Source of the DNA: a virus
Reading direction: 5' to 3' (one strand)
IMG/VR virus record: IMGVR_UViG_3300026276_000087
Location: 1 to 29,598 of that record
DNA: 29,598 nt
How positions within the stretch are numbered: position 1 is the first letter of the stretch; each line of letters begins with the position of its first letter. The notes under the pieces were generated by a model. That model was given only the letters and a program-made list of their open reading frames with translations, had not been told where the DNA came from and made no database searches. The position numbers and the translations under genes are program-made. Shown here in pieces: positions 1 to 29,598 of the stretch.

Positions 1-1140
1 TCAGATCCTCAGGTCAGCATTGACCACTTGGTATTCGATAGTTTTTTCGCCGTGTCCCTCCTGATAGTGTCGGGTCATTTTCGGGTCAGCATGCCCGAGT
101 AGCGCCTGGACATACCCCTCTTCAAACCTCTGCTGCTCATACAGCCAAGACCCTAGCGCCCTGATTTCGTGGAAAGTTGGGCGCTGTGCCGGTGGCATTT
201 GTTCGTATGCTCCAGCCGCGTCCCGTGCCTTGGTGAACTCTTTTGACAGGTAGTCGGGAGTAACGGCCGTCCAATGCGCCTTGGCCTCGATTTGCTCCCG
301 GCGGCGAGCCCTTGGTTTGTAATGGACCAGAAACGGTGAAGCGATCGTGGAGCGCAGGCATTCCAGAACTACACCCCGTAGAGCTTCACCCATTACGATC
401 TCCAAATGCACCGGCGTGTCGTACCCCTGGGTTTTCCCGGGCGATATCTTTATGGTGTTCTTCTCGACATCTACCGCAGATCGAGGCCAGGTCACGATAT
501 CTTCCCTGCGCTGAAGGCTTAGCAGCGCCAAGCGGATCGCGCGTGACAGCCATTCCGGTGTCTTCGGTCCATTGATTACCTGCATCAGCCCTTCCAGGGT
601 GTGCCGCTGCCGTACTTTCTCTCCCTCCTTTTTCACCAGGGTCATTTCGGCCACGTTCCTTTCAGCCTGACCCTTGGCCACTGCGAAAGCGAAGACGTTC
701 ACCAACAACCCTCGGTGTTTGGTGTAGGCATTGTTCTCAAACTTGTCCAGGTATTCAGCTACTGCCAATACGTCAAGCTGGCCGACCATCAGGTGCCCGA
801 GTTCCTTCTTATATCTAGCCACCTTGAATCCGATTTCATCGAGCGAGCTTTGGGCGTAGTTTCTAGTGGGCAGCCATTCTTCTTCAAAACGCTCCAGCAG
901 CGCCAGGAACGTCGGCGCCTTCTCGCCCGTCAGCATCGCCAGTAAAGCCCCGTCCTCGACCATTAGCGGGGCAAGCTTGGCATTTGCTGATTTGGCCAGG
1001 CGTATGGCCTCTGCCAGCGTCTTGTTGATACTGGTGCGTTTCCCGGTTATCGGGTTGCGGTAGATGAAGTACTTCCCATTCGGATAAAGATTATCCGGAA
1101 GGCTGCGATTCTTGGCTGTTCGAGCCCGAGGCGGGGCCAT
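1..1140 (-). CDS. int: Tyrosine-type site-specific integrase
   Basis: Integrates and excises the phage by strand exchange between attP and attB. The 379-aa product has the expected order: an N-terminal arm-binding region (residues about 15-60), a core-binding SAM-like region (about 75-165) and a C-terminal catalytic domain. Visible catalytic residues are Arg in SLQRRED (about 211), Lys236, HEIR (His324, Arg327), LLGH (His350) and Tyr359 in MTRHY. Its ATG overlaps the stop of the upstream excisionase-like gene by one base (TAATG), so the two are probably co-translated. It is the last gene of the leftward operon and its stop codon lies at the first base of the window, so the att site is just outside. 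The family call is firm; the exact subfamily is not resolved. Confidence 0.96.
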   Translation of the reverse strand: MAPPRARTAKNRSLPDNLYPNGKYFIYRNPITGKRTSINKTLAEAIRLAKSANAKLAPLMVEDGALLAMLTGEKAPTFLALLERFEEEWLPTRNYAQSSLDEIGFKVARYKKELGHLMVGQLDVLAVAEYLDKFENNAYTKHRGLLVNVFAFAVAKGQAERNVAEMTLVKKEGEKVRQRHTLEGLMQVINGPKTPEWLSRAIRLALLSLQRREDIVTWPRSAVDVEKNTIKISPGKTQGYDTPVHLEIVMGEALRGVVLECLRSTIASPFLVHYKPRARRREQIEAKAHWTAVTPDYLSKEFTKARDAAGAYEQMPPAQRPTFHEIRALGSWLYEQQRFEEGYVQALLGHADPKMTRHYQEGHGEKTIEYQVVNADLRI

Positions 1141-1373
1141 TAGCCCACCTCCATCATCTTGGCGAGCAATGGATCATCCGATCCGATCACGGCTGCCTGC
1201 AAATCCACGAAATACATCCCGCCCTTTACCTCTCCAATCACTTCGCCTTCCTCAATCCATTTTTTCAACTGTTGCAGACTCGGTTTGCCGCCTGCATACC
1301 GCAGTTTTCTGTATTCGCCCGCTTCCATAAGTCGCGGCAGCCGGGCGGTGATAAGAGCTATGACCTTTGCCAT
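1140..1373 (-). CDS. xis: Excisionase-like small DNA-binding protein
   Basis: A 77-aa basic protein directly upstream of int with a one-base stop/start overlap. The middle (KPSLQQLKKWIEEGEVIGEVKGGMYFV) has the layout of a winged-helix excisionase: a recognition helix, then a short strand-turn-strand wing, then aromatic YFVD. Excisionases bend attachment-site DNA and switch integrase towards excision. Position, size and fold pattern all agree with Xis. The call rests on these and not on a signature motif, so it is slightly less certain than int. Confidence 0.82.
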   Translation of the reverse strand: MAKVIALITARLPRLMEAGEYRKLRYAGGKPSLQQLKKWIEEGEVIGEVKGGMYFVDLQAAVIGSDDPLLAKMMEVG

Positions 1374-1409
1374 ATTGTTGTCCTGTTCCCCGTCCGGGGC
1401 CGTGATTGT

Positions 1410-1655
1410 TTAAATAGTTGCAAGCGGGCTTTTTCGGAATTGCCAGGTGTGCCCGCACTGGCGGCACTTACCAAAGGTCCGTCCGGTCGCGCCAAAGCTG
1501 TCGGCGGCGCTGATCTCAATCACCTTGCCGCGTCGCAGTTCGTACTGATCGTTTCCGACAAACTCTTCCGATATTTGAATGTTGCGACTGCCGCAGGGTG
1601 AGCACTTGGCGTCTACGGATTCCCCAATAGTTTTCGCGGGCACGTCTTGCTCCAT
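1410..1655 (-). CDS. Zinc-ribbon protein of unknown function
   Basis: An 81-aa protein with two Cys pairs, KCSPCGSRN near the N-terminus and KCRQCGHTW near the C-terminus, spaced as in a treble-clef or zinc-ribbon fold. Such small phage ribbons usually bind nucleic acid or a protein partner, but this one has no recognisable function. It lies in the leftward operon between the 1686 gene and the excisionase-like gene. No convincing Shine-Dalgarno sequence precedes the ATG, so translation may be coupled to the upstream gene or the start may differ. Confidence 0.72.
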   Translation of the reverse strand: MEQDVPAKTIGESVDAKCSPCGSRNIQISEEFVGNDQYELRRGKVIEISAADSFGATGRTFGKCRQCGHTWQFRKSPLATI

Positions 1656-1685
1656 GCCGCGCGTGGCGGCAGAAGGTGGAATGGG

Positions 1686-1964
1686 TCAGATAATCGCCGC
1701 CAGCGTCTGGCTGCCGTCGCCGTGAGTGGTGGTCATGTGCATTACAGGGCGGCTTGGCTGGCGGATGACGTTCAGTGCCTGGACAAACTTCTCGCACGAC
1801 ACCTCATCCGTGCCGGCCAGGATGGTGGTGCAGAACAGCTCCCGTTCATCCTCGTCCTCAAGCTGAGCTGAAAGCAGCAGGGCAATTTCATGCTCTCGGC
1901 AGATGTCGATGATCTGGCGAACCAGCGGACTGATTTGCTCGTCGTAAACGTTTTCTTTAGTCAT
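1686..1964 (-). CDS. Hypothetical phage protein (leftward operon)
   Basis: A 92-aa product beginning MTKENVYDEQ. I chose the internal ATG at 1964 because GAGGA sits six bases upstream; longer readings of the frame extend into low-quality sequence. The protein is acidic, with a helical middle (IIDICREHEIALLLSAQLEDEDERELF) and no membrane segment or catalytic motif. It is likely a small cytoplasmic phage accessory protein. Upstream of it, on the opposite strand, starts the AT-rich caspase-like gene, making 1965-2217 a divergent promoter region. Confidence 0.7.
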   Translation of the reverse strand: MTKENVYDEQISPLVRQIIDICREHEIALLLSAQLEDEDERELFCTTILAGTDEVSCEKFVQALNVIRQPSRPVMHMTTTHGDGSQTLAAII

Positions 1965-2217
1965 GAGAGTTCCTCGCCCGCCGTTCACTGGCAGGCTGGT
2001 AGGTGGAGACCGGGGTGGGCGATGGTCTTGTTTTTTTGGTGGCTCTGTGGGGGGGGCTGAAGGTAGAGCGGAGTTTTTGCTGGATATTTGCGGGGTAAGG
2101 TTTTGGTATGAGTGTTCATGGGTTGATTCGGAAAGACTTAGGTTCTGCTGGCCTAGCGTGATAGGTGAATGTGACCTAGAGTCAGAGGAATAAATTGATT
2201 TTAATTGTGAGGGTTGT
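1965..2217. promoter_or_regulatory. Divergent intergenic region
   Basis: About 250 bases without a gene between the divergent 1964 and 2218 genes. The right half is T- and G-rich and clearly unlike the flanking leftward operon. It presumably carries the promoter of the rightward cargo gene. I cannot point to a convincing -35/-10 pair. GAGGG just before 2218 is the likely ribosome-binding site. Confidence 0.4.
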
Positions 2218-2712
2218 ATGGCTTTAGAAATTATAATGGACACTACTAAAAAACATGGCTTTATTTGCTTGGATGAGAGTCTTGTAGATGCTACATCTGA
2301 TTTGGCTGAGGCCTTTAGGTATAAAGAGTATACGGAGTATGGGGCTAACGAAGATATGGAGGCGTTTTCGAAATATAAGCCTCCTATTGTTTGGCTTGTT
2401 GGTCACGGGGAGCGCGGAAAAACTTCTTTTGTTAATAAGGATGGAACTAAAAATATAGTTGAAATGAGAGTTATAGTTCAGTGGTGTATGGCGAATAAGG
2501 TTGAGTATCTAATTGATACGGCCTGCCATCCTAAGAGTAGGGCGCGTATCGTCAGTGAAATGGGTGCTGGTTTTAAATATTTTTGCAAAAACAGAGATGA
2601 GGAAGTTCAGGTTATTAGGACATATGTAACGGGCAAAAAAAACGATGAAGAGTTGAATGTATGGGAGGTTCGTGATTGGTGGGAGAAAGAAGGCTTTTCT
2701 CAGTCCAGCTGA
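2218..2712 (+). CDS. Caspase-like (clan CD) cysteine-peptidase candidate
   Basis: A 164-aa protein in visibly AT-richer DNA than the surrounding phage genes. Its centre has the two signatures of clan CD peptidases (caspase, gingipain, CHAT): a hydrophobic strand ending in His-Gly (IVWLVGHG, His63) and, 40 residues on, a second hydrophobic strand ending in a Cys (VEYLIDTACHP, Cys103). The spacing suits a His/Cys dyad. No signal peptide or membrane segment is visible, so it should be cytoplasmic. It has its own GAGG ribosome-binding site and runs against the leftward operon, so it is probably transcribed in the lysogen as a moron. Stand-alone caspase-like domains are often effectors of abortive defence; that role here is inference. 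An inactive relative is possible. Confidence 0.55.
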   Translation: MALEIIMDTTKKHGFICLDESLVDATSDLAEAFRYKEYTEYGANEDMEAFSKYKPPIVWLVGHGERGKTSFVNKDGTKNIVEMRVIVQWCMANKVEYLIDTACHPKSRARIVSEMGAGFKYFCKNRDEEVQVIRTYVTGKKNDEELNVWEVRDWWEKEGFSQSS

Positions 2713-2759
2713 ACATCAAAAATTTCGTGAATGTCGCAATGTGAGCGATTGACTGTGCC

Positions 2760-2784
2760 CCGCTATTGGGCTGCACAATAGCGG
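2760..2784. terminator. Hairpin between convergent genes
   Basis: A perfect 9-bp stem (CCGCTATTG / CAATAGCGG) with a 7-base loop lies 48 bases after the caspase-like gene. There is no T-run, so it is terminator-like but not a textbook intrinsic terminator. A second hairpin follows at 2818-2835. Confidence 0.45.
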
Positions 2785-2817
2785 CTGACTTTGAAGGGGG
2801 AGGAGTTGTAGAGGGGT

Positions 2818-2835
2818 GGAGTACGGGTGTACTCC
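2818..2835. terminator. Hairpin just beyond the 2838 stop codon
   Basis: A perfect 7-bp stem (GGAGTAC / GTACTCC) with loop GGGT abuts the end of the leftward 2838 gene. It could act at the 3' end of the rightward cargo transcript. No T-run follows on either strand. Confidence 0.4.
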
Positions 2836-2837
2836 TG

Positions 2838-3338
2838 TCAGGCTACAGCTGACCTTTCGGCTTTCTTCTGTTGGCTTGCCTTGAAGTGGTCATATGGCCC
2901 GTCTGGCAACGAAGCGATCGCGTTCGCCGCCTTGATCAGCAGATCTCCCAACCGCGCCTGCGCCCTCGGCACGAAGTACTTAAAGCGGGAGTCGGCTGGG
3001 TAGTAATTGTCGTAGGCCATGCGACTGCACAGCGTTGACGCCTCATCGAGTCCGCAACTGCGGCCGTAGGCGATCAGATTTTGCCGCTCTTCTTGAAGAG
3101 CGTCGGCGAGCTGATCTGCTGCGTTCAGGCGCAGTTGCAGGGCTTGCTCGCGAGCTTTGAGGCCCTCCAAGTGCTGCGCCAGCGTGCACGCGAAGTCACC
3201 GGCCAGCCGCTCATTGATGTACTGGCGGTAGTCGTGACGCTTGAGGACGGTCTTGAACAGGTTGTCGATGTAGCCGCGTCCGCCATCTGGCGTGTTCAGG
3301 TCAAAGCTGGGCCCGACCGGTTTGTTTTCTGTGGGCAT
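2838..3338 (-). CDS. Hypothetical phage protein with coiled-coil
   Basis: A 166-aa product starting MPTENKPVGP at the ATG at 3338, chosen because AGGA lies about six bases upstream; an in-frame ATG at 3359 has no such site. Residues about 55-95 are rich in Gln, Glu, Leu and Ala (LKAREQALQLRLNAADQLAD), predicting a coiled coil. The C-terminal part ends in a short lysine-rich tail. No enzyme motif is visible. The first bases of this gene and its leader recur downstream as direct repeats (see 3324-3348 and 3644-3668). Confidence 0.72.
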   Translation of the reverse strand: MPTENKPVGPSFDLNTPDGGRGYIDNLFKTVLKRHDYRQYINERLAGDFACTLAQHLEGLKAREQALQLRLNAADQLADALQEERQNLIAYGRSCGLDEASTLCSRMAYDNYYPADSRFKYFVPRAQARLGDLLIKAANAIASLPDGPYDHFKASQQKKAERSAVA

Positions 3339-3348
3339 GGGGCGTCCT
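3324..3348. repeat. Direct repeat copy 1 (start region of the 2838 gene)
   Basis: Twenty-five bases, beginning GTTTTCTGTGGG and ending GGGGCGTCCT, are identical at 3644-3668. The segment covers the start codon and ribosome-binding site of the leftward gene. It is followed by a CCGGG-TCATG-CCCGG hairpin. Confidence 0.85.
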
Positions 3349-3409
3349 ATCCGGGTCATGCCCGGTCAACTGGGTGCTACGATGGCGCCTCACTCAATCG
3401 AGAAGCACC

Positions 3410-3643
3410 ATGACCAAGCACGACATTTATGACGAGCACGAAGGATTTCGGCTCTGGAACTACATGGAGTGCGAAACACTGGAGAGCGGCCAGGAGGTCT
3501 GGCGGATCAACGTCGAAGTGAAACGCGTTGATGAGGTGGTGATTCCGGTTGTTGCTGGTGACCAGACTTACCCTGACCGTGGGTTGGCGCAGGTGGCTGG
3601 ACGAGAGCTGGGCGCCAAGATGGTAGCCGAGCGAGGTCTATAG
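3410..3643 (+). CDS. Small rightward cargo protein, unknown
   Basis: A 77-aa acidic protein (MTKHDIYDEHEGFRLW...). I use the ATG at 3410; GAGAAG upstream is a weak ribosome-binding site. The sequence alternates polar and hydrophobic residues (VWRINVEVKRVDEVVIPVVAG), suggesting a small beta-rich domain followed by a helix (RGLAQVAGRELGAKMVAERGL). I do not recognise a family. It runs against the leftward operon and is flanked by the 25-bp direct repeats, which supports its being a separately acquired unit. Confidence 0.65.
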   Translation: MTKHDIYDEHEGFRLWNYMECETLESGQEVWRINVEVKRVDEVVIPVVAGDQTYPDRGLAQVAGRELGAKMVAERGL

Positions 3644-3668
3644 GTTTTCTGTGGGCATGGGGCGTCCT
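3644..3668. repeat. Direct repeat copy 2
   Basis: Identical over 25 bases to 3324-3348. Here it no longer starts a gene, so it looks like a vestige of the 5' end of the 2838 gene, left when the 3410 unit was added. Confidence 0.85.
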
Positions 3669-3719
3669 TAGTCATTGATCGACTACAGTTGAAAGGGCAT
3701 TCATAGGGAGCGCTGAAAG

Positions 3720-3974
3720 ATGGAGTGTTTAATCTGCGGAGCCCCAGCAATTCAGCTGGTACTGGTAGGCCAATTTGTGGAAGTTGACTGCCCTAGATGC
3801 GGTTACTACGGAGTCCCGAAACCGCTGGTCGACGAGATGTCGCTGAAAAAGCAAAAACTTCACAAAGAGCGCACTCGGGCCTATTTGGCGATGCGAGCAG
3901 AGAACAAGCAGTCGCCGTGGATTACTCCGGTCGATATAAATATTCACCAGCTATTGGATATATCGCTCGCCTAA
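3720..3974 (+). CDS. Small zinc-ribbon cargo protein
   Basis: An 84-aa protein with two Cys pairs, CLICG at residues 3-7 and CPRCG at about 24-28, the classic zinc-ribbon spacing. A basic helix follows (LKKQKLHKERTRAYLAMRAENK). Such proteins commonly bind nucleic acid. It is rightward, with GGGAG about ten bases upstream of the ATG, and lies between repeat copies 2 and 3. The function is unknown; the metal-binding inference is reasonable from the cysteines. Confidence 0.72.
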   Translation: MECLICGAPAIQLVLVGQFVEVDCPRCGYYGVPKPLVDEMSLKKQKLHKERTRAYLAMRAENKQSPWITPVDINIHQLLDISLA

Positions 3975-3984
3975 GGCATTGCGC

Positions 3985-4017
3985 GGCATGGTGCGTCCTA
4001 TGCCGGGTCATGCCCGG
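3985..4017. repeat. Repeat copy 3 with CCGGG hairpin
   Basis: Matches the block at 3334-3365 (GGCATGGGGCGTCCT plus the following CCGGG-TCATG-CCCGG stem-loop) with one mismatch and one inserted base. It precedes the 4088 cargo gene just as the first copy precedes the 3410 gene. Confidence 0.8.
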
Positions 4018-4087
4018 GAGGTGGCGGATTTTAGTTTGTGGGCTATTGCTTAAAGGCCGGCATGGAGCCGGATCAAGGAGTGATCTG

Positions 4088-4309
4088 ATGAGCGAGTATC
4101 GGAAACTGACTCAGGCTGAACTGTCTGAAGCCCTCAATATGCTTAAGAGCGAGATCGCGCTGTATGTCGCTGACAACGAACCAATGGCTGATGGTTCTGG
4201 CCATTGGGTGTTCTTTTCCTTGTCAGCACCTAAAAGCATTCTATCTCGCCTTCGAGTTGGCGGTGATCATCGGATGGCGCTTGGTAAGTCTTGGTCGGTG
4301 CCGCGCTGA
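4088..4309 (+). CDS. Small cargo protein, paralogue of the 7107 product
   Basis: A 73-aa product (MSEYRKLTQAELSEALNM...). GGAG stands about seven bases before the ATG at 4088. Its middle, LYVADNEPMADGSGHWVFFS, resembles LFIVHIEPKADGTGYFLMPH of the 7107 product, and both continue to an LGK/LGNKW motif, so the two form a small family with an EPxADGxG core. The function is unknown. It runs against the leftward operon directly beyond the end of the methyltransferase gene. Confidence 0.68.
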   Translation: MSEYRKLTQAELSEALNMLKSEIALYVADNEPMADGSGHWVFFSLSAPKSILSRLRVGGDHRMALGKSWSVPR

Positions 4310-4370
4310 CGCAATTGCCACGCTTCAGAGCGACCCTGGTAATGCGGTCCGGTCTTTCTCGCTTGACTGA

Positions 4371-6284
4371 TCAGGCCGCGAGGCGCTGGTAAAGCTCGAT
4401 GATGTCGGCGGCGTTGGCCGCGACCAGCGCCTCAGCTTCATCGGGACAGACGCTGTTTCCGATCAGCCGGACCTGGTCCGTTTTGTTGATTGGGCGCCAC
4501 TCTTCGGCGCCGGTCACCGGGTCGACGAACAGCCCGCGGTCGATGATGTAGTTCTCGTCAAAGCCTTGGGCGCGCTTCAGTTCAGGCGGTTGGAGCATGC
4601 GTAGCGTGATGTCCACCAGCACGTAACCGCCAACTATGACCATCTCGGCCGGATCTTTGAAGTGCTCCGGCAGGTGCTCGTGCATAAATGCGGCGCAGCG
4701 GCGGGCGCCCTCCATTTGCTCCGGCGTGAGAGTGTCCGGCACCTGCACGACCTCGACCAGCGCGACGCGGTCCTTTGTCGGTAGGGTGTGCATCGGCTCC
4801 GTGAGTGACACGCCGTCGGTATGGGCGCCGTAGTACTTCACCAGGTAGGCGCTCACCAGACGCTGATTGGCGCCTGACTGGCAGATGGTCGAGAGCGGCG
4901 AATCGGCGGCCCGGCCATCGCCGTCGTAGAAACCGCCATTCGCCTGCTCGAAGAACGCCGCCGATACCGCATGGTGCCCTGAGCTGGTGGCGACTACGCC
5001 AAGCGGGTTGGCTACGTCAGCTCCGACCGATCCTTTTCGCAACGTGACCATGTTCGCAGCTACAAGGGCTTGCTCGCCCCTGTTGGCGCCGGTCACCGTG
5101 CGGAAAGCATCATCCGGCGAATACCCGCTGCGCTCCCCGTGGTGCGTAAGGTGGGTCAGGTGGCAGGCCGCCAGCGCGAAGTGCCCACCCTTTACTTGAG
5201 CGACTTGCGTGCGCAGCGGCTCGACCGCGCTGAAGTTGCGCTGCGCAGATCCGTTTGCGCATTCGGTGAGAAAGGGGGTGGCTACCGGCTGCACCAAGGC
5301 GTGATGCGTTCCGCCGGCGCTGATGGTCGATAGCGATTCGTCGGAACCGTGGGTGCTGGTGTGTGCCGCCGAGGTTCCGCGCATCGGGACAATGAACGGC
5401 TTCATGCTGGTCAGCACATGGCGCCAGCAACCCTTGGCCACGCGACGCATCGTGTTCACCGCCATCGGCTTTTCGCGGAAGATCGTTCGTCCCAGGTTGC
5501 TCCAGTCGATGCACTCCGCGGCCGTGCGCCAAGGCTTCTGTTTTGCTGTCGGCTTCTTGTGATGTGTTGGCTCGGGCCAGACGATTGGCTTTCCGTCACT
5601 GCGGGCCACCAGATACAGCCTCTTACGGATGGTCGGGGCGCCGGAGTTCGATGCGATGCGCTCGCGCCATTCGACGTTGTAGCCAAGGCCTCGCACCAGG
5701 CATTCCACCGGTACGAATTCGCCGATAGCTTGCAGAATCTCCGGCATGTCCGAGTGATCCGACGGGAGCCCGGTACTGAGCGCAGCAATGAACGACTTGA
5801 AGGTACGCCCACGCTCAGCCTTGATCGGCTGACCCGCCTCGTCAATGGGGCCCCAGTCGCGGAACTCTTCAACATTCTCCAGGAACATCAGTCGTGGCCG
5901 GGTGGCATGGGCCCAACGAACAACCACCCAGGCCAAGCCGCGTACACCGCGGTCGCGGGGCGCGCCGCCCTTGGCCTTGCTGTGGTGGCGGCAGTCCGGC
6001 GAAGCCCAGAGGATGCCAACGGGCTGGCCACCGGTGGCCAGCACAGGATCGACTTCAAACACGTCCGCCACGTAGTGCGCTGTCTGAGGGTGATTCGCAC
6101 GGTGCACGGCCAGGGCAATCGGGTTGTGGTTAACAGCCACGTCCGGTTCCCGATACGCTCGAGCAATGGCATCGCTGGCACCGCCAGCGCCGGCGAACAG
6201 GTCCACCACCAGCTCTTTCTGGAATGGCAGGCCCATGCTTGGCTGGCCATGGATGAACTGGGGTTTCTTCTGTTGTGCGGACAT
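4371..6284 (-). CDS. DNA (cytosine-5) methyltransferase
   Basis: A 637-aa C5-cytosine methyltransferase. Motif I is DLFAGAGGASDA (residues 28-39, S-adenosylmethionine binding); motif IV is SPDCRHHSKAKGG with the nucleophile Cys98; motif VI is ENV (136-138); motif VIII is RKRLYLVARSD; and GNSV near the C-terminus is the motif X region. The catalytic loop reads SPDC, not the usual GPPC, as I recall for some phage enzymes. The central region between motifs VIII and IX is long and repeats short THxxLxT-like segments, fitting a large target-recognition region. GAGGA lies six bases before the ATG. It has no partner endonuclease here, so it probably protects phage DNA from host restriction. Confidence 0.93.
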   Translation of the reverse strand: MSAQQKKPQFIHGQPSMGLPFQKELVVDLFAGAGGASDAIARAYREPDVAVNHNPIALAVHRANHPQTAHYVADVFEVDPVLATGGQPVGILWASPDCRHHSKAKGGAPRDRGVRGLAWVVVRWAHATRPRLMFLENVEEFRDWGPIDEAGQPIKAERGRTFKSFIAALSTGLPSDHSDMPEILQAIGEFVPVECLVRGLGYNVEWRERIASNSGAPTIRKRLYLVARSDGKPIVWPEPTHHKKPTAKQKPWRTAAECIDWSNLGRTIFREKPMAVNTMRRVAKGCWRHVLTSMKPFIVPMRGTSAAHTSTHGSDESLSTISAGGTHHALVQPVATPFLTECANGSAQRNFSAVEPLRTQVAQVKGGHFALAACHLTHLTHHGERSGYSPDDAFRTVTGANRGEQALVAANMVTLRKGSVGADVANPLGVVATSSGHHAVSAAFFEQANGGFYDGDGRAADSPLSTICQSGANQRLVSAYLVKYYGAHTDGVSLTEPMHTLPTKDRVALVEVVQVPDTLTPEQMEGARRCAAFMHEHLPEHFKDPAEMVIVGGYVLVDITLRMLQPPELKRAQGFDENYIIDRGLFVDPVTGAEEWRPINKTDQVRLIGNSVCPDEAEALVAANAADIIELYQRLAA

Positions 6285-6371
6285 AGAGGATCCTCGCCGG
6301 CTGGCGTGATTCGTTGAAGTGGGGTATTTGTGTTCGGCACGGCATGGGGCCGGATGACGGAGAGCAGTTGG

Positions 6372-6572
6372 ATGGTTGATCGCGAAATTTTATTAGAGCA
6401 GGCAGCTATCGCTTTACTTACAGAGGCGAAATCTCAGGGACTCGATATGCATCGCCTCAAGGAAAGCGCGATGCTCGGCGTGTACTCTGGCAGGCTTCCA
6501 TGCGAAGGCGGAAACGAGCTGCGGCAGGCAATTGTTGAGGCTGTAGAATATTTAGTCGGACAAACCAGCTGA
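6372..6572 (+). CDS. Small helical cargo protein, unknown
   Basis: A 66-aa protein starting MVDREILLEQAAIALL. The ATG at 6372 is chosen because GGAG precedes it by about nine bases; in-frame ATGs at 6330 and 6354 are alternatives. The sequence is almost entirely helical and acidic, without membrane or catalytic features. It is rightward, wedged between the start of the methyltransferase gene and the end of the leftward 6598 gene. I do not recognise a family. Confidence 0.6.
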   Translation: MVDREILLEQAAIALLTEAKSQGLDMHRLKESAMLGVYSGRLPCEGGNELRQAIVEAVEYLVGQTS

Positions 6573-6597
6573 TATAGATTCAATGGGTGAGGGCTGG

Positions 6598-6999
6598 TCA
6601 TGCGCGGCGGACTTTGAAGCGCAACATCGCCTTGATGCTGTGGCAGTAATCCTGAAGTCGTTCATAGGCCTTGTACTTCGCCTGTCCTCGAGTAGCCGCC
6701 CACACCCTGACCAAGTCTTCTCTGGCCTCTCGGCTCCAGTTGAGATCATCCCAATCATGGTTGAACGGCAGAACCAGCCACTCTTTGAGCGGCAGCGTCT
6801 CGGCCATCTCGCCGTACTGTATCTCGTGCGTCGGGTGGTAGTTGCTGATCCGCTTCTTCGGGTCTTCGTCCAGCACCACGCCGATGTAGTGGCCGCGATC
6901 CGCCAGGATGATGCCGGGCTTACCGTAGGCGATGACTCGGCGGCCGACTTCGGCGGGCACCTGATAGTGCTCCCGAACGTACGCGCAGTTGTGGCTCAT
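6598..6999 (-). CDS. Hypothetical phage protein
   Basis: A 133-aa protein (MSHNCAYVREHYQVPAEVGRRV...). The N-terminal half is strand-rich with GKPGIILADRGHYIGVVLDEDP, a pattern of a small beta barrel. The C-terminal half is helical and basic (AREDLVRVWAATRGQAKYKAYERLQDYCHSI). GGAG lies seven bases before the ATG. It belongs to the leftward operon. The function is unknown; a nucleic-acid-binding barrel is possible but speculative. Confidence 0.75.
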   Translation of the reverse strand: MSHNCAYVREHYQVPAEVGRRVIAYGKPGIILADRGHYIGVVLDEDPKKRISNYHPTHEIQYGEMAETLPLKEWLVLPFNHDWDDLNWSREAREDLVRVWAATRGQAKYKAYERLQDYCHSIKAMLRFKVRRA

Positions 7000-7014
7000 G
7001 GATTATCTCCAGTC

Positions 7015-7036
7015 AGGCGCCGCCCTCCGTGACCGG
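7015..7036. repeat. 22-bp repeat copy 1
   Basis: A block beginning AGGCGCCGCCC and ending CCGTGACCGG is identical at 8761-8782. In both places it lies upstream of a leftward core gene and upstream of a rightward cargo gene, so it marks cargo junctions. Confidence 0.85.
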
Positions 7037-7106
7037 ATGCGACAGTGGGGTGGTGTCGATTTGGTTGGGCTACGCTTCAATCTCAACTTCACGAAAGGAT
7101 TTCGCG

Positions 7107-7331
7107 ATGGTCATTCGTAACGCTTTGAATCATGCAAAGATTGCCGCCGAAATTGGCTGGACTGCGGAGGACGTTAGCCTGTTCATTGTTCATATAGAAC
7201 CGAAGGCGGACGGCACAGGATATTTCCTGATGCCTCACCAAGACTTACCTGGCGGCCAGCGTCTAAAGCCGGTACGGCTTGGTAATAAATGGCTGATTGA
7301 GACAGGGCCAATTGATCTTCAGCGGGAGTAA
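7107..7331 (+). CDS. Small cargo protein, paralogue of the 4088 product
   Basis: A 74-aa protein with AAAGGA seven bases before its ATG. It shares the EPxADGxG core and the later LGNKW-like motif with the 4088 protein; the similarity covers most of both proteins. The function is unknown. The two paralogues lie at different cargo sites in the same leftward operon, which suggests duplication or repeated acquisition of the same cassette type. Confidence 0.72.
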   Translation: MVIRNALNHAKIAAEIGWTAEDVSLFIVHIEPKADGTGYFLMPHQDLPGGQRLKPVRLGNKWLIETGPIDLQRE

Positions 7332-7436
7332 CTCCAGCGTTTTTAGTGATTAAGATGATGGCTAATTGCTATCAGTATACAAAGGGAGTTCGAAATCTAG
7401 CTACCGTGACACCTCTATAAAGAATGAGGTGAAACC

Positions 7437-7664
7437 ATGAGTCACGCATCAGTAGACTTAGTCCGAGCATTCCAATACAACGACTGCGAGACCGTCGTTC
7501 GGGTATCGAAGGACGTGCCGTTCGCAACTGAGGTTGAGATCAAAAAGGCGGGTGAGGTTCTGCGAGAGAATTGCCATGAGCCTGATATCTTCGACAATCG
7601 AGAAGATGCCTTTCAGTACGGGCGAACGCTTGGAGAGCACTATATTGATGGTCTGCTTAAATAG
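7437..7664 (+). CDS. Small cargo protein, unknown
   Basis: A 75-aa acidic protein (MSHASVDLVRAFQYNDCETV...). A strong ribosome-binding site, GAGGTGAAA, precedes the ATG. The C-terminal part ends in a helix (NREDAFQYGRTLGEHYIDGLLK). No motif or family is recognised. It follows the 7107 gene on the same strand after about 105 bases, and may be expressed with it or separately. Confidence 0.65.
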   Translation: MSHASVDLVRAFQYNDCETVVRVSKDVPFATEVEIKKAGEVLRENCHEPDIFDNREDAFQYGRTLGEHYIDGLLK

Positions 7665-7736
7665 ATCATCACGGCTCGATGACTTCGTCTTCTGGCTCAC
7701 CGGCGTGCTTTGCAAGGACTTGCGCCCCGGCGATCC

Positions 7737-8744
7737 TCAGGCGGCTGCGCGCTTGAGTTGGTCGGTGAGCTGGGTTGGCAATTTGCGCAGCGTCAGCGTG
7801 CCGCCGGCTTCGTCGAACTCGACCCTGTCGCCGAGCAGATGCTGGTCAAAACTGATCGACAGGCCATCAGCCCGGCCTGTGAAACGCCGGAATTTGTTCA
7901 GGGTCTTCTTGTCCGGTGGGATTGAAGCCGAGAGGCCATAGTCCTTGCCTTGGACGAACTCGGCGAACGCCAGTGGCTGGTCGTCGTCGAGCACTTCGGA
8001 CAGTTCGTCGAGCGTGATCGGCTCGCCCAGTTTGGCCTGGGACATCGCATAGTTGACCAGCGTATCGGTCTTCTCTCGGGCGGATTCCTCGCCAAGGTCT
8101 TCACTTTCAACGAAGTCACTAAACGCCTTGAGCAGGGTGCGGGTTTCGCCCGGGCCGTCGACGCCTTCCTGCGCGCCGATGAAGTCGCGGAAGTACTCGT
8201 TGAGCCTGCGGCCCTGCTTGCCCTTGAGGTACGAGATGTATTGGCGCGACTGCGGGTTGTTCTTCCATTCGCTGATGTTGATGCGCGCGGCCAGGCGGAT
8301 ATGGTCCAGATCCAGGCGCTTGACCGTCATCAGGTGCAGCTCTTCGGTCATGATCACCGCTTCCGTTTCCTGAACCAGGGCGATGATCAGGTAATCGGTC
8401 AGGCCTTGTTGGTAGTGACAGAAGAGGGCGTGCCCGCCTGTGGTCAGGTTCGACTCTTCCATCAGCCGGGTCAGGTGCTCGACGGCTGTCCGGGTAAACG
8501 ACAGAAAATCATCGCCGCCGGCCAGGTACTTGGCGAGCCAGCCGCTGAGTGGATATGCGCCAGATTCTGTATGGAAGAAACCCCAGCCCTTGCCGGCGGT
8601 GGCGTTGTAGCTTTCGTTGAACTGCTGGACCAGATCGTCACGGGCCTGGCTCTCGACCTGTTCGGCGCCGCCGAGGTGCAGAACAGCAGGCGTGCCGTCG
8701 GGCTTCTTGTCGATCTTGTGGATTGCGCTGTGGAGAACTGGCAT
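7737..8744 (-). CDS. Nucleoid-associated protein of the NdpA/YejK family
   Basis: A 335-aa product, the usual length of YejK/NdpA. The start [17 protein letters not shown] is chosen because GAGG stands about eight bases before the ATG at 8744 and family proteins begin this way. Typical stretches are [22 protein letters not shown] and [13 protein letters not shown] in the middle and [19 protein letters not shown] near the end. The family binds double-stranded DNA and associates with the nucleoid. Phage copies may substitute for or compete with the host protein. It sits in the leftward operon, with cargo genes on both sides running the other way. Confidence 0.9.
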
Positions 8745-8760
8745 TGCGGTTACCTCGGGT

Positions 8761-8782
8761 AGGCGCCGCCCTCCGTGACCGG
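8761..8782. repeat. 22-bp repeat copy 2
   Basis: Identical to 7015-7036. Here it lies between the NdpA start codon and the 8855 cargo gene. Confidence 0.85.
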
Positions 8783-8854
8783 TGGTGGCAATTTGATTTG
8801 GGATGATGTATTTGTGTGGTGCCGGCAAGCAGTCGGTTCGCCAAGGAGCGGTTG

Positions 8855-9355
8855 ATGCAGTCGCAATATTGGGTTGAGCTACAGTCGATGAAAGCTCATG
8901 TCTATTACATCGAGCTTTATCAACTTCGCTCTGAAAGTATTGAGCGGAGCATAAACATAATATTGGCAATCGCGTCATCCTCAAGTATTGCAGGATGGGT
9001 AATATGGCAGCAGTATGCCTTCGCATGGGCCTGCTTTATCATGCTCAGTCAGGTTGTTTCAGCTGTTTATCGATACTTGCCGTTTAAGGCCCGAATTAAG
9101 CCGCTTAGTACTGCTGGTATAGAACTCTCAGTCATTACCAACGAAGCTGAAAGAGATTGGTATGAGGTGTCAGCGGGAAAATTGACCGAAAGTGAAATTA
9201 ACGAAAAAAGATTTAATTTTCGGAAAAAGAGCTCGGCGGTGATGAAGTCAGCATTCGGCGGGATGGTTATTCCTGAAGATAAAAAGCTGATGCGTTGCGC
9301 GGAAGAAAAGATGTTCACTTACTTCAAGAGCCATTATCCGGAGCTTCAAAGATGA
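8855..9355 (+). CDS. Two-pass membrane protein (SLATT-like candidate)
   Basis: A 166-aa protein with AAGGAG six bases before the ATG. An amphipathic N-terminal helix rich in Tyr and Arg (residues about 10-30) is followed by two close transmembrane segments, [20 protein letters not shown] and [19 protein letters not shown] roughly 100-residue soluble, charged C-terminal domain then follows. This layout resembles SLATT domains, which act as pore-type effectors in bacterial conflict systems, but the match is by architecture only. It overlaps the next gene by ATGA and is AT-richer than the neighbouring core genes. Alternatives are a superinfection-exclusion protein or an unrelated membrane protein. 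Confidence 0.75.
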
Positions 9356-9480
9356 GCGATAAAAAGCCTGAAAAACCTAAATCACGCCCCTATGTTGGTG
9401 TGGCGAATGACCACGGGCTTCCGCCTATTCAAAATACTCTGCCAATGCCTAAGGTCCAGCCCCCTAAGAAAGAGAAGTGA
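9352..9480 (+). CDS. Proline- and lysine-rich 42-aa peptide
   Basis: A 42-aa protein, [16 protein letters not shown] and onwards, ending KVQPPKKEK. It starts inside the stop codon of the membrane protein gene (ATGA), a strong sign that the two are translated together. It is nearly a quarter lysine and very rich in proline, with no predicted structure. It may be a flexible partner of the membrane protein or an SH3-like ligand. No family is recognised. Confidence 0.7.
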   Translation: MSDKKPEKPKSRPYVGVANDHGLPPIQNTLPMPKVQPPKKEK

Positions 9481-9804
9481 TCAAGGCGAGATGATCTCGT
9501 CGCCCGGGTCGCGCTTCAGCTCGGCCAAACTCTCATTCCGAAACATCCGCGCCACGTTTTCGCTTATCTGCACTTTGTGGCGCGGACTGCCGATCGCCTG
9601 ATATGAAAGCGTCGGCCCGAGCGCGTGAGCGTTCAGAATCAGGTTCTGCACCGCCTCGCTCATTTCCTCGATATCGTTCCAGGCCATCAACTCGGCAAGC
9701 ATCTGCCGGCTGCCAAGTCGTAACCGGTGCCGCAATTCCTTCTCGTCGTACTCGATCCGCTTCTCGGCGGCCTTCGCTGATCGCTCTTGTCCAGTCTTGG
9801 CCAT
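9481..9804 (-). CDS. Hypothetical phage protein
   Basis: A 107-aa basic protein starting MAKTGQERSAKAAEKR. The ATG at 9804 is used because GAGG stands six bases before it; a TTG two codons upstream is also in frame. The N-terminal half is a charged helix, followed by LILNAHALGPTLSYQAIGSPRHKVQISENVARMF. It is in the leftward operon between the HTH gene and NdpA. The function is unknown; its basic helices suggest nucleic-acid contact. Confidence 0.72.
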   Translation of the reverse strand: MAKTGQERSAKAAEKRIEYDEKELRHRLRLGSRQMLAELMAWNDIEEMSEAVQNLILNAHALGPTLSYQAIGSPRHKVQISENVARMFRNESLAELKRDPGDEIISP

Positions 9805-9876
9805 GGCCAACCTCTTCTATGCCACTGGCCGGCAGCGCCAACCAGGTTTGTCGTTTGCGTTGTTGTGACCGGCTCT

Positions 9877-10395
9877 TCATCGAAACGCCGGCTCCAGCTT
9901 CGGATAGTCAATGTCGAAATCCTTGATTAGCCGGTAGAGCAGGGTTGAGCTGATGCCCAGGTTTTCACAGCACCTCGTACGGTTGACGCTTCTCGCTATG
10001 CAATCCTTCACCTGGATGACCAGCATCGCGTCTGACTCAGCAGCCGTTTTGTTCGATGCGTAGGCCTTCTTAGGACCTGCTGTGAACTCGATTGCATAGC
10101 GCCCGGCGATCCCTCGAAGAACGCCCATCGTTATGCCTTCCTGCTCGCATATCTCGCTTCGGTTCAGGGTTTTAGCCAAGGCACGAATTCGCGTTACCTG
10201 CTGTGCCGTCTCGGCTTTAACTGCGGCACTCTGGAAGTTTGGCGCTCGGCGCCCCTCAGATATCGACTTCAAGGGAGCATTGGCTTCGGGTTCGCGGATC
10301 TCGCCACCCTTCGCCAGGAACTGCGCGATCTGGGCGGATAGCTCGTTGGCGAACGGTTGGCGCTCGTTTATGACGCTGAGGTGATTGCTGATCAT
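9877..10395 (-). CDS. Helix-turn-helix phage protein
   Basis: A 172-aa protein whose start overlaps the stop of the upstream exonuclease gene (ATGA at 10392-10395). Two segments look like tandem homeodomain-type HTH units: ALAKTLNRSEICEQEGITMGVLRGIAGR (about 73-100) and CIARSVNRTRCCENLGISSTLLYRLIKD (about 131-158). Each has a 'helix, R/E, C, ExxGI, recognition helix' pattern. It may be a DNA-binding regulator or an architectural partner of the recombination proteins. No specific family name is offered. Confidence 0.75.
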   Translation of the reverse strand: MISNHLSVINERQPFANELSAQIAQFLAKGGEIREPEANAPLKSISEGRRAPNFQSAAVKAETAQQVTRIRALAKTLNRSEICEQEGITMGVLRGIAGRYAIEFTAGPKKAYASNKTAAESDAMLVIQVKDCIARSVNRTRCCENLGISSTLLYRLIKDFDIDYPKLEPAFR

Positions 10396-12035
10396 GCAGC
10401 CACCTTCACCAGCCTCACGCCGGCCATGCTGAACTTGGAGCCCTGGTCTGCGACAAGTGCGTCGAGCTTTTCCCAGTCCACAGTCAACATCGAGATTGGG
10501 GCTTGGCCATAGGCTACGGCTTTGATCAGCGCTTCGAGGTCGTAGACGTCTGCCTGCATCGCTACCGGTTGAGTGGTTTGCGCTGCAGCAGGCTTCATGG
10601 CTGTTTGAGCGATTGGCGCAGCTCTGTTCGGCACAGAGGTCGCGACAAATGCAGACTGAACAACAGGTTCAACGACAGCCTTTGCTTTAGTTTCGTCTTC
10701 GATCCGCTGCAGCTCTTCGTTTCGAATCCGCGTCCGCGTGGCTTCTGCTTTCACTTCTTCGGCTTTCTGGTGGTCGGCGATTCGCACCTTGATCAGCGCC
10801 ACCAGGTCGTCGTTGGCCTTCAGAACAAGCTGCTGGAGGTCGTTGAACAAAAACGTGTGGTCTACGGCGAGTTCGCCATAGCTGGCCAGGTTGGCGCGAA
10901 TGCTGTCACCGATCTGACTGGCGGCAATCTTGGCCCGGGCCAGCTCCGAGTCGGCTGCATCGCGCAGACTGCTGATGGACTTTTTGCCCTTGATGGCGCC
11001 GGCGAAGTCAGCAGGCACTGCCGGCATCCGTGCTTTACCGCCCAGCGATGCGTTGATCTGATCGATGTGCGCCTGAAGCGCCTTGGCGGCATTCATGACG
11101 ATGTCTTGGCGGATACTCAGTTTGCGGGCCGTCACCAGTTTGTTGAGCATCAGTCGTTTGTCGCGTGCTTCGGCGCTGATCTCGGTGATTGTGCGGAAGA
11201 GAAGGTCGATGGATTCCGTTTGACTCAGCGCGTGTCGCTTGGCTGCCTCCAGACGCTCTTCCACATCAGCGCACCACTTGACGGTTTTCTCGGCGTCAGC
11301 GAAGTGCTGGTCGGTTTCCAGTTCGGTATTGATCGACGCGAAAACGGCCAGCGAGTGAGCCTTGAACTGTTCCAGGTTGCTGGCGGTGACCATGCCAGTG
11401 ACTTCGATGCGCAGCGCGGGCAGGCTATCCGGAGTCTTGCCGACGGCCTCAGGCATGACCTCGACCGGAGTGAAGTCGAGCAGGTCGGCTTGGAACTGCT
11501 TCCAACCAGCGACGAGCGTCGCGGCGCGGCCCGGTACCGGTGTGTATTCCATCGACACGAAGTTGTCTTCAGTGCCGTCGGAGCAAACGAAGATCACTTT
11601 CTCGGCGCCGCTCACCAACAGCTGCTGCTCGAGCTGCCAGTAATAGTGCGGGTCCAGGTTGCCGGCCAGCACGTCGGCGGCCAGTTGTTCGTTCCACATT
11701 TTGTGCTCGAACAGCGTCTCGCCGAGCATGGTGCAGCCGTCGAGCGAAGCGAGCAGGTCGCCATCGGTACCGACAACGGGAAAGAGGTCTTCACCGATCC
11801 GTACCTCCAGAATCGGGCGGGCCATGGCTTCAGCTTCGTGGCCTTTGTCGAACAGGTATTTCTGCACCCACCACGACACGTCGCGGTCGAGGCCGGTCTT
11901 TTTAGCACTAAGCAGTTCGGTGCGTTTCATCTGCTTCGAGGCGCCCATCATGGCTGGCGCCTCGGAGGCGGTGAAGTAGTTGGCGCGGAGCGCATGCCAG
12001 GCTTCGGAGCCCTGAGCTACGTTATGAATCTTCAT
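10392..12035 (-). CDS. YqaJ/lambda-Exo-type exonuclease with long C-terminal extension
   Basis: A 547-aa recombination nuclease. The N-terminal third is the YqaJ fold of PD-(D/E)XK nucleases: FTASEAPAMMGAS near residue 21, KGHEAEA (Glu67), LLASLDG (Asp99), the E-x-K core FEHKMW (Glu110, Lys112) and YYWQLEQQLLVSG (Gln134). It digests one DNA strand to give a substrate for the annealing protein encoded just upstream, with which it overlaps by ATGA. Residues about 225-450 form a helical, coiled-coil-rich extension and the last 100 residues are Ala/Gln-rich, making it much longer than lambda Exo. Family call firm. Confidence 0.92.
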   Translation of the reverse strand: MKIHNVAQGSEAWHALRANYFTASEAPAMMGASKQMKRTELLSAKKTGLDRDVSWWVQKYLFDKGHEAEAMARPILEVRIGEDLFPVVGTDGDLLASLDGCTMLGETLFEHKMWNEQLAADVLAGNLDPHYYWQLEQQLLVSGAEKVIFVCSDGTEDNFVSMEYTPVPGRAATLVAGWKQFQADLLDFTPVEVMPEAVGKTPDSLPALRIEVTGMVTASNLEQFKAHSLAVFASINTELETDQHFADAEKTVKWCADVEERLEAAKRHALSQTESIDLLFRTITEISAEARDKRLMLNKLVTARKLSIRQDIVMNAAKALQAHIDQINASLGGKARMPAVPADFAGAIKGKKSISSLRDAADSELARAKIAASQIGDSIRANLASYGELAVDHTFLFNDLQQLVLKANDDLVALIKVRIADHQKAEEVKAEATRTRIRNEELQRIEDETKAKAVVEPVVQSAFVATSVPNRAAPIAQTAMKPAAAQTTQPVAMQADVYDLEALIKAVAYGQAPISMLTVDWEKLDALVADQGSKFSMAGVRLVKVAA

Positions 12036-12922
12036 TCGGTTTCTCCTGTAATGGGCGCCATGCGGTGGATGCGATCGGTCTGCTCGGCGCTGAGCGTGTA
12101 TTTGGATTCAAGGAAGGCGATCAGGCTTTCAGCGTCTGTCTTTCCTTGGTCGACGCCGCTTTGCCAGGTAGGCAGCATCGTTTCGAACTTTTCTTCCGGG
12201 TAGCTGGGTAACGCCGTCGGTGTCGGGCTTTTGCGGGGTGAAACATCGCGGGCGGGCGGGGCGCTTTCCTCGAGCTCGTCCGGGCTGTAGACGCCTAGGA
12301 TCACGTCGGGGCAATACAGTCGTGACCAGCGCTTGGTAGCGAGGTAGGCCAACTGCTGGCGCGGATCGTCAGCCCAAAGCGTGCTGTTGCGGGTGCGGGC
12401 CTGGGCCAGAAGCAGCTCCAGAACACGCGGTTCTGCTTCGCCGCGGAAGGTGGCCCAGACCTTCACGCCCAGACCTTCCTCGTCTTCGAGTTTCCAGCCG
12501 GGCTGGCGGTATTGTTTACCTTCGCTATTGGTCTTGATGTCGAACTTACCGATCACCTTTTCCCAAGCGCCGTACCACTCGTAGTGGAGGCGGTCTAGAA
12601 CCGGTGCGCAGGTGGTGATCACCGCGTTGACCAACTGAGCCTCGTAGCCGAGCACGCCGTTCACCAGGTGCGTTTTCTGCGCAACCGCGAAGGGGTTCAT
12701 CTTCCACTGCATCGACTGCATGATTACCGCGAGGCAGTCGGCCGAGTTGCCGTTGAAGTGCTTCGGCACCGTGGCGCGGCCGGTGGCCATGACGTCGGCC
12801 AGGCGCATCATCTTGTCGAGACTGTCGCCGTCGAGCACCAGGGCGCTGGTGCTGGTCGCTGCATGGGGAAGAACGTGCAGAGTTTGTTCGTGCGCCACCG
12901 GCGCCACGCTTTGTGCGGACAT
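12032..12922 (-). CDS. recT: RecT-family single-strand annealing protein
   Basis: A 296-aa RecT/Bet-type recombinase. Diagnostic stretches are LADVMATGRATVPKHFNGNSADCLAVIMQSMQWKMNPFAVAQKTHLVNGVLGYEAQLVNAVI (residues about 42-103) and DPRQQLAYLATKRWSRLYCPDVILGVYSPDE (about 185-215). The C-terminal 80 residues are a variable, proline-containing tail. It anneals the strands produced by the exonuclease, giving phage-encoded homologous recombination. AAGGA lies eight bases before the ATG. It is immediately upstream of the exonuclease with a stop/start overlap. Confidence 0.93.
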   Translation of the reverse strand: MSAQSVAPVAHEQTLHVLPHAATSTSALVLDGDSLDKMMRLADVMATGRATVPKHFNGNSADCLAVIMQSMQWKMNPFAVAQKTHLVNGVLGYEAQLVNAVITTCAPVLDRLHYEWYGAWEKVIGKFDIKTNSEGKQYRQPGWKLEDEEGLGVKVWATFRGEAEPRVLELLLAQARTRNSTLWADDPRQQLAYLATKRWSRLYCPDVILGVYSPDELEESAPPARDVSPRKSPTPTALPSYPEEKFETMLPTWQSGVDQGKTDAESLIAFLESKYTLSAEQTDRIHRMAPITGETE

Positions 12923-12967
12923 GACAATTCCTTGCCGCGCGCTGGCGCAGCTTTTGAAAGGTGTGTG

Positions 12968-13084
12968 CTATTGAGGGACTGGCGCGCAGAGGGCGCCGAA
13001 CAACATGAGGGCGGTGCAGGTGGCGAGCGCGAAGAATGAGCTGCGCCAGAATACGAAGCGTCTGGCGCGTTGTCGGGCTGTCAT
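12968..13084 (-). CDS. 38-aa small membrane protein
   Basis: A short ORF missed by length cut-offs. It reads MTARQRARRFVFWRSSFF followed by ALATCTALMLFGALCA and ends VPQ. The pattern is a strongly basic N-terminus followed by one hydrophobic segment, as in a single-pass protein with the basic end inside. Its ATG overlaps the TGA of the 13081 gene (ATGA), the same coupling used by other genes in this operon, which is the main support. Function unknown. Confidence 0.6.
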   Translation of the reverse strand: MTARQRARRFVFWRSSFFALATCTALMLFGALCAPVPQ

Positions 13085-13527
13085 GCCGCGTCGGCCTTTC
13101 GCTGTTCCGCCAGGTCAGCGGCACACTCAGCTTCCAGTTCTTCGGCGCGAGCCCGGCCATACTCGTTGGCGTGAGGTCTGATCAGCGCTTCGGCGACATC
13201 GTGCAGCGCTGTCGGACGATTACCTCTCGGCTGGCCCAGCGCTTCAATGGCCAAGTCGTAGGCAGTGCCGTGAGCGCGTCGGCCGTCGGCGATCACCCAG
13301 CACAGCATCCGCTCAATGGGGTATTCGCGATTGTCAGTGAGCAGCGGGGCGATGTGTTCCTGTGCACCCAGGTGTTCGGCCAGCGCCTCCCACAACGACT
13401 GTGGAGTGACCAGGGCGACTGACTTGCCATGCGCTCGCGGTGCCGTGACGTTGTCGCCGCAGATTAGCGAGTTGATTGCATCGTGGAGCCAGTCCGGCCC
13501 CTCTGGAGTGTCGAGAAAGTCCGTCAT
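13081..13527 (-). CDS. Hypothetical phage protein
   Basis: A 148-aa protein (MTDFLDTPEGPDWLHDAINSLICGDNV...). AGGAG lies six bases before the ATG. The body is helical with EHLGAQEHIAPLLTDNREYPIERMLCWVIADGRRAHGTAYDLAI, and the end is a charged helix rich in Ala and Glu. It is in the leftward operon upstream of the recombination genes. Location suggests a helper of the RecT/exonuclease system, but no motif proves that. Confidence 0.75.
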   Translation of the reverse strand: MTDFLDTPEGPDWLHDAINSLICGDNVTAPRAHGKSVALVTPQSLWEALAEHLGAQEHIAPLLTDNREYPIERMLCWVIADGRRAHGTAYDLAIEALGQPRGNRPTALHDVAEALIRPHANEYGRARAEELEAECAADLAEQRKADAA

Positions 13528-13530
13528 GAT

Positions 13531-13779
13531 TTACTCCTGCTGTTCCAGCCGGCGCGCCAGGGCGCAGGCCTCGTTATGGTCGCGGCGGAAGCCTTGGGCT
13601 TTGCCGGTGCGGCGATCCACTACATGGAAGAACGCTACGCCCGCCGGCTTTACGGTGAAGCGAGGCAGCGCAACTGGCTGCGGCCTGCCGATCATTTCGT
13701 ACAGGTCTTCCGTGGCGATGCGAGAGCGGATACGCAAAGCTGCGCGCACTTCGTTGCCGAGCTGGATGCTGGGGTGCAT
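13531..13779 (-). CDS. Hypothetical phage protein
   Basis: An 82-aa protein starting MHPSIQLGNEVRAALR. The ATG at 13779 is preferred because GGAG precedes it by six bases; an in-frame ATG at 13827 is an alternative. The product is basic and contains strand-rich QPVALPRFTVKPAGVAFFHVVDRRTGKAQGFRRD. It ends three bases before the next gene in the operon. Unknown function. Confidence 0.7.
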   Translation of the reverse strand: MHPSIQLGNEVRAALRIRSRIATEDLYEMIGRPQPVALPRFTVKPAGVAFFHVVDRRTGKAQGFRRDHNEACALARRLEQQE

Positions 13780-13933
13780 GGCAATCTCCGGTTGATGTGA
13801 GAACCAACAAAACTCGGCTGCACTCATCCGTTCCGCTGGTTGCCGTTGGGCGCGGAGGGGAGTGCATGCGGGTGGTGTCGGGCAGGGGGATTTATTACTA
13901 AAGAAACAAGAAGGTTCAGCCGATAGGTTCGCG

Positions 13934-13949
13934 TTGGCATAGATGCCAA
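13934..13949. promoter_or_regulatory. Operator-like palindrome upstream of the exported protein
   Basis: TTGGCAT-AG-ATGCCAA is a perfect inverted repeat with a two-base centre, ending 23 bases before the 13973 start codon. It lies where a regulator of the cargo gene would bind. Identity of the regulator is unknown. Confidence 0.5.
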
Positions 13950-13972
13950 ATACTTGAGAACTGGAGCTTCAA

Positions 13973-14320
13973 ATGTCGCTGAATAAAGCATGCATTGGCA
14001 TGAGCATCGCACTCGCGGGCTGCACTCTTGCGTTGACAGCCCAAGCTGCCAGCGACCACGAAATTGCCGTTGTAGCCGTCGCTATCTATCAAGTGTGCGG
14101 GCAGAAGCACCCAGAAAAGGATCTTTCTTTTGACCAATTCATATCGCTACATTCACACATGTCGACTCAAATGGCAGATGACATTCGGGAAATCGCCTCT
14201 CAGCCAAAGTACAAAGCAGAAGTAGAGGACGCCGTTCTACGCACGCACACCGAGGCCAGCCAAGATTTGCTTGAAGTCATCTGCGACAGCTATTACCGAG
14301 ATGCGAAGGAACGGAAATAG
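13973..14320 (+). CDS. Exported small protein (moron), possible lipoprotein
   Basis: A 115-aa protein with GGAG eight bases before the ATG. The N-terminus is a signal sequence: basic start, hydrophobic core IGMSIALAGCTLALTAQAA. It could be cut by signal peptidase I after TAQA or, because LAGC at residues 14-17 fits a lipobox, become a lipoprotein. The mature part is helical with two Cys (YQVCGQ and LEVICDS). It is the only exported protein in the left arm, and runs against the operon. A periplasmic protein expressed from a prophage suggests lysogenic conversion or block of superinfection; inference only. Confidence 0.75.
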   Translation: MSLNKACIGMSIALAGCTLALTAQAASDHEIAVVAVAIYQVCGQKHPEKDLSFDQFISLHSHMSTQMADDIREIASQPKYKAEVEDAVLRTHTEASQDLLEVICDSYYRDAKERK

Positions 14321-14330
14321 GCCGCTATTT
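14315..14330. terminator. Small hairpin overlapping the end of the exported-protein gene
   Basis: AAATAG-GCCG-CTATTT forms a perfect 6-bp stem with a 4-base loop, beginning in the last codons of the 13973 gene. It is weak as a terminator but is followed directly by a long inverted repeat. Confidence 0.35.
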
Positions 14331-14333
14331 CGT

Positions 14334-14427
14334 CCGCATCGGGCGTGTGATCTAACCGCCACTGTGAAGCGATGCACCGACAACGATCGGGCAAAATGGG
14401 TCTGGGTTAGATCACACTCCGATGCGG
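14334..14427. repeat. Long inverted repeat between convergent genes
   Basis: Left arm 14334-14357 (starts CCGCATCGGGCG, ends GATCTAACC) and right arm 14405-14427 (starts GGTTAGATC, ends CGATGCGG) are reverse complements except for one mismatch and one missing base, with 47 bases between. Transcribed from either side it would form a strong long hairpin. No T-run follows, so it may be a bidirectional roadblock, RNase III site or remnant of an insertion. Confidence 0.8.
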
Positions 14428-14488
14428 CCTGGTGCTGGGGAGTACCAGGTGCTCGGGCAGTTATCGTCAGGCTGACGTGGTGCTGGGG

Positions 14489-15244
14489 TCAGTCGTAAAT
14501 GCCGTAGCTGAAATCGTCTTCTTCGCAGTCCACCAGAATCTTGGAGGCGCCGAAGTAGAGCGCGGCGAGCAGCTTCTCGAACTTCGATCTGAAACGCAGG
14601 GTTTGACCGATCTTTTCGTTGTCGATGCGGGCGGCGTAAACAGTGCCAACCTGCCGGCCTTGGTCGTCACGGTCTTTGCCGCGCTTATCGAACGAGATGT
14701 GAATCGCGTTATCCAGGTTGTACTCACTACGTTCGCGGCTGCTGTAGGGCGATTCTTCTTTTGGCTTCTTGTCGAAGTAGATATGCAGGCCGCCGTATTC
14801 GGATTCTTGAAAACGAATGTCCGGCTGTTCCCAGCGCTCTTCTGCGGCGCTTTCCTTGTGGTCGTCAATAAACGCTTCAAGGAGGTCTTGCAGGCTTACT
14901 ACCTCTGGCATCTGGTCCTTGGTCAAGACTTCGTCGATTGCCTCCTGCGCGCGGCGGACCATGTCAGCCTCTACGCCGCTGGTCTCCCACTTTTCCTTCA
15001 GTGCTTTGGCGATCATGTCGTTGTAGCGGGTCAGCTCGAAGACCGTGGTCAGGTTGGCTGGTAATGCTGACTTGATCGCCTCCTCAACCTGCTTGCCCAT
15101 ATCGCCGTGACGACCAAAGCAGCTGTCGATCACCTTGGTGAACATGATCTTCACATGCTCGTCGATGATTGCTGCCGGCTGATCACCTGCAGCAAAGGCA
15201 GTGACTCGCTCAGCCAGCAGCGCTTGAAGGGTTTGCTCGCTCAT
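14489..15244 (-). CDS. Hypothetical phage protein, first gene of the PL operon
   Basis: A 251-aa acidic protein. The start MSEQTLQALLAERV is set by GGAG six bases before the ATG at 15244; longer readings run into the leader. The N-terminal half is helical (MFTKVIDSCFGRHGDMGKQVEEAIKSALP). The C-terminal half has strands in IRFQESEYGGLHIYFDKKPK and ends with acidic DCEEDDFSYGIYD. It is the first gene after the PL leader, where lambda-like phages often place antitermination or host-takeover functions. No motif fixes its role. Confidence 0.78.
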   Translation of the reverse strand: MSEQTLQALLAERVTAFAAGDQPAAIIDEHVKIMFTKVIDSCFGRHGDMGKQVEEAIKSALPANLTTVFELTRYNDMIAKALKEKWETSGVEADMVRRAQEAIDEVLTKDQMPEVVSLQDLLEAFIDDHKESAAEERWEQPDIRFQESEYGGLHIYFDKKPKEESPYSSRERSEYNLDNAIHISFDKRGKDRDDQGRQVGTVYAARIDNEKIGQTLRFRSKFEKLLAALYFGASKILVDCEEDDFSYGIYD

Positions 15245-15571
15245 ATGGTGCTCCGTGTTTGTCGGTTGTTTTCCCAATGCACCCGTCACCAGGTGCATCA
15301 GTGAAAAATTCCGTTTCTCCACCACGCGCATCGCCGGATTCATATCTCTGGCCAGGTCACACATTTCGTGTCCGGTGTTCTTCCTGGCTGGCTTGCGTGG
15401 TTTCGCGCACTCACATGTGGGAGTACGGCAGCTATCCAGAGGCTGCATGGGCGGCGATTTAGCTTCTTCCGACCCAGGTAATGGCCTGGGTACGTCGCGG
15501 TGGTCACGTCAGACTGTTAAAGAGCGGCGCCGCTTTCGCTGCTGGGCCGGTGTTGCGTTGGCTTGGATTCA
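15245..15571 (-). promoter_or_regulatory. PL leader without a gene
   Basis: About 330 bases between the PL -10 element and the first leftward gene. It contains a boxA match at 15515-15526 and a hairpin at 15472-15491, described separately. A further stem (ATGCACC / GGTGCAT) occurs near 15276-15298. I see no credible coding sequence: the frame open into 15448 lacks a ribosome-binding site. Confidence 0.6.
15472..15526 (-). promoter_or_regulatory. boxA and hairpin antitermination-like site
   Basis: Read leftward, 15526-15515 is CGCTCTTTAACA, matching the ribosomal-RNA boxA consensus. About 25 bases later 15491-15472 forms a stem ACCCAGG / CCTGGGT with a 6-base loop, in the position of lambda boxB. 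The site starts about 40 bases into the predicted PL transcript. BoxA recruits NusB and S10. No N gene is recognised, so the antiterminator is unidentified. Confidence 0.6.
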
Positions 15572-15613
15572 AATATAAGCGCACTTATTTTAATCGTCAA
15601 TAAGCATGCTTAT
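15572..15613 (-). promoter_or_regulatory. Leftward early promoter PL with two operators
   Basis: On the minus strand TTGACG (15600-15595) and TATATT (15577-15572) are separated by exactly 17 bases, a near-consensus sigma-70 promoter. Two operator copies of the form ATAAG-N4-CTTAT lie over it: 15575-15588 across the -10 box and 15600-15613 at the -35 edge, centres 25 bp apart. The same operator occurs at the cI/cro divide, so CI and Cro should repress this promoter. Confidence 0.85.
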
Positions 15614-15631
15614 ATATTTTGCGATGGGCGA

Positions 15632-15656
15632 TAAAAAGCCCGCTTAAAGGCGGGCT
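15632..15656 (-). terminator. Intrinsic terminator of the DUF1654 gene
   Basis: Read leftward: AGCCCGC stem, 6-base loop, GCGGGCT stem, then a T-run. It follows the stop of the 15661 gene directly and keeps its transcript out of the PL operon. Confidence 0.8.
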
Positions 15657-15660
15657 CATT

Positions 15661-15912
15661 TCACGCTTCGCAATACTCTCGCCACCCGATCCTTACCGCG
15701 CCGCTCTCAAGATGCTCAATGCGTATACCGCTGGTTTCTTCTATCTCTTGAAGTACTTGCTGCCATGCTTCAGCGGGCTCCGCTGCAAGCCTGGTCACGG
15801 TGACGGCTTGGATCTTCTGAACTCCTGGCGCTGCTATAAGGCGCTGGATGCGACGACCAACCAATTCATACGAATCTCGGGCGCGCGCTTTGGGTGGGGC
15901 GATTGTTACCAT
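15661..15912 (-). CDS. DUF1654 family protein
   Basis: An 83-aa protein starting MVTIAPPKARARDSYELVG. The ATG at 15912 has AAGGAG six bases upstream. The sequence fits DUF1654, a family largely found in Pseudomonas and its phages: SYELVGRRIQRLIAAP, VTRLAAEPAEAWQQVLQEIEETSGI and a C-terminal VRIGW. The family function is not established to my knowledge. A near-perfect LexA box upstream and its own terminator make this a separate SOS-type transcription unit between PL and the methyltransferase gene. Confidence 0.85.
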   Translation of the reverse strand: MVTIAPPKARARDSYELVGRRIQRLIAAPGVQKIQAVTVTRLAAEPAEAWQQVLQEIEETSGIRIEHLESGAVRIGWREYCEA

Positions 15913-15928
15913 CGGATGCTCCTTGCTA

Positions 15929-15948
15929 TACTGGATATACATACAGTA
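15929..15948 (-). promoter_or_regulatory. LexA (SOS) box
   Basis: TACTGGATATACATACAGTA matches the E. coli LexA consensus at 18 of 20 positions and keeps both CTG and CAG ends. It lies 16 bases upstream of the DUF1654 start codon. It predicts induction of that gene by DNA damage independent of, or together with, prophage induction. Confidence 0.8.
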
Positions 15949-16144
15949 TTGCTGCTGACATATTTTGGCAATAGACATTGGTCTACCTGGCTCGGGAGGA
16001 GAGAGCTCGCTTACATATCAGGCACAAAAAAAGTCCGTGCTTGGCGGGCTCTCTGTAACACTTGGGGTGCCAATCCTTCAGCGTGACCAGTTTGCAATCA
16101 AGTGGATTGCCAACTCAGTTGTGGCACGACGAACGGCAGAATTG

Positions 16145-16168
16145 AAAAGCCCGGCGCTGGGCCGGGCT
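16145..16168 (-). terminator. Intrinsic terminator after the adenine methyltransferase
   Basis: Read leftward: AGCCCGGC, loop CCAGC, GCCGGGCT, then TTTC. It stands a few bases beyond the methyltransferase stop codon. Confidence 0.7.
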
Positions 16169-16173
16169 GCGAG

Positions 16174-17052
16174 TCAGGCCGCTGCAGTAGCTCGAGGGAT
16201 TTTCGCATCAGGTACGGAGATACCTTTTTTGAAAAACATGACCTCATCGCCTACATATCGCGCTTGAGCGGTGTAGTGCAGTCCGTAAGTCAGCGCTTCG
16301 TTCTGGCTGTACATCTCACAGATCTCTGGTGCGTTGTCGTACGAGACCACCCACGACCGCTCGAAGTCGGGAGACTGCAGCAATTGAGCAATTTGCAGAT
16401 GGTCATCGTGCTTGTAGAAGTTTCGATACAGGCCGCGCCCTTTAACATAGTAGGGCGGGTCAAGGTATATCAGCGATTTTTCGGGCAGAAACTCTGCTGA
16501 GCGACCGAGCAAAATAAAGGCGTCCTCGCAATATACCGAAATACGATCTGCATTCAGCGCGATTCGTTCAAGCCTGGCAGCAATCATTTCCTTGCTGAAT
16601 CGGGCGTCGAGTTTGTATGGGCCAGTTTGCGCCTTCCCCCCGATGACCCCCCCTTTGAGGATGCCGGAACGGTTCGTGCGGTTAACAAAAAGCGTAGCAA
16701 AGCCGATCTCCGCAAGTGAGAGCTCAGGGTCTTGGCCAAGCATCACGGAACGCCAGTGATGCCACTGATCCATAGTGACTGGGGTGTCCCTTAGGAGCTT
16801 TAATATACCGTCCGGATCGGTTGTCGCGGCTGACCAGAAGGCAAATACGGCCGGATCAAGATCATTGATATGAATATGAGTCGCATGCCCGTCGAAAAGA
16901 AGCTCAAGAGCAACGCCGGCCCCGCCAGCAAACGGCTCAAGATAGTGGCCGTCCTCCAGGCCGTTAGCCCGCATAACCTCAGCAATGAAAGGCGCAAAGC
17001 GAGCCTTTCCGCCAGGGTAGCGTAGAGGGCTGTATAGCTTGTTGGAGTACAT
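16174..17052 (-). CDS. D12-class DNA N6-adenine methyltransferase
   Basis: A 292-aa Dam-like enzyme. Motif X/N-terminus SPLRYPGGKARF (8-19), motif I YLEPFAGGAGVALEL (37-51) and catalytic motif IV LDPPYY (197-202) are all intact. FVNRTNRSGILKGGVIGG is also typical of the family. It transfers methyl groups to adenine N6, commonly in GATC-like sites. GAAGAG is the ribosome-binding candidate. It follows the ATPase gene after 63 bases on the same strand, suggesting one transcript. It could protect phage DNA from the ATPase's nuclease partner or domain, or from host restriction. Confidence 0.92.
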   Translation of the reverse strand: MYSNKLYSPLRYPGGKARFAPFIAEVMRANGLEDGHYLEPFAGGAGVALELLFDGHATHIHINDLDPAVFAFWSAATTDPDGILKLLRDTPVTMDQWHHWRSVMLGQDPELSLAEIGFATLFVNRTNRSGILKGGVIGGKAQTGPYKLDARFSKEMIAARLERIALNADRISVYCEDAFILLGRSAEFLPEKSLIYLDPPYYVKGRGLYRNFYKHDDHLQIAQLLQSPDFERSWVVSYDNAPEICEMYSQNEALTYGLHYTAQARYVGDEVMFFKKGISVPDAKIPRATAAA

Positions 17053-17115
17053 TTTATCTCTTCCTTTGAGGCGCGCGAGCCTCAGTTTAGCGGCGCGCAG
17101 TATACTTGGCCAGCC

Positions 17116-18867
17116 CTACGCTGAAACCTTAGATTCCAGTTTTTTAGCCTCGTCAGGAGCTTCCAGAATCTTGAGCAATGCTGAATCTATACCGTGCCCA
17201 CTGATCATGGTGCTCCGCAAGCAGATCCTAAGACTCTCCTTGAAGTCATCGGCCAGCGTTGCATTGTGCTTTGCCCAAGCTCTATAAGGATTCTTCGCCG
17301 CGCCACCATTGACCATGCTCAAAAATGTAGAGTCTTTTGCGAAATTCTTAAAATGGCTCCGCAAGCGTTGATCCTCAGGCCCGGATTTTTTCCGGTAGCT
17401 GACTACAAGACTCTCCATATCAATTATGTCGTCGGCTGGATCAATTTCGAGTGTTTCAGATATTTTTTCACATAGGCCAATAAAAACTGGCTTACTGAAT
17501 CCTGAGGAGTTTTTCCAATAGGGGTCATCCGCAGGGAGATTATAAAGAAACTCAAAGATAAGCTGGTCTGGTGGCAGCGTGCCGGGTAGCTTTACGATGC
17601 TATCCATGCCTTTAATATTTTCCACGTCACCATCTAAGATGATTAGGCTTTTGCTGCAAAACTCAGGGATTTTGCGCTTTACGAGTTTTATATATTCTGA
17701 GCAGCCGAGAGCCACATCTTTAAGTGTGTTCGTTACTTTTTTAATCGTCCTGTCTGTGATTATTGCAGCATAAAGATCGTAGGCCTCTTTATCCTCAAAG
17801 TACAAATTGATTTGGGGCAAAAGATTGGCGTCTATTGCTACAGTTTGTACGTGGAGGTCGGCATATATTTGTGGCCACGTAACATTTTCAAATATTTGTA
17901 TTGGTCCATAACTATCGCTTAAGTAAATATTTTGATAATTGTCTTTATCGGCCAGACTAAGTTTCTGCAAGTCCTCAATCATTGTGGGGGAGTGGGATGT
18001 CATAATTACTTGTATATTAAGATCTTTGCACTCCTCTGTTAAAATCCTTATGAGCTGTTTTTGAGCTGCTGGAAACAGTCCAGCGTCTGCTTCATCAATT
18101 AGAAGCAGGCCGCCTCTGTATTCCGGATATTCTTCTTTTAGTTTTCGGAACGAGAATAAGGCTAATATTATTTGCCCTGCATTATCTTCCCCGGCGGATA
18201 CCGAGTCATGATCGTAGTTTGCCCCGTGAGCGGCGGCAGATTTTATGGTGCCTGTCGTGGCAGTTACCGATGTTGCTGATCTTTTGCTGAGTAACCTATT
18301 GCTCAATGCTACGAAATCTCTCCGATGCAATGATAGAAATTCTATATCATGTTCAGAATATTTTGATCGTTGGGAAATCGGCGTGAGACGCTTAAGGCTA
18401 AGATATATAACTGGATGTGTTGCATTGCGGCTTGTATTCTCACCATCAGATAGAGTATTGCCTCTGACAATGGGTCTAGGCTTGCTTCGATCTTTAGAAT
18501 CATACAGTTTTAAAATTAAATCGGCTGCTTCAGAAGTGTAGCCGTCATAAATTGATACGGAAGTGTCCATTGAGTCAGGCTTGTCAAATTTTTTAGATAA
18601 GCGAAAGTGCTCAGATACGCGAGATTCAAATTTTGAACCAGTCAGGGTTCGAAATAGAAGCGGCTCATCTTTAACGTAATCTTTCTCAAAGCTGAAAACT
18701 TGGGCCGCAATGCCAAGGATGGAAGATTTTGAAGTTCCGTTTTTTCCGCAGAGCAGCGTGATTCGTTTTCCGAGCGGGACAGTTAAGTCTTTCAATCCTC
18801 GGAAGTGAGTTATATTTATTTTATTTACATGCGTTATGTCGGTTTTTATGTTTTTCTTCTGGCTCAA
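17116..18867 (-). CDS. SMC/OLD-like ATPase with possible TOPRIM-like C-terminus
   Basis: A 583-aa protein starting at TTG (18867), with GGGAGG seven bases upstream and no better ATG. The ATPase half is complete: ITHFRGLKDLTV at the start, Walker A GKNGTSKSS (41-49), signature SAGED (224-228), Walker B GGLLLIDEADAGLFP (252-266) and H-switch MTSHSP (289-294). Downstream, INLYFEDKEAYDLY (about 353-366) and SLIILDGDVEN (about 407-417) have the acidic pattern of TOPRIM nucleases, though degenerate. The DNA is AT-richer than the core phage genes. OLD-type proteins block other phages. PARIS-like or plain AAA defence ATPases are alternatives. Confidence 0.85.
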   Translation of the reverse strand: MSQKKNIKTDITHVNKINITHFRGLKDLTVPLGKRITLLCGKNGTSKSSILGIAAQVFSFEKDYVKDEPLLFRTLTGSKFESRVSEHFRLSKKFDKPDSMDTSVSIYDGYTSEAADLILKLYDSKDRSKPRPIVRGNTLSDGENTSRNATHPVIYLSLKRLTPISQRSKYSEHDIEFLSLHRRDFVALSNRLLSKRSATSVTATTGTIKSAAAHGANYDHDSVSAGEDNAGQIILALFSFRKLKEEYPEYRGGLLLIDEADAGLFPAAQKQLIRILTEECKDLNIQVIMTSHSPTMIEDLQKLSLADKDNYQNIYLSDSYGPIQIFENVTWPQIYADLHVQTVAIDANLLPQINLYFEDKEAYDLYAAIITDRTIKKVTNTLKDVALGCSEYIKLVKRKIPEFCSKSLIILDGDVENIKGMDSIVKLPGTLPPDQLIFEFLYNLPADDPYWKNSSGFSKPVFIGLCEKISETLEIDPADDIIDMESLVVSYRKKSGPEDQRLRSHFKNFAKDSTFLSMVNGGAAKNPYRAWAKHNATLADDFKESLRICLRSTMISGHGIDSALLKILEAPDEAKKLESKVSA

Positions 18868-19263
18868 TTGCTTGCCTCCCTGCGTTTGTTTGTGAACTTC
18901 AGGCTAGAGTTTTTTGATTCGGCTACGAGTTGCCGGTAAAGTCTTTCTCAGCTTCCCTCACAACCTTCCCCGCCTTCACCTCATCCGAGCGTGCCATAGT
19001 AATGGCTTAGCGCTATCAGCTCAAACACAGTCACGAAAACGCAGAGCACAATGAAGCCATGGCTGAAGACCCGCTTGCGGCTGGATGAGCCTCGCCCAGC
19101 CAGTTCGGAACTGAACCGTCGGAAATCAGTAAGAGAAGCGCCAGCAAAGCATAGGTCCATGCCTTGCTCCATAAACTCTGGTCTCGCCATTGAGTTATCC
19201 CTGTTCTTCCATATCCTGTATTCGGCAGATCACCACCTCACTTGCATGACCCGGTGATCGCGC
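18868..19263. other. Poorly defined stretch between the ATPase gene and the 19264 gene
   Basis: About 400 bases with only one weak ORF (18981-19190, listed separately). The other minus frame encodes a hydrophobic segment (YALLALLLLISD) without a start codon, so the region may hold a decayed or frameshifted two-pass membrane gene. I see no terminator or operator here. Confidence 0.4.
18981..19190 (-). CDS. Possible small membrane protein
   Basis: A 69-aa reading frame, MARPEFMEQGMDLCFAG..., ending in a convincing transmembrane helix (FIVLCVFVTVFELIAL). The ribosome-binding site (AGGGAT, ten bases upstream) is weak. The overlapping frame encodes a different hydrophobic helix, raising the chance of a frameshift in an originally longer membrane protein. 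It is placed between cI and the ATPase on the lysogen-expressed strand. Confidence 0.42.
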   Translation of the reverse strand: MARPEFMEQGMDLCFAGASLTDFRRFSSELAGRGSSSRKRVFSHGFIVLCVFVTVFELIALSHYYGTLG

Positions 19264-19605
19264 CTAGGGCTCTCGGTACAGAAACATACCTTTCTCGTCG
19301 GATTCGTTTGCAGCGCTCAGCGCTCGAGCTGCAAGCGCTGTAGTTGCACCATGGCCGAATTCGTAGCGCGGAGGCAGGACTAGTACGCTGGTCCACCAGG
19401 GCTCTCCATTGATCGGCAGGGGGAGTTCGTGGCATTGCAATTGGTCCTCATCAGATCTCGGACCCAATGCTGTTCTGAGTGAACTTGTTAGGATTGAAGC
19501 TCCAGGACGATTGTGATGGTTAGCCACCACAAGCCCATAAGCCTTTAAAGCGCTGACAATCTGATCTAAACCTGATTCATCATTCAATACGGCTACTGCG
19601 GTCAT
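19264..19605 (-). CDS. Hypothetical protein in the immunity region
   Basis: A 113-aa protein starting MTAVAVLNDESGLDQIVSALKAYGLVVANHH. The ATG at 19605 has AAGGA about eight bases upstream; a TTG at 19650 would add 15 residues. The N-terminal part looks like a small alpha/beta domain. The rest includes WWTSVLVLPPRYEFGHGATTALAARALSAA. No family is recognised. It is the first gene after cI on the same strand, 73 bases away, and so is likely made in the lysogen from PRM. Confidence 0.65.
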   Translation of the reverse strand: MTAVAVLNDESGLDQIVSALKAYGLVVANHHNRPGASILTSSLRTALGPRSDEDQLQCHELPLPINGEPWWTSVLVLPPRYEFGHGATTALAARALSAANESDEKGMFLYREP

Positions 19606-19678
19606 ATCGCATTCCTTGCAACGCAACTTCAAAAATCCTGAACACTCCAAATCAAGAGGTCCGGGAGTATGGTCCTTC

Positions 19679-20338
19679 TCAATAAAACTTCTGCAGCGCC
19701 TGCACCACGACGCCCACGATTCGGCAGTTCTCGTCCACTGCCTCGATCGGGTAGCTCAGGTTCAATGGTTTCAGGAACAGCCGGCCGCCGTCGCTTACCA
19801 GCTTTTTGAACGTCGCCTCATTGCTATCTGGGAGCTTGGCCACGACCAGCTTACCTGGAGCAACCTCAGCCTCAGTATCGACCAGAATCAGCGTGCCCTC
19901 GGTGATGCTTTGGCCGGCTGGCGCTGTCATCGAGTCGCCTTTGACTGTCAGCCAGAATGCTGGGCCTTTGGAGTCGTACTCCGAAAACTCGTATCGATCC
20001 GAAATGCCGGCAGGGTAGGGCTCCACAGCTTCAGCCCAGGATCCCGCAGAAACCCAGCTGATTACCGGATAGCGGTAGGACGTGGCTGGCTGGCGGGCCT
20101 CCCCTACGTTTGAGTCGTTGACGCTCGCGCCTGTCATTGGGCCGGTGTTCTCGGACAGCCAAATAGCATTCACCCCGCACACGTGCGCGATCTTAGGCAG
20201 ATGCGCGCTCTGGAGGTTCTTTCCTGTTTCCAGCTGCGAAATCACTGGTTGCTCAACCCCCACCTTCAGGGCGAGCGCTTTCTGAGTCAGTTTGGCGTGA
20301 TTTCGTGCGGATTTGATTCGTTCGGCGAGTGTGCTCAT
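19679..20338 (-). CDS. cI: CI-type phage repressor with S24 self-cleavage domain
   Basis: A 219-aa LexA/CI repressor. The start at 20338 (MSTLAERIKSARN) is preferred over upstream starts because the HTH family begins so. The DNA-binding HTH is LTQKALALKVGVEQPVISQLETGK (17-40). The C-terminal peptidase domain has the cleavage site Ala98-Gly99 in WVSAGSW, the nucleophile Ser136 in KGDSM and a Lys in TFKKL (178-179). RecA-stimulated self-cleavage should induce the prophage. The PRM -10 box ends about ten bases before the ATG, so the mRNA may be nearly leaderless, as in lambda. It is divergent from the cro-like gene across the operators at 20351-20411. Confidence 0.94.
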   Translation of the reverse strand: MSTLAERIKSARNHAKLTQKALALKVGVEQPVISQLETGKNLQSAHLPKIAHVCGVNAIWLSENTGPMTGASVNDSNVGEARQPATSYRYPVISWVSAGSWAEAVEPYPAGISDRYEFSEYDSKGPAFWLTVKGDSMTAPAGQSITEGTLILVDTEAEVAPGKLVVAKLPDSNEATFKKLVSDGGRLFLKPLNLSYPIEAVDENCRIVGVVVQALQKFY

Positions 20339-20347
20339 CCGCTGGAA

Positions 20348-20411
20348 TTTATAAGTTCCCTTATCGGCTTGCAAATAAGTGTCCTTCTACTTAGGATATA
20401 AGCAGGCTTAT
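20348..20411. promoter_or_regulatory. Right operator region with three operators, PR and PRM
   Basis: Three copies of ATAAG-N4-CTTAT lie at 20351-20364, 20375-20388 (last half degenerate, CTTCT) and 20398-20411, with centres 24 and 23 bp apart. PR reads TTGCAA (20369-20374), 17 bases, TAGGAT (20392-20397). PRM reads leftward with -10 TATAAA (20353-20348) and a weak -35. Operator 1 covers the PRM -10 box and operators 2 and 3 cover PR, the lambda OR plan. Confidence 0.85.
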
Positions 20412-20426
20412 CAGGAGGGCTCTCGT

Positions 20427-20639
20427 ATGACCCCTATCGAAAGGCTCGTCGACTTCTTCGGCGGGCAAACCAAAACAGCTTTGGCGCTCGACGTTTCTCA
20501 AGCCGCAGTTTCGTACTGGGTCTCTGGGATTCACCCAATGGGTGCCGAAAAGGCATTTAAGGCCGAGGAGCTGACTGGCGGGAAGGTAACAGCGCGCGAA
20601 CTGTGCACACGCCAAAAGCGCGTTCAGTCTGCCGCCTAA
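20427..20639 (+). CDS. cro: Cro-like/YdaS-type regulator
   Basis: A 70-aa DNA-binding protein directly downstream of PR. The ATG at 20427 is set by GGAGGG eight bases upstream. The HTH is VDFFGGQTKTALALDVSQAAVSYWVSGIHPMGAEKAFKAEELTGG, the pattern of Cro/YdaS proteins that lack a dimer arm. It should compete with CI at the operators and favour lytic growth. Its stop overlaps the convergent 20636 gene by four bases. Confidence 0.88.
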   Translation: MTPIERLVDFFGGQTKTALALDVSQAAVSYWVSGIHPMGAEKAFKAEELTGGKVTARELCTRQKRVQSAA

Positions 20640-20851
20640 TTCATTTTTGTTTGTTTTGATGCGAGCGAAACGGTAGCCCGCTCAAATCCCCCCAACCCAT
20701 CGCTATAAAGCCGTTCACGCAGCGGATTAGCGATCTGCTCGAACGCAGGCCAAAGCCTCAGTTGAGATGACAAGGGAAGGGTGGAAGCCAGGGCTACCAC
20801 CAAGCAACAAAGGGCAGATAGCTCGCCCTGTAATTCGGATTGATTGGACAT
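20636..20851 (-). CDS. Small hypothetical protein opposite the PR transcript
   Basis: A 71-aa protein, MSNQSELQGELSALCCLVVALASTLPLSSQ and onwards. AGGGA lies about seven bases before the ATG. Residues 10-30 are moderately hydrophobic. It is convergent with cro and overlaps its end, so read-through from PR would be antisense to it. Gene reality rests on the start site and protein-like composition. Unknown function. Confidence 0.55.
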   Translation of the reverse strand: MSNQSELQGELSALCCLVVALASTLPLSSQLRLWPAFEQIANPLRERLYSDGLGGFERATVSLASKQTKMN

Positions 20852-20934
20852 GGGTGCGTCCCTGGTCAGTTGATGAACAGATGATCTCCTTGTTGGCGTA
20901 ACGCCACCACGGAAACAAATTTGAGGTTTTACGA

Positions 20935-21357
20935 ATGGAAGATTTTCTGCGGGCTTGCCAGATCGCTGTTCTGGATAACGAGGCAAAGGCCTTGGCGGCA
21001 AAGATGGGCGTTCCGCACGTTGGCCTGCTTCAGCGTGCCAACCCAGACAACGATGCTCACCACCTGACCGTGGAGCATCTGTTCGGGATCTTGCTGCACA
21101 CCGGCGACATGCGCCCGCTGGCTGCGCTGGCAGATGAGTTTGGCTTTGACCTGGTCGCAAAGTCTGCTCCGCAACCGCAAGCACTTACCAAATCTCTGAT
21201 CAACGTCGGTAAGGAAGTCGCTGACCTGACCATCGCAGTACACCAAGCGCTTGACGATGACCACGTCAGCACTTTCGAGAAATCCATCATCCGGCAAGAA
21301 ATCAACCATGTCCGGCAGAGCCTGGACGTGATGGATGTCTCCGTGAAGGCCGCCTGA
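20935..21357 (+). CDS. Phage CII-family regulatory protein
   Basis: A 140-aa protein resembling the P2/186 CII family (Phage_CP76). It starts MEDFLRACQIAVLDNEAKALAAKMGVPHVGLLQRANPDNDAHHLTVEHLFGILLHTGDMRPLAALADEFG. Family members activate the lysogenic repressor promoter. GAGG lies eight bases before the ATG. It is the second rightward gene after cro, the same place as lambda cII, and is followed by a strong terminator, so it may help set the lysis-lysogeny choice. Confidence 0.86.
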   Translation: MEDFLRACQIAVLDNEAKALAAKMGVPHVGLLQRANPDNDAHHLTVEHLFGILLHTGDMRPLAALADEFGFDLVAKSAPQPQALTKSLINVGKEVADLTIAVHQALDDDHVSTFEKSIIRQEINHVRQSLDVMDVSVKAA

Positions 21358-21390
21358 TGAAAATCGAATTCACACAAATCGCAGGCGAAA

Positions 21391-21416
21391 AAAAACCGCC
21401 AGGCCCGGCGGTTTTT
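21391..21416 (+). terminator. Strong intrinsic terminator (bidirectional)
   Basis: A perfect 10-bp stem, AAAAACCGCC / GGCGGTTTTT, with loop AGGCCC. It separates the CII-like gene from the antirepressor, where lambda tR1 lies. Antitermination would be needed to read the replication genes from PR. Confidence 0.88.
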
Positions 21417-21456
21417 CCAACTGCAAACAACTTGTAAAGCATCTGTGAGGTGAATC

Positions 21457-22302
21457 ATGCAGATTTCAAGCGCTTCTGTAAATACCCAGACCAATGTCGC
21501 GACACGTTTTGTTAATTCGGAAAACGTGTCGCGTACCGAAATCGTCAGCCTTGTAGATGGCGAGGCGGTGACAACCACTCTCGCCATTGCTGCAGGGTGC
21601 GAAGTGGATCACGCCAGCGTTATCAAGCTGGCCCGTACCTACCAGTCCGATCTTCAAGAGTTCGGACTTCTGGATTTCAAATCCGAAAGTACAGGGGGGC
21701 GCCCCACAGAGTTCGTTCTCCTCAACGAACAGCAGTCGACGCTGATCCTGACTTATATGCGCAACAGCCCGATTGTTCGCGAATTCAAGAAACGCCTCGT
21801 TAAAGACTTCTGGCGCCTGATTCACGCAAAGCCAACCTTCGACTACGCCGCCGCCCTGAGCGATCCGCGCACCTTACTGGCCTTACTCACGGACAACGTG
21901 AAGAAGGTCGTCGCCCTGGAAGCGGACAACACCGAGCTTTCCAATGAAAACCTGATGCTCGAGCAGAAGGTCGCCGCCGACGCGCCGAAGACAGCTTTCT
22001 TCGACGCGGTGACCGTCACCCACGAAACCTACTCGGTGGCCGAAGCCGCAAAGCTGATCGGCACCGGCCAGAACCGCCTGATGGCGTTCCTGCGTCAGCG
22101 CCGCTGGGTCACCCTTCGCAAAAACGAACCGATGCAGGGCCCGATTGAGTCCGGCTACCTCACTGCGAAGCTCAGCACCTTCGAGCATCCAGAGAATGGC
22201 AAGACCACCGTGTCCACTCCACGAGTAACCGGTAAGGGGCTGACGAAGCTTCAGGCTCTCTGGGCGCGCCGTGACGCCGATCTTCTCGGAGGTCCTCTGT
22301 GA
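21457..22302 (+). CDS. Rha/KilAC-type phage antirepressor
   Basis: A 281-aa two-domain protein. The N-terminal Rha domain shows DHASVIKLARTYQSDLQEFGLLDFKSESTGGRPTEFVLLNEQQSTLILTYMRNSPIVREFKKRLVKDFW (about 50-125). The C-terminal KilAC/ANT domain shows YSVAEAAKLIGTGQNRLMAFLRQRRWV and a final VTGKGLTKLQALW. Such proteins relieve repression or otherwise regulate lysogeny. GAGGTG precedes the ATG. A perfect 13-bp inverted repeat lies inside codons 14-26. Confidence 0.9.
   Translation: MQISSASVNTQTNVATRFVNSENVSRTEIVSLVDGEAVTTTLAIAAGCEVDHASVIKLARTYQSDLQEFGLLDFKSESTGGRPTEFVLLNEQQSTLILTYMRNSPIVREFKKRLVKDFWRLIHAKPTFDYAAALSDPRTLLALLTDNVKKVVALEADNTELSNENLMLEQKVAADAPKTAFFDAVTVTHETYSVAEAAKLIGTGQNRLMAFLRQRRWVTLRKNEPMQGPIESGYLTAKLSTFEHPENGKTTVSTPRVTGKGLTKLQALWARRDADLLGGPL
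21498..21533. repeat. CGCGACAC inverted repeat inside the antirepressor gene
   Basis: Arms 21498-21510 (CGCGACACGTTTT) and 21521-21533 are perfect reverse complements with a 10-base loop. The same CGCGACAC core recurs as an inverted repeat at 28193-28228. It could be an operator or a hairpin in the mRNA; see findings. Confidence 0.85.
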
Positions 22303-22370
22303 TCGACACTGAACACCTTCGTGCTGTCGAGAGTTACGACACGGCCAACACCACTCTTATGAGCGCATGA
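22299..22370 (+). CDS. 23-codon coupling ORF
   Basis: A GTG start overlaps the antirepressor stop (GTGA) and has an excellent ribosome-binding site, GGAGG six bases upstream. It encodes MIDTEHLRAVESYDTANTTL then MSA. It stops one base before the ATG of the next gene, which has no ribosome-binding site of its own, so it probably delivers ribosomes to that gene. Confidence 0.6.
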   Translation: MIDTEHLRAVESYDTANTTLMSA

Positions 22371-22371
22371 C

Positions 22372-22959
22372 ATGCAATACACCGTCACGATCAATCAGGT
22401 GAAGGCGCTGGAGTGGGGGCTCAATTCTCAGCAGGCCCTGCTGTTTGCCTTCGTCTACGAGAGCCCGAGCTGGGCCAATCCAATCAAGACGGATACCGGG
22501 ATTTACTTTGCGCTGAGCAAGGCCAAGATTGTTGATGAACTGCCGCTGCTCACGGACAAGCCGGATACCGCATATCGCCTGCTGAAGGCGTTGCGTGACG
22601 CCGGCCTTATCGAGCTACACGCGGAAGGGGTTCGCCTCACGGACAAAGGGCGTGAATGGAACCCGAACCGCATGGGGCACTTCACTATCCATCAGCCAGC
22701 CGTACAGGCTCCGCGGCGCAGGTCAAAAAAGTCGCCCATCCCTTCAGGTTTGCGCGCCCAGGTGTTTGCTCGCGATGGCCATGCATGCCTGCGTTGCAGC
22801 TGCTCGGAGCCGTTGCGCTTGAGAGCCGACCACATCATTCCCGAGAGCAAAGGGGGCGAGGCGTCGATGGCAAACCTTCAAACCCTCTGCATGTCCTGCA
22901 ATAGCTGGAAAGGCGTGCAGACGATTGATTTTCGCGCCTTCGCCGGAGGTGCAGCATGA
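22372..22959 (+). CDS. Winged-helix protein with C-terminal HNH nuclease domain
   Basis: A 195-aa fusion. Residues 1-105 look like a replication or regulatory winged helix (QALLFAFVYESPSW, KAKIVDELPLLTDKPDTAYRLLKALRDAGLIELHAEGVRLTDKG). Residues 125-180 are an HNH domain: CLRC (139-142), ADHIIPESKGG with Asp153-His154, and CMSCN (173-177). It lacks a Shine-Dalgarno sequence and is coupled to the ORF before it. It may nick DNA at replication or be a specialised nuclease. Stop overlaps the next start (ATGA). Confidence 0.85.
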   Translation: MQYTVTINQVKALEWGLNSQQALLFAFVYESPSWANPIKTDTGIYFALSKAKIVDELPLLTDKPDTAYRLLKALRDAGLIELHAEGVRLTDKGREWNPNRMGHFTIHQPAVQAPRRRSKKSPIPSGLRAQVFARDGHACLRCSCSEPLRLRADHIIPESKGGEASMANLQTLCMSCNSWKGVQTIDFRAFAGGAA

Positions 22960-23882
22960 GCATGGGCCTTATGGTCGCCGCGATGAAGCTTCGCGTCGGC
23001 AATCCGTTGCGCAAGCTGGTGCTGATCAAGCTCGCAGACAACGCGAGCGATATCGGTGAATGCTGGCCGTCCTACCAACACATCGCCGACCAGTGCGAGA
23101 TCAGCAAGCGGTCTGTCATGAATCACATCTCCGCCTTGTGTGAAGCTGGACTGTTGCGCAAGGAGATCCGGAAGGGTGGACCGAAGGGAAATTCGTCGAA
23201 CGTTTACTTCCTGACGCTGGATGGTGGTGCACCTCCTGCACCAGGGGTAGTGCAGAAGATTCACCCGGGTAGTGCAGCGGGTTCACCCCCTAGTGAATCT
23301 CCTGCACCAGGGGGTAGTGCAGCAGTTGCACCCAGAACCAGTAACTCTCTTGAACCCGTCATGGAACCGGTCATTGAACCAATTACGCCCCAGGCTTCCG
23401 CCAAGGTCGTGCCGGTTCAATCTCGCAGCTTGGTGTTGGTGGTTGACCGAACCGAAGCCCCCCGGGTTGAAATCCCCGCCGACATGCCCGGCCCCAAAGA
23501 CCAGACCTGCAAGACGTTCAAGACTTGGGCGAATTACGCCATGGCTTACCGCAAACGCTACGGCGCCTGGCCGGTGTGGAATGCCAAGGTTGGCGGCCAG
23601 CTCGGGCAGCTTGTCAGCCGCCTCGGTGCTGATGTTGCCCATCACGTCGCCGCCCACTTCCTGAAAACCAGCGACGCCGCCGTGCTGCGCAAGTGCCACA
23701 GCCTCAACGAGCTGCTGGCCAACGCCGAGAGCTATCACACCCAGTGGGTGACCGGTCAGCGCATCAACGGGACCACGGCCCGCCAGATGGAGCGCACCGA
23801 GGCGAACCTCTCCGCAGCAGAGCAGGCCGCGCAAATGGTCTTGGCCAAGCGCCAGGCGGGAGAGCGCAATGAATACCTCTGA
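22956..23882 (+). CDS. O-like replication initiator
   Basis: A 308-aa protein with an N-terminal HTH_36 winged helix (NPLRKLVLIKLADNASDIGECWPSYQHIADQCEISKRSVMNHISALCEAGLLRKE, about 16-70). A Pro/Ser/Gly-rich linker (about 88-120) is encoded by iteron-like repeats. The C-terminal domain begins near KTFKTWANYAMAYRKRYGAWPVWN. Lambda O has the same plan with the origin inside the gene. GGAGG precedes the ATG, which overlaps the previous stop. It is followed by a second replication-type gene, as O is followed by P. Confidence 0.85.
   Translation: MSMGLMVAAMKLRVGNPLRKLVLIKLADNASDIGECWPSYQHIADQCEISKRSVMNHISALCEAGLLRKEIRKGGPKGNSSNVYFLTLDGGAPPAPGVVQKIHPGSAAGSPPSESPAPGGSAAVAPRTSNSLEPVMEPVIEPITPQASAKVVPVQSRSLVLVVDRTEAPRVEIPADMPGPKDQTCKTFKTWANYAMAYRKRYGAWPVWNAKVGGQLGQLVSRLGADVAHHVAAHFLKTSDAAVLRKCHSLNELLANAESYHTQWVTGQRINGTTARQMERTEANLSAAEQAAQMVLAKRQAGERNEYL
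23238..23322. other. Iteron-like repeats, candidate replication origin
   Basis: Four related units lie about 22 bp apart: 23238-23255 (GCACCAGGGGTAGTGCAG), 23261-23277 (TCACCCGGGTAGTGCAG), 23283-23298 (degenerate, TCACCCCCTAGTGAAT) and 23304-23322 (GCACCAGGGGGTAGTGCAG). They fall in the linker-coding part of the initiator gene, exactly where lambda O carries its iterons. Confidence 0.6.
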
Positions 23883-24669
23883 AATGAACGACGCCCAAGT
23901 CGCCGGGCTTGCCTCTGCAATCATCGCCACGGCCGAGGCCATGGGTCAGGAAATGAACCCAGGCACAGCGGCAATGATGGCTGAGGATCTATGTGCCTAT
24001 TCGGTGCCGGTTGTCCGCGCCGCCCTGAAGGCCTGCCGGCTGGAAGTGAAAGGCCGGCTGTGCATGGCCGACATTCTGCAGCGCGTCCAGTCCTCCGACG
24101 GCCGCCCAGGCAAGGACGAGGCGTGGTCAATCGCTCTTACCGGCAGTGACGAATCCGAAACAGTCGTGATGACCGCCGAGATCCGCCAGGCGATGGTCGC
24201 GGCACAGCCGGTCTTGAATCGTCGTGATGTGGTCGGTGCTCGGATGGCGTTCAACAGCGCCTACGAGCGTTTGGTGTCCGCTGCCAGGGCTGAAGCCACG
24301 CCGACTACATGGAGCGTTTCCTTAGGGCTTGATCCGGCGCGCCGAGTTGCAGCGATTGAATCGGCAGTCCGTATGCAACTGATCACTCAGCAGACTGGAA
24401 CCCAGTACCTGGCTGACCTGCGCATCGCGCCCATCACTACCGATGGCCAAGCCATCGCCGGGCTTCTCACTGGTTCCGAAGCTAAGCCGTCACCGCAGTT
24501 GCGCGAGAAGCTTGCTGAAGTACGGCAGATCGTCGACGCGGCGAAGACCCGGCAAAAGCGCGAGCGGCTCAAGAAGGCTCAGGCAGATCGGGTCGACACA
24601 TATCTTCGCAAGCGCAAGTTCCGTGCGGCCATCGTTGCTGCGCAACGCAAGGGGGCATCCCATGGGTAA
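23869..24669 (+). CDS. Replication-associated protein in the lambda P position
   Basis: A 266-aa protein beginning inside the previous gene (13-bp overlap) with GGGAG upstream of the ATG. It is helical and Ala-rich, with AAMMAEDLCAYSVPVVRAALKACRLEVKGRLCMADILQRVQ near the start and a basic C-terminus (KTRQKRERLKKAQADRVDTYLRKRKFR). The helical 'prepare, then recruit' layout resembles helicase-loader-type phage proteins, but I see no Walker motif. Its position right after the O-like gene is the main evidence for a replication role. Confidence 0.68.
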   Translation: MNTSEMNDAQVAGLASAIIATAEAMGQEMNPGTAAMMAEDLCAYSVPVVRAALKACRLEVKGRLCMADILQRVQSSDGRPGKDEAWSIALTGSDESETVVMTAEIRQAMVAAQPVLNRRDVVGARMAFNSAYERLVSAARAEATPTTWSVSLGLDPARRVAAIESAVRMQLITQQTGTQYLADLRIAPITTDGQAIAGLLTGSEAKPSPQLREKLAEVRQIVDAAKTRQKRERLKKAQADRVDTYLRKRKFRAAIVAAQRKGASHG

Positions 24670-25129
24670 CGTAATCCTTAAACCGCGCCACTTCTGGTCA
24701 GCCGGCTCAAATCGCATTCGTGAAGTGTTCAAGGTCGCCTATCTGTTCGCCACCGAGCTTTCCGCCGCCGGCGCCGTCGAGATCATCGTCCGGCCCGTGA
24801 AGTCCCGCCGCACGCTGGAACAGAACGCAAAACTCTGGGCAATGCTCGGTGACATCTCGCGCCAGGTGGAGTGGCCGGTCAACGGCCTTATGCAGCGCTT
24901 GGACAGCGAGGACTGGAAAGCGCTGATGACGGCGGCGGCCCGCCAAGAAATCCGCATGGCCCAGGGCGTCAATGGCGGGGTGGTGATGCTCGGTGTCAGC
25001 ACCAAGCGCATGAGCGTTCAGGAACTGGGCGACGTTATCGAATGCATGTACGTCTTCGGCGCGGAGAAGGGTGTCATCTGGAGCGAACCGAAAGGGCAGA
25101 TGCCTGAGCAGTGGGAGGCAGCTGCGTGA
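24662..25129 (+). CDS. ninB: NinB recombination protein
   Basis: A 155-aa NinB (Orf) family protein. The ATG at 24662 overlaps the previous gene's stop and has AAGGGGG six bases upstream. Typical stretches are RRTLEQNAKLWAMLGDISRQVEWPVNG, WKALMTAAARQE and STKRMSVQELGDVIECMYVFGAEKGVIWSEP. NinB assists RecA-independent and phage recombination by binding single-strand DNA. It precedes ninG, as in lambda. Confidence 0.92.
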   Translation: MGNVILKPRHFWSAGSNRIREVFKVAYLFATELSAAGAVEIIVRPVKSRRTLEQNAKLWAMLGDISRQVEWPVNGLMQRLDSEDWKALMTAAARQEIRMAQGVNGGVVMLGVSTKRMSVQELGDVIECMYVFGAEKGVIWSEPKGQMPEQWEAAA

Positions 25130-25722
25130 TCAAGAAGTCAGGCATCGCAAAATCCCCGCGTGTGTTCCGGAAGAAGAAGTGCAAAAACGCCGAATGCAGG
25201 ACCGAGTTTGTTCCGGTTAGAGAATTGCAGGCCGCCTGTGGCGTCCCGTGCGCCATTGCGATCACCAACGCCAACAAGGAGGAGGCCCGTAAATCACTGG
25301 CGCGCCAGGAGCGGGCAGAGATCCGCGAGAAGCGGGTAAAGCTCAAGACCCGGGCTCAGTACTTGAAGGAAACGCAGACCGTGTTCAACGAGTGGGTGAG
25401 GGCGCGTGACGCAGCCCTGCCATGCGTGAGTTGCGGCCGACACCACCAGGGTCAATGGCACGCCGGGCACTATCGCACCGTAGGAGCGAATCCGGAGCTT
25501 CGCTTCGAGCCGCTCAATGTCTGGAAACAGTGCGCACCCTGCAACAACCACAAATCCGGCGACATCGTGAATTACCGAATCACCCTGGTCCGGCGTATCG
25601 GCCTTGAACGTGTTGAGTGGCTGGAAGGCCCTCACGAAGCCAAGCGCTACACCATCCAGGATCTCAAGGAAATGAAGGCCGAATACAGGGCCATGATCAG
25701 AGAACTGAAGGGGGCAGCATGA
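25126..25722 (+). CDS. ninG: NinG recombination protein
   Basis: A 198-aa NinG/Rap family protein. The start is GTG at 25126, overlapping the ninB stop (GTGA) with GGGAGG seven bases upstream. The conserved core is PCVSCGRHHQGQWHAGHYRTVGANPELRF, followed by KQCAPCNNHKSGDI and YRITLVRRIG. The HNH-like cluster (CVSC, HAGH, CAPCN) binds metal. In lambda the homologue (Rap) resolves recombination intermediates and increases plasmid-phage recombination. Confidence 0.93.
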   Translation: MIKKSGIAKSPRVFRKKKCKNAECRTEFVPVRELQAACGVPCAIAITNANKEEARKSLARQERAEIREKRVKLKTRAQYLKETQTVFNEWVRARDAALPCVSCGRHHQGQWHAGHYRTVGANPELRFEPLNVWKQCAPCNNHKSGDIVNYRITLVRRIGLERVEWLEGPHEAKRYTIQDLKEMKAEYRAMIRELKGAA

Positions 25723-26300
25723 AGATAAATTCCGCACGCCAGGCATGGCACGACTGCAACTACAACCCGGCACCTGGCCAGACGTCGGACTCCGCAGAGT
25801 TGGGGGTTGTCGTACAGAAGACCGAGCGCGGCCCGACTGCAAATCCAGCGATCCACGGCGCACTGGCTGGTCATATTCAGTCAGCAATAGCGCGGCTCCA
25901 CTTTCAGTTGCGCGCGTTCGGCAACACCATGTACGCGGCCGAGCCGACCGATGATGACCGGGAGGAGGCCGAAGAGGCCGTATTCAACCTGGCTTGCTCG
26001 TGGGTAGAGCGTATGACCGCCAGTAAGCGGGAGCGGGCCGAGTATGTCGCCAAGGGTGTGTTTCGTCGTTACCGGTACATGCACCAAGGAGGGCAGTCAT
26101 CTAACCTTGATCCGCTGATCAAGCCAGAAGTGTTCCGCGCCTGGATGAAAGAGGAGTACGGGATCGAGCTTCCATCCGTTGCATGGGGCAGAGATTGGGC
26201 GCCTTTCGTGCAGCTTTGTTTCGATGCCTGTCACGACATTGATGCTCGTGCTTTAAGCCCAATTGGCGGTGTAATTTACAAGATGAAACAGGCTGCTTGA
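25719..26300 (+). CDS. Hypothetical protein in the Q (late antitermination) position
   Basis: A 193-aa protein starting MKINSARQAWHDCNYNPAPGQ; its ATG overlaps the ninG stop (ATGA) with AAGGGGG upstream. The middle is charged and helical (EEAEEAVFNLACSWVERMTASKRERAEYVAKGVFRRYRYMHQ). By order it holds the place of lambda Q, after ninG and before the late promoter and terminators, but it lacks a recognisable Q domain. Either it is a divergent Q-type antiterminator or a late activator of another kind. Confidence 0.7.
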   Translation: MKINSARQAWHDCNYNPAPGQTSDSAELGVVVQKTERGPTANPAIHGALAGHIQSAIARLHFQLRAFGNTMYAAEPTDDDREEAEEAVFNLACSWVERMTASKRERAEYVAKGVFRRYRYMHQGGQSSNLDPLIKPEVFRAWMKEEYGIELPSVAWGRDWAPFVQLCFDACHDIDARALSPIGGVIYKMKQAA

Positions 26301-26326
26301 CTTCCCGCACGACTGAGGGCATGATT
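26297..26326 (+). promoter_or_regulatory. Possible late promoter (PR'-like)
   Basis: TTGACT (26297-26302) overlaps the stop codon of the Q-position gene. CATGATT follows after 17 bases, a plausible -10 region. Terminators at 26370-26392 and 26410-26437 lie just downstream. Lambda Q acts on the same arrangement. Confidence 0.4.
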
Positions 26327-26369
26327 TCCCCATAGTTAGTATTTTGCCTTCGGCAAGTTACTCAAGAAG

Positions 26370-26392
26370 CCGGCCACTAAGCCGGTTTTTTT
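26370..26392 (+). terminator. Intrinsic terminator 1
   Basis: CCGGC / GCCGG stem with loop CACTAA and a seven-T run. Lies in the leader of the late region. Confidence 0.75.
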
Positions 26393-26409
26393 ATGCCCGC
26401 CAGAAAGCC

Positions 26410-26437
26410 AAAAGCCCCGACAAGTTCGGGGCTTTTT
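26410..26437 (+). terminator. Intrinsic terminator 2
   Basis: AAAAGCCCCGA / TCGGGGCTTTT stem with a 5-base loop followed by T. A strong, nearly perfect hairpin just before the Com-like gene. Confidence 0.85.
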
Positions 26438-26475
26438 GTTACCTAAATAAAGCAATTTGCAAAAGGAATTTGCAG

Positions 26476-26658
26476 ATGTTGAAAGAATGCAGATGTGGAA
26501 ATTGCAAACGACTTCTCGCCCGAGTGGGTGAGTTTACCGAGCTCCAGATCAAATGTTCCCGATGCGGGACGTTGAATCATGAGAAGGCCACGAGCCTCGA
26601 GCAATCGCCTTTGAGCGACATGAAAGCGGAATCCTCCGCGAACAATCATTCGACTTAA
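26476..26658 (+). CDS. Com-like zinc-ribbon protein
   Basis: A 60-aa protein, MLKECRCGNCKRLLARVG and onwards, with a zinc ribbon CRCGNCK near the start and IKCSRCG 20 residues on. The form is that of the Mu Com family, which binds mRNA and activates translation of mom. AAGGA lies eight bases before the ATG. The gene directly downstream (26671) could be its target, but that is not shown. The C-terminal tail is disordered. Confidence 0.8.
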   Translation: MLKECRCGNCKRLLARVGEFTELQIKCSRCGTLNHEKATSLEQSPLSDMKAESSANNHST

Positions 26659-26670
26659 AAGGTGCAAAAA

Positions 26671-26994
26671 ATGGAACCAGTAACTATTGGTGCAAAGTTC
26701 TACAGCTCGGACGTATACGGCGTTGACGCGATCATCAAGCCAGCTGACAACGTCGCAGGCGCTGTAATTCGTACCGCCTCGGTCAGTGGCACGGCGCTTT
26801 CCGGTCTTATCACCGGCACCGTGGCTCCGAAGAATGGCTCTGATTATTCTGGGAAGCCCATCGTGATGACTCTTGGTAGTGGCTCTCAGAATCTTTCGTA
26901 TCCGATCCAACTGCCGCCTGGCTATGGTCTGTGGATCACTGCAAACAGCAGCAGCCCGAGTCGCGCTTGCGTGACTTACGATCTGCTGCCTTAA
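26671..26994 (+). CDS. Small beta-rich protein, unknown
   Basis: A 107-aa protein starting MEPVTIGAKFYSSDVYG. AAAGG lies about eight bases before the ATG at 26671; a GTG three codons upstream is also in frame. It is Ser-, Gly- and Thr-rich with alternating strands (IVMTLGSGSQNLSYPIQLPPGYGLWIT), a pattern of capsid decoration or tail-associated proteins. No family is identified. It lies 12 bases after the Com-like gene, so both may be one unit. Confidence 0.7.
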   Translation: MEPVTIGAKFYSSDVYGVDAIIKPADNVAGAVIRTASVSGTALSGLITGTVAPKNGSDYSGKPIVMTLGSGSQNLSYPIQLPPGYGLWITANSSSPSRACVTYDLLP

Positions 26995-27054
26995 GGAGCG
27001 AAGGACTGCATAAGCAGCCACTTGTTCTTGCTCTGTGGTTACGTGACAGGGTTC

Positions 27055-27084
27055 AGGCCCCGGCATTTGCCGGGGCCTTTTTCG
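27055..27084 (+). terminator. Intrinsic terminator
   Basis: AGGCCCCGGC, loop ATTT, GCCGGGGCC and five T. A related copy with the same downstream sequence lies at 27717-27745. Confidence 0.88.
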
Positions 27085-27197
27085 TTTTCGGCCCCACCCA
27101 TTGCCCCGAGCAGGGAGGTATGCGTTCGGCGAAGACACCTACCTTGATGCAGCATTCAGGGCAATGATGACCTCTGCGACATTAACTCATAACTATT

Positions 27198-27617
27198 TCA
27201 GACCAATTCGAGTTGATAATTCAACCAAATATGATGAGTGCCATCGGTTTCGATTTTGATCCCTCCCGATCCCGATATCCCTATCAAATCACCTGTACCA
27301 CTGCCTCCAACTATGCAGAAAAATTCATCTGCCCGATTAGTTCCGGTTGTGGAGGCGGAGTGGATAAAATTGAAGGCGCCTTCTTTCCCATTCACAGATC
27401 CTTTGAAGCTCTCAATTGCGATGTAACTACCCGTCTTGGTCGACTGGTCGAACGCCGCAGTAAAAACTGTTGAGGAAACCCCGTCGATAGCACCCGAGTA
27501 GCATTTCTCCATGGTGCTGATAGACACTGGCAAAGATGTAGCAATCTGAGGAGTTGGACTCAGGCCTGTTGGCTTGAAATTTTTGGTGGAAAAGGTGGCT
27601 AACGCTTCCATTCGCAT
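27198..27617 (-). CDS. DUF3224 family protein (leftward moron)
   Basis: A 139-aa protein of the DUF3224 family. The core is GSYIAIESFKGSVNGKEGAFNFIHSA, then FFCIVGGSGTGDLIGISGSGGI and a C-terminal THHIWLNYQLELV, matching the family's repeated beta-strand pattern ('YvAlE.f.G...G..GsF...Hs', 'vvpGSGTgeL.Gi.G'). Function of the family is not clear; an AOC-barrel-like binding role is sometimes assumed. The start could be 27617 or the ATG two codons inside (27611). It runs against the late genes and is flanked by two similar terminators. Confidence 0.82.
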   Translation of the reverse strand: MRMEALATFSTKNFKPTGLSPTPQIATSLPVSISTMEKCYSGAIDGVSSTVFTAAFDQSTKTGSYIAIESFKGSVNGKEGAFNFIHSASTTGTNRADEFFCIVGGSGTGDLIGISGSGGIKIETDGTHHIWLNYQLELV

Positions 27618-27716
27618 CCGTCTCTATCCAATGAGTGAAGCTCTTATTCTACTCCACAGTACAGCGTGCAAGGAGCTAAAAGCGCGCTGCGAAGTCAAGC
27701 TTATTTCCATTATTCC

Positions 27717-27745
27717 AAGCCTCGGCACTTGCCGGGGCTTGTTCG
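27717..27745 (+). terminator. Terminator-like copy upstream of the holin
   Basis: AAGCCTCGGC, loop ACTT, GCCGGGGCTT, then TGTTCG. It and its following bases (TTCGTTTTCGGC) resemble 27055-27095. The T-run is interrupted, so it may be weaker than the first copy. Confidence 0.6.
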
Positions 27746-27857
27746 TTTTCGGCTCCGCCACACCCATCGCGCTGAGCTGGGAGTGCTGCTGGGGCTAATT
27801 CAAATCCGCAGGTCACGGCCTGCCATATTCCTAACTCCCTGACGGGGAGGAACTGAG

Positions 27858-28190
27858 ATGCCAAACATGCCAGACAAACCAGACACCTGGGCGATTGCGC
27901 TTGCGTGGTTGAGCCAGCATTCGCCAATCCTCTATGCGGCTGCGCTGTCCTGCGCTATGGCCGTTCTTCGGATCACCTACGGCGGCGGCACGCGGCGCCA
28001 GATGTTGGTGGAGGGGGCGATCTGCGGCGGCCTGACCCTGACCATCATCAGCGGACTGGATTTCTTCGGGCTACCCCAGAGCATGGCCACCTTTGCCGGT
28101 GGCTGGGTTGGCTTCCTGGGTGTGGAGAAGATCCGGAACATCGCTGACCGGGTGACTGACTTCAAGTTGCCGAGTCGCAAGGCCGAGTAA
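27858..28190 (+). CDS. Phage holin
   Basis: A 110-aa small membrane protein. GGGAGG precedes the ATG by seven bases. Three hydrophobic segments are visible: ILYAAALSCAMAVLRI, LVEGAICGGLTLTIISGLDFFG and MATFAGGWVGFLGVEKI, followed by a charged C-terminal tail (RNIADRVTDFKLPSRKAE). This fits lambda-family holins, which form the membrane lesion that releases endolysin. No endolysin or spanin gene is in the window. Confidence 0.88.
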   Translation: MPNMPDKPDTWAIALAWLSQHSPILYAAALSCAMAVLRITYGGGTRRQMLVEGAICGGLTLTIISGLDFFGLPQSMATFAGGWVGFLGVEKIRNIADRVTDFKLPSRKAE

Positions 28191-28192
28191 TC

Positions 28193-28228
28193 CGCGACAC
28201 GTTTCGCGAATGAGCAAATTGTGTCGCG
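28193..28228. repeat. CGCGACAC inverted repeat upstream of the 28244 gene
   Basis: CGCGACACGTTT at the left pairs with AAATTGTGTCGCG at the right; the 8-bp CGCGACAC cores match perfectly and the next bases partly. It lies between the holin stop and the ribosome-binding site of the next gene. The same core occurs at 21498-21533 inside the antirepressor gene. Confidence 0.75.
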
Positions 28229-28243
28229 AAATTGGAGATGAGC

Positions 28244-28432
28244 ATGAGCAACGTCACCCGCCTGCGCCACGTTCTACCGATGAGCCCTGACATCAACAAG
28301 GCCATCGCTGATCTGGATAGCGCCATCGCCAAGGCGGTAGACGCTGCCAAGTCCGCCGGCCTACCTCAAGGCTTGGTCGTTTCCCTGTTGCACGGGCACG
28401 CCCACGCACAGACTCATATTATGGTGAGCTGA
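28244..28432 (+). CDS. Small hypothetical late protein
   Basis: A 62-aa protein starting MSNVTRLRHVLPMSPDINKA. The ATG at 28244 has GGAG six bases upstream; ATG at 28238 is also in frame. The sequence is helical and ends in SLLHGHAHAQTHIMVS, a His-rich tail. It follows the holin, where lysis-related small genes often lie. No family is recognised. Confidence 0.7.
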   Translation: MSNVTRLRHVLPMSPDINKAIADLDSAIAKAVDAAKSAGLPQGLVVSLLHGHAHAQTHIMVS

Positions 28433-28516
28433 ATGGGCGCAAAGGTTCTTGTGCTGCGTGCATCGTGACACCCTCAGCTCAGACCGCTTGGATTTCACGT
28501 GGAATCAGCATCGTTG

Positions 28517-28957
28517 CTACCTGCCTACATTGGTCCAGCCGTCATGGCTATCTTCAGTCATATGGCTGCCGACCGTAATAGCGCTGGTGAGGTTAGGATT
28601 GTAAGTACCAGGTGGAGCACCGACACGCGTAACCGGCAAATGATACATCGACCCAGAAAATCCAAAAGTAATGTGTTCCCTTCCAGGCTGATGAACGCCT
28701 TTTAGAATTAACATATCGTTTTGTGCAGCCGCGACCAAATCACCGACCGTGACCGAAGCATAACCATCTGGGATGGTCATTCCTCCAGCGCGAACTAATA
28801 GTGCGGTGATGTTTGCCTCTGTGTTGAAAGTGTTCATGGGGATAGTCGCCGGTATCATCGGACTTAAACCCAGCATTCCTGCATCATTCCATGCAAATGC
28901 CCCGATATAATTAGTAAATGCATCTCTAGTGCTGCCATCCCTGAATGATAGGGTCAT
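28517..28957 (-). CDS. Hypothetical protein, leftward cargo
   Basis: A 146-aa protein starting MTLSFRDGSTRDAFTNYIG. AGGA lies seven bases before the ATG. It has mixed helices and strands (MLGLSPMIPATIPMNTF, TIPDGYASVTVGDLVAAAQNDMLILKGV, REHITFGFSGSMYHLPVT). No family is recognised. It runs against the late genes between the small late gene and the terminase, like the DUF3224 gene, which suggests a second moron in the late region. Confidence 0.7.
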   Translation of the reverse strand: MTLSFRDGSTRDAFTNYIGAFAWNDAGMLGLSPMIPATIPMNTFNTEANITALLVRAGGMTIPDGYASVTVGDLVAAAQNDMLILKGVHQPGREHITFGFSGSMYHLPVTRVGAPPGTYNPNLTSAITVGSHMTEDSHDGWTNVGR

Positions 28958-29038
28958 ATCAAATTCCTATTGAGAGTGCTCGATGTGTTGTTGAATGTGT
29001 AGTTAGGTGTGCTGCAGGTGAGTGCAGCACACCCAAGC

Positions 29039-29209
29039 TCAGCCCTTGTGTTCGGCGTTCAGTTTCGAGCAAACAGATTCGGCCTCAGCCTTATCGTCGT
29101 ACACCCCGTGTTTGTTGGAGTTGGCCTGATCTTCATTGTCGAAGATGCGATAGCGCGTTCCTCCGTTCGTGGCGTGTATGAAGTCCAGAACTTTGAATCT
29201 CGGTTCCAT
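29039..29209 (-). CDS. Small hypothetical leftward protein
   Basis: A 56-aa protein starting MEPRFKVLDFIHATNGGTRYRIFD. The ATG at 29209 has AAAAGG about eight bases upstream. The sequence has strands early and a Lys/Glu helix late (DDKAEAESVCSKLNAEHKG). It follows the 28517 gene on the same strand after about 80 bases and may share its transcript. Unknown function. Confidence 0.65.
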   Translation of the reverse strand: MEPRFKVLDFIHATNGGTRYRIFDNEDQANSNKHGVYDDKAEAESVCSKLNAEHKG

Positions 29210-29283
29210 GGTGATTGCCTTTTGAGAGTTGATCACCACGCATACCGGTAACCCTCCACGATTTCAAGTATCAGAGCGACCCT

Positions 29284-29598
29284 ATGACAACCAAGCAACC
29301 CGACTGGGAGCGCATTGAACAGCTCTTCCGGGCTGGTCTGCTCTCGGTGCGCGAGATCGCTGCAGCTTGTGGCGTATCTCACACAGCAATCAACAAGCGG
29401 TCGAAGGCGGAAGGCTGGGATCGCGACCTAAACGCCAAGATCAAGGCTAAAGCGGATTCGCTGGTTTCCAAACGGGAGGTTTCCACAAAGGTTTCCACGG
29501 AAACGCTGGCAACTGAACGTGGAATCGTAGAGGCGAATGCTGAGGTTATTGCTGACATCAGGATGGCCCACAGAACAGATATTGGCCGCTCTCGTCGC
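29284..29598 (+). CDS. Terminase small subunit, partial
   Basis: The start of a gene that runs off the right end; 105 codons are present. It begins MTTKQPDWERIEQLFRAG and continues with an HTH (SVREIAAACGVSHTAINKRSKAEGWDRD) of the type in small terminase subunits, which recognise the packaging site. A helical, Lys-rich segment follows, with repeated VST motifs (KREVSTKVSTET). The gene position before the large subunit and capsid genes is as expected. Confidence 0.82.
   Translation, partial: MTTKQPDWERIEQLFRAGLLSVREIAAACGVSHTAINKRSKAEGWDRDLNAKIKAKADSLVSKREVSTKVSTETLATERGIVEANAEVIADIRMAHRTDIGRSRR
29463..29497. repeat. Triple GGTTTCCA direct repeat inside terS
   Basis: GGTTTCCA occurs at 29463, 29478 and 29490, with 15- and 12-bp steps, and an inverted GGAAAC follows at about 29499. 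TerS-binding packaging sites commonly lie within or near terS, so this is a candidate pac or cos-proximal site. Confidence 0.5.

What the first reader, a model, noticed from the sequence alone, without database searches (positions are those of the whole stretch)
3324..4017. Duplicated start-region repeats flanking cargo genes
A 25-bp identical block (3324-3348 and 3644-3668), and a third related block at 3985-4017 that includes the CCGGG hairpin, bracket the 3410 and 3720 genes. Copy 1 is the live start of the 2838 gene; the others are non-functional copies. This is the footprint expected if cargo entered by duplication of a core gene start.
Basis: seen in the sequence. Interest (0 to 1): 0.6.

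Follow-up and report, generated by a model that had tools for sequence, protein, structure and literature searches.

The report
Portable gene-start cassette shuffling phage genes
The three repeats are copies of a small ready-made 'start of gene' sequence (hairpin, ribosome-binding site, start codon and the first five codons) that temperate Pseudomonas phages place in front of dozens of unrelated genes, and genes are swapped and slotted in at exactly this sequence, leaving spare copies behind as scars.

Summary
Read on the minus strand, the repeats are copies of a portable start cassette: hairpin (CCGGGCATGACCCGG), Shine-Dalgarno AGGA, ATG, then codons for MPTEN. The identical 25 bp are exactly SD + start + five codons. 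Copy 1 starts gene 2838; copies 2 and 3 are orphans (6 and 12 codons). The same cassette precedes 25-29 unrelated protein N-termini and occurs in 23 of 398 Pseudomonas species genomes, 0 of 273 other Gammaproteobacteria. Relatives give the proposed test: L178 joins gene 2838 and gene 3720 homologs by one core, without gene 3410; in L167 copy 2 is the live start of another gene. Homology breakpoints pile up in the copies (91 of 215 ends; 14.6 expected). So 'the junction falls in the repeat' holds, but the source is a widespread cassette, not one core gene's start, and gain versus loss is undecided. Nineteen unrelated leaders still tend to place a hairpin directly before the SD (p about 6e-8), though the canonical stem shows no covariation. 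Four further leader families behave alike. Closest known: cluster K start-associated sequences and lambdoid boundary sequences. The roles in translation and RecT-driven recombination are inferred, not shown.

The parts
3322..3369 (-). Copy 1, full live start cassette: hairpin 3351-3365, SD AGGA (3345-3348), start codon 3336-3338, MPTEN codons 3324-3338
   Evidence: 51-bit match to profile built from relatives
2838..3338 (-). Gene 2838 (166 aa, starts MPTENKPVGPSFDLNTPDGG); gene started by copy 1; no Pfam/PHROG/NCBIfam family
3375..3383 (+). Extended -10-like promoter TGCTACGAT for gene 3410, conserved in relatives
   Evidence: sequence conservation only
3410..3643 (+). Gene 3410 (77 aa), divergent from copy 1, bracketed by copies 1 and 2; widespread in Pseudomonas phages, family unnamed
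3644..3668 (-). Copy 2, orphan 25-bp core (SD + ATG + PTEN codons, reads MPTENL*); live start in relative L167
3669..3685 (-). Replacement hairpin TAGTC-GATCAAT-GACTA abutting the SD of copy 2, shared with L167
   Evidence: p=0.027 on its own
3720..3974 (+). Gene 3720 (84 aa, zinc-ribbon-like CxxC..CxxC), bracketed by copies 2 and 3
3985..4023 (-). Copy 3, orphan cassette (hairpin 4003-4017; reads MPRNALGERYIQ*); orphan also in L167 and L178
4055..4087 (+). Second leader family (type C): hairpin CCGGCATGGAGCCGG + SD before gene 4088; related copy at 6337-6371
2750..2797 (-). Orphan remnant of a third leader family (type B, CCTTCAAAGTCAGCCGCTAT...ATAGCGG; elsewhere heads MPEE proteins)
12035..12922 (-). 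RecT-family annealing recombinase, candidate enzyme for exchange at the cassettes
   Evidence: PF03837 E=4e-42
10395..12035 (-). YqaJ-type viral exonuclease, likely partner of RecT
   Evidence: PF09588 E=1e-6

Best explanation
The repeats are copies of a portable translation-start cassette (5' hairpin, Shine-Dalgarno, ATG, codons for MPTEN) used by temperate Pseudomonas phages in front of unrelated accessory genes. Shown: the same cassette heads many unrelated proteins; homology between phages stops or starts at its edges; a site without gene 3410 has one core where the window has two; a hairpin just before the SD is often kept even when its sequence is replaced. Inferred: the hairpin, SD and A-rich first codons give a start that works whatever lies upstream or downstream, so any gene joined after it is expressed. 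Also inferred: because the cassette is about 25-45 identical bases shared by many phages, homologous exchange there, probably by the phage's own RecT/YqaJ, swaps genes on either side. Here that left gene 3410 between copies 1 and 2 and gene 3720 between copies 2 and 3, with copies 2 and 3 as scars of lost minus-strand genes.
For: Cassette in 66 IMG/VR stretches and 17 Pseudomonas genome stretches; 23/398 Pseudomonas species genomes versus 0/273 other Gammaproteobacteria, reversed-pattern control 0. 189 distinct live proteins in 25-29 N-terminal clusters share the start, and identity across clusters falls to background by about -45 and +30. Not ascertained through the cassette: loci with gene 3410 carry 46 distinct divergent minus genes in 19 N-terminal clusters, almost all starting 70-74 nt from gene 3410's ATG behind this leader. 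Empty site L178; L167 and L157 share opposite sides of copy 2, overlapping only at 3644-3668; 91 of 215 homology ends lie in the copies, 14.6 expected if uniform. Hairpin kept among 19 unrelated leaders, Fisher p=6e-8. Codons fixed: ACA in 36/37, GAA and AAC in 37/37 of protein-fetched loci. Leader/core hybrids L036 and L270. RecT and YqaJ encoded.
Against: No expression, RNA-structure or recombination experiment. Covariation in the canonical hairpin is not above control, so its sequence is conserved too, which a DNA-binding site would also explain. Several of the 19 replaced leaders have no convincing hairpin. The core was partly used to select loci, so its own identity profile is biased. Gene ends are natural breakpoints, so the uniform expectation overstates the excess. 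L178 is only about 71% identical to the window, and gain versus loss of gene 3410 is not polarised.
Confidence: 0.7

Rival explanations
1. The palindrome plus core is a DNA operator: a phage or host regulator binds CCGGGCATGRCCCGG and controls the divergent gene pair (minus gene and gene 3410); repeats are kept for regulation, and breakpoints there are incidental.
For: The palindrome is conserved as sequence, without covariation; it lies near the -35 region of the conserved gene 3410 promoter TGCTACGAT.
Against: Nineteen unrelated leaders lack the palindrome yet keep the core and often a hairpin at the same place; the SD and five codons are at least as conserved as the palindrome (with selection bias).
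Confidence: 0.2
2. One reading: copies 2 and 3 arose by duplication of gene 2838's own start in this lineage as each cargo gene entered.
For: Copies 1 and 2 are identical over 25 bp; the empty-site relative L178 has one core.
Against: Copy 2 and its leader are shared with L167, where they head a different live gene; the 3410/core join occurs in about 17 relatives; the cassette is population-wide.
Confidence: 0.12
3. The MPTEN proteins are distant homologs that inherited a conserved N-terminus and diverged after it.
For: Shared first five residues; some clusters share a middle segment.
Against: Proteins include a C5 DNA methylase, an HNH endonuclease, DUF4406 and nucleoside deoxyribosyltransferase-like proteins; the similarity is at DNA level, includes the untranslated leader and ends abruptly; some leaders join proteins without MPTEN (MINLFW, MKRIYL, MSPYKI).
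Confidence: 0.03
4. The repeats are sites of a dedicated site-specific system (integron attC-like or a mobile element's ends) that inserts cargo.
For: Hairpin-bearing repeats flank single genes, as in cassette arrays.
Against: The repeats are gene starts, not gene ends; no GTTRRRY core; the join differs in leader and gene side between phages; the only integrase seen nearby is the phage's own int.
Confidence: 0.04

Closest known systems
Start-associated sequences (SAS/ESAS) of cluster K mycobacteriophages (Pope et al. 2011, PMC3203893)
   Same: Short phage repeats at translation starts of genes of different families in the non-structural half of the genome; contain an SD core; an inverted repeat lies upstream of about half of them.
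   Different: SAS is 13 bp (GGGATAGGAGCCC), 11-19 copies per genome, ends before the start codon, and its inverted repeats are judged not to form RNA hairpins. Here there are usually 1-3 copies, the repeat runs five codons into the gene, and unrelated leaders tend to keep a hairpin.
Short conserved boundary sequences proposed for module exchange in phages (e.g. Clark et al. 2001 on HK620; discussed in PMC3029335)
   Same: Short conserved DNA at module borders where homologous recombination could exchange neighbours; junctions fall in it.
   Different: Those are described as borders; here the border is itself a functional-looking start site with SD and codons, shared by dozens of gene families in one host genus.
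Interlinked ninR genes of lambda with repeated start linkers (from memory, Kroger and Hobom 1982; not checked)
   Same: A chain of exchangeable small genes with similar joins at starts.
   Different: ninR joins are recalled as stop-start overlaps; no 5' hairpin or shared N-terminal codons recalled.

Membership tests
Cluster K SAS/ESAS | Repeat located at the translation start with an SD core | tested here: met
   AGGA a few nt before ATG in copy 1 and relatives
Cluster K SAS/ESAS | 13-bp consensus GGGATAGGAGCCC ending before the start codon | tested here: not met
   Core is AGGACKCCCC-ATG-CCYACAGAAAAC; conservation continues through codon 5
Cluster K SAS/ESAS | 11-19 copies per genome | tested here: not met
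   Three in this window (one live); usually one or two per stretch in relatives; whole relatives were not all scanned
Lambdoid-type boundary sequence | Short conserved sequence in which homology between otherwise different phages starts or ends | tested here: met
   91 of 215 alignment ends in the three copies, 14.6 expected; L167, L157, L178 junctions
Lambdoid-type boundary sequence | Exchange occurs there by homologous recombination | not testable with these tools
   Needs crosses; RecT and YqaJ are encoded
Integron attC cassette | GTTRRRY core site, hairpin at the gene's 3' end, integron integrase | tested here: not met
   Repeats are 5' starts; no GTTRRRY in the copies as read
Rfam RNA families | Match to a curated RNA family | tested here: not met
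   No match at gathering threshold in the window, none at E<=5 in 2700-4400

The most novel reading that the evidence does not exclude
Temperate Pseudomonas phages carry several families of standard, context-insulated start connectors (hairpin + SD + start, here types A to E), so their accessory regions work as sockets into which the phage's RecT-type recombinase can plug any gene and have it expressed at once; shared N-terminal tags such as MPTEN are by-products of the connector.
Probability: 0.45. Interest if true: 0.8.

Novelty: new variant of a known kind. Interest (0 to 1): 0.65.

Why it matters
Whether phage mosaicism comes from illegitimate recombination or from short shared boundary sequences is a long-standing question; [quoted passage not shown] Here is a large phage group with clear, testable border sequences that double as start sites. 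It would show how new genes get expressed on arrival, would correct mis-called starts (as for gene 2838), and offers natural insulated start parts.

Tried and rejected
Covariation of the canonical hairpin: not above shuffles or slid controls. Rfam: no match. Gene cassette with a fixed 3' border: the candidate 3' motif at 2778-2797 turned out to be a second start-leader family, found after only 17 of 163 live genes. Pfam, PHROGs and NCBIfam for genes 2838, 3410, 3720, 4088: no family. Single-linkage clustering of whole proteins merged families through shared segments, so N-terminal 50-60 residues were used. Literature: no description of this element found among open-access papers.

Full report
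Observation. The 25-bp block at 3324-3348 and 3644-3668 is identical, and the block at 3985-4017 is a related copy. On the minus strand copy 1 reads CCGGGCATGACCCGG-ATAGGACGCCCC-ATG-CCCACAGAAAAC: a hairpin, an SD, the start codon at 3338 and codons for MPTEN. The 25 identical bases are SD, spacer, ATG and four further codons. Copy 2 reads MPTENL* and copy 3 reads MPRNALGERYIQ*, so only copy 1 starts a gene.

What it is. A pattern scan found the full cassette in 66 stretches of viral contigs and 17 stretches of Pseudomonas genomes. In nearly all, an open gene follows, and the genes are different: after the shared MPTEN the proteins fall into 25-29 N-terminal clusters out of 189 distinct proteins. 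They include a C5 cytosine methylase, an HNH endonuclease, DUF4406 and deoxyribosyltransferase-like proteins, and many unnamed ones. DNA identity between members of different clusters is at background beyond about -45 and +30 from the ATG; the -10 to +14 stretch was used for selection, so its own value is biased. Loci taken only because they carry gene 3410 avoid most of that bias: 46 distinct minus genes in 19 clusters start behind this leader, almost all 70-74 nt from gene 3410's ATG. In sampled genomes 23 of 398 Pseudomonas species have the exact pattern; in a class-wide sample of 274 the only match is the Pseudomonas centre genome itself, so 0 of 273 others; the reversed pattern never occurs.

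Junctions. Window 3644-3985 is 88% identical to L167, whose copy 2 heads a 213-aa gene (MPTENKIAEPLKVERST...); left of 3644 the two differ, apart from copy 1 also matching L167's core. L157 matches the window on the other side (3376-3668). The two overlap only in the 25-bp core. L178 carries homologs of gene 2838 and gene 3720 on the two sides of one core, without gene 3410; window copies 1 and 2 both align to that core. The join of gene 3410's stop to an MPTEN remnant recurs in about 17 relatives, while others join other sequences. Copy 3 is an orphan beside gene 3720's end in the window, L167 and L178, with a further deletion in the window. Of 215 ends of alignments between window 2600-4450 and relatives, 91 lie in the three copies, against 14.6 if spread evenly; gene ends attract breakpoints anyway, so this overstates the excess.

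Mechanism. The canonical hairpin shows no covariation. But 29 MPTEN starts did not match the canonical hairpin pattern. Of 19 unrelated leaders left after removing near-canonical and near-identical ones, 10 place a hairpin 0-3 nt before the SD at p<=0.05 each, Fisher p=6e-8 against dinucleotide shuffles. Copy 2 is one of these: TAGTC-GATCAAT-GACTA. Hence a stem abutting the SD is often kept while its sequence changes, which favours an RNA role. The codons are fixed (ACA 36/37, GAA 37/37, AAC 37/37 in protein-fetched loci), although ACA is not the commonest threonine codon of this phage's larger genes. The best reading is a start that works independently of its neighbours, shared widely enough to serve as homology for exchange. 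The phage encodes RecT and a YqaJ exonuclease; Rad52-like phage recombinases, RecT among them, drive mosaic formation at short or diverged homology in coliphages (PMC3945230). That RecT acts at this cassette is inferred.

Generality. A search for 16-mers at fixed distance from starts found further leader families before unrelated genes: B (GCCGCTATAGCGGC + SD, many MPEE proteins, 27 clusters), C (CCGGCATGGAGCCGG + SD, 38), D (CTGCCGGTGAACGGCGGG + SD, 32) and E (GGAGGGCGGCGCCT + SD, 18). The cluster counts rest on mechanical ORFs and may include false starts. The window has C at 4055 and 6337, E at 7036 and 8782 (minus), and an orphan of B at 2797 (minus). L036 and L270 join a B leader to an A core.

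Comparison. The nearest known elements are start-associated sequences of cluster K mycobacteriophages (PMC3203893) and the boundary sequences proposed for phage module exchange (PMC3029335). It works like both but meets the SAS definition only in part (no 13-bp consensus, few copies per genome, extension into codons). I file it as a new variant of phage boundary/start elements, not as a SAS.

Limits. No experiment; direction of change at gene 3410 not polarised; the paper library is open access only; many IMG/VR stretches are partial.

Noticed in passing
window 7015-7036 and 8761-8782: Exact 22-nt repeat AGGCGCCGCCCTCCGTGACCGG is a recurrent leader (type E) before the 6999 minus gene and a minus gene starting [17 protein letters not shown] (NdpA-like by its place in phage PseuP_222); 18 protein clusters carry it in relatives.
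   Followed up: partly
window 4055-4071 and 6337-6353 (+): Plus-strand leader family with hairpin CCGGCATGGAGCCGG before small genes; 38 protein clusters in relatives.
   Followed up: partly
window about 3096-3148, inside gene 2838: Relatives match either roughly residues 1-82 or 73-166 of gene 2838 with a different other half, and alignment ends pile up near 3100-3110: a second joint inside the gene.
   Followed up: no
window 3410-3643: Gene 3410 is a widespread small protein (69 relatives in viral contigs, 67-96% identity) with no family in Pfam, PHROGs or NCBIfam.
   Followed up: no
window 21491-21533 and 28193-28235: 43-nt inverted repeat, 84% complementary, built on CGCGACACGTTT...CGTGTCGCG; each arm is itself nearly palindromic.
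   Followed up: no
window 23227-23333: Short diverged direct repeats inside a plus-strand gene of the presumed replication region.
   Followed up: no
loci L113, L120, L122, L124, L282 and others: Unrelated genes also follow identical sequence that looks like the 3' end of an upstream gene (TTCATCTACAAGGGGCCGAGGCC-ATG; GCCCATGATCTGGTAACGAGGGAGGCTGT-ATG): mosaic joints at starts without a leader hairpin.
   Followed up: no

Follow-up and report, generated by a model that had tools for sequence, protein, structure and literature searches.

The window, i.e. the whole stretch of 29,598 nucleotides analysed here, is a Pseudomonas-type prophage that carries an adenine methyltransferase and a nuclease-like ATPase near its repressor gene. 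The balance of the sequence evidence tips slightly toward reading this pair as a putative prophage restriction-like module, in which a constant self-mark is combined with interchangeable TOPRIM nucleases. Direct support comes from the intact genes, their position, their deep linkage, the invariant acidic residues and TOPRIM-like topology of the ATPase, and its repeated replacement by other lineages or by PD-Lambda-5_A. The component families are known; the combination of ATPase and methyltransferase appears to be the new part.

Gene Content and Position of the Pair

The pair comprises the following features:

16174..17052, minus strand: D12-class N6-adenine DNA methyltransferase of the PD-Lambda-5_B family; 292 aa, ATG start, AGGAAG upstream
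17053..17115, minus strand: 63-base spacer carrying the methyltransferase ribosome-binding site
17116..18867, minus strand: OLD-like ABC ATPase with a C-terminal TOPRIM-like domain; 583 aa, TTG start, GGGAGG upstream

Both open reading frames are uninterrupted and complete at these coordinates, in agreement with the first-pass annotation, which had described a complete ATPase 63 bases from an intact D12 methyltransferase. The ATPase matches AAA_15 (5.9e-20), AAA_21 and, over its full length, PHROG 3940 (5e-159), while its profile matches the OLD structure 6p74 at 1.6e-12. Its motifs include Walker A (G41-N43-G44-K47-S48), Walker B (D258-E259) and the switch H292. The methyltransferase matches MethyltransfD12 (1.2e-15), contains the motifs PLRYPGGK and DPPY, and is covered from residue 5 to 285 by the PADLOC profile PD-Lambda-5_B (PDLC04018) with an E value of 3.4e-110. 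Judged by these profile scores, the predicted family assignments of both genes are far above chance. The GC content amounts to 42% for the ATPase, 54% for the methyltransferase and 56% for the whole window; the low value of the ATPase is as would be expected for a newly acquired cassette. No separate specificity domain was recognised in the ATPase, which counts against a restriction-like function.

Around the pair, the following elements were located:

15572-15600, minus strand: PL-like promoter-like site, TTGACG-17-TATATT, covered by the left operator pair
15575..15613, no strand: left operator pair (ATAAGCGCACTTAT, ATAAGCATGCTTAT), overlapping the PL-like promoter
16148..16168, minus strand: terminator-like hairpin of 8 pairs, 7 of them GC, then TTTTC, just beyond the methyltransferase stop; its fold z is only -1.2
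18981..19190, minus strand: 69-aa open reading frame (ORF69), PHROG 29612, between cI and the ATPase
19679..20338, minus strand: cI-type repressor (HTH_3 and Peptidase_S24), upstream of the pair on the same strand
20351..20411, no strand: right operator triplet with sites at 20351, 20375 and 20398, between cI and the rightward genes

The operators are defined by the palindrome ATAAGNNNNCTTAT. In the whole 29.6 kb, perfect copies of it are confined to 15575, 15600, 20351 and 20398, while the copy at 20375 carries one mismatch. The PL-like promoter points left and precedes the RecT and RecE genes, which run leftward as well. A placement of the pair on the cI strand between PL and cI had been noted previously, and both the operator palindromes and the PL-like promoter agree with it. 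Lying between these predicted operators on the cI strand, the ATPase and the methyltransferase occupy the lambda rex position, and by analogy the pair may be expressed in lysogeny. RexAB of Pseudomonas putida prophages is the subject of a 2026 paper, which mentions neither an ATPase nor a methyltransferase (PMC12894663). Apart from a DUF1654 gene (15661-15978, minus strand), no further gene was seen in the interval from the methyltransferase terminator to the left operators.

The C-Terminal Domain of the ATPase

Nucleases of the OLD type, with ATPase and TOPRIM parts, occur widely in defence, and their arrangement can be traced in the window ATPase, which has both the OLD-type N-terminal ABC ATPase and the TOPRIM acids E and DxD. 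In an alignment of 109 relatives, E358, D359, D412 and D414 are the sole invariant residues of the C-terminal domain. The earlier description of these acidic motifs as degenerate is contradicted by this invariance, and a degenerate TOPRIM domain was accordingly rejected.

A search with the whole model using VIA-align listed almost only matches to the ATPase head; because the head dominated in this way, a separate model of the C-terminus was built and used for the search. The isolated domain was modelled with a pLDDT of 94.3 and shows the order strand (with E358 at its end), helices, strand, helices, strand (with D412-x-D414 at its end), strand. The order beta1(E)-alpha-beta2-alpha-beta3(DxD) is the TOPRIM arrangement. 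The best PDB matches of the model include the C-terminal OLD structures 6njx, 6njw and 6nk8, with solved OLD TOPRIM domains ranking first, as well as PARIS AriB and the retron Eco2 protein. A structural check of the C-terminus that the first-pass annotation had proposed yielded TOPRIM topology and invariant acids together with weak fold scores (Foldseek E values from 0.08 with a probability of 0.87; Z 4.8-5.7, with AriB at 5.5). The TOPRIM assignment is probable on the basis of the model, while the weakness of the scores would argue against a restriction-like function.

With the full-length ATPase model, Foldseek ranked GajA first (8u7i, 4.9e-12), and the Thermus scotoductus OLD protein was also among the top matches. 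When the C-terminal half alone was compared with PADLOC at the sequence level, only HEC-04 matched (3.7e-4). A homologue of HEC-04, IbfA, is an ATPase-TOPRIM protein with experimentally established anti-phage activity (PMC12111858).

Linkage to the Methyltransferase

Starting from relatives of the ATPase, and considering only loci with at least 2.5 kb of flank on both sides, the methyltransferase was found next to the ATPase in 61 of 64 loci from genomes and in 65 of 66 from viral contigs. A scan anchored on the methyltransferase found all 42 close relatives partnered, 41 with an OLD-like ATPase and one with PD-Lambda-5_A; strong-scoring members of the family lacked a partner only where the contig ended or the copy was truncated. 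The two genes being mere chance neighbours, i.e. two unrelated phage genes, is rejected by these counts, and the co-occurrence in other prophages that had been suggested as a check proved to be strongly conserved. Gene order and strand vary: the methyltransferase lies mostly downstream of the ATPase, while other lineages have it upstream or in a convergent or divergent arrangement.

The pair is carried by 85 of 5,426 E. coli genomes, each with a match that spans 80% or more of the two-gene query. It also occurs in Acinetobacter, in Citrobacter phage phiNP, in Streptococcus phages and in Vibrio phage ValB1MD-2, as well as on plasmids of Psychrobacter and Nicoliella. Among 249 Pseudomonas genomes, the methyltransferase family was found in three, twice beside a close ATPase and once with PD-Lambda-5_A, numbers that are too small for statistics; the many weaker PHROG 3940 matches in these genomes are other ATPases.

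Some ATPases lack a D12 methyltransferase. In locus L064 (4031-6542), a relative is divergent to a C5-cytosine DNA methylase that takes the place of the D12 enzyme, and in L095 (3479-8713) a relative lies between HsdM and an HsdS-like gene within a type I restriction locus. Both neighbourhoods were counted for the restriction-like reading. No methyltransferase was seen near the intact ATPases of L071, L096 and L157 despite adequate flank, and these three loci speak against it. The relative in L096 (4998-8952) is found inside a polysaccharide locus, where a 598-aa protein and a ThsB-like TIR gene are encoded in its vicinity.

Decayed copies were counted as well. The ATPase is broken and the methyltransferase intact in six loci, the reverse was found in none, and both genes are broken in two. 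This would point toward a restriction-like function, but the counts are too few: the asymmetry of six versus zero is not significant (an estimated ~0.09 under a length-proportional null, the ATPase gene being the longer one), and some of the breaks may be sequencing errors.

Exchange of the ATPase and Proposed Mechanism

Methyltransferases 85-94% identical to that of the window are accompanied by quite different ATPases. In L314, L332 and L339 these are 80-87% identical to the window ATPase, whereas in L316-L324 and L353 the identity is 24-29%. The latter fall into two lineages, about 24% identical to each other, so that three ATPase lineages with at most 31% identity between them occur beside this near-constant methyltransferase. 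The boundaries of the exchange are visible in the DNA. Between L316 and the window, cI, ORF69 and the methyltransferase align at 73-87%, while the ATPase DNA (17117 to 18977) remains unaligned, with ORF69 outside the swapped segment. In L317, L319 and L321, homology to the window stops at 17115-17118, which corresponds to the ATPase stop codon, and in some ATPase-swapped relatives it stops at 17052-17054. All swapped ATPases that were checked retain the Walker motifs and the E-D...D-x-D acids.

That three ATPase lineages share one near-constant methyltransferase suggests that methyltransferase and effectors are linked via a mark on the DNA and not via a dedicated protein contact, and the exchange favours protection via such a mark. 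In the mechanism that we slightly prefer, the module would be expressed alongside the repressor in lysogeny, and the D12 methyltransferase would methylate adenine in a short motif on host and prophage DNA. The marked host would then tolerate the OLD-like ATPase, while its TOPRIM-like nuclease domain may cut incoming unmarked DNA. The lysogen could thereby exclude competing phages. A two-gene restriction-like system had been proposed at the outset; linkage, TOPRIM topology and acids, and ATPase exchange now speak for it, while the self-marking and attacking roles are putative.

The main rival, which we consider rather unlikely, is a guard or abortive infection mode. Here, the ATPase would be silent as long as the methyltransferase or its mark is intact; a phage that blocks methylation, for instance via a DNA mimic or SAM lyase, or another cue would trigger the TOPRIM nuclease to hit tRNA or any DNA, and the cell would die. 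PARIS AriA/AriB respond to Ocr by a guard-type mode. The ABC-ATPase part of the window protein matches AriA (3.7e-20), PtuA and other trigger ATPases, and AriB is among the best TOPRIM matches of its C-terminus (see above). In PARIS, ATPase and TOPRIM are separate proteins without a methyltransferase, whereas the TOPRIM-like domain of the window is part of the ATPase chain. A position between HsdM and HsdS, as in L095, is typical of a guard, and the ATPases are far more diverged than the methyltransferase, as trigger sensors would be. Moreover, the discoverers of PD-lambda-5, which shares the methyltransferase family, labelled that system RM+Abi (PMC9519451). On the other hand, the pair comes without a separate restriction enzyme to guard, and ATPases of 24-29% identity common to one near-constant methyltransferase are hard to square with direct protein guarding.

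Relation to PD-Lambda-5 and Other Known Systems

PD-lambda-5 is among the closest known systems. It resembles the pair in that it is prophage-borne and consists of two adjacent genes, one of the PD-Lambda-5_B family. Yet, the window pair lacks PD-Lambda-5_A and has an OLD-like ATPase in its place: neither PDLC04017 in the window nor a 12-sequence PD-Lambda-5_A profile near its methyltransferase gave a match. Canonical PD-lambda-5 was rejected on this basis, the A component being absent. While PD-lambda-5 is experimentally anti-phage (Vassallo et al. 2022, PMC9519451), such activity of the window pair is predicted. The wording of the PD-lambda-5 authors, RM+Abi and not plain RM, counts against a restriction-like reading of the pair. 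PD-lambda-5 was cloned in a host without the mrr region (PMC9519451), which fits an active adenine methylase in the PD-Lambda-5_B family.

Elsewhere in the methyltransferase family, members without the ATPase carry PD-Lambda-5_A instead, and composite loci combine ATPase, PD-Lambda-5_A and methyltransferase. An approximate FastTree phylogeny built from 152 methyltransferases requires the partner to have switched between ATPase and PD-Lambda-5_A at least 17 times, 10 of them forced by well-supported branches. Conceivably, the methyltransferase is a plug-in platform, an idea that we regard as plausible rather than probable: one near-constant enzyme would license interchangeable and highly diverged effectors (at least three ATPase lineages, elsewhere PD-Lambda-5_A) that all read the absence of the mark. 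If so, phages could swap the attacking enzyme and leave the self mark unchanged. The same data also allow for a variant of PD-lambda-5, in which the OLD-like ATPase takes the effector role of PD-Lambda-5_A and the mechanism is that of PD-lambda-5, neither plain restriction-modification nor guard. The shared methyltransferase family, the mutual replacement of the partners, the number of partner switches on the tree and the composite loci (e.g. L041, L051, L073, L074 and L203) agree with this. We nevertheless consider it improbable: PD-Lambda-5_A gave neither a significant Pfam assignment nor any match to ATPases or TOPRIM domains, so that its equivalence in role is assumed, and the composites suggest that ATPase and PD-Lambda-5_A are not simply redundant. 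Very improbable is a role outside defence, in which the methyltransferase would regulate phage genes or shield phage DNA against enzymes of the host, and the ATPase would be an accessory in DNA repair or partition. Phages do commonly carry Dam-like methyltransferases that lack such a partner, but here strong family members are without one only at a contig edge or when truncated, the partner is repeatedly exchanged, and the pair is found at positions expected to be expressed in lysogeny and also on plasmids.

The three-gene loci (L041, L051, L068, L073, L074, L079, L086 and L203) stem from bacteria of several phyla and from viral contigs. In L075, L078, L080 and L084, a gene of 207-417 aa lies between ATPase and methyltransferase. 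It opens with an NPR-type motif which, judged by eye, is similar to ParB/sulfiredoxin domains, and the L078 gene is only weakly PD-Lambda-5_A-like.

Returning to the putative restriction-like module, its ATPase shares with OLD nucleases such as P2 Old and T. scotoductus OLD a phage-borne gene and the domain order, in which an ABC ATPase precedes a C-terminal TOPRIM-like domain whose acids are invariant. However, class 1 OLD proteins act as a single gene, whereas the window ATPase is constantly linked to an adenine methyltransferase. GajA of Gabija, a class 2 OLD protein, is its best full-length Foldseek match; the UvrD-like GajB is absent among the neighbours scanned (methyltransferase, DUF1654, PHROG 2600, PHROG 29612, an open reading frame without match and the repressor). 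HEC-04 and IbfA are likewise single-chain ATPase-TOPRIM anti-phage proteins, but IbfA reduced phage plating when cloned without a methyltransferase. Type II restriction-modification systems similarly link an adenine methyltransferase tightly to a nuclease, a putative one in the window, where in contrast the candidate is an OLD-type ATPase that is exchanged while the methyltransferase stays. The pair belongs neither to canonical PD-lambda-5 nor to any of the OLD classes (single gene, Gabija, retron) given in the accessible part of a review (PMC10568477). Targeted literature searches revealed no description of the pair, and a 2020 survey of ABC-ATPase conflict systems (doi 10.1093/nar/gkaa726) may list such operons.

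The methyltransferase half is a module that PD-lambda-5 shares with the present pair, and detection tools that require both PD-lambda-5 halves therefore miss the ATPase-methyltransferase system. The constant tie to an adenine methyltransferase, together with a natural series of partner exchanges, makes self-marking for the class of OLD-type nucleases directly testable.

Further Genes of the Window

A larger, second DNA methyltransferase (4371-6284, minus strand; PHROG 116, 2.9e-89) is located in the leftward early region. On the plus strand, 21457-22959 encodes a Rha/KilAC antirepressor followed by an HNH endonuclease. The N-terminal half of the latter matches the start of PHROG 11527, which continues in the replication O-like gene at 22956, possibly reflecting an HNH insertion.
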